Positions 1 through 64,000 of a DNA stretch of 64,000 bases are shown one piece after another (within the stretch, counting starts at the first letter, position 1; every line of letters begins with the position of its first letter). The notes under the pieces were generated by a model, which was not told the DNA's origin, did no database searches, and saw nothing but the letters and a program-made list of their open reading frames with translations. A program made the translations under genes and the position numbers. The DNA is taken from contig MZZL01000037.1 of the NCBI GenBank assembly GCA_002749535.1, positions 12,197 through 76,196 of the forward strand. The letters are read 5' to 3'. This DNA is from Apophysomyces variabilis. Its lineage: Eukaryota; Mucoromycota; Mucoromycetes; Mucorales; Mucoraceae.

Positions 1-348
1 ATAAAAAATGGATAACAAGAATAAATCCTTGAGACTCGAGAAAAGAGTTTTTTATTAAGATTAGATTCCAAGTCTTATTTATACTGTGAGCGGTTATTAG
101 ATCGTAGTTTCTTTGACACAGATAATAAACCAATCAGTAAACATATTCATGACGAAGAAAAGTTTTTCATTGGGATAGCCAATGGTAGATTTTCGTTTAG
201 TCATGGTAAAGAGGTTATCTCTGAGTTCCTGAGTCTGGACTGTGTCTTTATTCAACAGGTTTCAGACTGTTATTGTGTCAGATCGACTTCAGGTTCAAGA
301 AGAAGTCTTTTTTACGATCTCCGCTTTATTCTTCTTTTAATTACTGCT

Positions 349-681
349 TTGGGTAATGTGAAGACGTTTATTGGTCTGTGTGTATGTCGAAATATGACAA
401 CGGCAAAGAATCCAGACTTTAGTACATACAAGTTAAAAAGTCTTCATGGAGAACCGCTCACTTCTTGGGTACATGCTGACAGACTGGCAAAAATCAACTT
501 CGACACAGAACCCACAACCCCATGGTTTGACCCCACTGCTACACGTACTGTATGGCGTTCTCAAATGCGTTTACCATCTGAATCTGACGAAGTTGACAAG
601 CTTGCCATCTCCGAAAATACTCCGAACGCTCCGTCTACCATCCCGACTGGCTTTGCGCACAACGATTCTGCCATTGTTTGA
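349..681 (+). pseudogene. C-terminal tail of a Ty3/Gypsy-type polyprotein (fragment)
   Basis: The frame contains YKLKSLHGEPLTSWVHADRL, the segment that follows the integrase core in Ty3/Gypsy polyproteins (pattern Y-x-V/L-x-S-L-x-G-x-x-x-x-x-V-H-A-D-R-L). It is followed by an acidic, Ser/Thr-rich tail ending in a stop at 679-681. A purine-rich run (ggggggggag, 698-707) lies just before the LTR at 711, the expected place for the plus-strand primer of such an element. The upstream 348 bases show no convincing continuation of pol, so the body is either outside the window or decayed. Inference: 3' remnant of an LTR retrotransposon on the plus strand. Confidence 0.6.
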
Positions 682-710
682 GGGTGAACAAGTATTTCGG
701 GGGGGAGTAA

Positions 711-1040
711 TGTCGTGGATGAGACTGCTCCACATAGTGACACGTCACCATCAAAGAGAAAATTCAAGCTGACCAATCCTGGTCACCGGAAAACCATTGT
801 TCCGAACACGTGATCTGAAAGATCATTACAGATACTACTTGAACATTCTGGAAGTATTATATATACAAATCAAAATAGACATTCCTAGTACTTTCTAGTA
901 AAAGTATTATACATAGATTATATTTCTTCTAGCATATTCTGTTCTGTAAAATATAAATATCATTAGAATAACATTCAATAAAGGAAACGAAGAAATCAAT
1001 CAGTAATCCAAGAGTTATCTTTTACTCTTTGCTTTTGACA
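711..1040 (+). repeat. Probable 3' LTR of the Ty3/Gypsy element
   Basis: Directly after the purine tract the sequence starts TGTC and about 330 bp later ends GACA, the short inverted termini (TG...CA) typical of LTRs. An AATAAA polyadenylation-type signal lies inside (977-982). The partner LTR is not in the window, so the right border is inferred from the terminal motif only and no target-site duplication can be tested. It ends about 93 bp upstream of a tRNA gene. Confidence 0.5.
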
Positions 1041-1133
1041 AGGCTGGTTTGAGCATTCCGGATATTATCATCGTTTGGACGGAAGCAAGACAACCAGGGG
1101 AAAAGAATCCAAGAATCCGACAAGCCGTCAGAT

Positions 1134-1205
1134 GGGGATGTGGTGTAGTGGTATCACGTCTGCTTTGCATGCAGAAGGCCCCGGGTTCAAACCCCGGCGT
1201 CTCCA
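1134..1205 (+). tRNA. tRNA-Ala (anticodon TGC)
   Basis: A 72-nt cloverleaf can be folded by eye. The acceptor stem is GGGGATG with CGTCTCC (one G-T and one T-G wobble) and discriminator A. The D arm surrounds GTGGTATC. The anticodon stem TCTGC/GCAGA has loop TTTGCAT (anticodon TGC, alanine). The T arm CCGGG-TTCAAAC-CCCGG contains the B box. There is no intron. A TTTTT Pol III terminator follows immediately (1206-1210). Confidence 0.95.
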
Positions 1206-1689
1206 TTTTTACGTTTTCCGTGCGAAAACGGATTTTTTTTTTCTGTCGTGCGCGGTATTTTCTTCCTGATCTGGGTTTTCTTCCTGGCAAAGGTCAAACC
1301 CACTGGGGATCAAGGGTAACAAAAGAGATAGAGAATAAACGGATGATTGTCTTTATTGCTAAGCAAATTCATGGATATTTATATTTTTTCTAAATCTAAT
1401 TGTAACAATGCTGATACGGTCGAGCATTCGAAATAAGTAAAATAAACGGGCAAGAGATTATGTAATGGTTTTGCTGAGCATGGTACTCCTGGAGATGTTG
1501 CTCTTTTGTAGTGAAGGCCGAAGCGTTAAAGGTTTACCGTTTTTGGATCAAGGCCGATCTGAGCAAAAGGTTTGTGTCACTACAACTTTGCAGGCACGAC
1601 ATTTCGAATTTCTTTGTTTTGAACTGTCGTTGCAAGATCCACATTACTTTTTACCAACGCTGGAGTAAAGGAACGAATTAGGTGGTTAG

Positions 1690-1914
1690 GGAACCGAAAA
1701 ATCAGATGACAATGTTTACAATCGGATCCTCGGAAAACGCCATCTATTGAACGAGTTCCCTTTCAAATCGTCAGAATTGCATGATTTTTGGTATGATCTG
1801 TCAATAAGACAAAAGATTATTTTTACTCGACTACGTTACGGTAGCTTGGTTGACAATTCAGATCAAAAGGGCGACAGACGCTGTGTGTTTACACGGTTAC
1901 TGGCCTTTTTCTGA
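1690..1914 (+). other. 74-codon open frame without ATG, probable decayed coding segment
   Basis: Between an in-frame TAG (1687-1689) and TGA (1912-1914) the plus strand stays open for 74 codons. It reads like protein: LLNEFPFKSSELHDFWYDL, then TRLRYGSLVDNSD. There is no start codon and no family I recognise. The 2.5-kb spacer 1300-3600 otherwise shows only short frames on both strands, including a minus-strand stretch ending near 1990 (YRKNLAKKLA-stop). Inference: exon or transposon debris; chance is not excluded. Confidence 0.25.
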
Positions 1915-2501
1915 ATCGCTACTACCGAAATAAATCAAGACTATTTATTGGAGAGGATCGGTACAAAAAAATGATCGTTTATTTACGCTAACTTCTTGGC
2001 CAAATTCTTTCTATATCGTTTCCAGGTATCTACCATCGGATAATTGTCAGACATAAAATAATTGTCCAGTAACTCTATGTCTTTGCGGATTAATCTCATT
2101 CCTTGTCAATAAAATTATGGCATGGGATCCAATTCGTTTGAAGTCCATCTGCTACCAGTAATGAAAATTGTACCGCTGACGACGCGACTGTCTAGCGCTC
2201 TCTGGCTCTGATGGACAGTAAGAGATTATACTGGTTAAAAAAGGGGCTTTCTGCATTAGCTAAACACTGAAGAAGGTAACTGATCAAACAATGCGTATCA
2301 CTTGCCTGCAATCCCCTTTTTTAGTTGTGTTGATACGTCAATGCTTGCTTCATAATCCCCATTCTTTCACGGCAATTGCATGTCTTGTGTTCTCCATTCT
2401 TTATCACAAGGTATAACAAAATCATCATACGCTTTCTCCCCGCTTTTCTTTTTTTTTTTTGAATCCTTTTATCTTTATTTTCCTTTTTATTGTTGGTTAT
2501 C

Positions 2502-3002
2502 TTACATGTTCGCAAGGGCATCTAAAGATTTGCCTTCTACACGGTGGATGATCCATTCCGCATGGGGTTTAGCACCCAAGAGTTCATAGAACTTTCGCGA
2601 GGGTTCGTTCCAGTCGAGGACAACCCATTCGTACCGACCACATTCGCGTTCCTTCGCTATGACTGCAAGCTGGATCAACAGCTTTTTACCAATACCGCAA
2701 CCGCGATACTCAGGGCGGACAAAGAGATCTTCCAGGTACAGTCCCGGCTTGCCGAGGAAAGTGCTGAAGTTGTGGAAGAAAAGGGCAAAACCAGCTGCCT
2801 CTTTTTCAGAATCAGGTGTTTTCTGACAGTACGCAATGACGACTTCGGCATAAGGGCGTGGTCCGAAAAGGTTCTGATGAAGTATAGCTTCGGTCGCCAC
2901 AACCTGGTGAGAAAGCTTTTCGTATTCTGCTAATTGCTTGATAAACGAAAGAATAAGAGGGACGTCTTCAGGCTTGGCTGGTTCAATGCTGACAGTAACC
3001 AT
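2502..3002 (-). CDS. GNAT acetyltransferase, diamine/thialysine N-acetyltransferase (SSAT)-like
   Basis: Single-exon, 166-residue protein of the size of the spermidine/spermine N1-acetyltransferase family. Visible family landmarks: an N-terminal IEPAKPEDVPLILSFIKQLA helix region; the central LYLEDLFVRPEYRGCGIGKK block, with the R-G-x-G-I-G acetyl-CoA pyrophosphate-binding loop; then VLDWNEPSRKFYELLGA, the motif that places the catalytic Tyr near the C terminus. Such enzymes transfer acetyl from acetyl-CoA to polyamines or aminoethyl-cysteine; the SAT2-like and SAT1-like members cannot be told apart here. The ATG at 3000-3002 is the only start that keeps the N-terminal beta strand. The flanking spacers are non-coding. 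No targeting signal is seen, so it is presumably cytosolic. Confidence 0.85.
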   Translation of the reverse strand: MVTVSIEPAKPEDVPLILSFIKQLAEYEKLSHQVVATEAILHQNLFGPRPYAEVVIAYCQKTPDSEKEAAGFALFFHNFSTFLGKPGLYLEDLFVRPEYRGCGIGKKLLIQLAVIAKERECGRYEWVVLDWNEPSRKFYELLGAKPHAEWIIHRVEGKSLDALANM

Positions 3003-3599
3003 TTTTAAATGTAGTCCAAGAAGAAAAAGAAAGAAAAAAACACGATTTTCCCTGGAACTCTTTTCCCCACGCCCATCTCGTTATTTAAGCTGATCGAACT
3101 CCGCTACTCTCACTGTCGTGACTCATTGTGCCGCAGCCAAAGAAAAAAAAAAAGTTCTTGCGAATATCCATTGTGCGCACCTCTAGAAAAAGGGGACTTT
3201 CTGAGTAACAGTAGATTATCATTCTGCATCTCCGTCTCGGTCCTGCGTAGTTATGCCCGAAACCGAGTACTCGGCTAACATAACCCATTCATTCGAACAG
3301 GAAAAGAGAGCGAACACAAACTAGAATGTGTCGGTTCGTTCATATTTCGGGGTCCTGTTTATGCTTAAGCATAGCCCTCATTGACCTGTGTTTACAGCTT
3401 CATAAAAAAACAAAGAAAAAAAAGGAAAGCAATTTACATTTCGAAAGAGTGGTTCGCTACTAGACAAGTAGCCATCCGGAAAACATGTTCAATCGATAGA
3501 GAAAAAATTATATCCAGATCCATCCCATGCCTTGGGCTTCCTATTATACATGATTATGCAAAATTTGATTATATTTTTGTTTTGTTTTTTTTAGGTTCT

Positions 3600-6500
3600 T
3601 TACTCTGCCCTAAGCTCAAGCTGTGTTGCGATTTCTTCGATTCTGCGCACGTACAATGTAGCGGAACTAGGAATATTACGTATTGAACGGAACTCTTGAT
3701 ATACTTTTTGTGCGTTTTCCTTGTCTTCACAATACAGCATGGCATTCATTGCAGCGTAGTACGTACGTATAAGAAGAGGTCGATGAGCAGATTCATGCCG
3801 GGTATACGTGTCTGTTAAAGCAGATGGTCGGTAGGGTAGCAGCCAGATGTTTCGTATGCTTCGGTAGTCATCAAATTCTAACGCACCCAACATCATGATA
3901 TCAAACGTTACCACGTCTGGAATCACCTTAGGATCAGGTGCCGGAACGTTTGATCCATCTCCAGTCAAACGTCTGCCAATCATGGTTTCAAACACGCTTC
4001 TTGCCACAGGATACCACGCCTTGTCCGCAGTGAGACCCATCAGTAAAGCATTGTAATGCACAGGAGTGAGTGTTACTCCATCCAGCTCTTTCCAAAACTT
4101 CCATGCTGCATCTGGTCTTTTCATTCGTGCAAAAGAAGTAAGCAACGTGGTGATCGCTAAAGCATCCGGCTTTTTGCCAGTCTTTACAATATCATCATAT
4201 AGTTTCCGTGCCGATTCCGCATGCGAATCACGTAATGAGATATCTTGTTCATACGAAGACCCGGACGGCAATCGCTCCGCCTTCTCTAACCGTGCTCTGC
4301 CAGCCAAACCATGTGCTTCCATTAGAACTGTCAATGCCGCCTGATCCAATCTGGAGCCGTCGCCATCCTTTAGACTGTCCAAGAGGGTGATGGCTCGCAT
4401 CTCATTCTCAGATATAGGGGACTCCAAAAGCATATTTGCTAAAATCGTATACATCGGTACATCTGCAGAGATTCCTCGGTCCACCATCTTCCGGAAGGTC
4501 GTATAGGCCTTATCGAACTCACACGCATCGGCATAGCCTTTGATAAGTGGCGAAAACGTAACCACATCTGGCTTAACATTGAATGGCGCGTTCGACATAC
4601 GTTCTATGACACTAGCCGCCTTGTCTAAATTGCCCAATTGCGCATATCCATACACCAAATGCGAGAAGATGTACGAGTTAGGTCTGATTCCGGTCTTTAC
4701 CATAGTCTTAAAGGTCCTTTCGGCTGCCGGCATATTCCCGGAATAAACAGCGCTGCGAATGGCAAGCGCATAAGTGATGACATCCGGTTTAAGTTGGTCT
4801 GAACTCATCGAGTCAAAAATAGACGAAATTGTATCTTCCCGTATTGCTCGCCGAGATTGGGCCTGTGTACCATGGATGGCCATCGCCAAATTATAGGTTC
4901 GCTTATTCGCGTCAATTTCCTTCATTGTCATATGATCAAACAACTCCGTAAATTGATTGATGTTTGTCTCAGGGTCCGACCTCAAGTCCAGAGCGGACAT
5001 TCTGGTATTATAAGATACCACGTCCTCTCGGATACCTCCTGCTAGCATAAGCCTAAGCCGTGGTTCGATAGCAGCACTGTACTCGGGCCGTTCCAGGTAA
5101 CAATGAAGAAGCATGTTATAGATCGTCATGCTGTTCGGTATCTGTTTCCGTTGCATCGTATCATAATACTTGAGTGCTTCATCGACATCGCCTCGCTTAA
5201 GATAGTAATTGATAAAACTACCATAAGTCACTGCCCCAGGAGTAATGTTCATACGGAGCATGGTATCGTATGTACGGAATGCTTCATTTACATCTTGTTT
5301 TTTCAAGTAATAGTTGATCAGCGTGTTGAACGTGTAGCTGTCCGGTGCGACCTTTCTCACTTTGGCAGCACTGGGTTCCTCTGGCGCTGCACAACTACAG
5401 CTGCACCCGCATTTTCCTTGTTTCTCTATGGCTAACATATCGATCGTCTTCTTCATCTCCTCTTCATCATCGGCTGCTGAATATGACCTTAACAATGCGT
5501 TGATGGTGAAAGTGTTAGGCTTATGTTTCAGTCGAACTAGCACTTGGTAAATGTCTTTGACCGAATCCAGCGCTCGGCGCATGTCTTCGCGTGCCTGCAA
5601 CCGTGCATGCCTGACAACCTGGTCAGCTATGCCATCCAACACGTTGTTGAACGTTCGTAAATTCGGTACAATGTTTGCTTCTATCATTCTGTTCATCCAT
5701 TCGTTCGCAACGCGATTGTCACTCTCTGTGTGACAATCTTTGAGAAAACCATTCAAAAAGATATTATAGGTCATACGATCTGGAGACAGTTTGGCTGTGC
5801 TGACCATCTTTTGGTAAAGTCTTTCTGCGCCGGTCAGATCAGACGCCTTTACTTTAGCTGCCAGCATTAGGTTGTAAGTGGGCAGGTCTGGCTCCAGCCC
5901 GCTTTTCTCTATATCATAAAATAATGTCTCTATCTTTGAGAGATATCGTCGACGGTGGAGTGCATCAACATGTTTGAATCTACGTATGTAGGCAGCCATC
6001 AGTTTGTTGTAGGTTAACGTTGTCAGCGGCTCTGAACAATAGCGAGATCGGTTACGGAACAGAACTTCGGCACGATCCACTCGATCTATTTTTCCAAGCA
6101 AGTCAATAATAACGGCGAAATCGCGCGCGTTCCACATATATCTCGTTTTCTGGGTGTGACTGAGCAGCGTTTCCAGCCGTTGCTCATAACGTTTCCGAAG
6201 ATCGTCATTCCTTTGCAATTCTTGTGAATGGCGCACGCTAACTCCGTATCGTAGTGTCGCAAATAAATTCTGCACAATTGCAGGGGGTATCGGGTTTTCA
6301 GTGGGATGATGCGTGGCGGATTCAAATGCCTTCCATGCCTTGTCCGTTTTGCCCGCCGTCAAGTATGTATGAATAGACAAAACGAGAGGTGTGCGTAGGT
6401 GTTTGTCGATTTCTGAGCTGACGTGCAGAGGAATGTTCTTTTGCAACTTTTTCTTCTCCAGGTCCATCCATGCTTTCTCAACCCGATCGGGTGGCGTTCT

Positions 6501-6779
6501 TGCCTCTTCCAAGTTCTCGAGTAAATTCCGTACTTCCACGTCTAATAAGGCAAACGCAAATAAATAGATTAATACGATATATTGTCTTTCACAGAGGCAG
6601 GAGACGTTACTTCTTCGCGAGCTGACCGAGATCATACGTTTTCGCAGGGGTGACCTTGCGCGAAGGACCTCTTCTTGCCCATATACACTGCATACGAACT
6701 CTCGCCACTGCTGAAATAGCCGGTTATTAACATGTTGTCGCACGCCAGACTGCAGGTGTCGGCACCGCAAATGGACCAT
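3600..6779 (-). CDS. Large pentatricopeptide-repeat (PPR) protein, probably mitochondrial
   Basis: Model complement(join(3600..6541,6611..6779)), 1036 residues. The 69-nt stretch 6542-6610 is open in frame but has GTAACG...TTATTAG borders and a TTAAT branch-like site, and its translation is a hydrophobic oddity, so I treat it as an intron. From about residue 190 to 900 the protein is a string of 35-residue PPR units, recognisable by TYNxLM, TFNTLINYYLK, TYGSFINYYLKRGDVDEA and PDVVTFSPLIKGYADA. PPR proteins bind organellar RNA and act in transcript stability, processing or translation. The N terminus is Arg/Gln-rich with no acidic residue before residue 27, fitting a mitochondrial presequence. 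A Cys cluster (CGCSCSC) interrupts the repeat array near the middle. The specific RNA target cannot be inferred. Confidence 0.85.
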   Translation of the reverse strand: MVHLRCRHLQSGVRQHVNNRLFQQWREFVCSVYGQEEVLRARSPLRKRMISVSSRRSNVSCLCERQYIVLIYLFAFALLDVEVRNLLENLEEARTPPDRVEKAWMDLEKKKLQKNIPLHVSSEIDKHLRTPLVLSIHTYLTAGKTDKAWKAFESATHHPTENPIPPAIVQNLFATLRYGVSVRHSQELQRNDDLRKRYEQRLETLLSHTQKTRYMWNARDFAVIIDLLGKIDRVDRAEVLFRNRSRYCSEPLTTLTYNKLMAAYIRRFKHVDALHRRRYLSKIETLFYDIEKSGLEPDLPTYNLMLAAKVKASDLTGAERLYQKMVSTAKLSPDRMTYNIFLNGFLKDCHTESDNRVANEWMNRMIEANIVPNLRTFNNVLDGIADQVVRHARLQAREDMRRALDSVKDIYQVLVRLKHKPNTFTINALLRSYSAADDEEEMKKTIDMLAIEKQGKCGCSCSCAAPEEPSAAKVRKVAPDSYTFNTLINYYLKKQDVNEAFRTYDTMLRMNITPGAVTYGSFINYYLKRGDVDEALKYYDTMQRKQIPNSMTIYNMLLHCYLERPEYSAAIEPRLRLMLAGGIREDVVSYNTRMSALDLRSDPETNINQFTELFDHMTMKEIDANKRTYNLAMAIHGTQAQSRRAIREDTISSIFDSMSSDQLKPDVITYALAIRSAVYSGNMPAAERTFKTMVKTGIRPNSYIFSHLVYGYAQLGNLDKAASVIERMSNAPFNVKPDVVTFSPLIKGYADACEFDKAYTTFRKMVDRGISADVPMYTILANMLLESPISENEMRAITLLDSLKDGDGSRLDQAALTVLMEAHGLAGRARLEKAERLPSGSSYEQDISLRDSHAESARKLYDDIVKTGKKPDALAITTLLTSFARMKRPDAAWKFWKELDGVTLTPVHYNALLMGLTADKAWYPVARSVFETMIGRRLTGDGSNVPAPDPKVIPDVVTFDIMMLGALEFDDYRSIRNIWLLPYRPSALTDTYTRHESAHRPLLIRTYYAAMNAMLYCEDKENAQKVYQEFRSIRNIPSSATLYVRRIEEIATQLELRAE

Positions 6780-9700
6780 GTGTACGCTTTAGCCGCAATG
6801 TTTGAAGGGTTAAGTCCTGTCACGAAATGGATAGGCTTTTTCTTTTTTTTTTTTGGGTAAAAAAGTTCGTACTTGACGTCATCTATTTACACGCGCTTGG
6901 TGCACACCTTTTGACTTTCTGCTTTTGTACATATGTATTGGAGTGTGTTCTATCTGGTTACCCGATGAACTACAGAATCACATATACCAATGCTCATTTC
7001 CTGAAAAAAAAAACAACAAAGATACGCTGTATTCATTCTATGTCGGAACCATCAGAGCGTACAAGCAGGAAAGATTCCTGCTGTGGTCGGGAGTTGTAAT
7101 AAGCGACTTGACTCGTCAGCCCACTTTTTTCCAACTTGCGTAACATTCCCCAGGGTGACATGTCTAGATTTTCTAATATTTACGTATCGTAATGGGAGAT
7201 AAAACCAAAAAAATTGCCCTAATTGGATTAAAACCATGAATCGTTTTACTCTTCTGCATCCATATACAAGGAGATATTAGGAGATAAATCCCGAAAAGCA
7301 GCTTCAAGAGGTGCAAAGAAAAGTAGACGATGAATGGAAAACGGCAGCTGCAAGGAGAGGATCATGTACATAAGTAGCGAGAGACAACAGGAAAGAAAAG
7401 AAAAGGAAGAAAGAGGCGAATGAAATGGCTATACTAACCAAGATGTGAATGCCAGGAAATCTTTGCAGAGAAAAAGTAGTAGCAGGATCATGGCTCGATC
7501 TTTGCAGCCATGGTCAAGTTTGTGCCATTCAAGGCATTGATTCCATAACACTCAAATGACAGACCAAACCAATCGTATCTGTGGCGGCATATGACGCTTT
7601 GCTTGCGGCTCACATAGATAAGCTTCTTTCCCGACCATTTTATATAGTGCAACCCACAGTAAGACTCCAATGTACCAGAGCATAACATATCTACACGAAG
7701 GGTGATCAAGGCATAGCCAGAAAAGCTAATGGACCGGATAATTTACTTGATGAGATCATTGTTTAAAGAAGATGTTCCCGTTTAAATGTTTGAAGGCGAT
7801 CCTTCTAATCGAAGGGATGATCCTGATCTCCATTTCCCTTTGTGCCTCTGTCATAGCTGGATAGATGACTCGGCGTACGGGCACACAAGCTGCTCTCTCT
7901 GTTGCACTGATTGAGACGTTGGTCCCATTGCTACCACATTGGAGAACTTTTTAAGTTGTTTCCGATGAGAGCAAGGTAAGGGTTCACCTTTTCCAGCGAT
8001 AGCAAGCAAAGCCTAAGCCAATAGAAAACTACAATTGAGCTGTTAGAAACGGATAAACGCCATATTTCCACGCTTATTTTAGTGTTGGATAGGGTAATTA
8101 GATAGTGAAAGAAAATGTACTATGACATAAACTGGGGGACAGTTTGCCGCTTGAAACAGCTTTACCAATATTTACTCGTTTACTCCCCAATTTTCCATGT
8201 TCTCGCGGGATGACAATAAAGAGGCAGTAGTTAGATCAAAAGTTGTTATTCATACTAGTCTTTCTCCAATAAAATCCCCTGCTTTTTCTTTTGGTTCTCA
8301 CAGTTTCCAATCTAACATCAATAGAGAGAGAGAAGGAGAGAGAGAGAGAGGAAGAGTACAACGTACCATGTGAAACTCATCCTTTTTTTTCATGGCTCTT
8401 CTCCCTGCATAGTGTGTAATACAAAAAGTGTTGTCTTTTTTTGTTTTAATAGAAGGCATTAGTGTGTGAGAGTGCATAACAGCTTCGTATCATGTGTGTT
8501 TCAAATGTGGCTTTCTGGTCCATCCAATTTCGGGTTTGCGTAACCGCTCTCTCCTCTTAGCTGTTTCCAAGCATCATTATGCCATGCATGAACGGGATCG
8601 CGGATAGTGTTGATCTTCTGTTTTCGATCTGAACTCAAACAGAAAAAAAAAATGGGGGGGAGGAGAAGAGCATATAGATAAAAGAAAGCGACATAGTGAG
8701 CGTCTATCCTTTCTTTTTTCTTTTCTGTCTACTCAGTCTCTTCACGTACTTGTTTTTTATCTCACAAGTCAAATGGGAGAGAAAACAGGCTTCTCTAAAG
8801 TAAAGACATGCACTTTTTTTTCTCCAAAAAGGAAGACATGCATGTGTCTAATCGCCATATTTCTTCCTCACAATAACAGTGTTTGAAACTAAAATTTTAG
8901 CGCATCTCTATTCGACTGTCAAACCCTGTTCATAACATCTGCGGGTAATGACGAGCCGCTCGCTTTCTATCTTTCTTTTCTGTACACAGTGTCAAGTTGG
9001 TTACACAACGGACGTTGAAATGCTCCTTTTTCCTGTTCTATTCAATGAAAGCAAGTCATCATGGGCCATGCTATGCGCTGCAGGGCCTTCTTTGTGGTAA
9101 AAGCCTAACAAAAACAAAAAAAAAGCAGTTTTACATCTCGGTGCAGGTCCGGACTCGGATGACTCGTCCATTTTCCATTTTTGTATAGATTGTCTTTTTG
9201 GACGCCCCACTTGGAAAAAGTGCGCCTTTGTAAAACGCCATTTTCTGCTTTAACATGTATAACACATATACACACAGGGTGTGTAATAGAATAGGTTCGT
9301 AGGGGAGTGGGCTTATGGCCTGCAGTGGGGTCGCCTCGTTGACTAGCCTAAGCAAATACTGACGATAGCCCTGGACTTATTCCTGATGTAGATGTATATA
9401 TTTGCCGTTGGAAGGTCACTCTCCTTCCGCTTTACTGTCTGTTGTTAGATCTGGATGCAACGTGAAACCGGAACTTGCGCTAAAAAGTGAACCCCTTCCT
9501 ACTTTTCTACCATGATCCCTTCGTCTTGCGTTCCCCAAATTGCGCAATGTTTTGTTTATTCTAAGTTTGAGAAACTCTATTAGCCGCGCGCATAAAAGAA
9601 AAATAAGAAAGAACCAGAAAGGAAAAATTAGCTTTTGTCAGAAGCAAAAGATGGCTAAGGAAGCAAACTTGCTTTTGAAACATGCAAGGTCGAATCCCGA

Positions 9701-10236
9701 ACAGAACAGGATGTACACTCTATCCGACTGTCCGATTGATGAATTATTGTAAAGAAGAATTACAATGTCAATGCCAATTCAGCCTTTATCTTTGTAGAAA
9801 CAACAAGAATTAGTTCGAAACGCGGTTTTCTTTATCCGGCAGCAGACCGCAGAAGAGTGATGAATAGCCTTCGAATGAACCCATCCTTGGTCCAAAGCAT
9901 CCATCTACTGACATCAAAGAACAGGAAATGATTTGACAGGATTGTACTTTTCTGTGTTGGGAACAACGACATTGACCGATACCCATGACCTTGGTTGATA
10001 AAATAGTTAGACTAAAACTTTACTTTTTCCAAAATCCCAATGCAAAACAGTTTGCCTAGAAAGGACTGAATTCATCATCAAGTTTTTTTACTTTTTTGTT
10101 TCTCCGTTTTGGACGATATATTTAATACAGTAATATAGGGAAGGAAGGGGGAGAAAAGAAAGAAAAATAGAAAGGGAAACCAAAAGATAACCATCGAGTC
10201 AAAGGGTAGCCCGTGTAACCATAGAAAGGCATAGCA
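6780..10236. other. Gene-poor spacer, 3.4 kb
   Basis: No convincing gene on either strand. The one protein-like stretch is a minus-strand frame at about 7488-7744 (84 codons open, no ATG) containing LESYCGLHYIKWSGKKLIYV and ending in a TGA; no family was recognised. A (GA)n tract lies at about 8323-8353 and poly-A/T runs are frequent. The last 100 bases are the presumed 3' UTR of the bHLH gene that follows. Confidence 0.4.
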
Positions 10237-11388
10237 TTATGCATTACCGTTATCCTCCGCAATGTTCAAATTTCCAAACTGTTGTTGGAACTGAAATGAT
10301 CCAACTTGTTCATGATGACGATGATTGTTAGAATCCACCAATCGGATAGGTTGTTGTAAGGAATTTTGTCGATTTTGTTGTTGTTGCTGTTGTTGTAGGT
10401 ATCCGTTGGGATCTTCCTTCACCGATGCTTTCTTCCCTGCGAAATTATGATCATAAGCGCAGGCTCCAGTATTGTTCATTTGCTTATGGTCTGGAATCAG
10501 TTCGCCTCTTTTAGCTGCATCCACCATTTGCTCCAATTCCCTTATCCTTTCTTGGTATCTTGCCACCTCGTCCCGAAGTTCCTTTATATGGTCGACTGAG
10601 AGTTTCAAAATGGTTCCTTTGTTGATGGCTCTTGTATTTGAGCCACCTTGACCTCCGGAAACGGACATGACATTGGAGCTAGTGGGTGCCGTTTCGAGCA
10701 GATGTTCAGGTAATAAAGTACACAATTCTAATACAATGGAGTGAATGGATAGCCCTCTCTCTCTCTCTCTCTTTTCTTTTTTTTAATTTCTTTGAACCAT
10801 CGCCATCATTTGTTTTCTCTTTTTCTTTTATCGTACCATGAATTCGTTCGTTTATGTTATCTCTCCTTCTTCTTTCAACGGCATTATGTGATTCGCGGCG
10901 TCGGCGTCGTCTTTCAAACATCTCTTGCAAACTTTATTTTTTTTTTTGCTCAGCCAGGGCTCAGTCAAGAAAATAATAAAGTGACGAACTTACTTTCTTT
11001 GTTGTGATTCGTCATCTTCTGTAGTAGCAAATCCATCGAGGTGTCCAGTAGAAGTGGAGGGTGATACAATAAGATCTCTAGTGGCGAAGATAGGGGATTG
11101 ACCGAAAGACGAGCTTGCGGAATCCAGACTGGTTCCGAACCAGTTCTGAGCACCGGCATCCGCAAATGACATGGGACGACCAGTGCCCGGATTAGGAGGG
11201 CTCATGGCGATAGAAGCAGCACCGAAACTGTTCTGACGTCGATGCATTTGATAAGAAGGGTTAAAGACTGGGTTGTTTCGTGCAACAGGCACAGCTCCGA
11301 CGGTGCTGTGAGATGCGTCCACTGGAGCCATGTTAGAGAAGTGATCGGTTGAATCCACGTTGAATTCTTGATGTGTAGGTGAGTACAT
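10237..11388 (-). CDS. bHLH-leucine zipper transcription factor (USF/TFE/RTG3-type basic region)
   Basis: Model complement(join(10237..10727,10837..10931,10994..11388)), 326 residues; both introns are GT-AG and phases match. The bHLH domain starts near residue 140: basic region RRRESHNAVERRRR with the His-Glu-Arg triad that contacts CANNTG E-boxes, helix 1 DNINERIHELCTLLP (spanning intron 2), a loop, then helix 2 NKGTILKLSVDHIKEL running into a heptad-like LRDEVARYQERIRELEQMV segment. The N terminus is Ser/Asn/Pro-rich; the C terminus is Gln-rich with an (Q)n run. The start at 11386-11388 is the first ATG after a CT-rich leader; longer upstream frames are translations of CT repeats. Nuclear and DNA-binding by family; targets unknown. 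Confidence 0.85.
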
Positions 11389-12688
11389 ATTGGAATGACC
11401 ACAGCAAATATGAAGACAAAGCGAGAGCAAGAAAAAGAAATAGAAAAAGAGAGAGAGAGAGAAAGAGAAAAGAAAAAAAAAAGGGAGAAGTTGGGAAGTG
11501 CGGGGAAGTAAAAATCGCAAAAGAGAAAGAGAGAGAGGGAGAGAAGTGAAACTGAAGTCCTTAACTTTTTTTTTTTCCACATTCATTTTTCCAACTTTTT
11601 CACTCTTCAAGAGTTTCAATATTATATAATCATATCCTTTTCCTATATGATATACACTTCAAGTTTCTTTCTATGGATTGTAACTTCTTGTTATTGATGA
11701 TTCTTCTTTCATGGGAATGGCATCAATTGTTCCTTGATGAATAACAAACATATTCTTTTCTTGTCCTCCCTCCCCTCTCTCCCCCCCTTCTCTCTCTCTC
11801 TCTCTTTTTCTCACCGTGAGAAAAATTAGTCCAAGTGAAAAATTTGTTTCTGTAACAGGTTTGGTGTAATCTATAGTTCGTTTTATTATTATTCCTTCTC
11901 GCTTGATTCCCGTCATCCTTTCCTAAGCGAGACAACGATGTATAGGCTGCATCACTTGCATGATACCAAACCGATATGGTAAACACCTTTGGAAAAACAG
12001 TATTTGGGCGGTCATTTAAAACTACAAATTAAAAAGATGGATGCAAGTGACAAACGAGAGTCAAAGTTATTTCGTCTGGCTTAATCATTCTTTATGGATG
12101 AAATAATAACAGCGGATCCCCCCCTTTTCTATAGGCCTTCAAAGCACGGGCCATGACCACGGGACATGTGGTTGGGAAAAAAAAAGGGGAAGAATGGGAT
12201 TCATTTAACGTAAGCACAACTGAGTGGTAATGTGTCATGTACAAATTGTAATCTATATATACGTATATATGTAATATGTGTATTACCTGTCTCTCTTTTC
12301 TTTGTGTTAATAAAGAGCGGACATGACAAAAAAAGGTAAGAAGTACGGAAAAAGGACAGAGAGAGAGAGAAAGAAAGAGAGAAATGAGAAACACGGATGC
12401 ATTTCGTCATCTATTTTGTACAACATCGCTCGATTTGGCAGATTACGATCGATAAAAGAGTGTGTGTGACAGGAAATAAAAAAGGGGATTTCTTTCCGCA
12501 TTCAGTTTTCATGTTCACAAGGACATTCTTCGCTTACATCCCGTGACTGAAATCCAAATGGTGAAGTTTAGCCTTTAAGCCTTGTGAAACGAACTGTCCA
12601 TTTTTTTTCTCTATTTTGCAAGCCCCATCTTGTATACATATCGTCATTGCATAGACATGAAGTAAAACCTTAAAGAGCCAGCCTTATT
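11389..12688. other. CT/GA-rich spacer between bHLH and PSO2 genes
   Basis: Contains long CT tracts on the minus strand (GA on plus, e.g. 11447-11464, 11528-11542, 12357-12380) and poly-A/T runs. It probably holds the bHLH promoter and 5' UTR and the PSO2 3' UTR. No exon could be supported. Confidence 0.4.
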
Positions 12689-14719
12689 TCACCAGTGGTC
12701 TACTGTGGGAAAAGGTACTATCTCCACATTTCCCTTTTTCTTCTTTTCTTCCTGCCATCGATTATAAAAGCGTGCCATTCGCTGTCGACTTTTCTCGCTT
12801 CCGGTATTGACCGTCGGAATGATCCGTTGGATATCCAAACTCGCAATAAAGGCTCCCAATTCCCGGAAACTCGAATGCTCCGAATAAGGAATACCATAAA
12901 TCTTCACACTAACTGATGAGTATTGCGGCTTCAACATCAACGTCCGATCAGACGGCGGCGCAACCACGTCCTCCAGCGAACAGGAAACCATGTTAAAGAC
13001 TTGGGCTTCAGAAGCCTTGAAAGTCCAGCCAGTCGGCCGAAAAGCAACAACGGACGTAAAATGGGGCTCCAGTTTCTTAATGTATGTATACAAATACTAA
13101 TCAAAAGATACAAAAGAGAAACAAGTACCAGTCATGGTTATTATTCTCTTTCTTTCATCTGCCTTTTTTCTCTGTTACCTCAGATCGAAGATGATGTAAT
13201 TTAAGTACATGAACTTGTGCTTCTTTTTGTTCCCTAGTCAACATGGATACCAGCTCCTCATTTTCTTGACAACTTAAAATAGCCCGCTTCTCCTCCGTAA
13301 CATAAATTTTACTGCCCAGCAGCTTTGCGATCTCTGATCAATTCCCCCCTTCCTTTTTAGTCTTCGCGCCATATAACGAGAACATCGCTTTTCACACTTA
13401 CTATAAAACATTTTCTCTTTTCCAATTGTATAGGCACCAACGACAATAAGTATCCGTGATGTTTGGGTACCGTTTCCTGCCTTGGTGACCACTCCCTTTG
13501 GATCCTTCGTCACCGTAGTTGGCGTAACTTTGTTGGACTTGTCAGCACAGGGCCCAAGGGAAGGTGTGGAAGATGAAGTTGTTTTTGATTTAAACCACCA
13601 ATCCAGTTTACCACGGTTATCTGATTCTGTGGCATGACCAAGCTTAAGATGATTACGAACAATGTCACAAGCTGCTTCGATGCATTCTTCTTGCGCAGGA
13701 AACCCGTAGTTAGGACTGAGATAGGTTGTATCCAGGTACAGATTATGGATAGGCTGTTGATGGATAAGCGGATGGAGACACATACGAGGATTAGCTCGGA
13801 AATCGCCAGTGTGAAGATGACGCACCACCACGCCATCCTGCCTAAGAATTTTAAAAAGGAAAAGGACAGAACCGGGACAATGATTCGCATCAATCAACCC
13901 AACCGTCATGTGGTCGTTGAGCGGCGTCTCTTGATCCATCGGCAAGGGATGGAGATACTTACGGCTGACACCCAGTTGCTGATGCACCAGGTTGGCTGTA
14001 ATGGTCGAACAATAGATAGGTCCATGAGACCATCCCTTGGACAATCCTTGGTAATGATCCGAATGGAAATGGGATAAAAAATAGCCATCACAGTCAGGAA
14101 TCCTGCCATAGTTAAAAGCATCCACCGTGAATCGCGTATCTGAAAATAAAACAGAAGTCGTTTTTGCCTCAGAACTTCTTACATTATTTCCATTGTATGA
14201 TGCCCAAATACCTTGTACTCGTTTATAGAACGGAAATCCAGTGCGTTTACTCGTTCCTTGTCGTTCAGGGTATGGTGATGTTGTTTTGGGAAACTGTTCC
14301 CTGACATCTTCCTTAAGGTCACTCTCCGTCGAAGGGGTATCGGTCACAGGAGGCGACTCTATCGACCTGCTTGCGCTTGCTTGGCCTTGCTGTGATAAAC
14401 ATTGATCGATATGAACTTCCAACTGGCGTATATCCACTTTCAGGACGGCATTGCATACTGGACATGGTTCGCTGACAAGAGCAGCCTCAACCTCAGCCTC
14501 TTTCGACTCTTTCAAGGAAATTGCAATCGCCTTGGCAAGATTCTTCTCGAAGGAATCTTGTCTCTGCATCGTCTTAGTGTTATCCATAGCAACTGAATTT
14601 TGTTGCGAAGCAGTTTCATGGTTCTCGTTGCCAGGAAGCATGAGACATGGCTTTTTGGGCGCCGGCTGGCCTTGCTGGTCATCGCCAGAGCGTTTTTTTA
14701 GCCATGAGCTCAGGGTCAT
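12689..14719 (-). CDS. PSO2: PSO2/SNM1-type DNA interstrand cross-link repair nuclease
   Basis: Model complement(join(12689..13096,13179..13333,13402..14719)), 626 residues, introns of 82 and 68 nt. The metallo-beta-lactamase core shows HFHSDH (residues 217-222), DANHCPGS and HTGDFR; the beta-CASP motifs include DTTYL and GAYTIGKEKMF. Splicing restores KIAKLLGSKIYV, typical of the beta-CASP C-terminal part, and the protein ends after EIVPFPTVDHW. The N-terminal region holds a UBZ4-type finger (CPVC...H-x3-C, residues 86-107) and a helix LAKAIAISLKES (61-72) that fits the ubiquitin-interacting-motif pattern. The family acts as a 5'-3' exonuclease digesting past cross-links in the nucleus. The start at 14717-14719 follows a GTG-TTC with no earlier in-frame ATG. 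Confidence 0.93.
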
Positions 14720-14952
14720 GAACACAGCAAGCCTTGTAGGAATCGGCTTATCCTTACAAAAGAGTAGCTTTTGAAATTTTTTTTCTTTTTAGGAAGCAGT
14801 GGGGAACATGATGTCACCTGACTGTCGCGTTCGCGTTTTTTCCCTTTCTTTTTTATTCACGGTACAATACTGGTCTTTTCAAAAGTTTTTGAAGATTTGG
14901 AGATAAAAGTTATAAAAAATTTGCCAATAACTGCTAGTGAGTATCCTCTGTT
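14720..14952. promoter_or_regulatory. Upstream region of PSO2
   Basis: About 230 bp of AT-rich sequence between the PSO2 start and the Fanzor pseudogene. No defined promoter element was recognised beyond poly-T tracts. Confidence 0.25.
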
Positions 14953-16690
14953 GAAAATGTGATAGTGAACTTACCGGTGTGACCACCTGCGAAAGATAAA
15001 CGTTACTAAGACAATTCTAACCAGAAATATTGCCTAATACACGTACCGTAAAAAACGTAAAAGTCCCCAGAGGGACCTACCATATTCGTAACGGCAGTAT
15101 ATTGATCTAATGAGGACCGGGCAAACTCTCTTGGTCTTCCTTGCCCAGACCAAATTGACTCTGCAATCAAGAATAAATTTTTACTGGCCTAGACGTCTCG
15201 GTCCCATAACATCTTACAGTTTTTGCATACCAAGATGCTATGGTGAGAAACGCAATCGGCTGTGGTAAGCTTTTGCAGGGACCTGCATCTGCAGCTATAG
15301 CACACCTAAACGACGTTTGTGAGCATTATATTACTATCAATCGCTCCAACTTACTTGCAAAGAAAGGTATTCATCTATCGTGAGCACCAATAGTTCTTCG
15401 CGCTTTTCCCTCCGTCTCAAAGATCTCCATAGGATATTCACAACTCCCTTTCAGTGTCCTTTGTAGTTGCATTGATTGTTGAACATCCCGTCCCCAAATA
15501 CAATGAGTGGCACTTTCCTTTCAACAGTGAATTTCCTTTGCCTCCAGTGAGGTAAACGCTTGGTTTTGTTGAGCGTACTGCGCTCCGCAGATGTATTTGG
15601 CTGGGGAAGGCTATCAATTAACTGTTAATTACTGCAGGTAACGAACTGTCATGCAGATAAATACTCACCTTTGGTGTAACGGATTGCCAACTTCTGAATC
15701 TTTATTGACCTGCTTCTTCCGATTTTTTCGTTTCCTTTTCCGGGCTTTTCTGTTCGATTTCGTCCGTTTCCGTCTGCTACAGTTGTACTTTTTACCACCA
15801 AATGCTAGTATATTGACCATTTCCTCTCTTGCTCTTTGCACGCCTTGATATTCTTGAAATCGAGCTTCAGCTCGATGCTGACCATAAAACCGGAAAAGCA
15901 CGTCCATATGGCCGAATATAGATCGTAGATAACCGTTATAGGCTTCAATATGCGCTGTTTTTCCGGACTCCAATGAGGTTTCAATGTCTTGTATACCTTG
16001 CTGCTTCTTTTCCTTCTCCAGTTTATTCCGTCTATTCAGCGAACCAGTATACACGTAGTATCCTTTGGTTGAGCATCTCCTTATTTCATGAGATTCTGAT
16101 CCGCAGCCATAAGAAGCAGTAAAGATTTGATTGATGTCCGGATCAATCGCACATGGTGCAAAACTGTCATAGATATGGCTACCGTCAATATCTTCAACAG
16201 AGAGGCTGACCTCCGTGACCACTGACTCTGTCTTTCGTGCGCGAGCGAACTGGAAGTCAATCGCGTAGCCATCGGTGAAGATAACATTTTTGAAAGCGAT
16301 TTGTCCACTGTTACCAAAATTTTGAAGCTGCTCCAGACTAACGGATATTCTTGAGAAATTTGGTTACAAATAATCATAGTAAATACCTGTCAAATCCAAG
16401 CTTGTGGAAATCAAAAGCTTGATAAAACTGGGCAAGCTGGTCTTCATAGTCTTTTCAATGGCTGATGTTCGTTAACTGTTGAAGGGTCTTGGAATTAATG
16501 CAGATAAATCTCCAATGAGTTGAAGGAGACGGAGATAGAGAAAACAGTCGCGGTAGATCCTTAAAACTATCATTTGCCTTTTCGGCTTCTTGGGGTTTTT
16601 GGCGCGTTTTGTCTGTGAAGTAGTTGCACTTGCCTCTGAACGAGAACACGCTTTTGATTCAAAATCTTCTTATTGCGAATCTTCATAGTT
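14953..16690 (-). pseudogene. Fanzor-type (TnpB/OrfB-like) RNA-guided nuclease pseudogene A
   Basis: Reading the minus strand and joining frames gives a nearly complete OrfB/Fanzor layout. It runs from a pre-domain LPRLFSLSPSPSTHWRF near 16560, through a spliceable 37-nt intron after FHKLGFDR, to ITDGYAIDF-like and then RuvC-I CAIDPDINQIFTASYG (about 16140). The linker helices (IEAYNGYLRSIFGHMDVLF) and EEMVNILAFGGKKYN follow, a VPLIVFGDGMF strand (15481-15512), LTIDEYLSLQ, then half of a zinc ribbon ILVCKNCKMLWDRDV (15190-15230) and SKNLFLIAESIWSGQGRP. A final AGGHTG-like end lies near 14960. In-frame stops sit at 16455-16457 (TGA), 15451-15453 (TGA) and 15189-15191 (TAG), the last replacing the Asn of the RDVNA RuvC-III motif. 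The gene cannot encode an active enzyme. Confidence 0.75.
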
Positions 16691-17151
16691 TGATTAGATG
16701 GTTCTTCAAAATTCGACTCTCCGAAACTTTAAACAATTTTGGGTGGAATCTTCAAAAAACTTTTGAAAAAACCTATAGCTAAGCAGGTTACTTACCCAAT
16801 TAGATTTACGTATATACAGACAATGAACTAAAGGATGCTATGCTTTACAGTGCTAATGCTATTCTTCAATCTAAATTTATTGACCTTGGAACAAGATGTC
16901 TCAAGTTAAACAAAGGCATAGACATGTTTCACAAGTATGCGGCAACAAAGGCTAGTAAAGTAATTGCCATAACTTGCCATTCACGCGATGTATCTAATTA
17001 CGAAGCATTTCAAAACAAGCCAATTTTGCAAGCAAAGGGAAAACGGGTCGTTGCTTTGTTTTTTTTTTCGTTGTTTTGACTTTTTTTTTTATTTACTTGT
17101 GGGCATGCCACACTTTTCTTTTATTCGCATCGGAAGAGATGGAAGTCATAT

Positions 17152-17584
17152 CTACTGTTGGTAGGACCAGACGTTCTTCAAGTCTAAAATTTAAACAAAC
17201 GCGAGAGAATCAGTGGATGATGTTCATTTCTAATGGATTGATAATACATACAACCATCCTTGGTGGCCAAGCGGTTGATGGAATCGTCAGCCTCGGCTTC
17301 TCTGCGGACAAAACCACAAAGGGCATAGGTAGAGAAGGTGTTGGTGTAGCGACCGTTGGCATCAACGTCACCAACGTTAAGCTGAATAGAAGCGTGATCC
17401 TTGGCGGTGATCAAGCGGTTGGTGGCCGAGCTGATAGAAAACAGGAAGAAACAGAGAGAGAGAGAGAGAGATAGGCAAGATCGTTAAGGATTTGCTTTAC
17501 AGGTTATGATTTTTTTTTCCTTTGTTCTATGTACCATTTGCGGGGAATGTACAAGTCGACGAGTCTACCCTCAGAGTTCTCCAT
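17152..17584 (-). CDS. RPS21: 40S ribosomal protein S21 (eS21)
   Basis: Model complement(join(17152..17183,17255..17430,17535..17584)), 85 residues, close to the yeast length of 87. The protein begins [20 protein letters not shown] and continues [40 protein letters not shown] and ends KNVWSYQQ, matching eS21 throughout. The Cys codon is split by intron 1. Intron 1 (17431-17534) contains a (GA)n tract. eS21 is a component of the small subunit needed for late 18S rRNA maturation. The 32-nt last exon is supported by the conserved WSY tail. Confidence 0.95.
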
Positions 17585-17667
17585 GGCGTGGTTTTTCCAA
17601 AGTGTTAAGGTAGGTTAAACCGGGAAAGGAAGAGAAGAAAGAAAGTACAAAATTTTGTTTTGCTTCT

Positions 17668-17840
17668 TCAATTTAAACCCAACGGCACGGATGGGGCCAA
17701 TCCGCGCTCGTCTCCCGCTGCAAATTTTTTCCTTTCCTTTGCTTCTTCCAATGAAAGGTATCGATCTTTAACAATTTTCATAATACGAGGCCTTGCAAGA
17801 CCTAAAGAAATATCGTCGTTAGAAGCTTTGTAGAAAGGTT
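17668..17840 (-). other. Possible terminal exon of an unidentified small gene
   Basis: After a strong pyrimidine tract and CAG acceptor (17841-17842 on this strand) the minus strand reads EPFYKASNDDISLGLARPRI, then KDRYLSLEEAKERKK and a stop at 17668-17670. It looks protein-like, but I could not place a confident upstream exon; the longer open frame on this strand runs into the Som1-like gene on the opposite strand. It may equally be chance in the eS21 promoter. Confidence 0.25.
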
Positions 17841-18046
17841 CTGGCAAAAGAAAAAAGATACACCGCGCATTGAATAGGTTGAGAACTGGGGTGCACAGGA
17901 ACCGCCACCATAGCAATGACCCCTTTTCGATATCGGTTGAATAGTTATAACTCCGAAATGTGAAATATGGGTTTTTCAGCGTGACTTTTCTGAGTTGGAT
18001 ATCCTTGCGTTTGTCTGTTTCCTTCCTTCCTTCCTTCCTTCTCCCA

Positions 18047-18321
18047 ATGACCTCACGTTCCACTAATGCCACTCCAGAATGTCAGCTATACGAACTAGTA
18101 CAATATCAATGCGAAGTCGGCGCTTCACGTATCGAATGCAGCCCGTTTGTTAGGGTATTTTTACGGTAAACCGCACAGCTTGGAATACAAAAAAAATAGC
18201 TGCAATGAAGGATATCGACAGACGAGCAATTCTTCTGTATAGATGTGCTGGAAAGCCTACCATAGAGGTCACTCCGGAATACGATAATAATGGGGATCCC
18301 ATATCTAGGTATATCTATTAG
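18047..18321 (+). CDS. Som1-like small protein (mitochondrial inner-membrane peptidase complex)
   Basis: Model join(18047..18165,18243..18321), 65 residues, one 77-nt GT-AG intron. The sequence has the pattern CQLYELVQYQCEVG...RIECSPFVRVFLRCAGKPTIEVT. This fits the Som1 family arrangement of a C-x-L-x-E-L-x-Q-Y-x-C start, a central C-x-P/x-x-R-x-F and an F-R-x-C-x-G-x-P-T-x-E-V-T end. In yeast Som1 assists the Imp1 inner-membrane protease. Splicing is required: without it the frame stops right after VFLR. Very short, so the call rests on four spaced cysteines and the surrounding residues; moderate confidence. It is divergent from RPS21. Confidence 0.55.
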
Positions 18322-18324
18322 TGT

Positions 18325-18627
18325 CTAGCAAAGCGATTCCCTTCTTCCTTTTTTTGTTTCTTTCGATGTTGACCCAATGGGAACTGGTTTATGTAGTATC
18401 TTGCCAGATTTTGGAGCAGTGGATTCAAAACGACCCCCGCCTGGATTTGTGATGATGGAAGATGATAAACGGTAAAGAAAAACAAGAAGGAAACGAGAAA
18501 GAGACCGCGCCACATATACACATGTACACGTTTTGCATCCATGTACATTTTTATTACCATACGCAACCCCACGGATATAGAAGAAGAGACCAAGTGCGAT
18601 GAAAGACCAATTAGCGATTCGTTTATT
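18325..18627 (-). other. Possible exons of a small membrane protein gene, unidentified
   Basis: An exon-like segment (18558-18627) preceded by TTTGCAG reads NKRIANWSFIALGLFFYIRG, a likely membrane segment, then a GTAATA donor. A second segment (18325-18440) after an AATCCAG acceptor is basic and ends in a stop. The 117-nt gap is a multiple of three, so the choice of frame is not decisive, and no start exon with ATG could be found upstream. It would be convergent with the Som1-like gene. Confidence 0.3.
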
Positions 18628-18649
18628 CTGCAAAGCTCAACCCCCTTCG

Positions 18650-19398
18650 GCCAAATGATTGCAATCTATAGTAAATCGATATAGCTATTTTTTGATAAAG
18701 CAAATCAGCCAATATGAGCAAAGGCTTGAAGCTCTAGCGTCGATCGTATTCAATATGTATTGGCTCCTTTAGCAATTCCTTCCATCTTCAGATTTTATAG
18801 TGCATGAAAGATGAACGCTGCGTGATACCCCCAATATCAAGAAACCAGAATTTTAGACGACGCAGTTTGGTAACAGGCTAAGATGCGCTCATATTCCAAC
18901 GTGGAAAGGCAAACATCGGCGTTGTGTTTCTTAGAATAGCACGTCGAAATAAGCTTGGTTGCGGTCAATAAATGGTCGTTTCTGAGAGCTAACACTACGC
19001 TACATCAAACGAAGAACAGCAGAACCTTGTGCCACTTTATCTTTAGAGCATGAGATGCTTCCTGTAGAATTGCAAGATTTCCGTTTGCAACGGACATTAT
19101 TAAAGGTCCTATTGTTTGTTTACCTCTATGACAACACGATTCCACCGTGATTCCATCAAAAGCGTCAACAGTAATGCAAGTGGTCTTTATTACTGGTGAA
19201 CCTCAAAAGGGGAATCTGCTTGAAAAAGATGCTTCCTGAGAAGTGTCTGTGCGGACGAGCCCCGGATTTCCAGTCGCTGTCCGGCTTCAATTTTCCGGTA
19301 ATCCGGCGGTTAGCGCGACCGAATTGAAGTGGCGTTAAAACGAAGAGTCATGGGTGCGGCTGTTCACCCTTTCTTTTACCATCCCACAAGTAAAAACC
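18650..19398. other. Spacer upstream of eL14
   Basis: About 750 bp with no supported gene. It presumably contains the RPL14 promoter. Confidence 0.3.
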
Positions 19399-20060
19399 AT
19401 GGTGGTATGTTGAAGGATGGAATGAAGAGGGATAGCAGAACGAGCGAATCATGATCGGATGAGCGGAATCGATGGATGATTTGGATGAAAGAGATATCAC
19501 TTAGAGAACGAAAATTCCTGATCCTTTGTTCTTCTTTTTTTTTCTTTTCCATTAGCAAGGCTCGTTCAAGCGTGAAGTCGAGGTTGGCCGTGTGGCTCTC
19601 ATCAACTACGGTCCCGATGCCGGCAAGTTGGCCGTCATTGTCGAGATTGTCGATCACAACCGCGCTCTCATCGAAGGTCCCACCACCGGCGTTGTTCGTC
19701 AGGCTTTCCCCTACCGCCGCATGACCTTGACTCCTTTGGTTGTGAAGGGTCTTCCTCGTGGTGCCAGCCAAAAGGTCGTTAAGAAGTACCTCGAGAAGAA
19801 CGACACCATTGCTGCTTGGAACAAGACCAACTGGGCACAGAAGCTTGCTAAGCGTCAGGTCCGCGCCAACTTGTCCGACTTTGACAGATTCAAGTTGAGA
19901 AAGTTGAGAAGCCAGGTAAATAGGAATAGATAAACAGAGAGAGAGAGAGAGAAGAAGAAGAACAGAATGACTTATATTTCTCTTGTTCTTTTTTTTTTCT
20001 CTTCCTTAGCGTCGCTTTGCTGTTGCCTCTGCCGTTGCCAAGGCCAAGAAGACCGCTTAA
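19399..20060 (+). CDS. RPL14: 60S ribosomal protein L14 (eL14)
   Basis: Model join(19399..19404,19556..19915,20010..20060), 138 residues, the same length as yeast eL14. Exon 1 is only ATGGTG, followed by a GTATGT donor; a tiny first exon holding little beyond the ATG is common in fungal ribosomal protein genes. Exon 2 encodes the KOW-like start [21 protein letters not shown] and [17 protein letters not shown], then the basic [16 protein letters not shown] and [16 protein letters not shown]. Exon 3 adds [16 protein letters not shown]. Intron 2 contains a GA repeat. AATAAA lies just after the stop (near 20070) and the stop is 58 bp from that of the convergent PIN-domain gene, so their 3' UTRs must overlap. 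Confidence 0.97.
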
Positions 20061-20118
20061 ATGGCTCCTTAATAAAACCCAAAAAGAAAAAGTCAACGTT
20101 GCATCGGAAACTTGTTTA

Positions 20119-23100
20119 TTATCGTCTCTTCCATGAATGAGTGTACGCTTTATCGAACTCCATTGTCCCGACGATATGATCCCATTCATCGACTGTTTTC
20201 ACAGACAAATGACGACCGGTATCAGGATTGCCAAACATTTCGGCCCACCATGCCAAATTTTCATCATTAGTCACCAAAACCAGAGTATCGGGCTTGTTTG
20301 CCACAACGACCTTATCCTTTTGCTGCTGTTGATAGTATAACATGCAACTGATGATAGGGCGATACGTCTTGGGAACATTGCTGAAAGAACTTAACTGTCC
20401 CACTTCTTCCTCATCGCTCTGTTCCTCTTCTTCTTCTTCTTCCTCTTCATCTTCATCGTCCTCTTCATCATCTTCTTCGCTAGTAGTCATCGAATTCTCA
20501 TCCTCGTCAAAACGACGTCGACGGAACAGTTCTGTGCTGCATGTAGAATCGGCATCCGAATCGTCCCTGGCCGCAGCACGGTCCTCATCATCTGAGAGTA
20601 ATTCGTCCACAAGACTGGAACGGGTTTCCTCCCCAATCCAGAACTTCTCTGCCTCGCTCCAGTCGTTTAATTGCTCTCCTAATTTCTGTGTGCGAAGTAA
20701 AGATGCGGTAGGGGTATCGTTGGTCTTGTCTTCATGACGCTTTTCTAATAGTTTTTGATCCAAATACCGTATGGATTCTCGCGCTTGCATGTTCATGTGC
20801 GATGTGCCCTTCTTATGGACATCCAAAGAGTCGATAACTACACAATCATTCGCATGAATTCTTTCTATATCTGTTAGTGTACTCACCTTCCAATGGCACA
20901 ACCACCTCCAGAATGCTACTTTGTGTGCGAGAATTGACATTCAGCATCTGATTAGCCCATTTCTTCACTTTGTTGAGTCCGTCCAGGAAGGCAGTGACGT
21001 CCACTACAACAGTGTGCACTGTTATCTTCTTAGGTCCGTCTTTCTCTTCCACATTCTTCCCAGAAAGTGTCATACGGCTGACGTTCTTTTCAAGAGAAGA
21101 CACCTGTTCCATAAGACGCTGTGTAGCAAGAGCTTTCATAAATCGATTCTGTTGCTGTCGCTATAAACCTGCATGTCAGAACTAACATAACCAGCATTCT
21201 TCATCGTACTTGCCTTTGCATTCTCATCAATAACACTGTAGTTTTGCTCAGCTTGATTATATTGAACGAAATCGAACGACTAAAATTCAAAATTAATCAG
21301 GTCCATCTCCATGAGTAGACCCACAAAAAAAACATACCGGTGACTCAGCGATCTTCTTAACGAATTCACGCACACGGCCCCATCGAACCTGTTTTCGTGC
21401 ATCCTCACCAATTTCTTCCGTTATTCCGTATGCATTCTCTTTGAAAAAGTCAACAGTTGTATGAAAATGTGTCAAAGGAACAGCACCCAACAAAAGCAAA
21501 TCTTCCGACAATGGATAGGTGATCGGCAGCACATGGACCGGATCCGGAAACATCGGATGGCTGATTAGGAAGGACACAAACGATTGTACAGTCTTTTGTC
21601 ATACGTTAGACGAGTTGGCTGTAAACAATATATCTGGCATAGCTTACCTTAACAAGCTCTTTCCTCCAATTTTCTCGATGTCTGGGGCTTCCTACTGTTC
21701 TTGCATCTACACCCACACCAACACAGTATTGTGCTAGAGCTGCTAAATTGGTTGAGAGATAGATACACCACATTGACAAGCTTGGAAGTAGCGCATTGTT
21801 CATAAGCGTCTGAAGCGACTGATACTTCTCAACGGATAGCCTCTCTTTCGCTTTTGCCAAGGCATCTTCCGTAGATTTAAAAAGATTTGTCAAAAACTTG
21901 AAAGTAAATGCAATTAAATAAGCTTGCAATGATTGCAGCTGCGACCAATGCTGGAAATTAGCTGTTGGTTGCAAGGTTTATGAGAACGTGACACAGACCA
22001 ACTCAATCAGTACCAAGCATACCTTTGTCTTTTGTACGTTCTCCAATGTTCCAGACCGTAATAATGATGATACCAATAGTCCGATTTAAGGTACTCTTCA
22101 GAATGTGTATCGTGGATGATATCTGCTTCGAAAGCGAGGCTAACTCCGTTTCCTCGCAAGCCGCCATGATTGTATCAGTAACAGCCGCATCGAGCATGTT
22201 GGGTATGTTCATGTTTGGTGCAATTGTGAACGAATCAGAACTATGTATCATGTCAGACAAAAAGAGACTATACGGAGTATCCTCTTTTGGATCTTCCTTA
22301 CTTCTCGCTGGGTCCAAACATAATTTCTTTATGAATCTGCAGAAACGCCTCGACAAAGAGCGATATCAGCGTTGTTGTTCGATTGCTTCCTTGCTTTGCC
22401 TCGGACGGTCCGTCATTGCCTGAAAATCGAAGTTTCGCATAAAATGATCGTAAATTATCCCTTCCCACAGAAGACGGATGCTTCACGGCGATACTAAGTA
22501 AGTCATAAATCATCAGCTTCGTTTCGCTCGATGCTTTTGCCTCAGTTGGCTATCTACCTCATGCAGTAATACCACACAACATCAATTGCACTACCATTGG
22601 AGAATGCTACTAGTGCCAATTGTGAATAAGGCTTGCCACTTGATCTATACACGTCGACGGCTTTATAATAGCAGCCTTTAGCTAAGCTCCAATATTCTCC
22701 GCTTTTTTCACCCCTCGCCATCTGTGAAGCACGGTAACGTGCAATATCACCCATGGCGATGTAGTTTGATTGTATTATTTTGGCCACTTGTTCATCATTC
22801 AAACCCTCCTTTTGTCGCAGTAAATCTGTTTGTTTACGTCAGACCAGCTACAAAACAAACATTCCTCTCCTCGCAATTACCAACACCCATTGTTTTGCTA
22901 TCCACATGATGATCGTTTTTAATCTTATGATTCAGGTCGCGATAAAACTTGAAACCAGTGTCAATGTGATGCAATAAGGTCTTGTGCAGTTGTTGTCGGG
23001 TAGCAGACTCTTCGTCTGGTTTCATCTGAGACACATAAACGATAAATTCTTCCGTTGCTCCATATCATGAAGAACGTTTCTTATGCCTTTACTTACCTTT

Positions 23101-23680
23101 CGCAATTTGGCGCGCACTCCCTCAATCCGTGCATAAAATATATAACGCCATAACTTATCTTCGATTCGATGGGAAGATGCATAATGGACGTCTTTGATAA
23201 GGATTTGACGATACATCGTTTTGAGACTGGAAAATCATCGCAAGGTCAGACTAACTTTGATCTGCATCAAGAAATGCTTTATTGCTGATGTTTACCTAGA
23301 ACGAACATAGTTAATTTCATCTTCGGTGGCAGTAATCTGTTCTGCGGCAATCGTATTGGCACGTTTGCCTTGTTCTTTGCTGGGCATGCTCGCATAGTTG
23401 ATTTTAAGTTGAGTTTGTAACTCACTCAATTGCTTTTCCAAGGCTGAAGCTTCACTATTTGTTTTTGTATATTGTTGTTATGGATTGAAGTTAACATTGA
23501 GCGCAGGTGGTACCTTGTCAAGTCATTAAGATCCAGTCGTTGTTGAGGTTGGTTTCTACGGTTGGTATCTTTTTTTGATCCTTCTTTATGTTCGTTTCTA
23601 CGTTTTCTGTTTCGAACTCGCCTTCTTCGGCGTCGTTGCTGCTTTTTTAAGTCTGGAGAAACAATAGCTGGTGATTGCAT
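20119..23680 (-). CDS. EST1/SMG6-like protein with C-terminal PIN nuclease domain
   Basis: Twelve exons, complement(join(20119..20837,20887..21148,21214..21279,21338..21592,21648..21961,22023..22240,22302..22493,22558..22825,22881..23025,23097..23226,23296..23454,23514..23680)), 964 residues; all phases agree. The N terminus is basic. Residues about 140-360 form the EST1/14-3-3-like TPR region (LWRYIFYARIEGVRAKL; IAMGDIARYR; YYKAVDVYRSSGKPYSQLAL). The EST1 DNA/RNA-binding-type middle includes SHPMFPDPVHVLPITYPLSE. A PIN domain follows from about 680 (VVVDVTAFLDG; later TLVLVTNDENLAWW), interrupted by a long acidic insert with nine Glu in a row. Family roles are telomerase recruitment (Est1) and nonsense-mediated decay endonuclease (SMG6). 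The 21149-21213 intron uses a GC donor. The retained PIN Asp residues suggest SMG6-type activity. Confidence 0.88.
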
Positions 23681-24578
23681 GATTGTTTAAACTCAAATTC
23701 CATCATTAAAAGAGATGGCGTGGCGATAAAATAAGTTTTTTGTCCGTTATTTTAAAACAAACGCGATATAAGGGATAGATTAAGAAAGATGTATAATAGA
23801 TTAGTGCTAGAATAGTCCGTGGAGTGCGCTTGACATAAAGGTTTCCACCAGAAAACCAGTCCGACCGCAGCAACTGTGGATTTCAGCTGTTGTCTCGTCA
23901 CAGAACCGGAGAAATTTTTTGTTTTATCATGCCTGCAACAATCGGACTATGGGTCGAGTTACACCCTGTTACTCTCTCTAGCTATAGGCAGATAGCGAAT
24001 TAAACATATGCAAACGAAGGATATCTATTTCTGCCTTACATCTAGAAACTTTCAGTCTTTCGCTCCCCGGTTTTCTCAAGGCAGGTTGCATTGATACCGA
24101 GTTAGGTGCTCAATGGCAATACCCGTTTGGTATTTCCACAAGTCAACCGATTGAAAAACCGCTATGAGATTGTTCGCGACAGGCTTCAAAGTGTTCATTT
24201 TTTAGGAGGGCATACTTCCTCTATGAGACGAATGTCTAAACTAGGAAGGCGTCTTGGTCTGAGTTTCTAGTTGTCCCATAAGCAAAGAAGTTGGAGGAAA
24301 GAGAAGCACTAATGGTTCAGTAAGGGAGTAGAAAGGAGAACGAAGCGGGAGAAAGGGTAGAAAAGAAACAAGAGGGATTTTAGGTGTCCGCACAAAAGGG
24401 AATTGGTTGATCTTATCGTTTTCATCAAGTTGGGCTTTCACACTGCGCTTGTGTTTAAAAGTGGCATGATTCCTTCCCGCAGATGACTCAATTTTCTGAC
24501 TTTTCTTTTCTCTTTCTTCTCTTCTCTTACCTTTTGCCCGTTTGTCTTCTTTTTGCTTTTTTCTGACATTTTTCGAAT
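23681..24578. other. Intergenic, divergent promoters
   Basis: About 900 bp between two divergent genes with no supported exon. Pyrimidine-rich stretches just before 24579 are the likely 5' leader of the next gene. Confidence 0.35.
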
Positions 24579-25109
24579 ATGAATATCGTACGTATAGCTG
24601 TCAGACGAATGTGGACAAAGCAACAACCTTCAGCAGGCCTTGCAAGATTCTCCTCATGTCGAACGCCAACCACTTCCGCAAGTTTCACCCCAGTTGTCAG
24701 CATTCCTGCCAATGAACTAGCTGAACAGGCATTCTACTCGCTCCATCGTCCACTTCTTGGTCTACATCAACCCATGACAAACAGATCGTTGAAAGAAGGT
24801 TAGGATCAACTTTGATTATACTTGACAGTATGTGTGGTGTACTTACCTTTAAAAAAAGCTTACCTAGAAAAATTGAATTGGCCAAAGTTGGAAGCAACTT
24901 CCACTGGAGGAACAACCACAACGATAGAAATACCGTTGGATGAGCTTAGCTTTGAAAACGATGATGTTCTTGATTACTTGACTGAAATGAAAGCGAGGCT
25001 GGAACGACATCAACAAGAACAAGAAAAAGAAGAGGAATTGACAAGGGGAAGGAAACGGAAAAGACAGCAGAAAAAGAAAATCATGTTCTTCACGCCTTCC
25101 AAACTATGA
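24579..25109 (+). CDS. Predicted mitochondrial protein of unknown function
   Basis: Model join(24579..24798,24859..25109), 156 residues, one 60-nt intron with a GTTAGG donor and AAAAAAAG acceptor. The first 28 residues (MNIVRIAVRRMWTKQQPSAG...) are basic, Ser/Ala-rich and acid-free, fitting a mitochondrial presequence with ARFSSC at its likely cleavage zone. A conserved-looking block AEQAFYSLHRPLLGLHQP follows; after the splice comes YLEKLNWPKLEAT, a coiled, acidic region (LTEMKARLERHQQEQEKEEE) and a strongly basic C terminus (GRKRKRQQKKK). The composition resembles small mitoribosome-associated proteins, but I do not recognise the family. Transcribed toward the RRM gene (convergent). Confidence 0.6.
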
Positions 25110-25415
25110 ACACGACCAACCTTTGTTTTTTCCATTCACTTACTTCTATGTACATTTTTTTTTACATATCCCCCCCTTCTCTTAATTAGCAGACAAACAA
25201 ACAAAAAAAACAACAACGCACGCACATCAACCCTCACAGACATACACCCATTGCCAAACCAAAAAAAAAAGGCCCTTTATCAACTACCACACCATTCACA
25301 AACAAACCTATACACGATCAACACAAAATTCCCTATTTATCGTTTACTTGCTTTTGGCATAACTAAAGTTGTTATAACGCGTAACTGTATTCAATGCAAC
25401 CGAATTTTCTCAGTC
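25110..25415. other. Convergent 3' UTR region
   Basis: The 306-bp spacer between two convergent stop codons is A-rich (AACAAACAAAC-type runs). No gene is supported. Confidence 0.35.
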
Positions 25416-26667
25416 TTAATGGGCTTCATTTTTCGCTTCTTCTTCCTTTGTGTTTTCAGCGTTTTCAGTATTCTCAGTATATTCCTTTTCTTTTCCTTCT
25501 TTCTTTGGCTGTTCATTATCCTCCAGCTGCGCTTCTTCCGATTGTTTTTGCTGGCTAGGGAAGAGAGCCACTTTGATGTAAATAATTCGGCCGTCGAGGA
25601 CAATGTTCTTGAAATTCTCCAAAGCCTTCTTCTGGTCCTCTTCAGATTCCAATTCCACGAAGCCATATCCCTTGGAACGACTGGACAGAAACAAAAAAAA
25701 AGAGGGTATTTGGTACTCATTTTCTCTTTCGAAAAAGGGAATAAAAGGGAAAACAAAGAAGGCAGGGAAACAAGAGAGAAAAGCTTGTTGGGTTATATTA
25801 CTCACCTTCCGAACCTGGCTATTCTGGCAGATTTGACATGATAATCCTTGAAAAGATCTTGCAATGTTTCATCCGTGGTTGACCATGGCAGATTGCCGAC
25901 AAACAATGTAATCTTGGATGCTTCCGTCTTTTCCATGGGTCGACGATTGATATTTCTCCTGTAACTGAAACGTCTTCCGCGACCTCTCCTCTTGGGTCTT
26001 CCTTGTCTGCCTCTATTTTTCTCCTCCGCAGCAGGAGCAGTTTGTTCCCCTTCTTCTTCTTCATCCGTGTCGTGTGAGCGACGGCGATGATTTGGTCGAC
26101 GTCCCTAAAGGGCAAAACAAGCCGGAAAAAAAGTAAAAAAAATTGGGAAGGATGATTGTCAGATAGAGGTTGTCATTCCTTAGGATAGAACACGTACAGT
26201 CCTTCTTGGTCGTCTTGGACGTTCAGTGTCCTTTGGTCTCGCTATTTCCACATTGATTTCACGGCCATCCAATTCTTTTTTGTTCAACTCCTTGGTGGCT
26301 TTCTCGGCTTCCTCGGCTGTTGCAAAAGAAACAAATCCATAACCAATTGAACGTCGGCCACGGGTAATGATATCTGCGCCCAATCTTAATTTTGTTCAAA
26401 CTTTGTTGGTTATACAGTCTCTTTGCTGGCTTTTTTTTTCAACCGATGTCTTGCCAACCTACACTTTTCCCGCATCCTCGAAACATTTGACTAGACCTTC
26501 CTCGGTCGTCTGGAAGGAAAGATTACCTACAAATACCTAATTTATTTGTTTTTTCCGTCCTGTCAGCCGGTTGTCATTTGTCATCTTCTGCTTTTTGTTT
26601 TTAATACCTTATGGACAGTAGTTTTAGTATCCGTAGGCAATGCTTCGGGTGAACCTTCTTGGGCCAT
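25416..26667 (-). CDS. RNA-binding protein with two RRMs, arginine-rich linker and acidic tail
   Basis: Model complement(join(25416..25680,25806..26104,26198..26384,26463..26536,26608..26667)), 294 residues, four GT-AG introns. RRM1 spans about 20-95: RNP2 VFVGNL (exon 2) and RNP1 SIGYGFVSF (exon 3). RRM2 spans about 172-245: LFVGNLPW in exon 4 and RSKGYGFVEL in exon 5. The linker is Arg/Gly-rich (RPKRRGRGRR), as in nucleolar or mRNA-shuttling RRM proteins such as Gbp2/Hrb1 or nucleolin-like proteins. The C terminus is acidic with an imperfect TEN repeat. The family binds single-stranded RNA; the specific role is not determinable. The second RRM is cut by a 125-nt intron just before RNP1. Confidence 0.88.
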
Positions 26668-28059
26668 TGTTTTGGTTCCGAAAGAAAAATAAAAGGAAGA
26701 GGGGAGATGAGGAGATGAGGTTGCAAACGAAGATAAAAAAGAGCACTCAAAAAGAAAAAGAAAAAAGAGAGGACAGTGAACAGAGAGTCAAACATATGCA
26801 GCCCTCACTCTTTTGTCACACGTAAAACTTTCGGAATGGGCCAAGAACCCTGTTACCTGGAAGAGAGGGGGGTTTGACTACAGCGTAGCGGTTAGACCAA
26901 CTGAAACATATCAAATGCAAGCGACTGCTTGACAGCCAGAGACTTTGCGCATCTGAACGCGAGTTTTTAGTTAGTTTGGAAGACCGCTTGTATCCTCGGC
27001 CATCAATAAGAAAGGACATGACAATGAAGAAAAAGGTTAGTATTGCTTTCAAGACTACTTGTGTTCCATGTCAAAAAATAACCATGCATACAGTAGTTGG
27101 TCCCAATCACTGGGTACGTGTTACGTAAGGTGCATCATGTCGTTAGAAACGAAAAAAAATAATGCATTCCGTCCAAAAGCATTCGTTGCTCTAGTTGCAG
27201 CTCTATTAGTTCTAACCCATAACGACGATCGTGATCTTCAAGGATTTCTCTACGGTCCTTTTTTGCCCTCTCCTCAAAGGAACAAGCTATCGTCTTGTTA
27301 TGGTGGGTTTCAGATAGAGGATGATCTACCAGTTTCAGGTTGTTACTGTTTCTTGACATGAGCAGCGTTGGGCTGAAAGCCGTGTGGGACAGAGGGAATT
27401 GGAAAAGGAACCCACGTGTCTCCCAACGTTCCACGGTCATCATAAAAAACTTTTTCGTCGTTGCAATGCCAATTCCTTTTTTTTTTCTTTTTCGTTCTTC
27501 GTCTTTCAATAGACACGTAACTTTTATCCGCAATTTCCCATAATTACAAGATACTGCTTACGAGACAAAACCCAGATAGAAAGTTGCTTAGTAGCCACGA
27601 CCTTATCAGTTAATTCAATGAAAGGATTGAAGGTTTATCCATGCCATCAGCTTGATCTTCTATCATGGTGACGAAAACTATCCCCAATAAGTTTATCTTG
27701 GCAACAAATGGGCGTTACTAACCTAGCCATTTGTGTTGCATGTCCAGGAGAAAAGGGGGGGGGGAGAGAAATGAGTGGACTTCGACATCGACAAAGTGTA
27801 CGCGGGGAAGGGGAATTGGAGTCATTCCTTTTCTGTATTTCATTGCGCACTCTCTTCTCCCTTCTTCTCCCCCTCTCCTCTATTCTTTTTTATTTTCTGA
27901 CACACCTTAACGCCACGCCTTACAAAATAGAGACCCAAAAAGAGACCAACATACTAAACGTACAGCCGTGCCTTGTTCTCTCCTAATCGTTATGTTACAC
28001 AAACAAAGTGAACGACGAATTTTTGTCTTTTCCCTCTTTCACCTCTATTCTTCTCCATA
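26668..28059. other. Spacer with one candidate small ORF
   Basis: Mostly low-complexity. The only supported candidate is the 74-codon frame at 27135-27359, listed separately. The 27840-28050 stretch is pyrimidine-rich and is the probable leader of the RAX1-like gene. Confidence 0.3.
27135..27359 (-). CDS. Candidate small charged protein (74 aa), unidentified
   Basis: Starts ATG at 27357-27359 and encodes MSRNSNNLKLVDHPLSETH, then a charged helical stretch (EERAKKDRREILEDHDRRYG, LIELQLEQRML) and a stop. A CACGTG E-box-like hexamer lies about 55 bp upstream of the ATG. The helix composition looks coding, but no family is recognised and downstream exons were not found; it may be the first exon of a larger decayed gene. 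Confidence 0.3.
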   Translation of the reverse strand: MSRNSNNLKLVDHPLSETHHNKTIACSFEERAKKDRREILEDHDRRYGLELIELQLEQRMLLDGMHYFFSFLTT

Positions 28060-29432
28060 ATGGAACCCCCACCGCTCATTCATCAACCTAGCACGCTTTC
28101 AACCTATGCGAAAATCCTGGACGATTATGAATCATCCAGGTGGAGTATTCGTCAAGCCAACAGTCGACTTCACGCCCAGGGATTGGAATCCGCTTTAGAA
28201 AATGACCTTGCTCGACAAGCCAGCGAGAAAAAACAGAATGATGCTATTCCACTCAGTGATCTCAATCAACGACGGCAGTCTAACAATCCCTATATCACTC
28301 ATCAGCTTGTCTCCTCGAAACATAAAACGTACGGTTACGCCGATCCTTTTGCTATTGCTCCGGTAGAGGCATGGCAGGAGATCAAGGATTACAACCTCCG
28401 AGTGAATGGCCTGCCAACCCTTGATCAAATGATGCGACTCAACACCCTCTCCCCACTCACTCAGTCGCAGTTCTCCACTTTCCTCCGACGACGTAACGCC
28501 CATCAGAATCTGAATTTTCTTGTCGAACTTGAAACACATGAAAAGCTTTGGCGAGCTCACCTGGGTGCTATCGAACGTCAGAGTCGTCAACGTCTATCCA
28601 AGTTTCTTCAAAGTCTCGAGTCTTTGGCTGACAGTCCCCCTCCTTCGGCAGCAGTAGCCACCTTTACGGAATTGCCCGATACCCAGGACCTCCTTCATCC
28701 GCCAACACCGAAAGACCCGACCTACGCTTCCCGAACCCCACATGGTACCCACGGTCAGAGCCTAAGCCGACATGACCTCGTACAAAACGCTATTCGCATC
28801 TACCGCACCTTTTGTTCAGCACTCGATGCAGCCCAGCCAATTCATTTGCCAGACGATCACCGTGCGGCTTTGGAAGAATTGATCGAAAAACATCAACGGC
28901 CAGAACCTGTTGTCTTTGACTCAGCCAGGTCCTATGTGTTCGAGATTCTCAACGTATTCTACTATCCGCAATTTGTCGATTCTGTCCTCTATAAGAATGT
29001 GGCCAAAGCAAGCGCCAGAGCCTTACTAGCCCTAGGCCTCATCCTTCTTACCACGGGCTTTTCCATCGAACTTGGCCTGATCTTTTCCGGAGCTGGTAAT
29101 TATGGTACCCGATGGTGGGGTTTCCTGCCCTTTATCTTGGCCTGGTCGGCCATATTGACAAGTTTAACACGATTTGCGTGGTGGTTAGCCTTTGCAGGTC
29201 TAAGGTATAAAAAAAAACCCGGTTGTCTCTCTTTTCTTCATGTGCCATGGTTGCTGACCGAAATCTATCTAGTGAAACACATTTCATGGTTTATATTCAC
29301 ATCCAAGATAAAACCGTGAAACGAATACATAGGAAACGCGCTTTACTATGGTTATTATTGAACATCTTGATATCATTAATCACAACTATCACGTTTGCCT
29401 TTATTCCAGCCAATCGACTTGTTGCCCATTAG
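28060..29432 (+). CDS. RAX1-like RGS-domain membrane protein
   Basis: Model join(28060..29204,29273..29432), 434 residues, one 68-nt intron. The N-terminal half is hydrophilic. An RGS-like region begins at LPTLDQMMRLNTLSPLTQSQ and contains QFSTFLRRRNAHQNLNFLVE, with a long Pro/Ser-rich insert, and resumes at DSARSYVFEILNVFYYPQFV. Hydrophobic segments then follow: ARALLALGLILLTTGFSIEL, WWGFLPFILAWSAILTSL and, after the intron, LLWLLLNILISLITTITFAF. An RGS-related domain followed by C-terminal membrane spans is the layout of yeast Rax1 (bipolar bud-site selection) and its fungal homologues. The intron-joined reading gives a proper third span; without splicing the frame ends early. Expected at the plasma membrane or endomembranes. 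Confidence 0.75.
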
Positions 29433-29688
29433 TCTTTCCGTTCCCTTGACCCTACACTCTCTGATATATATACACACATACGTAAAGAAAAAAAAACCAC
29501 TCCTGCCTTCTTTTTTATCCTTCTCTGTCTCCCCTATTTCTCTTTTCTCTTTCTTTTTTCTTTTTTGTTATTTTTAATAATTTATCTTGCCCTTTCTTTT
29601 TTAGCTTGTGAAAAATAGATTGCGCTGGGAGCAAAACAAAATCAGAAAAAAGGACAAAGGGTCTCACACATTTTGTAAGTTAGCTTTG
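29433..29688. other. Convergent 3' region, pyrimidine-rich
   Basis: 256 bp between the stops of the RAX1-like and Myb/C2H2 genes; dominated by poly-T/CT, with no gene. Confidence 0.35.
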
Positions 29689-30399
29689 TTAGATATCCAT
29701 CCTCGAAGCCATTTTCTGTGCATGATTGGAATCCGTTAAATTGCTACAAGCAGAATCGCTTCTTTGATTGCTCTTATGCCGCCGGAGAGCATCCAACCTA
29801 TTTGCCGAAAAAGGCAGATCAGTATTCTTTTCTGTCTTTATTTCGCCGAATTCAATCCAAAATTAATGCTAACCTGGAGAAGCTCTTGTTGCAACCTGTG
29901 CATTGATACGGTTTTGTTCCTCCATGTATCTTGGCATGACGTTTCAGATCATGATTACGACTAAATGCAGCTTGACAGACAGAACATACAAAGGGGCGGT
30001 CATCGGTGTGTGTCCGTGAATGGGATTTTAAGTTATAAAGCCTGGCAAAGGATTTTCCGCAATTGGGGAATAAACAGGGAAATACGGTTTGTGTCTGGTT
30101 ATTGATGGTCGTGGTAATAGGGTTCGGAGAGACGTAAGTGGACATAGCAGCCGATTGTGTTTCGGCTAGTGCGGGATCAGAACGCCGCCTTCTAAGCCGC
30201 GACGCTGAAGGTAAACCTTGTTGGCCCCCTGTTTTCGCAGGCTCTCGAGAAGATTCGGCTGCAGGAAGGTGGGATGAACCAGATAAAGGATTGTTATGAA
30301 CAGTAGCATCAAAATGTATGGAAGCTTGACTACTGCTCCCTGCAGCCACATTATCCTCAGTAATCGTGGGCTGGTTTTGTTGAGAATACGTTGGGGAAT

Positions 30400-30436
<37 letters not shown>

Positions 30437-31388
30437 TTGTTGTTGTTGTTGTTGTTGCTGCTGTTGTAAATACAAGGCAAGTGCAGCGGCATCGGCCAGC
30501 GTAAACGATGGACTGGCAGAACCGGACTGCGTGGTCTGGGTACTCAGTAGTGCCTGAGAAATCAGTGATTCCATCATGTTGCCTTGTCGTGCCTTCTCCC
30601 AAAGTTGTTGTAATCGTGAGCTATCTAATGGCGGTTTACTTTTCGCTTCGTCCTTTCCAGTACTGGTGTCGTCATCTGTCCGAATTTTATTCTGTAACCA
30701 CTCACGGTCAACGTATCTCGATGCCAGTGTGTTGTCCCATCTTTGTTTGAGTTGTTTGCCCTTCCTTCCCGGAATGTCCCGTGAGATCTCTTTCCACCGG
30801 CCATAACCGTATTTCTTAATTCCAGCTAGCAGTAAATCATCTTCTTCTCGTGTCCAGGCCCCGCGTTTCGTCGGTACCTCTAATTGTTCCTGTTTCTCGT
30901 TTTGCGCTCCCAGACCCAGTAACTGAAGTGCTGTGGCGGCAGCAGCCTGTTCCATCAGCTCATTGGCATTCGTACTGTTGTTATCATTGTTATTGCTGTC
31001 AATCAGTTGCGAGCTGTTGTCGTTGTCGACTCGATTGTATAGCTGCTGCAGAGATTCTAATATAATTCAGAACTTTGGTTCATCCTCTCTGGTTCCGTTT
31101 TGTTTTTACCAGTTCACCTCTACCTGGTTTTACAGCCAAGGCAGCTGCAACTGCACCCATTACATTTGTATCCGTCGGAAGTAGCATTGCTGTTGAGTGG
31201 AACTTGGTTTTGTTCTTTTGAGGCTGAGATGGTGCCATGGCTCTGCTAGTAACAGCAGTAATATCAAGAGCAGGGCCATCGTCGGCTGTTTCTGTTAGGG
31301 ACGCAGACTGTTCGCTTAACTCTAAGAAGTTTTGATTTGTCTCTTTACGTCGTCGTTCATGGTTTGAAAATGAGTGGACGCGAGCCAT
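29689..31388 (-). CDS. Transcription factor combining a Myb/SANT domain with three C2H2 zinc fingers
   Basis: Model complement(join(29689..29797,29874..31056,31124..31388)), 518 residues. An alternative donor 6 nt downstream (exon edge 31118) would add two residues. A single Myb repeat (about 153-200) reads RGAWTREEDDLLLAGIKKYG, then GRWKEISRDIPGRKGKQLKQ and RWDN. A Gln run encoded by mixed CAG/CAA follows (30406-30468). Near the C terminus are three C2H2 fingers: CLFPNC...HSRTH, CSVC...HAKIH and CTGC...H. The third finger is completed only by splicing the 76-nt intron 29798-29873, which yields SFSRLDALRRH. DNA-binding nuclear protein by domain content. Myb and C2H2 domains in one fungal protein are unusual. 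Confidence 0.88.
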
Positions 31389-32530
31389 GATGTTCCTTTA
31401 TGCAGTAAAGGTCACCGTGCGGGTATGCAAAGAAAAAAAGTAACTGATAATGAACACGTGATCTCCAAAGGTCTATCAGTCGACAGGAAGAGCATACTTT
31501 TTCTTTAAACCAAGCTTGATTCAAGCTGTACGACCTGTTTTTCTTTGTTTCATTTATGCCCCGCTTACGGACCGGACAAGCTTAACAGGACTCTCTACTT
31601 CTTGGAGAGGACTACAGATTTAGTATCCAAGACGTTACTAAATACGTAACAAGAAGTCTGATTTTCGTTGATCCATTCCATAAAGAGGAAATGTACCTTT
31701 AGATTTGGTGAAGCATGAAATCGTAAGTTTTATGCTCGTTCTACTAGACAAGTCTATCGGTTGGATTCATGCCTATATTGATTCATTATGTCTTCATCTG
31801 ACCTCAGTTGCACTGATCAGATGCTACAGTGTCTCATATAGAAAACTGATCACTTGTAAGCATATACATTAACTACCTTTCTTTACTATGCTATGAATGA
31901 TTGAGAAAATGTTGACAACACAGTTTCGACCAGCAAGTTGACCGGGGTTTCTGATGCATCATTTTCCCAATTTGAGTAGAAAGGGCAGTGTTAGGAACGG
32001 TTCCCAATAGCGATATACATTAGAAAGCATAAATGAACAATCAGACAGATGTCTGTATGTATGGTATGATACGCGTCAAGTAGGCGGAGATTTGTAAATT
32101 GATATAGACATTCGAGTGCTACTATTATCTGATTTAGGCAAGGTGAAGATCTTATGATAATGCAATACATGTTTAAAGCAAATTGATTCCCAACCTCACA
32201 TAGTTTGGAGAACCCCGATCGATCAACGACTTAGCCTATTTCGTTAAATGGCTGTTCCACATGCTGCTATAGCAATAGTTGACAGCAAAATAAAAGTTAC
32301 AGTTCTGTTTGTCAAACTTAACTGAGTTGACATGCTTGACGTATGCTGATTCTATTGTGATCTTCACTTGCACCTTCGCCCGACGTTCCCCGCTCGCTAG
32401 CTATGCAACGCAGATTATTCATCATATTATTAATACCCAGAATTGAAAAGTCGTCTGCAAAAGACGTGTATTTAAAAAGGCGTAGAAAAATCAACACCAC
32501 TAGTTCAACGTTTTTACCTCCACTCTGACA
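31389..32530. other. Divergent intergenic region
   Basis: 1.1 kb with short frames only. It presumably carries promoters for the Myb/C2H2 gene and the secreted-protein gene. No motif could be assigned with confidence. Confidence 0.3.
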
Positions 32531-32938
32531 ATGAGATCACTTTTCTGCCTGTTTCTCACTTTCGCTTTTTTCCTCGTTGCTGCTTCGGCAGAAAAATACC
32601 GTGCCCTTTTCCATTTCACATCGGCTCCAGCTATGGACACAGCCAAATTGATTGTGGTTTATCCCGGCCGTAACAAAGCATACGATGTGGACTTCACGTT
32701 CAACCGTGGTAACGACCCTGTGCTAGAAAAGGAGACCTCCTTTGGCACACTCGAAATCGACGATTTTGAGCATCTCAAGAGAGGCCATTTTCATCTGACC
32801 ACTGATGACAAGTCGCAACTCAAGATTGTTCTCTCAAACCGCGGCGAATCCAAAATTACGTTCCTCGGTCCAAGCTTAGCAGGCAACCAAACCATTGGAG
32901 CCTCAGGTAGAATCACGTTTAACGAAATTTCGTACTAG
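32531..32938 (+). CDS. Small secreted protein of unknown family (135 aa)
   Basis: Intronless. The N terminus MRSLFCLFLTFAFFLVAASA is a textbook signal peptide with an Ala-x-Ala-type cleavage site before EKYRALFHF. The mature ~115 residues are rich in beta-type alternation (KLIVVYPGR; YDVDFTFNRG; KITFLGPSLAGN) with no cysteine, suggesting a small beta-sandwich-like secreted or ER-lumenal protein. One N-glycosylation sequon (NQT) is visible. No family is recognised; neighbours give no functional hint. Confidence 0.75.
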   Translation: MRSLFCLFLTFAFFLVAASAEKYRALFHFTSAPAMDTAKLIVVYPGRNKAYDVDFTFNRGNDPVLEKETSFGTLEIDDFEHLKRGHFHLTTDDKSQLKIVLSNRGESKITFLGPSLAGNQTIGASGRITFNEISY

Positions 32939-35900
32939 AAGCTTAAGAGATTTGGTAAAGACAAGACCATCTCTACTGCATTTCAAACAAAAGAAACAAA
33001 TATCTGCCCATCTTACTATTAGACATCTTTACATTAAACATCTTAACATGCTTCTGCAGCATTTTGCACTTTTGACGACCGTTATAAAGTAGAGGAGTTC
33101 CTGGATGAAAGGATAAATCTTACTACATAAGCGAATCCATGCTTGTACTAGATAAAACAATAATTAATCACAAAGCTGAAGATGTAGTTATTGACATTGT
33201 GTGTCGAGGATGTATTCACTACCACTGAACTCTTTTGCTTGTATGAACCTCATGGCATTACTGGTTGGCAACTATCAGCATACCTTTCTTTTTTAAGAAT
33301 AGAGTTGGAGCTCTTGACAATAGAATACTTGAGGTATTTCATCCAACAAGGCAGATACCTCAAGAGTACGTCTGCTGCAACTTATGGTTAGGAATTGGCT
33401 TGCGATCTTGGATCTTTGCTCGTTTTTTTTCTTGAAGCACTGTTACATTTCTATTTAATCTGGCATAGAAACCATCTGCAAGTAAATCCCGATACATTTT
33501 TTCCTTTTTAAGGTTGTAAAAATCCCAGGAACTGCTACAGTGATCCTACCAAGACTTTGTCGAGTACTGTTACTATGAGTACCAGCTCGATCGTTTCATG
33601 TTACCTTTCTGTGTTTTGAGTTCCAAACATTCATCTGCATCTATTCGGAAGTAGCTTGCAACCAAAGCATAGAATAGAATTTACAATTGTTGAATATATC
33701 GAACAAGGACTATTGTTGACGCCATAAGACCTTTTCATTCGTGAATCTGCGCAGGTTCCACTTGTGCATATGCATAAAATTGGTAATACTTTTGTGACGA
33801 CATGGAGACTGTGTAGAGCTTCAGCGGTAAACGCTCGTTTCGGCGCGGTTAATATCGCGTAGGTTCTAGCAGTGCGCAGTTGTTGTGTTTGCCTCTGCTT
33901 TCCTATGCTTCGAGCGTAATAAAACGAGGAAAAGGGATCTCGCAACCATCATTCAACCTATTAAGCATGCTCTAAAGCCAAGAGGCTCTGAAAATAGCCT
34001 GTACTTGCAAGCCAATGTCAGTGACAGATCGGTCAATAACTAAAGTCCCACAATAAGAAAAGAACATCACGGGAACATCCGACTTGCGTCAAATCCTTGA
34101 CTTTCCCTAACGTTTCCGTGGACTGTCCTTCCCACTGTGTCCGTGCCTCTTTCCTGGCCTTTTAGGAGGCGTTTTTGGGTTGTCGATCGCAAGCTGCGTG
34201 TATCTCGTGGCTTCATACACAGTTAAACCATTTCTTCAAATCAATCTACATTTAGTTAACATCGTTATTGAGACCAAACGATAAACACGGCAAAAAATAT
34301 AGTGAAAGTATAGTATCCCTACCAATTCCAATGCAAAGTGGTTGGAACCTAGGCAAGGATTGACATTGACAAGGACTTAGACTACCAAAGAAATACTATA
34401 CAGATGATTTTGGCAATGGAAAAAAAACATGGAAAACCTATCGAACGCTGAAGTTAGTGCGGGGTTACTATATTTGGCTTCTGCTATTTCTGTTTATAAC
34501 CACATCATCTTATCATTTCCTCGTTTCATACTTGGAGGCAATCAGGCTATGGTAGCAGTTGCAGGTTCATCTATGCATTACCAAGATTGTTGTAATTATG
34601 CAAGTGTTCAAGCATATCTGACCTTCTTCTGTCAGTTCAAGTAAGAGCTTTCTCCTTTGCTTTCGCGTATTTCGAGATCAACCTCGCCCCAACATAGAGT
34701 TAATAGTAAACAGATGATACAAATACGGACATTTTCTCCTATCAATATGTGATAGCCACAAATGTATGATTCACTAGTTCCAGATTTCTGTTATCGAGCA
34801 GACCTTCTACGAATTAATCGGCAACAATCGTCGTTATTTCAACAAACAACGATGTTTACCTTTTCAGTCTTCAGTTTTGTTTCATCCCAAAATGGTCCCA
34901 ATAGAAATTAAAGTTTATTACACATGTAGGATAATTTCACACTCTTTTTGTCTAGCTTTTAGCCCGCATGACTTTTAACTCGAACCACGTTGTTTATGCT
35001 TGTAACATTCCTATATCGAATAGGTAAATGACGTAAAGATGATGCTTTACCCATTCATGGTGTCACTCAATTGTATGTCCCTCAAGTCTCCGGCAGTTGT
35101 AGTGCCTTGAATCCTCTGCGGTGCGTTCGACACTGGTGCGGCACCTACTTTTGGCGTACACCAGGCAATTTCGTTCTGGTAAGTAGAAGACCTTAAATTA
35201 TCATCTCATGTACATAATTTGATCTATCCTTTATAACATTAAGATCCATTTTTTGTTGGCGCAGTAGAGTCAAAGTTTAAGTAATTGAGCATGTTCCCAT
35301 AAATCCTCATATGCTTGTTAAGGCATTATTCACCAGCGATTCCGACGTTAAGGACATTATAATTCTATCAATCGGGATACCGAAGGTATACAGGCTTGTG
35401 CGCCGCTCTAGCAACTTATTCAATTAGCAGATCTATCATGCATCAGTCGCAGAGAAAACCAATATAGATGTATTAATACAAAGCGGGTCCGACATAAGAA
35501 GGGCGAGCGTAACTAGCGACGGTTCTTTATCTTGGATATAATGGAAAGGAACTGTAAATAAACAACCTACAAGCTTGCGGAAGGACCCACATCTGGTGAT
35601 ACCACGTACAGCACAAGGAGGTGTCTTGTGCACAACCTGCTTTTAGGCTTTTCGGAATTGATTGGCAAAAGTCACACACGGAATCTAGACCATGCCTAGT
35701 AAGGTAGAGCTCATCCGAACCAGTAGATGTTTACGGACTCCTCAAGAGCTTAGCAACCAAGAGACCACGAGACACAGCAAAAAGATAGAAGGCAATTTTT
35801 GCTACTTGATGCTGTTATCCAATATCCAAACCAGAGTCGTTATTATTATTATCGTTGCTGGTTCCATATTTTAATTTGATTGGTGGATCCGAGAACAAGT

Positions 35901-37553
35901 GAAAGTTTTCGGAAAGGAAAATGTCACTGATCACTTTTGGAGCAAGTGAACTTTGTGAAACACCCAGGAGTTAAAGCGTTCTGAGGTATATGTGTGTTTT
36001 GAGCACAAACGACGAGACCTTTCAAACTAGAAGGACCATAAAATGAATGGATCCTCATGGTGACTGACCTTTGAGAATCCGCTTTAGTTATCTTAGTGAT
36101 AAAGTTCATAGCGTATTATTTTTGCTCCTTAAGAAAGTTCCCTATTCAATACTTTAGCTGTCAATATAAGAACATGCCTTAGAACGGCCAAATCAGTGGC
36201 AGCAGAAATATCGCGCTCCATAAAGACCTCATATGGCTACAAAACAGCTGCATCGACAACCGTACAAGCAAATCATATGAAAAAAAGATCAAAGAGATAC
36301 ATATTTACTATTACCCATGTTCTGTGTCAAGTCTAACGAGTCGAAGCCGTGTTAGACATGGTGTTTGTGATGAGCAACTGTCTAAGTAAGGCCAGACCTT
36401 TTGTTGAACAAGCTTTTAAACACAGCTGCGTCTTGAGTAACACCGTCTTGAGCAGGTCGCTTTTGACAGTGTGTAAAGTGAGGAGAAATACAAAGCAAGC
36501 TGCCTGCGGTTTGCTGACGTTTTTAATGGAGGGAGGAAGTTTACTTCATCGGAATATGTAAAATCATTCTTCCATTTAAGTTTCTCGATATCCTTTCTTT
36601 GCCATGGTGTCAACATATTTCCGCTTATCAGTTAGGATATAATGTTGGTGCACACAGATCATTGTTTTATTTCTTTCATTGATCCGGTTTCTCTTTGTGC
36701 AATAGAGCGATACGGTATGTAAGTTTCAGGCTTTTAGGCAAGCAGGGAGACCATTTGCACCGCATGATCTAGCCCTTTTCTTTCTGGCCATGCAAGTTAG
36801 TAGATCGTGTGTGAGATGGTCCCTTTAGGAAATGATTGATAGTGTAATTTGATCAATGATGCAATAGTGTTCTTGGCATGTGCAGGTTTTGAACTAGTAC
36901 AAGAAACACTTTTATCAGATATGCACGCCAGGACGGGGCAGAAAAAAAAGACCGATGGTAACTAAAAGATGAGAGTGTTCCTGTTCGATTGTCGAAGCTA
37001 TTTTTTCTTTTTAGGATAATACGCTGCGTCGTGAGGTCATGCATCTGTATTTTAGAGCAACTGATGATTGGTGGGACAGGAAAACGAATGCACACAAGTA
37101 CCTTTCCAGTTGTACAAACACATCTCTCTCACTCTGACTCGATTTTCTGTCCTACGTTTGTTTCATGAGAATTCAGGTATAAGCATGAAAATGACGTTTC
37201 TCCATCCTAGGAAGCGGAGTAATGTTTTATAGATTATATAATTTCCAATTGGTAATAGACAATCGTACAATTCCCAACCTAAAACAGCCCAACAGAACAA
37301 AAGAAAAACAAAGAAATTGTTAGTTTATACACACATATCTTGCGATCTATTTTTTAAAGGAAGGCATAGCTAAATAGGTAGCTTTCTTTTAATGAAAAAT
37401 AGAGAGAGAGAAGTTGCTTCTTGTTGGTACATGTGCATAGTAAGGGGAAAAAGAGAAAATAGAGATTTGTATGTGCATGGTGAATGGGTAGAGAAAAACA
37501 AGCTGTCTTTTTTTTTGCCTTTTTTTAGAGAACATTAAAGAAGTAGGTAATGC
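32939..37553. other. Gene desert, 4.6 kb
   Basis: Only short, composition-driven frames on both strands. No tRNA, LTR termini, tandem array or recognisable transposase was found by eye. The last ~300 bp are the likely 3' UTR of the bHLH gene. It may hold untranslated RNAs or old transposon sequence beyond recognition. Confidence 0.4.
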
Positions 37554-38969
37554 TTATGGAGATGCAGATGTTTGGAGATGCTTCAGTTTGCCACAGCTCA
37601 AAAATCGTTCCCGAAAAGCAGTTTCCTTGCCAAAATCTTCGTCGGCGGGAATATTGAGACTGGGTGCGTCAGTGTTGTCGACCTTGTGCCAGTCATGGAG
37701 AGGGTGTTCTTCGTCCGTGACAGGCATGACAAGGGCGGGGGCACTGGATCGATGATGATAAGGCATGTTATTTACAGGGTGACGAGGTGAAGGTGGACCA
37801 GAAGATGGAATAGATATCGAGTTATAGGTGTTGTGTTTCTGTTGTTCGGTCAGGCGAGAATAGAGGGAGGAGGAGTGTTCTTGATGTTGGGTGTCAGAGG
37901 GTATCGACAGTGAGGGTGTGCTCGATCTGGTAATGTTGTGTTTTGCCAGGAGCTCCTGCTGCAAGCGCAGTTGTTCCTGAAGGATTTCCAATTGTTTTTG
38001 CTGGTTCTTATGGGCCATCAGGGCAGCGACGGCCTCCGGCGGCAAGTGATGATGGTTCATTTCGGTGGATGTGGATTTTCTCAGAGTCGGACGATGGACC
38101 AGGGCCGCCATCCGGCCCTTGACCTCGGCCCTCATTTGGAGAGCGGCCAGCCGTTCTCGAAGGCCTTTGTTACGCTTCTCGAGATGCTTGATGTAATCCA
38201 CTGCCTTGAATAGAATGGTGCTTTTGGAGTTATTAATATTTTTCAGTGTGGGAATGATCTCGGTCAGGTCTTTGAATCCATTGCGAATTGTATTACGACG
38301 CTTTTGTTCTGATGCAATGTGGTTTGCTCGTTTCTCTTCTTCCGTCAGTAAATCACGATTGGTCTTGCTCCGCTTGGTCAGAGACACCCGTCGAAGCTCG
38401 TGCTTGCTATCCGCGGAAGGGCGTCGTTTGCGGTTGGGTTCCAAAATAGACACCGTGCTCTCATGATTGTTGTTCTGAAAAGAGCTTTATTAGCATATTA
38501 ATCCTGACCAAGGGCTTGTTATTTGAATCTTTTTTTTTTTTTACCTTGGGAAGGTTTAATCGATCCTTTTCCAAATTTTCTTCTTCTTCTTCTTCATCGA
38601 CGATAAACGAATTTAAAAACTCGCCAAAGGTCTTTTGATCATTGTCATTTAATAGTGTGTTTTCGGGGATATCTTGTTGCAACGTCAGATACGGGTCTAT
38701 CTCAAATGGCACCTGGATGGAAAGGCCTGGATCGAGCCCCGTACTAAACTGGAAATCTAAAATCCAACGCGGATGAATAAAAATAAAATAAAAAAGTGCC
38801 TCAAAATGGCGCATTACCCACCTTCGAATGCACATGGTTCCTGCAATTCATCGACATCACCACATAGACTAGATACTGAATCGCGACCAGAATATAGCGA
38901 AGGTGGGTTATCACTATTAATGCTGGTGATGCTGGCAGGTTTGCGAGGCGTATTATCGTACTCCATCAT
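37554..38969 (-). CDS. bHLH transcription factor (Max/Mlx-like basic region)
   Basis: Model complement(join(37554..38474,38545..38756,38822..38969)), 426 residues, introns of 70 and 65 nt. Exon 1 is Ser/Pro-rich; exon 2 is acidic, ending in a Glu run. The bHLH lies at about 165-230: RANHIASEQKRRNTIRNGF carries the His-Glu-Arg E-box triad, helix 2 is STILFKAVDYIKHLEKRNKG, followed by a leucine-containing LRERLAALQMRAE helix. Just N-terminal is a basic stretch (NRKRRPSAD; LTKRSKTNR), a likely nuclear signal. The downstream half is Gln/His/Ser-rich with a coiled QQKQLEILQEQLRLQQELL helix. Family role: dimeric E-box binding. It lies 600 bp downstream of, and on the same strand as, the GATA-factor gene. 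Confidence 0.87.
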
Positions 38970-39573
38970 CGAGTGCGCATCCAATTGAACAAAGAGAACA
39001 AAAAAAAAGGAAAAAGAAACAAAGAAAGGAAAAGGAGAAGAGGGGAGAAAAGAATAGAAAGGTGGAGAGAAGGAAGGAAAAGAAGCGAAATATTGGGGTC
39101 AGTTCATTTTTACACAACTCTTCTTGCTAATTGGCTTGACAAATGCTCACGAAGTTTTTTGCACATCACACATACACAACACACCCATAACTCCGCTTTC
39201 TAACCCCCCATCAAACTTGCCATTTTGGTATAAAGCTTCCGCTTCACTTCTTTTCATTTAGGGTGCCCATGAATTTCCATTGGGTCGCACCTTATTCAAG
39301 GAGTCCAATGGGGGGAACCCGATTCTGCCCGGCTCCTTTGATTCTCCGCATATGGTTTCACATGGAGCGGTCTTTATTTTCCCCACGAGAAACAAGGGAA
39401 TGTGGGGAAACAAGGAAATAGAAAAAGAAAAAAAAAGTGGAGAGAGGGCTTTTTTCTTGGCCAGATCGCTCTTTTCTGACACACAACAAACGATGTAAAA
39501 ATAGGGACTCGTTCTCTCTTTCTCTCTCTCTTTTTGTTTCTCATATATACGCAACCTGAAATGCACTTTTTCC

Positions 39574-40524
39574 TCATGTTGCAAGAGGAATCTCGTGCAT
39601 TACCTTATTATCAACATGCATAATACGGTCTAAGAGGTTGATCATAGAAGTCAAATGACTCACATCGCATTGTAATTGCCGGCGCTGGTCTTCCAACCCT
39701 TGATGGCCAATCCACGACCGGATGGGCGGTAAAACTGTGGGGGTGGTTGGGCTGGTGGGTGCGGGGTTTAATAATGCCGCTATATTGGAGGAGGATGATT
39801 TCATCGGTGGCGCTGGCTGAAACATCGACGCGGTCTCCGGTTCCACGGTTGGCGGGGCCAGTGGCGACAAGGATGAATTTGATGGTTGGGGTGTCACACG
39901 GTTGCGAACTTTGGGCATTAACCGCTTCATCATGATGGGGCGATGCACCCGGTGAAGCTTGTAATAGAGTCCGCAGGCATTGCAAATCGTGTGATCCTCA
40001 TTATCTCTTCTCCACAATGGTGTGCTGGTGGTTTGGCAATTAAAACACACCGGTTCCGATAGGTCCATGGGAGGAATGTCTCGTGGTTTAAGGGGTGTAA
40101 GAGAAGCTAGCGTCGGCCTAATTTTGTTCGACGGAACACATAGTTGTTTCTTGACTGGCCGTTTTAGCCATCGTGGTCGGGCTGTATTGCGTGCCTTGAG
40201 GTACAAACCACAAGCATTGCATATGACTTGACCTGAAGGTGAACGACGCCAAAGCGGGGTACGGGTTGTCCCACAGTTCGAACAAGACGGAGTGTTTGCT
40301 AGGCTTCCGATGGCCGGATTCGCAGCACTGGAGCTGCAGGGCTCAACAAGGTGTATGTTGGCGGAAGCAGCAGACACGTGTCTTGGTTCGATGCCAGTTT
40401 CCTGGGCTTCTACTAAATAATGATTTCCGGCTTTAGGTAAGCGGTCAGACGTAGGACACTTATGAAGTGCATCCACACTGCAGGCGGCCGACGGCTTGTT
40501 GTAAGAAGGCGACTTGACCGTCAT
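39574..40524 (-). CDS. GATA transcription factor with two zinc fingers (SRE/Fep1/GAF2-like)
   Basis: Intronless, 316 residues. Both fingers have C-x2-C-x17-C-x2-C spacing: finger 1 at residues 81-105 (TPLWRRSPSGQVICNACGLY then LKARNTARP), finger 2 at 160-184 (TPLWRRDNEDHTICNACGLY then YKLHRVHRP). The tails KARNxxRP after finger 1 and YKLHxVHRP after finger 2 are those of the fungal iron-responsive repressors (SRE, SreA, Urbs1, Fep1). These proteins repress siderophore and iron-uptake genes by binding (A/T)GATAA. The inter-finger region here keeps a single Cys (residue 129) instead of the usual four-cysteine block. The C terminus has a coiled segment (LEDQRRQLQCDV...MINLLDRIM), as in Fep1. Confidence 0.85.
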   Translation of the reverse strand: MTVKSPSYNKPSAACSVDALHKCPTSDRLPKAGNHYLVEAQETGIEPRHVSAASANIHLVEPCSSSAANPAIGSLANTPSCSNCGTTRTPLWRRSPSGQVICNACGLYLKARNTARPRWLKRPVKKQLCVPSNKIRPTLASLTPLKPRDIPPMDLSEPVCFNCQTTSTPLWRRDNEDHTICNACGLYYKLHRVHRPIMMKRLMPKVRNRVTPQPSNSSLSPLAPPTVEPETASMFQPAPPMKSSSSNIAALLNPAPTSPTTPTVLPPIRSWIGHQGLEDQRRQLQCDVSHLTSMINLLDRIMHVDNKVMHEIPLAT

Positions 40525-41454
40525 CGTGATGGAAAGGTTACTGATAGATATCCTCTGTTTCTTTTCGTTTTCCTTTTTTTTCTTTAGTTCTTTTAGTTTA
40601 TTTAAAATAAGTATACACTGGGTAAATCGTTCGTGCGCAACAGGTAAGGAAGAAGAAAGAAAAAAGATAAGAGGCGAAAAGGAGAGCAGACGTTAAGAGG
40701 AAGAAAAGGGAAACCAACCTGTTAGGTTTTTTTATTGTGTTTGTGCACATTTCTAGCTGAATTGCGATTCGTTGGTGATAAGGTGACGAACCTGATAGGA
40801 CAGCGATAAGATCGGCACTAGAGTTCAGAAACCCACTGAGGGAAAAGACTGACTTTCTGATATGGCTTATCCTTTTTTTTTTTCTCACGAGCCTGAAATG
40901 CTGTTGTCTGCCTTTAGTTCTGTGTAGACTGTGCCAACTGGGACAGTCGATCAGTAGCTAAATTTATTTCATCCAATTTTTGTAACTATATCATTAAACA
41001 GAGAGTACAGTTCGATGCTATAATTATAACCTGACTATGTTGTCAGAGCAGTATATCCTTACATACACAAATTTTTATTTACTGACAGACATCCCATTCA
41101 GCTCAGACTAGTACTCCCTTCAGCAGGTCCTCAAATGTACTGAATGTTTAGATTCTTGCACAGACTTATGAAATATTTTTTGGCGGAATTCCACATTTAA
41201 TACCGCAGCTTTTTAAAGTTTACTGCTATTGACTTGTGGCTACCATGTCAAATCATCCCCATTTTTTTCTTTTGTAAAACGAATACATATACTTAAGTAG
41301 AAACTCGGCGGAAAAAATCGTGCTGCTTATCAATGATTAGGACATTGCGTTGTTTGAAATATTAATGCATCAGTCACCGTAGTTGCACACTGTTTTCGAT
41401 AGGCGGTTTATGAAGATGAGTACCTTGAAGAGCTGGGTAAGGTTGGAAGACATG
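40525..41454. other. Spacer between GATA gene and Fanzor element
   Basis: 0.9 kb of AT-rich sequence: the GATA-factor promoter side, then sequence flanking the element insertion. No gene was recognised. Confidence 0.35.
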
Positions 41455-41625
41455 TACAGTATCTCCCAAAGATAGTTTCACAAACTAGGAAAATCGAAGT
41501 CGCAGTTCAGTGGAATTAGATGTCGCAACAAATGAAAAAAGAAAAAAATTCAATGCCGTCCTTTTTCTACTTAGCTACCGCTTTACCTCATTTTAAAAGT
41601 GCGTCCACATCCTTGAGCTCTCCCC

Positions 41626-42303
41626 ATGCCCACTGTTAAACAGTCAAAAGCAGAACTCGCTGCTGCCAAGGCTGAAATTAGTAGGCTCAAACAACACAAC
41701 GCTTCACTTCTTGAGATGATTGGCTCAAGTTTTCCTAAATGCCAAGTCTGTTGAATCTATTTCCTCTAATACAACCCGTCCATTCAATCCACGTGCCTAA
41801 TACATATCGATATCTCCGCAAAAGCTATCCGTCGCATCAAGGCCCCTGTCCGGCCTGCTGTCGCCCGCTTCTTCCTTGCAAAAAGGCTTTTTTGATACTC
41901 ACACCATTCCCCGATATTTTTCCATCCCCCTCAATTTTTATCAGATTGATCTAGCCCGGGCGGACACAATTATTATTTTTGCGCTCATTTGAACCACTGA
42001 ATAAACCCAAGAAACTAGATAGTGCTACATTGAAATTCACTTAGCTCGAAAAAGAAAGTAATCCACAAACCTCTATAAGACGCATCCAGAGTCTGTAAGC
42101 TAGAATAATGACATATCTAATGCTCTTAACAACCTATCCCCTAAGGAAATCGACTTCTTAATATCAGAACTTGAGATGTACTGCGAGTTGTCAGGATGTC
42201 CTACTTGCAAAAAGATCATTAAAGGGGATTTTATGTATTCTTGCACTTTTACTGCAGTGAATATGATCTGGGTGGGCGTTTCAACCATTATTCCGTTTAT
42301 CTA
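41626..42303 (+). pseudogene. Decayed accessory or 5' coding region inside the Fanzor element
   Basis: An ATG at 41626 opens MPTVKQSKAELAAAKAEISR, a coiled helix, and stops at 41752-41754. Coding-like pieces continue in shifting frames: RIKAPVRPAVARFFLAK near 41840, and a final stretch NALNNLSPKEIDFLISELEM ... CPTCKKIIKGDFMYSC ending at a TAG (42301-42303). Several stops and shifts separate them. It could be the 5' part of the Fanzor gene or a separate element ORF; the C-x2-C is the only motif. No family is assigned. Confidence 0.4.
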
Positions 42304-42556
42304 GCAGAAAAAACGCCAATGAAAAGCATGTCGCCTACTTGTTTATTTTTCTTCACATGTCGTTTTCGTTCTTTTCCCGCCATTTTCTGTGAGCATGAAG
42401 TATTTTTTGATTCAAGGTAGACATTGAAGTATTATTGATGGGAACAGTACACCGAGTTATAAACTACATCCACACGTGTAATATTTATGTAACATTCCAT
42501 ACAAGTCCGTTGTACAATGAAATGGAAATGACATAAACTATGTAAACTTTGTTCGG

Positions 42557-45246
42557 ATGCACCCAAAGAACATAGTTTACAACTTCAAGGACCGTTACTG
42601 CGATTATCTTCGATTGCGACTGAAAGAAGTGGCTCGAGTACCAGTTGGTTGGCCTGCTCCAGATCAAGAAAGATTTGACGAATTCATTCAAGACATTATT
42701 CATTATGTTCATGACGGAATTCAACATCTAGCTGCACAGGAACGACAGCCGAGGTTCCAATACATCGCTGAAGCTAATATCCGCGAACAAGTCAACAAGT
42801 TTGTGACCAACATGGTGAATCGATACAAGAACTCCATTGAAGCATTTGATGAAGACAGGTGCCGACTTGAAGTTGAGAATCATGCAACGGTGCCCCCAGG
42901 ATGGCTAAGAAACAGGGACAAGCTTACCACTGCTTTATTTCAACAAATATGGGGCATGTCGGTCGATATTAGCGAAGCTGGTGCTGATCAAGAAGATTTT
43001 GAAGAATATGAGTAAGATCAAGAGGAAGAACGTCAAGCAACTGGCGACATCCTTGCTGGTTTAGCAAACGACGTTCATACCCAGATTGAAGATTTCATCA
43101 CCGCTGAGCGCAATCTCCAAGTAAAAGGCATTCGAGTGTCCGAGGTCAATCTGTCCGAATGTCTTGGTGAGAATGGGAGACAAGGAACAAACGGTGGTAA
43201 CAATGATGAAGAGAGCGGTGATGAAGATGACGAGGATGATGTGCTCCTCTGAACTTATGGAGGCAAACTTTCCAGGGCAAAGGCTGCAAGATTGATCCCG
43301 TTTATGATCTATTTCCTGGAAAGGCGAGAAGGTAATTCCCAATCTTTCGTTTTATGTCCTCTCCAAGCACATCATCATATCGCTATCCCTTTCAATCTTT
43401 CCTTTGCGACAACTTTGCTCTGAGCATTTCTCTCGTCCTATTATTCAGCAATTGGAGCAAGAATTAACAGCTGGTCCCAATGATCGACGCATTGCTGAAT
43501 TGACAAGAGGTAAGTAGAAGTTATTAATTGTATGTAGTTGAGCAAATTCACTTATATTTCAATTACAGAGAGAGACAATCTACAAAATGCATGTGAAAGA
43601 CTCCAGGGCATCAAGAGCAGAGATCCATTCAGCGCACTCTTCGATATCCGTCGGCAAGCTACCATTACAAGAGACGGAGGCGTTGATGTCCGAGACCGGG
43701 GTTACATGCGATGGTTGAACCAGCGAATACCAGGCAATGAAAACAAGCTTCGTTTCTCTCGACGTCGTGTCTTTCGCACTGACGGTGTTCGCCTATATTG
43801 TATATATAATGATTGGCTCAGGTTACGTCGTGGAAATACTACATGCAAGTATTTGACGGAGATCAGACGAACAACAAGAGAGACGTTGAAGGACACATGG
43901 CAAGCCGGCTCATCTAGGGATCAGTACGATTATCTCCAGCATTACTATGAGGTAGTTTGGTCTGGACTTTGGAGAAGTATGTGCTGCTGCTAGTGTGTTC
44001 CGAACGAGGGAGCCTGGACTATACGGTTCCCAGCTCACTATCAAGCGAGGCTATCTGTATGGCAGAACTATTCCAAACCGCGACTGGCTAGAAGCTCGCA
44101 AGGCTGCCAACAACATTGACGACATCGAGGCTGCTTTAAGTGAAGGATCACCACGAAGCACTATGACAGATATCGGGAGTACCTGCGACAAGTCAAGACA
44201 AACGAGAATGGTCTTCGGTTATGGAAGTTTTACTCCAACCGATCTGTCCGTCGCAGAATCTGGGACAATGTGATATCTCAGAGATCGTGTCTTGACAAGG
44301 CTTGCTACCTCATCACGAATCAAGCTAGGCGTACTTTCGACATGAATCACGAAATGGATGATAATCGTAGACATGTCGATGAGCCTCGTCTTGTCTACGC
44401 TTTTGGCTTAGACGGGATGAGTCGAAAGTCAAGACGAGGGGGTTTGGCGCCTATGGACCACAAGATTGCCAATGCTTTGTACCGGAAGATCAACCAGAAG
44501 AATCGAAACAAGGACAGACAACATGCCGACGTATGCAGTCGAATCGATGAATATCTCACATCGAAGGTATGTTGTCGCTGTTCCAAGGAAGGTCAAGACC
44601 GAGGTGTGGACTTTTTGCGACGACCTCCTACGGCATCGGTACAAGACAGAGCTCGATTGGAGAACGGTCAGGAGAAAGTGCTGCGCGTAGTTCAGTGTGC
44701 GAACTGTGATTGTACGTTCCACCGGGATGGTAATGCAGCAGACAACTAGGCTATCATTGCACGATACATGCTACAGTTTCAGCAGCGTCCTCGTTGGTTC
44801 GTCCGTCCGTCAAGGCGTCTGGAAGCGGCTGGCGAAGAGGAGGCGACGGTGATGACTGATCGTGCAGGGCTTCAACAGAGAGCTAGTGGTGGAGAGGTGA
44901 CGGAGGTGCCTGAGATTGCCGAACCTCGACGACACCCTAGCAAAGGATGGCGGTGACTACCCCTCTAGAAGAGTGAGCTAGTGGCCGAGAGGTAGCGGGG
45001 GCACAGGAGGTGCCTGGGATTGCCGAGCCTCGACAACGCCCTAGCCAAGAAGCGGCGGTGATAACCCCAACTGCACGACTTCGAACAAGAGCCAGCCAAA
45101 CCGAGACTATGGTTGAACCACCCAGGTCTCGCAGAGGAATCAGCCGACGAGAAGAAGAAAGACCAGAATCGTCCCGAGCTCCTTTAAGGCGATCTGAGAG
45201 GCAGCAAGCAAAAAGGCAGAAAAGGATCCACGAGTCAAGTGGATAG
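42557..45246 (+). pseudogene. Fanzor-type (TnpB/OrfB-like) RNA-guided nuclease pseudogene B
   Basis: The N-terminal helical region begins MHPKNIVYNFKDRYCDYLRL. After two in-frame stops (43013-43015 TAA, 43250-43252 TGA) it continues through RLIPFMIYFLERRE and a central region with RVFRTDGVRLYCIYNDW. RuvC-I reads FGLDFGEVCAAASVFRT (about 43955-44005), reached only through a frameshift near 43955. A second shift near 44150 leads into LWKFYSNRSVRRRIWDN. The catalytic end is DEYLTSKVCCRC (44546-44581), VVQCANCDCTFHRDGNAADN and a TAG at 44747-44749, with AIIARYM beyond it. This C-x2-C ... C-x2-C ... RD-x-NAA-x-N order is the OrfB zinc ribbon plus RuvC-III signature. Active Asp and Glu positions look intact; the stops and shifts make it non-functional. 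Confidence 0.8.
44881..45067 (+). repeat. Imperfect tandem duplication in the 3' part of the Fanzor gene
   Basis: Two copies of an 80-90-bp unit, 44881-44961 and 44976-45067, both running from AGCTAGTGG through GATTGCCGA(A/G)CCTCGAC to GCGGTGA. They encode related Pro/Glu-rich segments (EVPEIAEPRRHPS and EVPGIAEPRQRPS). The duplicated tail precedes a basic, Arg-rich C terminus ending at 45246. Confidence 0.6.
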
Positions 45247-45315
45247 GGCTTTTACGCCCGGTATTTAGTAAGTGTCATTGAATACTATTGTTATTTTTCT
45301 TCTATTACTCATCGA

Positions 45316-45514
45316 CTGAAATTTATATATGCATATGGCATTCACTTGGCAGGGAGATGGGTAAGGCGTTGTCAGTTTTATGACAGGCATGTAAAAGTGG
45401 TCATGCGAACTCTTATAACACGACAATTAATATGATTTGTTAGCGCCAAGCCCAGTTTCCAAAATGCTCCAAGTGAATTTGCTAGATGCGACTTTAATTT
45501 TTGGAAATAAAGTA
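45316..45514 (+). repeat. Right-end block of the Fanzor element, shared with the 60.8-kb copy
   Basis: About 195 bases immediately after the Fanzor coding region match 60836-61034 at roughly 92% by eye, including GGCATTCACTTGGCA and ACTCTTATAACACGACAATT. In Fanzor and TnpB elements the guide RNA is transcribed from the ORF 3' end into the right transposon end, so this is the candidate scaffold region; that role is inference. Confidence 0.6.
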
Positions 45515-45528
45515 CTAGTCTGCCAAAA

Positions 45529-45770
45529 CTACTGGAACACAGCGTCAATATATTCTGCAAAGTTTTGTAACATCTCGTTTGATCCCTGAATAGAATACCT
45601 GTATACGTGTTGGTCATCGAGCGGCAGTCCGTTTTTGTACGATATTGACGATCTGTAAAACAGAGTTGCGGAAGAAATAGACGATGCAACAGCGTTGATG
45701 ACTACTGGCAAGGCCCGAAATGCTCCCAGCTGACAGCTGATATGTACCGAAGACCAGCGCTGGTCTACTT
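45529..45770 (-). other. Unidentified coding-like segment, probable gene remnant
   Basis: About 80 codons are open on the minus strand down to a TAG just past 45530, with protein-like text ALPVVINAVASSISSATLFY, GLPLDDQHVYRYSIQ and NEMLQNFAEYIDAVF. No ATG in a sensible place and no recognised family. It begins 15 bp outside the element's right border, so it belongs to the host or to another element. Confidence 0.3.
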
Positions 45771-46279
45771 AGGTCAGAGTTTGCTACCGTTTCTGGTGAT
45801 TATGCGACCTGCGTGCAGGTTGCCAAAGAACTGCCACAGACGTATCTACAATTGGAAGATCCAATCAAAGAAGGATATGCCTATTCCATTAGTATTTCAC
45901 CATGTAAAACGTATGCGTTGGGTCGCTGTCTCTCTAAGGCGAGCTATCAAGGTGCGCTGACCTATCATCAACGTCGTTCATAAGAGGGTCAGCGCGAAGC
46001 TTGGTATAGGCAACAATATAAAGACTCATTCTAACCGATACCTCTCCTTATACAAGAGTGCGTATCTACAACCTCCTTGTACGGGATCAATTGACCTCAC
46101 TTAACTAAGTGTGCAAGCACATGCAACGGCAGAGCAAATTTTGCTGATTGACATATATCTATTTAGAGAATGTCGCGTACGAGCATGATAGTACGGAGCT
46201 AATGCTCATACTTGTTTATGCCTTTGGTTAGAAGGCATGACTAGCGTATCCATCAAGATTTTCTCAATTATTACTAAAA

Positions 46280-46688
46280 TTGATCGTCAACGAAGTGACA
46301 AACGAGGACTTGTACGGGGGTACATTCCAGAATATATACAATATCCTGGACCAATTGATGGAGAAAGGAAAACTGCTTAAGGATTACCGATACGTTAACC
46401 GTTATTTCTTTTACGGATTGAATTGTGCGCAGAAATATAATATTCTGTACGAAGATAAGCTTTCATTCACCATGTATACCAGGACATTTTCAGCGCTCAA
46501 GTCCCAGATGGATAACTTGTGATGGAAAGGAAAAATGGGAGCATCTTTTTGCTGAACGATGCAGGCAAAGAATTGACGCTCTCAACGATGTCCCGAAGAT
46601 AGTTCAGGTCAAATCCACAATCACTCGAATTAGGTCTATGTGGGTAGCAATGGAGAAATACGCAGCTCCCATGACTTACAGCTTTTGA
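46280..46688 (+). other. Unidentified coding-like segment with frame break
   Basis: An open stretch (VNEVTNEDLYGGTFQNIYNI ... YRYVNRYFFYGLNCAQKYNI) stops at 46520-46522. A second frame then carries EKWEHLFAERCRQRIDALND ... RSMWVAMEKYAAPM to a stop at 46686-46688. The two pieces look like parts of one protein separated by a frameshift or an unplaced intron. Family unknown. Confidence 0.3.
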
Positions 46689-47287
46689 AAACTTTGAGGG
46701 TGGATTGAGTTATAATGAAGACAATGAAAATTGAATAAAATATATGACGCTTCAAGATCAAATGCTTGCAATGTTCTTCTTGCAGCAAGCAGTTTTATGT
46801 TTCCTGCCTTTTTTGCGTATAGTACCAAAGACAGGAAATTTGAGCTTTTGTCCTTGCGTTTATGCGCTTGAGATTCGAATCTGTTTATTATGGAAATGGA
46901 AATTAAGAGCGCTGCTATTTACGAACCCCTTCGTGACATTTCCAAAAAGCGGAACGTCTACATATAAGCTGGCGTAAGAATGGTTTCTATTTATATTTGA
47001 GCAGTTGAATATAGTCTCATCGCTATCCGAATGAATGAAAACCAAGTTTACTGCCATTCGAACAGTAAGGCATTTGAGTTTTTAGTTACACAAACGCGCG
47101 GATTGTGCAACCCATGACAAGTTGCTGACAAGCGCACCAAGCAGTAATTTTAAAACTCAGTTGCGCAGCATACGTCACATTTTGTAGTGCGCTTGGGCGA
47201 ATAGACGGTCCCTTTGAGATACTCCAAGTTGTCCTCTTTTCCTTTAGTTTTATCATTATTTAAACCTTTAGCGATAATTAATATACC

Positions 47288-48370
47288 ATGTCTACTACCT
47301 CTGGAATCAGCGATTCGCGAGAACCAATTTCAACGACGGATAGTGTGCCTTCATCTGGGCAAGTCACATCGACCGTAGGCACCAAACCTGTGCCGGTAAA
47401 GCTTGTTCTGTTAGGCAAGTTCTGGCCTAATGACCAAAGCGAAATAAGCCTTATTAATGTCTTCTGACTTTAGGCGAGTCTGCCGTAGGAAAATCGAGTT
47501 TGGTGGTCCGTTTTGTCAATCGTGATTATGTCGAAAATAAAGAACCCACTATTGGAGGTAGGCTACCATTATGGAAAACGCTTACACGCATATTGAGAAA
47601 TAAGCATTGTAAATAGCTGCTTTCTTGACGCAGAAATGTACAGTTAATGATCGCATCATTAAATTTGAAATTTGGGACACTGCTGGTCAAGAACGTTTTC
47701 ATTCCTTGGCCCCCATGTACTATCGCAACGCACAAGCAGCCGTGGTTGTGTACGACGTAACAAAATCGGTACCGATTCTATGATTTTTTTTTCTTTTCGA
47801 TGGGATGGGAAAAAAACCAGATGATCACTAACCAATTCTTTATTTTTTGGGTACTATTATCTTCTTGTCTTTCTGTTTTTCTAGGCATCCTTGGATAAAG
47901 CCAAGAGTTGGGTCAAAGAACTGCAACGTCAGGCCAGTGTGCATATTGTCATTGCCTTGGTCGGAAATAAAATCGATTTGGTGGCAGATGATAATCGCGA
48001 GGAGAATGATGTGGCAGAGGAGGACGATAACGTGGGTAGACAGGTGTCAACAGAAGAAGCCTCTGCATACGCAAATGAGGCTGGTCTGCTGTTCTTTGAA
48101 ACAAGTGCACGAACGGGTGCTAATGTAGATAAAGTGTTTACAGAGATCGGTAAGCATAAGAACACCGACCTATTTTTCTTTCACATGTCGCTTAATTTCT
48201 TTTTATGTGTTTTTTTATTTTCAAAAGCAAAAAATATCTCATTAGACCACTTGATGTCAAATCGTCTGAACAGCCGATCTGGAGCAGCAAGTGGAGGAAA
48301 TCCAAGGATCGATCTTATGCGAGAAGGTGGAGGTGCCCATGGCCAGAGTTCAGCTGGATGTGCATGCTAA
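47288..48370 (+). CDS. Rab5-family small GTPase (Vps21/Ypt5-like)
   Basis: Model join(47288..47414,47474..47557,47617..47768,47885..48149,48228..48370), 256 residues, four introns. A 42-residue Ser/Thr-rich extension precedes the P-loop GESAVGKSS; then switch I PTIGAAFLTQ (a Rab5 hallmark), [20 protein letters not shown] (switch II), NKIDL and ETSAR. The C terminus AGCAC carries a C-x-C double-geranylgeranylation signal. Rab5 proteins direct early-endosome fusion and vacuolar sorting. An acidic insert ([15 protein letters not shown]) sits between the NKxD and ETSA motifs. Intron 1 (47415-47473) uses a GC donor (GCAAGT); intron 2 must end at 47616 to restore GAAFLTQ. Gene symbol withheld, as fungi carry several Rab5 paralogues. 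Confidence 0.93.
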
Positions 48371-49861
48371 GGAATATATCTGGAAAAAAGAAAGGGTTGA
48401 ATCATGGTGAAAGAGAAAGAAGAAAACAGAGAGCGAGAGCGAAGAAACAAAGACAGAACAGCGGTTCTATTTCGAATCCCCTTTTCTGGTTATTCGCTCC
48501 GTTCGCTTCATTCCTCCCCAAGTGACCAATAATGCATCCTTCGTCCTTTTCGCTGTCCGCTGTCTTTAATACTTGTCCCAAGACCCTTTTTTTCTCGCTT
48601 TCCATAAAAGACCCTTGTTTCCGATTACTAGTGATGTTGTTTTTTTAAGTTACACCATATGCTATGTTATAAATTACGTGGATTGAAAAAGACCATGATA
48701 TCTTTTTTGATGTTGTTCCCATGGAACATGTCATCGGTCTTGATGGATTGATGGGAGTCTGGAAGAGCAAATTGTTTAATTTTGGTTAGTTGGTCTAGTG
48801 CACGCAGCAATATAAGTCTATATCCAGGACTGCATGATGCATTTTGTTATAATCATACCATGTAATCGCCTTTTATCGATCGATATATATCATGACGCAT
48901 TTCAGAAAGATTATCAACGTTCTATTTGGACTTCGATGATTTCATTTTGTCGAGGAATGAAGTCTTTGCTTACTGGGGAAACTTCAATGTTTATGCATTG
49001 GCGAAAAGGCCAAACAATTAGCAAAAAACTTTGGTGCATAAAAGCATTCATGCAAGGCGTAGCATGAACGATTTCTGTGAACTTCATCAAGGCACATGTC
49101 ATTCAATACATACAAAAAGGGGAGAAAGAAAAATGAGTAAATAAAGAGAGAGGTGTGGTCAGCGAGTGAACACAGTTCCGTAGAGTGCGTGGGTATGGGT
49201 TCTATGTGTGATATGTGTGCGTGTGTGCGCACGGAAGTTGAAGTCATTCGGACTTGCATAAACATTATCGCAGAAGTTTCAACTTCCACGTGTCTTTTGC
49301 ACTTCTTAGCTTTCCATAGCTTTGTGCTCTAGCCACATTGCTGTTTGTACAATGGACCCTTATTCCTTTTATTTCTCATCAGATTCAATTTTCAACCATA
49401 GATTTGCATAGGCTTCCCTTGCCTCCTCTCCCAAAAGAAGAACAAAGGAGTTTTCCCCGAATAAAAGTTTCTATATGAATACCCTCACTTATTTGCTTGA
49501 CTCTCTTAGAATGAATTTCTACTCAAAATAACGATAGATATAACTAGTATAAGAGAAAAAGACAAAAAGAAGAAAAGAAAAGGACCATATTCAAACAGAT
49601 TCAACAACGGTTTGGATTCTTTAAATAGAATGAGCTCCATTATTATTGAAAGTCTGTGGAAAAAAAAAAGGATGCATTGACCATAGACATCAGCCTCCTG
49701 ATTTCACAAGACCTTTCTCTCTCTCTTTTTTTTTTTTTTTATTTTTTTTTGCCCCTCGTTCCGCCCAAATATATAAAGTGTATTTAGAGAGTTGCCTTTG
49801 GTTTATAAATCAATCCGAGTCTCTTTTTTCTTACTACTTTTTCAGAAAGAATAATAATAAC
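48371..49861. other. Spacer upstream of Zn2Cys6 gene
   Basis: 1.5 kb with no supported gene. The last ~150 bp contain long poly-T and CT runs and AATATATAAA at about 49765, a plausible TATA-type promoter for the downstream gene. Confidence 0.35.
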
Positions 49862-51132
49862 ATGACTATCGGGAAGCAACCGCAGGCGGAGCCATACAAG
49901 AACAATAATAACAATAGTGGTAAATCAGACGATCCTCATACTATCACACGCATGCACCCCTCAATGAAAAGACCAAGGGCACCAATTGCTTGTTTCCGCT
50001 GTCATCACAAAAAGGCAGGAAATATGCTCTTCTTTTGATTGATAACTATATAGCCAATCACTCATATATTCCCCTTTTATTTTTGTACGTTTAGGTCCGT
50101 TGCGATGGCATTCACCCAAATTGCACTCGTTGTCTTAGCACAGGTGTCTTATGTGCCTATCCTAGTTCTCGGAGATCGCGCAATACTCAGCCAACGAATG
50201 TGGACCCTTTTATCGATAATATTTCCCAGCTGGAAGCCCGCATTCGACGCATTGAATCCGATCTAGAATCACAACGTGCTCTCGTTCAATCCATGTACTC
50301 TACCAACAATGGTTCGGGAAACCCATCTTATCAAGCAGTCGACTTGACTTCACAAATGGTCAAGACAGAGCAAGAGGTGCAAGAATCTCGATCGATCCTT
50401 GCCCAACTGCGTTTGCGCGGGGAGCAGCGCATTGCACGGGGCAAACGATCGAGTGCTCAGAAACCCAATAACAAAAGCGCAGGCGCAGTATTAGAAAAAC
50501 ATACGAAGCTGAGCAAAAGTCATTTAGCACGTCATAAAAACGAAGAGACAAAATCCCATCGAAAGACTTCCGGCTTGCCCAATATATCCACAGCTCCTCT
50601 CATTACGACGACAGGAACTCCTGCTGCTGCTGCTGCATCTGCTGCACCTATGGCCGCCACTTCCTCGTCCTCCTCGTCCTCCTCATCCTCTTCCTCCTCC
50701 TCCTTTTGCTTCGATCCTCAGACCTCCTCCACCTTTGATTCGAGCTATTTGCTCCCTTATTCGCCCATGTTAACACCTGGTCGAACCTCCTGGCCGGAAA
50801 TGATGACCCATCATGGCGGCGCCGCCACCACCACGAATGGTGCCGTCGCTGTGGCTGCCAATGGCCACGTTGGCGGTCCTGTTCATTCCAGTGCTGGTTC
50901 GTTCTCCGGGTTCAGCGACTGGTACCTTCCACATACACCTACTCCCGACAACATGGATCTTGTTTTCACTACCACAGGCCATCCTTTGGATACATCACGT
51001 CTAGATACACATCAGTATGGTATCGCTCCTCCCTTACTGTCTGCGGAATCATTCATGCACATCATGCAGGACCCTGATGTCGTGACAAACTGCACTATAA
51101 GGGAAATGTCTCTTGCAGATAGTCATCTGTAA
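49862..51132 (+). CDS. Zn2Cys6 binuclear-cluster transcription factor
   Basis: Model join(49862..50014,50095..51132), 396 residues. The Gal4-type cluster is C44-x2-C47-x6-C54-x6-C61-x2-C64-x6-C71 and is split by the intron directly after HHKK, as in many fungal members. The donor is GC (AAG|GCAGGA), the acceptor TTTAG. A coiled segment (DNISQLEARIRRIESDLESQ) follows the linker and probably dimerises. The middle has Ala and Ser runs (poly-Ser at about 50663-50702); the C terminus ends QDPDVVTNCTIREMSLADSH. No fungal-specific regulatory domain was recognised. Nuclear DNA binding is inferred from the cluster; target genes unknown. Confidence 0.88.
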
Positions 51133-51427
51133 CTTGGTTGGAAAAACAAAATATCTCTCATCTCACTGACTTAAAATAGTCTGCTTTTATTTTCCTTTTT
51201 GCCATTTATCTATCTTTGAGACGTTTTAATGCAATGTGAGCCATGTTTGAGAAAGCAAGGGAAATAGAGCAAGGGAAAAGGACATGCTTTGAGCCGTTTT
51301 TTTTTGTTTTTAATATATTTTATTAAGTCTTTGGGAGGAAAATCCATACAAGCTAAAGTTATATTATACATTTCGAGAAAGGGATAGTCTGGGTTTTTTG
51401 TCTTCTTCTTTTTTAGTGTTGGTTAGT

Positions 51428-54004
51428 TTAATTACAAGAGGTTTCTACTGCAGCAGGGTTTGTCGGTAGGTTTTCCAGTCGACAAATGATATGCCATAGT
51501 AGATCTTTGTTTGTCCAGTAGGAAAAGTGGGCTCGAATACCAACAAGATATTCGTTTGCAATCATGCTCATGAAACTTTCTGGTTGAAGGACATAGTCCA
51601 TTCGATGATCGCCTGGTAATAACTTGTACTGATTCCTTGGTTCGGTCGGTGGAGTCATCATGGCTTCAACTTGTACCTCGTCATCTTCTTCATCGGACTT
51701 GGCTGCATTGTTGACGTCCATCCAGTCGCTAGGATTGGTGGGATCGAGTTTATCGAAATAAGATTTGAAATGATCTCCGCGAACGGCGTCGATTCCCAGA
51801 ACCTGGACGATGTGATGTTGACGTCGTTGAGAAGGGGTTGAATTAGCCTCGATAGCAAAATCCAGGGGGGAGCCAAAGGTCCTTGACCTGCGCCTGAGCT
51901 TGCGTTCGCATGGATCATCCTGAAATGTTTCATGATCACTCAAGGATAGTTTGGGTTCTGGCTCTGACTCATCAAAAATGGAATCGGGCGTCAGGGACTC
52001 GACCGAGCTATCCTCCTGCTGTCCATGTTGCCAAGCCTCTCGACTCTTCTCGTCTTCTTCTTCTTCTTCTTCTGCCTGAACAGATGCATCTTCCTTGTCT
52101 GCATCCATGTCTGTGCGTGAAGAGAAATAGTGCAGGAACGCATTGACTGAGGATGACAACAGACTACCCGTGGAAGACCGTCGAGAACAAGAAGAAGCTG
52201 GCAACATCTCCTCTGTGGTGGATGTCTCCTGAATGGAATCCCGTCTACCTTTCTCTTGCAAATAGCAATCCTTGCTCGTAGGGGTAGCACCATGATTGGA
52301 TTTCCAGGAGAAGAGTGATAACAAACGACCACCGGGAAGGGACGACATGAGGGGAACGGATCGTTCCATCACAATCGCAGGTTCTTCAGTATAGTCGTCA
52401 TTAATCAAAGGTTCAAATCGATAAGCCTATGGGCGTATAAAGGTAATACAGAAACAAAATTTAGCTCTACGTTATACTTTTTTTGCCATTCCATCTTTGC
52501 ATTTCTGTTCTCTCTAACCACGCCCCCCCTCCTTTCCAATCTCTTTTGTTTCCTTTTTTTTTTTTTTTTTTNNNNNNNNNNNNNNNNNNNNNNNNNNNNN
52601 NNNNNNNNNNNNNNNNNNNNNNNNNNNNNNNNNNNNNNNNNNNNNNNNNNNNNNNNNNNNNNNNNNNNNNNNNNNNNNNNNNNNNNNNNNNNNNNNNNNN
52701 NNNNNNNNNNNNNNNNNNNNNNNNNNNNNNNNNNNNNNNNNNNNNNNNNNNNNNNNNNNNNNNNNNNNNNNNNNNNNNNNNNNNNNNNNNNNNNNNNNNN
52801 NNNNNNNNNNNNNTTCCTTTTTTTTTTTTTTAGTTATCCCCTATTACATAGTAAAAAGGAAAGTAAACTATTTACCAATGGGTCAAATGGATGAAAGATA
52901 TTTTCAAATATCACACCAGGATGGGGATGGTAGTATTGAGGGTTTTGGTTTCGTACTGTCAACAGAGCGCCTAACGGACTTCCAATGCCAAAGAAATAGT
53001 CGGGCTGAAAGTCGAGTTTCGGGCATTGAAATTCAAGCTTTTGTCGTTGGGCTGCTTCTTCCGCAGAAGTAGGTTGATGTTGGTTGGACAGGATATCCCA
53101 AGTAATCAGTCCACCTAGTCTATTCAATATAAAAGTAAAACAATAATATAAAATAACAATAAGTTAGAGAGGGGTTCATACATCTCCTTTATCTCCTTTT
53201 TTTCGTTATATTTTTTTTGCTCCTTACGAGTAGCCAAAAATCGCAATTTTGCCATGAAATGTAGGGTGGAGCGTCATCAGGTGTCGGTAGGCTTGGTTGA
53301 ATGTCTCCGTAACATGATTAACAATGCTTTGACCGCGGTCTTTGGAAAAATAATAGAGTACATCCGATAAATAGTGGTTGCTGACAAGTCGGATTGTAGG
53401 CATGGATTTCAGAGTAATACGATCGATGGTGTCATCGGTTTGTTCATGAATATGTCGGTGCCATTCAATGGGAACCAGTTTGATCCTCACGCTGTGATCT
53501 GGTACCCTGGCCTGCAGAACTTCTCGTGCAGTTCGTTGGAGGCTACCCACTAGAAAAATATAGTTCATACAGAAAATAACTTAGAAAAACAGAAGAAACA
53601 TTGGGAACTTAGTTAAGGTTACTTACAATGTTCGTGGAAGTAACCATATTCTTCAGTTTGCTACAAAATCATTAAAAAAAGTCAGAGTCATTTTTTGTCA
53701 CTGATCAACTAGAGGATAATGATGATGCCAACCTGTCCAATACCCTATAATGGATGAGTCAGTGATGTTGAGGGTAAAACAACATGATGACATGTAAAGT
53801 TACTTACGTGGATCACAAAGACAATATGGTCGACCTCGTCCAGGTTCTCCTCCTCTTCTAAAGTAGAGGTTGTGGATGCAACATCTTGTGGTATATGAGT
53901 TAGATCAAAACAAACAAACAAGTAGGTAGAATATACTCTATATATGGGCTACCTTCATCAGAAATGAGTTCAGAGGGAGTGAGATGAGCACTTTCGAAAA
54001 ACAT
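51428..54004 (-). CDS. DDHD-domain phospholipase (PA-preferring phospholipase A1 family)
   Basis: Model complement(join(51428..52426,52876..53119,53228..53549,53627..53660,53733..53744,53808..53884,53953..54004)), 579 residues, six introns; phases close exactly. Early VDHIVFVIHGIGQ leads into the hydrolase fold; the nucleophile elbow GYSLGG (Ser near residue 166) is assembled across intron 5. FGIGSPLGALLTVRNQN is the DDHD-family segment after it. A Ser/Glu-rich insert (encoded about 51860-52330) separates this from the terminal DYVLQPESF...HFSYWTNKDLLWHII, the DDHD block. Exon 3 is a 12-nt microexon coding GIGQ. Intron 6 (52427-52875) contains the assembly gap, so an extra exon there is not excluded. 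The enzyme would cleave phospholipids at Golgi/ER membranes or mitochondria. Confidence 0.88.
52572..52813. other. Assembly gap (242 N)
   Basis: A run of N flanked by poly-T on both sides, inside an intron of the DDHD phospholipase gene. Any frame crossing it is artefactual. Confidence 0.99.
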
Positions 54005-55171
54005 TGGGCGTGAACAATGATGTAAGGAAAAAAAAAGAAAGAAAGTAAAAAAGTGCAGTGTTTATATAGGAGTGTGTATATGCATCTTGGACAGCTTTTT
54101 GGACCCCCCATCTATCAAATCTCCAAGAAAAGAAAGTGAAAAGGTAGGGTATATTCCCTATTCGACCTCTTTACGAGTGTTTCCCCTTGCCAATAAGTAT
54201 CAAGGTCTGCCCTAACCCATTATTGCCACTGTCAACAAGGGAGGCCATAGATTGCCACCTTATCCTATATCTCTTTTTTTTTGTCATTATCAAAGTTTTT
54301 TTTATTTAGCCAAGGTTTTCTCTTATTCTCGGATGCAATGCTCGATACCCACGGAATTGAATGCATGCATTAAACTTTACTGGCAGGAGTCCTAAATAAG
54401 CATAAATGACTTCTTGTTTGCCAATAGAAGGGGAATAGTCTCTTTTGAGTTCCAAAAAGGGATCGCATGACAAGGAACTCAAAAGATGAGTTGGCTTGCT
54501 TGTTTCCTTCTCCCCTTGAATTTATTTTTTTGGCTTTTTTTTTTCAAACAAGTTGTAAAGTGCTCAACGCGCTGACCTAACGGGTTATGAATAATCTATC
54601 CTTGGAGAGCTTAGTCATAGCTTAGCACGAGGACAATGATAGGCCTGCAAGGCGGGAATTTTAGGAAAGTTTCAGAAAGTGCCTTTGACGTGTTGCGCAT
54701 GTTGTTTTCGTTGGCACCATCTACCTTCAGCTCCGCTGCGTTTCATTGTGCAAAGGTGTCAACTATTGTACCGTGGGAAACAAGGCATTGTAATTGTCTT
54801 TCGTATTTGTTTTTTAGGTGCGGACCATAGAATCCACTTTTCATAGGCGAATTTTTTGCCCAACCGCGGTTGTGTGCAGTGAGAGTCGGCGGTTACTGTG
54901 CTGTCATTGGTGCCACAGACTGGTGTAACCTAGCGTCGGATGATCTAAGAATCATAATGGTTGACTTTGCAGACGCGAAATCTTTAAACAGTCAGATGCA
55001 GCAACCATGTTCTTATCTGGGCGTTTCATATTGATACCGTGTCTGAATGGTTTAAACTCACCTTACATGAGATCTCTACAAGTGTATGTATGCGAGCCAG
55101 CATAGGTCGGACAATGACAGGACGAAATAGCTCAAGTTTTTAACATGTGGCGGGCAAATATTCCTACCCTA
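54005..55171. other. Divergent intergenic region
   Basis: About 1.2 kb between the DDHD gene and the FBP1 promoter. No gene was recognised on either strand. Confidence 0.35.
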
Positions 55172-55221
55172 CCCCACCCGATAAGAAGCAGTCCGACCCC
55201 GCATTGGCTATTAAAGCGGGG
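55172..55221 (+). promoter_or_regulatory. Cluster of CreA/Mig1-type sites upstream of FBP1
   Basis: Three matches to SYGGRG or its complement within 50 bp: CCCCAC at 55172-55177, CCCCGC at 55197-55202 and GCGGGG at 55216-55221, plus a reversed CCAAT (ATTGG) at 55203-55207. The start codon is at 55316. FBPase genes of fungi are glucose-repressed through such C2H2 repressors, so the cluster is a plausible repression site. Confidence 0.5.
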
Positions 55222-55315
55222 AACCCAGCCATTCCGGAAAGGCATTTCTTCATTTTTCCCTTTTCTCTTTGCTCCCAGACTTTTCTACTTTCTTCCTTTC
55301 AATAATATATAAACC

Positions 55316-56659
55316 ATGTTCGACGAAATCAAAGGCGGTCGTGGCGAAGACTTGGTTACCTTGACTCGCTGGGTGTTGGCACAACAACAGGTAAAAAAGA
55401 ACAAGGGCGCATACGTCATGGTTTTTCTCAAACCGCTTTTTTTTGCTGGACGCAGGAAGTTCCAGAGGCATCTGGCGATCTCACAATCCTCTTAACAGCT
55501 ATTCAATTTGGATGCAAGTTTGTCGCATCGAAAGTCAAGCAGGCCGGATTAATTAACCTGTAAGTTCAGGAAACGAACGAAAAAAAGAGACAAGTTGAGT
55601 ACGTGTTTATTTAATGCGTAACCCATAATAGATTGGGCTTGACTGGAGCAGCCAATGTCCAAGGTGAGGACGTCAAGAAGCTCGATGTCCTGGCCAACGA
55701 TATCTTCCGCAATTCATTAATTGCGTCTGGCAAGGCCTGTCTGCTCGTGTCAGAAGAAGATGAGAATGCCATGATCATCCAGGACACACAGCGTGGCAAA
55801 TACATCGTTACCTTTGACCCTCTCGATGGTTCATCCAACATTGACTGTGGTGTATCCATCGGTACCATCTTTGGTATTTTCAAAGTCGTATGTACTGAAA
55901 AACAAAAAGACACGCGTCATCTTTATGCAATTGTAAAAGCGTAGTTGACTCATCCTTTTCATCTATCTCTTTAGCGTGATGAAAACAATCCGACCATGGC
56001 CGATTTGATCCGCAGTGGCCGAGAACTTATCGCAGCAGGTTACTGTATGTATGGTTCTTATTGTGAGATGATCTTGGTAAGCATTTGAAAGAAAGAAAAA
56101 GAAAGGAAAGGGAAGACGCTTGGAAAGCTAAACGTGCTATCACATAGTCCGTTGGTAATGGCGTAAATGGCTTCACTCTTGATCCCGCCATTGGCGAATT
56201 CATCATGACACATCCCAAGGTAAAATTGTTAGTTCACCCTGTTGATGGGTTGTGCTTACCGAAGCGTAGATCACGTTGCCACCACGTGGAAAGATCTATT
56301 CAATCAATGAGGGCAACTACAAATACTTTGACGAGCCCACTAAGAAGTATGTCGATCACGTGAAGCAAAAGTACAGTGCTCGTTATGTGGGTTCTATGGT
56401 TTCCGACATCCACCGAACACTGCTATACGGTGGTATCTTTGGTTATCCCGCTGATTCCAAGTCCAAGAAGGGAAAGTTGAGAATTTTGTATGAAGTCTTT
56501 CCCATGGCCTATTTGATCGAACAGGCCGGTGGTAAGGCTACCACAGGCACCAAGGATGCTCTGGATATCATTCCTGAACATATCCATGACAGATCCGGTA
56601 TCTGGCTTGGTTCGAAGGAGGATGTCGAGGAGTTGGAGTCGTTTTACAAGCGAAACTAA
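55316..56659 (+). CDS. FBP1: Fructose-1,6-bisphosphatase
   Basis: Model join(55316..55390,55456..55559,55632..55887,55975..56076,56148..56219,56270..56659), 332 residues, five introns, matching the usual 330-350. The AMP-site helix region is [30 protein letters not shown] and SEEDENA precede the metal site [20 protein letters not shown]. The substrate site has [13 protein letters not shown], and [12 protein letters not shown] fits the FBPase signature around the catalytic Lys. It hydrolyses fructose-1,6-bisphosphate to fructose-6-phosphate, the committed gluconeogenic step, in the cytosol. Mg2+/Zn2+ ligands and the AMP pocket appear intact. The upstream CreA-like cluster suggests glucose repression. 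Confidence 0.97.
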
Positions 56660-58208
56660 AAATACATGATCAACGTTGCATTTTTCCTTTTTTAATGTGA
56701 ATCCATCTTCTTGTTAAGCTCGGGCCAAAAGAAAGGGAGAGAGGTGAAAAAGCACCATCAGTCCGTTTCTCGTTTCCTTTTTGACCCTCTCTTTCTCTTT
56801 CTGTCTCTGTCTCTCTCTTTGTCTTTCCACGTGGCCAATATATCTTAGTTTGACGTACCTTTCCCCTATGGTTGACACCATTTACTTTTTCCTCCCCACA
56901 AACAACCTGTTTTTGCGGAGAATCGCGAAACCAAGAGTTCATCTACAACTTGTACTCCGATATCATCAGCCATAAATTTGCTGATCATCCTTGAATCCAG
57001 TTAACCTTGATTCGACAATAAGTATTGCCGAAATTTTTAAAGCAAGGAGAGAATAAAGAACCTGAAGTTTGAGTGAAAGGAGTGATCATATTCCATCTTG
57101 TATTATTATCGATTCTGTTGGATAAAGTGCTATTCTAAATACAGTTGAATTCATTTGAGCAGTACAAAACATACATTCATGGTTAGTAAATAAAATGGTA
57201 TGTTGGTGCCTTTTTGCTTACTCGTCTCTAAAGTGTATTTTTTCCCTCTGGCAGAAGCTTTACGTATTATCGGACTTTATAAGCTTACTTGTCAATCCTT
57301 GAATAAATTATGAGCTTGTGTGATAAAATTACCGGCATACGGGGTGCTGCTTTGATTTAGCTTCAAGAAAGTGTGCTAATTTTCAAAAATGGCGGCAATG
57401 TGTTTCCAACCAACAGGTGGCTAACCGCAGCGATGGCTATACAAACTGCAGCTTGTTTATCTCGAGTCTGGATCGCTCGATCGGCTCCGCGCAATGGACA
57501 CATAGGATTCATAGACAAAGAAGCTTCATAAATGCATTGGCACTTTGCCTTTGCCCGTCATAATTCTTTCTTAGTCTCTGTTGGTTATATTCTCGAGAGC
57601 AAGGGACTTTTGCGAACATTAGACAAACATCGGGAAAGAAAGTACAAAGAAATTGTCGAGGTAAACAAAGTTTGGCGACTAATATCGTCACATAGTAGTT
57701 GACATTTCTGTACAAAGAGCAAATGAGGGGAAACTGGGGACACGCAAGTTCGTTTGTATGAAGAACCTGGAGAGCTTGGAGGCGGGCGTGGAAGACAGCG
57801 AAGTGATGCAGCTGCTCGATATCACAGACTCCATATTGGCCGAACTCCGAGATGACAGCAATAAGTTGGCGCAAGCACATACTGAAAAAAGTGAAATCAT
57901 TTATTACTGTTGCGTGACAGAGAAAAATATCAGAAATATAAGGAAATAGGGGTGACAGAGCGAAGAGATGGATAGTTATTAATACGATCCGATCGATAAG
58001 AAAAATGTATAATGGTTGTTTCGTATGAATTTGAGCAATGATATTTAGGAAGAGGAAAGATGTCTGTTTTTGTTTATTCCACGTCTTCCTATCTTTTGTA
58101 GTTTCTTGGATTATCCATATTTTAGAGAAATGCGACGTGATGTAGACATATAAAAAAGATTTCGTTTTATTACTGGCAGTTTGCATCCATAATTCTGATG
58201 TCTCTCGA
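56660..58208. other. Spacer, partly transposon-derived
   Basis: Contains the FBP1 3' UTR, then 1.3 kb without a supported gene. A plus-strand stretch at 57758-57949 (SLEAGVEDSEVMQLLDITDS...) looks coding-like but has no recognised family. Confidence 0.3.
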
Positions 58209-58930
58209 CTACTGAACGTCGTTTGCCCGTGATGACGCAGATCTGGCAACCGTACTCATGTGTGTGCCTCTATGATGCATAAGCTTTGCAATCCCAGGTA
58301 TATCTCCCGTCGCAAACGAGAGATGAACCTTTACTTGGTATTGCTGGTCACCTTTCCTCACATACAAGCCAGTCGTCTGCATTCTTTTCAACTGCGACAT
58401 GGTTGGTGGTAGGAAGCTAAATAGGTCTTGCTTCTTTTTCTTGTACCCAGGAACAATGCAGACTTGTACCATATTCTGCTTCTCATAACGTATGTTTGGA
58501 TGCAGGTTCATGATAGCCACATGCACAATGGTCATTGATCTAGTACTTCGTACGTGAGGCTGGAATCCGTCGACGAACAAACCCAAGGTGATATCCAAAT
58601 TCCCAGGAAGTGATCTTGCACCAGCATCTTGTAAGCGCTACCGTCAAAAATATTGTCTTAGACATCCTCTGGATTTTGTGGTCTTTTGCTACGATACTTG
58701 AACTCTTCGCGAGTATCGTCATCTACCACCATCAATGCCAACTGCCTGGAAAGAGAAAGCTGCTTGACGATAGAATGCGGTTTCTTTGTATCATTAGAAT
58801 GCTCGTTGAGGTATGCATATGTTATAAGTCTACCTGCAATGGCAGCATGCTGTCTCTCCATCGTCGTCTGCAAACAACATACGACATCAGACCCACAGGG
58901 TACCTTCTGGAGAACTCTTTGAAAGCGCGA
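58209..58930 (-). pseudogene. TNP2-like (CACTA-type) transposase fragment, decayed
   Basis: The minus strand reads KQLSLSRQLALMVVDDDTRE then EFKYRSKRP, a stop (TAA, about 58660), DNIFDGSAYKMLVQDHF, and after a frame change LGLFVDGFQPHVRSTRS ... IMNLHPNIRYEKQNMVQVCI ... FATGDIPGIAKLMHH. The order of a Y-R...DG...Y segment, LGLFVDGFxPH, NLHPxIRYxxxNM and ATGDIPG is that of TNP2-domain transposases of CACTA elements widespread in Mucorales. The C terminus ends early and several disruptions are present; no element ends were found. Confidence 0.55.
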
Positions 58931-59559
58931 TAATGGGATACAAGTCCGGGTATTGAAACGATATTCTTTTTTTTATTATATTAATCAAGTCACACTATAT
59001 CAAATATGGATCACTCGAAGAAATACAAAAGATAGGAACATGTCGAATAAACAAACCAGAACCCTTTTCCCTTCCTAAATATCATTGTTTAAATTTGTAC
59101 AAATCTTTTTTGTCAGAGCAAGTGTTTTATAAAATGGGCAAAGCTTACTATGAACTTCGGCAGCCCTGACAAACTGTAAGATCCTAGCATGCTATCCAGC
59201 ATAGTTAGCTTGATATAATTTACTAGTTGGCCACGAACCGCCATTTCAAAAGCAAGAAAGAGTAGAATGGTATAATGAGAAAGATAACTATGAATGAATG
59301 AAGAGTGCAAAGAAACGTAAACAGAGTTCAGCAGCCTGAGGAAAATTATAACTACGCTTACGCATACCTCTTTTTTTTTTTTTTGAGAAGGCTACATTAT
59401 ATGGCATTTCGTACTTACACAGTATTTTAACTTCGAGATTGAGACGAGTTTGCATTTTTTTGGACCAATCAATTTTATTTTTAGACGATTACAACATTTT
59501 TTGAGACGATCTGACCATGCTAATTTAGACGAATGTCTTCTTTTTTGAGACTATGAAGC

Positions 59560-60670
59560 AAGTTATTGAGACGACATGTACTGTAGTGACATGACTTTGG
59601 TTAGATCCCCATAAGTTTTCTTTGGATCGCGCCCTAAAAAAATTGGACTGCCAAGATGTTTTGGATCAATGACATAACACCCAGTTGCATGTTTAAAGGC
59701 GCACCCCCCCAAAAAAATTCTAAGTCGCTCAATGAGGGGATTTGTGTCACCGTCTCCAAAAAGAACAAGGCACCTGTCGAGAGAGTTTAAGGCGCCCGTG
59801 GAGGGAAAATAGTTCGGCTTAGCAGAGAAAATCAAGCCACAGAGTGAGAAAAAGAAGAGTCGTTTTCTTTAGCGAGGATGGCCATGGGAACGTGTATGAT
59901 GAAGAAGGGCATTATGCTATTGATGTGGAAATGGACGAAAACGAAACAGGGATCTTGGAAAACCTCTTAAATTTGAGCAGCTATCAGGATCTTTAAAAGG
60001 AGGATGATAGCGACGTTGCCATGGTGCCAGCTCAAACTCTGGCATCAACGCATCAACGTCAGCCCCTAAACACCCAATCCAAATCAAAAACTGTGTCTGC
60101 TGATACAGAAATCTCTTTTTTTGCGCTGGATAGGTGAAGGCCGGCAACCAAGATTTGGCACAGCAGCCGCGTAAAATGCGAAGAATCTGGCATTGTCTAA
60201 ATTATCTTTCTTTTCAGGGTGAAGAGACCAATTTCTGATGGAAGGGCATCATGCATGTGACCTTCTTGCATGGATGGGCTTTTTGCGCACACGCCAGTTG
60301 CGCAGCCCTGAGTGGATGGATGGATGCTCACAAGTCGTGTTTATTTCGTAGACTTATTTTCAGTTTGCTTGATGATTTTCCACCAACAAGTGTAAGATAC
60401 ACTAGGAGAAATTGAGCTCTGATTATCAGTAGTCATTGAAATGCAGTGTTGTGCTTGACGCCTTGCAAATACCTACTGAGGCGCATCGCTACTAGTGGAT
60501 TATCAATGCAACCTCGACGACGCTGCACGACGTGGCCACATTCACTCAGGCCTCCAAAAAGGAACGTATTCCAATTCGACTACTGCCAGCCATCGACGAT
60601 GCAACCAACAGATTCCTTATCTGATCCATTGAAAAAAGAAAAAACTGAGAGGAAGGAAAAAAACTAAGAA
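59560..60670. other. Coding-like debris on both strands
   Basis: Minus-strand 59563-59835 reads RCLVLFGDGDTNPLIERLRI ... FKHATGCYVIDPKHLGSPIF. Plus-strand 59850-59995 reads VRKRRVVFFSEDGHGNVYDE ... LENLLNLSSYQDL then a stop, with further pieces to 60667. These look like decayed exons of transposon-related genes; no firm family assignment. Confidence 0.3.
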
Positions 60671-60757
60671 AAAGGCTCCGATCAATTTACAGACACTGGC
60701 ACTGTGACTAGACGTGGGAACAGCAACGTGCTGTTTCTTCTTTTACTTTTTTTTTTT

Positions 60758-61034
60758 TACAGTATCTCCCAACAATAATTTCGCAAACTACGAATATCCA
60801 AGTTGCAGTCCAGTGGATTTACATGTCGCAATGAATGAAAATTTATATATGCATCTGGCATTCACTTGGCAAGGAGACGGGTATGGCGTCGTCAGTTTTA
60901 TGACAGGTATGTAAAAGTGGTCAATTAGAACTCTTATAACACGACAATTAATGTAATTTGTTAGCGTCAAGCTCAGTTTCCAAAATGCGCCAAGTGAATT
61001 TGCTAGATGCGACTTTAATTTTTGAAATAAAGTA
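60758..61034 (+). mobile_element. Miniature (internally deleted) derivative of the Fanzor element
   Basis: 277 bp bounded by TA on each side. Bases 60758-60840 match the left end of the 41.5-kb element (TACAGTATCTCCCAA...) and 60836-61034 match its right end; about 3.8 kb of internal sequence, including all coding DNA, is missing. The junction lies at AATGAAAA. It is therefore a MITE-like, non-autonomous copy in the same orientation. Confidence 0.75.
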
Positions 61035-61326
61035 CCATGTCGTTCTACTGTATATGGCCATGGTCATAGAGGACGCGTCGGGCGGTCATTCCGTCTCTCG
61101 CTTTTTGTCTGAGCTGAAAGCAAAGACAACAACCAAACGATGCATGTCCAGATTCTCTAGCGATGGGTGGGGGTGATAAAAATGTTATGGAGAGAATGGG
61201 ATGGATCTGAGAGCTGACATCAAGGATTTCTCGGATTTGATCATAATCGATGCGCTTTTGGTGGGCGGCCTGTGCTTTCATGCCCATATTCTGCAGAAAG
61301 TACTATTTAAACGCTGTGAACATACA

Positions 61327-61900
61327 TTATTGCCATTGAGTACGACTTTTACCCTTGAAACAGAACAGATGATCAAGTGTTGTGGCCACGGACTTGAACT
61401 CACTGGGCGATTTGGACAAGGGTAAGATGGCAATTGTCTTGGCAAAGAAGAGACCATTGATAGACACGAGCATTACATGTATCCAACGAACCCTATATGC
61501 GGGTACCCTCAAAAAATAAGCAAATTCATTTCTATTGATCATTCCTTTCTCTTGCACCAACCAACAAAGTCAAAACTAACAATCTGATCGAGCTCTTGGC
61601 TTGGATTCAAAGATTGCAAGTGGTTGAGGATAGTTGCGTTTGTGCGAAGGTTTTTGCTCTGCTGCTCCATGATGGAGCTAGGAGCTGCTGTTGGTCGCTT
61701 GTCTCTACTGAACAGATCTCCACGTGTTTATTGGTCATGTCATGATATCGAAACAGAAAGTCTATTTTGCGGCCGGATGCCAGCTTATCATGGCTGATAC
61801 CCAAGTGGTGCTTGGGTTTCCTGAGACTCCGCTTTTCACCAAGCAAATAACTTAGGCGGGCCAAGGTGTGACAGAGTAACAAATTTCGGTGACTCCGACC
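61327..61900 (-). pseudogene. Remnant of a repeated gene family, unidentified
   Basis: The minus strand reads KLASGRKIDFLFRYHDMTNK then HVEICSVETSD..., SSRAKTFAQTQLSS, a break, and further on MNR..FLRVPAYRVRWIHVML and LPLSKSPSEFKSVATTLDHL. I associate the GRKIDFL...E.CS.E pattern with a dispersed gene family of unknown function in Mucorales, from memory and with low certainty. Stops and frame changes separate the parts. Confidence 0.3.
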
Positions 61901-62654
61901 TATGATACTATAAAAGCCCTTTTATGCGGCCCAACAGCTTGGGAGTACTTTAATATGGAAGTGCAAGAGGACAAGATACACAGAATTAAAAGGAAAAACA
62001 AGGGTCCATTTTGTTGACGGAGGTTAAGCCCTATACTAAAAGAGATATCGACTAACTAATTCTTTCCGTTGGAACGTCATCGAAGGATATCTGATTTATT
62101 TTTGGCGACAGGGAGCGTCCTTCGTTCCACAGCGCTATTAATATGACCTTTACTGCATTTTGGGAAGACGCAAGGCATCAGCGGACGGCGATATAACATC
62201 CCGGAAGATGTTTTGGTAGCACAAAATATCGTTACTGGCAGCGATTTGACGATCTAATATGAATGATACCCTTTTGGTTCTTTTCGCTATCTATGCTAAG
62301 GAGATGGTTATGGGAGGAAAGATATTTTGACTGCTACAAAGAAGGATTGAGATTGCTATTACTTTATTCATTCTATCTTTCCGTCCCTTTTTCTTGTGCG
62401 CCCATTTCCCGCGAGACGCCATCGGGTCGACGGAGAAAGATCAGATGGGTAAGATAGCACGAGGACGGAGACCATGGACGTCTTTGCTGCCGTATTTATC
62501 AGCTCTCATTGTTCTAACCCATGCGGTACTAAGAGGGTCCTTTTAATTAAGCTTCCGCTCTCTATATATACCTTTTTTTTTTTCTCTTTCGAGTTCGCTT
62601 TTTTTTTTGTAACCGTTTTATGCTTTTCTCAGCCCTTCGTTTCTCTTCTTTCTT

Positions 62655-64000
62655 ATGTTTCTCTGCTCTTTCTTTGCTATTGGTTCACTAATAGCGACTC
62701 TTTCTTTCGTCCGATACACACGCGCACAATCGCCATCGAACAACCTTCCTTATAATCCTTCATTAGGTCCTGTTCAAACACAGGTGCCGTGGCGAGCGGG
62801 TCATGCCGCCGGTAAACTAAGAAAGAACATACAATATTTATTCGTTTCCCAATGAAAATACCATGACATGCTGAGCAAAAACTCCCCCCTGTAGCATTTA
62901 TTAGTCCCTATGTTATCGTTTATGGCGGAGTCGACAATCCCGCAGCGAGTGAAAATGGACCATTGCATGGTTCCATTGGTCTTTGGGTGTGGGATTCTCG
63001 CAATGGCTCGTGGTACCACCCTAATGTACAGGTTCAGGCCCAAAACCAAATGTTTCCGCAGGTGCTGTTCAGTGCCACGCCACTGCCCAGTGGAGGTCAA
63101 ATGCTTGCTGTTGTAGGTAACACCACTCAGGGCGGAACAGCCGGGATGCTCCAGAAATTAGATACCAACAGTTGGAGTTGGGGATTTCCTACCGCAGGTA
63201 GGTTCGCTTTTTTTTCTTTTTTTTTCCCTACCTTTATTTTTTGAGCGCCCTGACTGGAAGTGAAAGACGAACAAAAAACAACCTAATTAGGTCTGGAACC
63301 GCCTGCCCGATCAAACGGATTCACCCTTACCTTGGTGAATAATACTGTATATTCCTATGGCGGCATGAATCTCGATAATAATGGATATCCTATTCCGAAC
63401 GCCGTTCTCAATACGTTGTCATTAATGGATGCCAATGCATTTACTTGGACCTCCGGCTCCAATGGAGTCGGGGTAACGGACCATGCCACTTGTTATGTAC
63501 CCGCCTGCAACTGCCTTATCTCATTTGGTGGAACACGAACCGGATCAGCGTCCGATGCCACTAACGTGAGTAAAAAAACATAATTCTGGTGCAATTTTCG
63601 ATACGACCGCCCGCTCATGCGTCAAGTGTGACGCTTGAATAGGATCTGTACATTTATGATCTAGGAAAGAAAACCTGGAATCTTCAAGTAACTGCAGGCT
63701 CGGTCAACGGTGCTGCACCTGGCGCACGACGGCTGCATACTGCCAATTGTCTGCAAGATAAGATGATTATCTATGGCGGAGGTATAACTCAAGCCTATGA
63801 TACCGACGTGTGGATCCTCGACGTTTCAAAATACCCAGCATTGACTTGGAACCGAGCTAATATGGCGAATATTACCCAAAGACCTAATCCGCGCATGGGT
63901 AAGTACTGAGGTTTGCTTTCCGTTTTGTTCAGCACATACCATTCTCCTTACCTTGCTGTTTCCATCAGGACACACAGCGTCGATGGATCCAGTTACCAAA
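62655..64000 (+). CDS. Kelch-repeat (galactose-oxidase-like) secreted or membrane protein, 3' truncated by window
   Basis: Model join(62655..62811,62895..63197,63291..63565,63643..63898,63969..>64000), four introns, phases consistent. The N terminus MFLCSFFAIGSLIATLSF is a signal peptide or anchor, followed by YTRAQSPSNNLPYNPSLGP. Kelch blades are visible through YVIVYGGVDN...GLWVWDSRNGSW, NTVYSYGGMNLDN, CLISFGGTRTGS...LYIYDLGKKTW and KMIIYGGGITQAYDTDVWIL, each with the G-G and spaced aromatic pattern. At least four blades are present; a C-terminal membrane span, as in many fungal kelch cell-surface proteins, may lie beyond the window. Role: beta-propeller for carbohydrate or protein binding, not further determinable. 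Confidence 0.85.

Follow-up and report, generated by a model that had tools for sequence, protein, structure and literature searches.

The question raised by this locus was whether a 4.06-kb unit, which the first-pass annotation had taken for a complete Fanzor element, is a whole transposon or the remainder of a larger one. Fanzors are RNA-guided nucleases of eukaryotes, and their use to transposons is still inferred. The window, meaning the whole 64,000-nucleotide stretch of DNA analyzed here, was found at positions 41457–45512 to hold what we regard, with a probability of about 0.85, as a decayed, non-autonomous and internally deleted copy of a DNA transposon that has inverted repeats, targets TA and carries a Fanzor1-like gene. 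The ends, TA flanks, copy number, common deletion junction, Fanzor Zn-ribbon/RuvC-III region and longer parental form were read directly from the DNA.

Ends, copies and Fanzor gene of the window element

The element proper was bounded by TA on each side, with imperfect inverted repeats just inside (Table 1). Both ends were common to five further loci, and those proposed in the first-pass annotation were correct to within a few bases. Similarity started at 41451 (L012), 41438 (L014), 41455 (L015) and 41450 (L016), and ended for these copies at 45514–45516. TA was found at both ends of the window element, of these four copies and of C64, and by eye no duplication longer than TA was seen. Among the eight left-end rows, the two without TACAG at the edge were L010 and L023, while the 17 right-end rows were counted with one chance match left out. 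Among the genome matches listed, TA stood at the left edge of 95 of 100 sites, the pattern itself having demanded TA (up to three mismatches), and the commonest left flank was TATA (47 of 100; CATA, 8 of 100).

Genome searches gave 129 matches for the left-end 24-mer (up to three mismatches) and 145 for the right-end 26-mer, versus none for the reversed-pattern controls. As the first pass had required of its reading, both ends occurred together around other copies: 58 were paired, 45 of them forms of 0.2 or 1.7 kb, and matching ends 10.2 kb apart lie at C71:590098–600227. The deletion derivative that it had noted within the window was recovered at a length of 278 bp. The 185-bp segment, scored in 40 of 96 candidates, was treated as a subfamily marker, since its flanks have inverted matches of 6 bases only. 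A gene in the left arm was rejected for want of codon periodicity. Helitrons are marked by a 5′ TC, a 3′ CTRR and A/T insertion without duplication. Membership in that class was rejected, because copies stop at TA and right flanks are mostly not CTRR; the window element (CTAG) and L010 (CTAA) alone have CTRR after the right end, and the remaining compared right flanks do not fit.

Table 1. Features of the element and its derivative in the window.
Feature	Positions	Strand	Basis or remark
TA at left end (target-site duplication)	41455–41456		TACAG at edge in 6/8 left-end rows besides the window
Left terminal inverted repeat, imperfect, CAGTATCTCCCAAA...	41457–41484	+	Copy comparison and genome matches
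Left arm	41485–42565		Codon periodicity absent versus three diverged copies
185-bp segment, either orientation among copies	41741–41925		22 loci one way, 18 the other
Deletion junction, ~4.9 kb missing, short shared AAGA at join	42566–42569		C64-copy positions 4950 and 9839 meet
Fanzor N-terminal coding remnant, with stops	42566–43333	+	tblastn, read-through of one copy: 42566–42688, 42827–43333
Short exon-like piece, intron-like gap on each side	43449–43508	+	tblastn
Fanzor C-terminal half, frame broken	43568–44896	+	RuvC-I, TNB Zn ribbon (44546–44707), RuvC-III
GLDFGE (RuvC-I)	43959–43976		
DEYLTS	44546–44563		
CCRC	44570–44581		
CANC	44696–44707		
HRDGNAAD (RuvC-III RDGN)	44720–44743		
Right-end stem structure, candidate guide-RNA (omega RNA) scaffold	45315–45514	+	Folding and alignment
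Right terminal inverted repeat, imperfect	45487–45512	-	Copy comparison and genome matches
TA at right end (target-site duplication)	45513–45514		13/17 right-end rows besides the window
278-bp derivative	60758–61035	+	Left 84 bp (60758–60841) joined to right 197 bp (60839–61035), copy comparison

All the motifs named in the first-pass annotation were located in the window (Table 1), and its view that a fungal chromosome here carries an element of Fanzor type, which it had staked on an OrfB/Fanzor profile match, was supported by such matches to the Zn-ribbon part. Against the window ORF alone, Pfam TNB (PF07282) gave an E-value of 1.5e-5 and 25.5 bits, just below the cut-off of 26.3; the score rose to 27.3 bits with neighbouring sequence and was over the cut-off in the genome search. 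A profile of eight sequences of the Zn-ribbon region matched SpuFz1 (E 1.1e-7) and PpFz1 (E 1.1e-3) in the PDB, and also TnpB/TranC chains, the best being LaTranC (E 2.8e-8). A single-sequence PDB search reached SpuFz1 at E 0.4 only, and the NCBIfam TnpB model gave only 9.3 bits versus 100. The Fanzor1 pattern, given in the accessible part of its source as D-X(125,275)-[TS][TS]-X-X-C4 finger-X(5,50)-RD (PMC3627910), was matched by D at 43965 and, about 197 codons further on, TS at 44558, then CCRC, CANC and, after 5 residues, RD, in a reading that crosses the broken frame between D and TS. The label Fanzor1 was chosen because of the inverted-repeat transposon type and the large size, and the Fanzor element is a further member of an already known kind.

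In the window, GLDFGE and the Zn ribbon lie in different frames, with starts 587 bases apart, and this copy is therefore broken. Eleven diverged Fanzor copies showed third-position excess (217/205/319, p 2e-8) and eight close ones did not (75/58/74, p 0.25), which indicates past selection on Fanzor. Structure prediction from the single sequence of the 201-aa window frame was unusable (mean pLDDT 33.9).

Long copies and the right-end fold

The first pass was wrong in taking the 4.06-kb unit for a complete element. The C64, C68 and C75 copies continue on both sides of the junction with about 4.9 kb of extra DNA, the ends of C64 being 8.9 kb apart; the additional coding portion was also found in C59, of which no left arm was seen. 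The additional DNA includes the N-terminal half of Fanzor and an upstream XPG/FEN1/EXO1-like nuclease, and C64 has an open frame of 667 aa as the counterpart of the N-terminal remnant in the window. In the parental form the left end is followed by ~3 kb in which no trace of coding was detected, then by the nuclease, by Fanzor, by the RNA-like fold near the right end and by the right end itself. An identical junction with a 4-base overlap was found in L012, L014, L015 and L016, so that these and the window copy, five 4-kb copies with one junction, place the latter in a deleted, once-mobile subfamily. There was no unbroken gene among the copies whose frames were listed, and for this reason present activity of the family is not claimed.

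The Tc1/mariner superfamily has TA target duplication and, in its autonomous form, a DDE transposase. The TA duplication was present, but by eye none of the 37 genome matches to DDE_1, and none of those listed out of 196 matches to DDE_3 (150 of 411 candidates scored), lay in the C64 or C75 elements, and the element was therefore not filed as mariner. The possibility that the ~3 kb to the left of the nuclease conceal a transposase was likewise rejected, as six frames of 2.9 kb of the C75 copy gave no Pfam transposase and only one unrelated sub-threshold Pfam match.

The right-end 200 bp folded at -59.9 kcal/mol (z -3.87), with none of 200 shuffles as good, and the pairing held in 88.4% of cells across 18 sequences, versus 36.7–44.8% when slid. 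This fold may be a guide-RNA scaffold, as it is located 3′ to the Fanzor gene, on the same strand, and stops where the element does, which is the placement of Fanzor1 reRNAs in the accessible text of PMC10711439. A transposase-binding structure or a long subterminal inverted repeat is a serious competitor, at somewhat below even odds: the fold was retained in the 278-bp derivative, covariation was weak (7 pairs changed on both sides, with 114 of 500 shuffles reaching 7 and one slid version reaching 9), and Rfam gave nothing at E up to 0.5 over 41400–45600. Against this competitor stand the placement of the fold and the existence of 'ghost' Spu-1 elements without a Fanzor ORF, according to the part of PMC10432273 available.

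The upstream XPG/FEN1-like nuclease and its possible fusion to Fanzor

In the C75 copy, one frame stays open for 473 codons, from before a helix-turn-helix-like GNDY, via a basic linker, into the N-terminal half of Fanzor, which suggests that nuclease and Fanzor formed one fused protein. The 351-codon frame of C68 begins just past the GNDY motif, and in C64 a single stop separates the frame of this motif from the 667-codon frame. These three frames make it less likely than not that the XPG-like nuclease and Fanzor were two neighbouring, unfused genes of one element, a view that draws on the upstream exons having been joined by inference only. Returning to the fusion, the parental element may, at odds just short of even, encode a single protein in which a FEN1/EXO1-like flap or exonuclease is joined to an RNA-guided Fanzor; one polypeptide would then find and cut the target and trim its end, and a TA-target fungal transposon would have relied on it to maintain its copies in a guided manner. 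Such a nuclease-Fanzor architecture was not found in a literature search, within the accessible text of open-licence papers. If true, it would be a new variant, with Pfam scores below cut-off, and would suggest that guided cutting is coupled directly and mechanically to the processing of ends.

The XPG/FEN1/EXO1 signature consists of ordered catalytic acidic motifs and an Asp of a helix-turn-helix. Two Pfam models matched the upstream frame in the right order, XPG_N at 13.7 bits (cut-off 22) and XPG_I at 16.1 (cut-off 24.9), and because these are below the curated cut-offs the part is named 'XPG/FEN1-like' only. When the genome was scanned with XPG_I, the C75 copy alone among the elements scored (17.4 bits versus 24.9). 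FDG, AP.EAD and D.DL motifs stand in the same order as in FEN1, EXO1 and XPG, together with GNDY; the ordered acidic signature was present in the C75 read-through and in 0 of 200,000 shuffles, with a pattern written after seeing the sequence. The differences from those nucleases are the scores below family cut-offs and, in C75, the in-frame continuation into a Fanzor. A profile search of the PDB aligned Exonuclease 1 (3qea) in two collinear stretches at E 0.66, outranked by an unrelated iron-sulfur protein at E 0.39, and phmmer of the read-through against the PDB returned an unrelated kinase at E 0.065 and nothing else. A chance resemblance of a frame that is not XPG/FEN1-like would accord with the low Pfam scores, the rank of the iron-sulfur protein and the post hoc pattern, but it is improbable in view of the collinear matches, the ordered acidic positions, the helix-turn-helix-like GNDY...LRG and coding selection on the nuclease, seen as third-position excess versus the C59, C92 and C95 copies (p 7e-5, 0.012 and 0.003).

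Very improbable is a complete 4.06-kb unit with a 4.9-kb insertion in the long copies: the short form has both ends at five loci, but the insertion is already contradicted by the 667-aa Fanzor frame of C64 passing unbroken through the right junction, by L010, whose breakpoints differ and which keeps a portion of the extra DNA, and by the diverged C92 and C95 copies holding the XPG part adjoining their Fanzor part, and the long form is hence taken as ancestral.

Related elements and a proposed mechanism

SPu-1 of Spizellomyces punctatus, the source of SpuFz1, shares the fungal host, inverted repeats of ~30 bp, TA duplication and Fanzor1 (PMC3627910), and has ORF-less 'ghost' copies like those of the present family in the available part of PMC10432273. 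However, SPu-1 is ~2.1 kb with a single-ORF 633-aa protein, whereas the long form here is ~9 kb with intron-like gaps and the upstream XPG-like nuclease, and the TAM of SpuFz1 is CATA, whereas TATA was the commonest left flank among the matches listed. PGv-1 and PUl-1, Fanzor1-bearing Mariner elements, share TA duplication and inverted ends and, in the accessible sections of PMC3627910, encode a Mariner transposase, whereas none was found in the C64 or C75 copies of the present family; PGv-1 likewise carries a second endonuclease besides Fanzor, but as a separate GIY-YIG protein. MCi-2 and MCi-5 of Mucor circinelloides are, as here, fungal Fanzor families in multiple copies for which the transposase has yet to be settled (PMC3627910), but have duplications of 11–12 or 6 bp and no clear inverted ends. 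Membership in MCi-2 was rejected on the TA flanks and inverted ends, versus 11–12-bp duplications, ATAATTNNNN(N), and no inverted ends. PpFz1 of Parasitella parasitica, a Fanzor1 matched in its Zn-ribbon region, has a cyclophilin-binding RuvC insertion according to the accessible text of PMC11423790, whereas the long form here has an XPG-like N-terminal part.

In the mechanism proposed, a TA-specific transposase supplied in trans would have mobilized the family through a cut-and-paste reaction, and the right-end structure would have served as guide-RNA scaffold, with the guide read from flanking host DNA. Fanzor may then have cut unoccupied or vacated sites that matched, and repair from a copy bearing the element would have kept the element or spread it. 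The XPG-like domain, probably fused N-terminally, would have trimmed the resulting ends or flaps. With more than 100 matches per end, several deletion classes and a two-nuclease long form, the family offers naturally occurring material for learning which parts movement requires. Neighbouring frames in the window matched GATA, RGS and bHLH domains, with one fungal Zn2Cys6 match just below cut-off.

The shortened element and its ends

The nuclease motifs and element ends reported by the first-pass annotation were located in the window where it had placed them, and the frame carrying the Zn ribbon matched PF07282 (TNB; E 1.5e-5) at 25.5 bits, just under the 26.3 cut-off; in the genome-wide scan the Zn ribbon reached 27.3 bits with its neighbours. 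A single-sequence PDB search (E up to 1) returned the Spizellomyces punctatus Fanzor SpuFz1 as the sole solved relative (E 0.4, through the DEY.TS..C.RCS stretch). A Zn-ribbon profile that combined the window copy with three closely related copies and four further Fanzor-like loci of this genome matched 27 different PDB sequences (E no higher than 1), many of them TnpB and Cas12 chains, with LaTranC at the top (2.8e-8), followed by SpuFz1 (1.1e-7) and Parasitella parasitica PpFz1 (1.1e-3). Because the four extra loci broaden the profile, these matches indicate superfamily membership, not close kinship with SpuFz1. Modelled by itself, the window frame gave no usable structure (pLDDT 34). The earlier observation is sound, and the window element is a new member of the Fanzor elements, in a shortened form.

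Fanzor-like Zn ribbons abounded in the genome: of 164 TNB candidates 150 were scored, giving at least 150 matches with E no higher than 1. Dozens of these were flagged above the Pfam cut-off, and several scored identically and lay in 279-codon frames.

Coordinates of the features (window positions unless a locus or contig is named)
Feature	Position	Remarks
4-kb unit	41455-45514	TA-flanked, broken Fanzor-type nuclease
185-bp left-arm segment	41741-41925	one orientation at 22 loci, opposite at 18 (40 scored of 96 candidates)
Deletion junction	42566-42569	4-base overlap
Zn-ribbon frame	44144-44746	PF07282
Repeat in the Fanzor C-terminal tail	44874-45068	two imperfect tandem copies of ~100 bp, 75% alike; arrangement seems variable between element copies
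Right-end fold	45315-45514	-59.9 kcal/mol
Second, weak Fanzor-like Zn-ribbon relic	15111-15302, minus strand	TNB E 0.08, tblastn E 0.15
667-aa frame of the C64 copy	L011:1295-3295	crosses the right junction
Paired family ends on contig C71	G000:C71:590098-600227	same strand, 10.2 kb apart

BLAST similarity of the four other 4-kb copies (L012, L014, L015, L016) to the window spanned 41438-41455 through 45514-45516. The edge TACAG was found in six of eight left-end rows besides the window (exceptions L010 and L023), and TA following ...AAAG or a variant in 13 of 17 right-end rows besides the window, one chance match excluded. The ends form imperfect inverted repeats, CAGTATCTCCCAAAAATAATTTCGCA against the complement of TGCGACTTTAATTTTTGGAAATAAAG, as aligned by eye. 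With up to 3 mismatches, the left-end 24-mer matched the genome at 129 sites (63 on one strand, 66 on the other) and the right-end 26-mer at 145 (76 and 69); the reversed-pattern control of each matched nowhere. The two ends also occurred together around other copies: among 100 listed left and 100 listed right ends, 58 left ends were paired with the nearest right end on the same strand within 20 kb. Spacing was 178-278 bp in 18 pairs, 778 bp in one, 1261-1311 bp in five, 1660-1737 bp in 27, and above 2 kb in seven (2528 twice, 4094, 6831, 8907, 10178 and 14581), the largest of which may be mispaired or hold insertions. A TA-anchored left-end pattern had 115 genome matches, with TA in 95 of the 100 listed, which is not independent proof since the pattern itself included TA; the tetranucleotide closing with this TA read TATA at 47 of the listed sites, AATA at 17, TGTA at 10 and CATA at 8. 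The 185-bp left-arm segment, around which flanking inverted repeats were sought and none was clear, is probably a subfamily marker, and it may have undergone repeated inversion.

A longer form with an XPG/FEN1-like nuclease

The first-pass annotation had taken the 4-kb unit as complete; it is instead a deletion form, and the copies on contigs C64, C75 and C68 hold about 4.9 kb more. The C64 copy, both of whose ends agree with the window-type ends, has the same left end and left arm up to the junction, then the extra ~4.9 kb, then window-like sequence from 42566. The C75 copy (covered except for one stretch) and the C68 copy (whose coverage starts in the left arm and reaches the Fanzor N-terminal half) have their parts in the same order. 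Upstream of the junction the C64 and C59 copies were unlike the 4-kb copies and had ~4.75 kb in common; the left arm of the C59 copy was not seen within the 15 kb examined. The same junction and overlap were found in the window, L012, L014, L015 and L016, on different contigs, so a single deletion gave rise to the 4-kb form, which moved afterwards; the junction of L010 differed. The reading of the long form as an insertion into a 4-kb element was rejected, because the 667-aa frame of the C64 copy spans the right junction uninterrupted.

In the C75 copy, a frame in the extra DNA opens MGLKGFQAYL, and the read-through, which has a frame break and intron-like gaps, contains VDFCCDFF, VFDGDRLSAK, HEAPFDADPEVVYL, SRDGDLFAYQG and ALAATCGNDYAKNLRGKSFKRVKAAL, in the motif order of FEN1/EXO1/XPG nucleases. 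An ordered-signature regular expression, composed after the sequence was seen, matched none of 200000 shuffles. Pfam XPG_I (E 0.016; two of four members, best 0.008) and XPG_N (E 0.091; three of four members) fell below cut-off; XPG_I gave E 0.032 on the C75 read-through, and in the genome scan C75 was the only copy of the family to register (17.4 bits against 24.9). Exonuclease 1 (3qea) aligned over two collinear stretches (overall E 0.66), which is only supporting, since an unrelated iron-sulfur protein scored slightly ahead (E 0.39).

Relation of the two nucleases and their decay

The combination of this XPG/FEN1-like nuclease with a Fanzor in the long form merits further attention. If the XPG assignment holds, the reading frames favour one fused protein over two by about 2 to 1: the C75 copy has a 473-codon frame that opens ahead of the helix-turn-helix-like GNDY motif, crosses a basic linker and enters the Fanzor N-terminal half, the 351-codon frame of the C68 copy begins just past GNDY, and a single stop lies between the GNDY frame and the 667-codon frame in the C64 copy. 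A stop is present between GNDY and Fanzor in the C59 copy too. Over the linker and Fanzor N-half, C59 and C75 differed by 1 base in 333, 0 in 591 and 2 in 429 (3 per 1353 bases), against about 16-18% in the XPG-like part and 7% in the compared Fanzor C-part. The two copies are therefore not independent there and do not permit selection on the linker to be measured; the near-identical block (L013/L030 and L040) may be due to gene conversion, to recombination in the recent past or to a join made in assembly.

When copies from separate subfamilies were compared, the XPG-like stretch showed an excess of third-position differences, with codon-position counts of 14/20/42 (p 7e-5), 10/11/22 (p 0.012) and 25/17/40 (p 0.003) against the C59, C92 and C95 copies, respectively. 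The Fanzor C-part behaved likewise among eleven diverged copies (217/205/319, p 2e-8, from pooled sites that are not independent). The excess was absent among eight close copies of the Fanzor C-part (75/58/74, p 0.25) and in close pairs of the XPG-like part (C64 against C75, 4/7/5), and no unbroken gene was found among the copies with frames listed. On these substitution patterns, both genes were formerly under selection, and the present copies are decaying.

Right-end fold and mobilisation

The right end of the window unit folded more stably than all of 200 shuffles (z -3.87). Across 18 right ends, two of them in the window and the other 16 at loci elsewhere, pairing held in 88.4% of 1186 cells, compared with 36.7-44.8% in slid versions; shuffles averaged 87.8%, and 3 of 500 attained the observed value. 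Seven pairs were altered on both sides, a number attained by 114 of 500 shuffles and exceeded by the +3 slid version (9), and the RNAalifold consensus was shallow (-10 kcal/mol). With pairing well above the slid versions and two-sided changes common in shuffles, the fold, a candidate guide-RNA scaffold, is conserved across copies, with covariation unsupported. Insect-virus Fanzor1 reRNAs are described as containing the inverted repeat and the duplication and extending about 15 nt beyond the latter (PMC10711439).

DNA probes returned 26 match rows for the XPG-like part and 23 for Fanzor. Judged by eye, no DDE_3 match lay inside the C64 or C75 element among the matches listed (at least 196; 150 scored of 411 candidates), nor did any of 37 DDE_1 matches. 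A transposase would presumably act in trans. The paired ends on contig C71 had no Fanzor or XPG-like DNA matches between them, and are possibly an element with the mobilising enzyme or a short element with a nested insertion.
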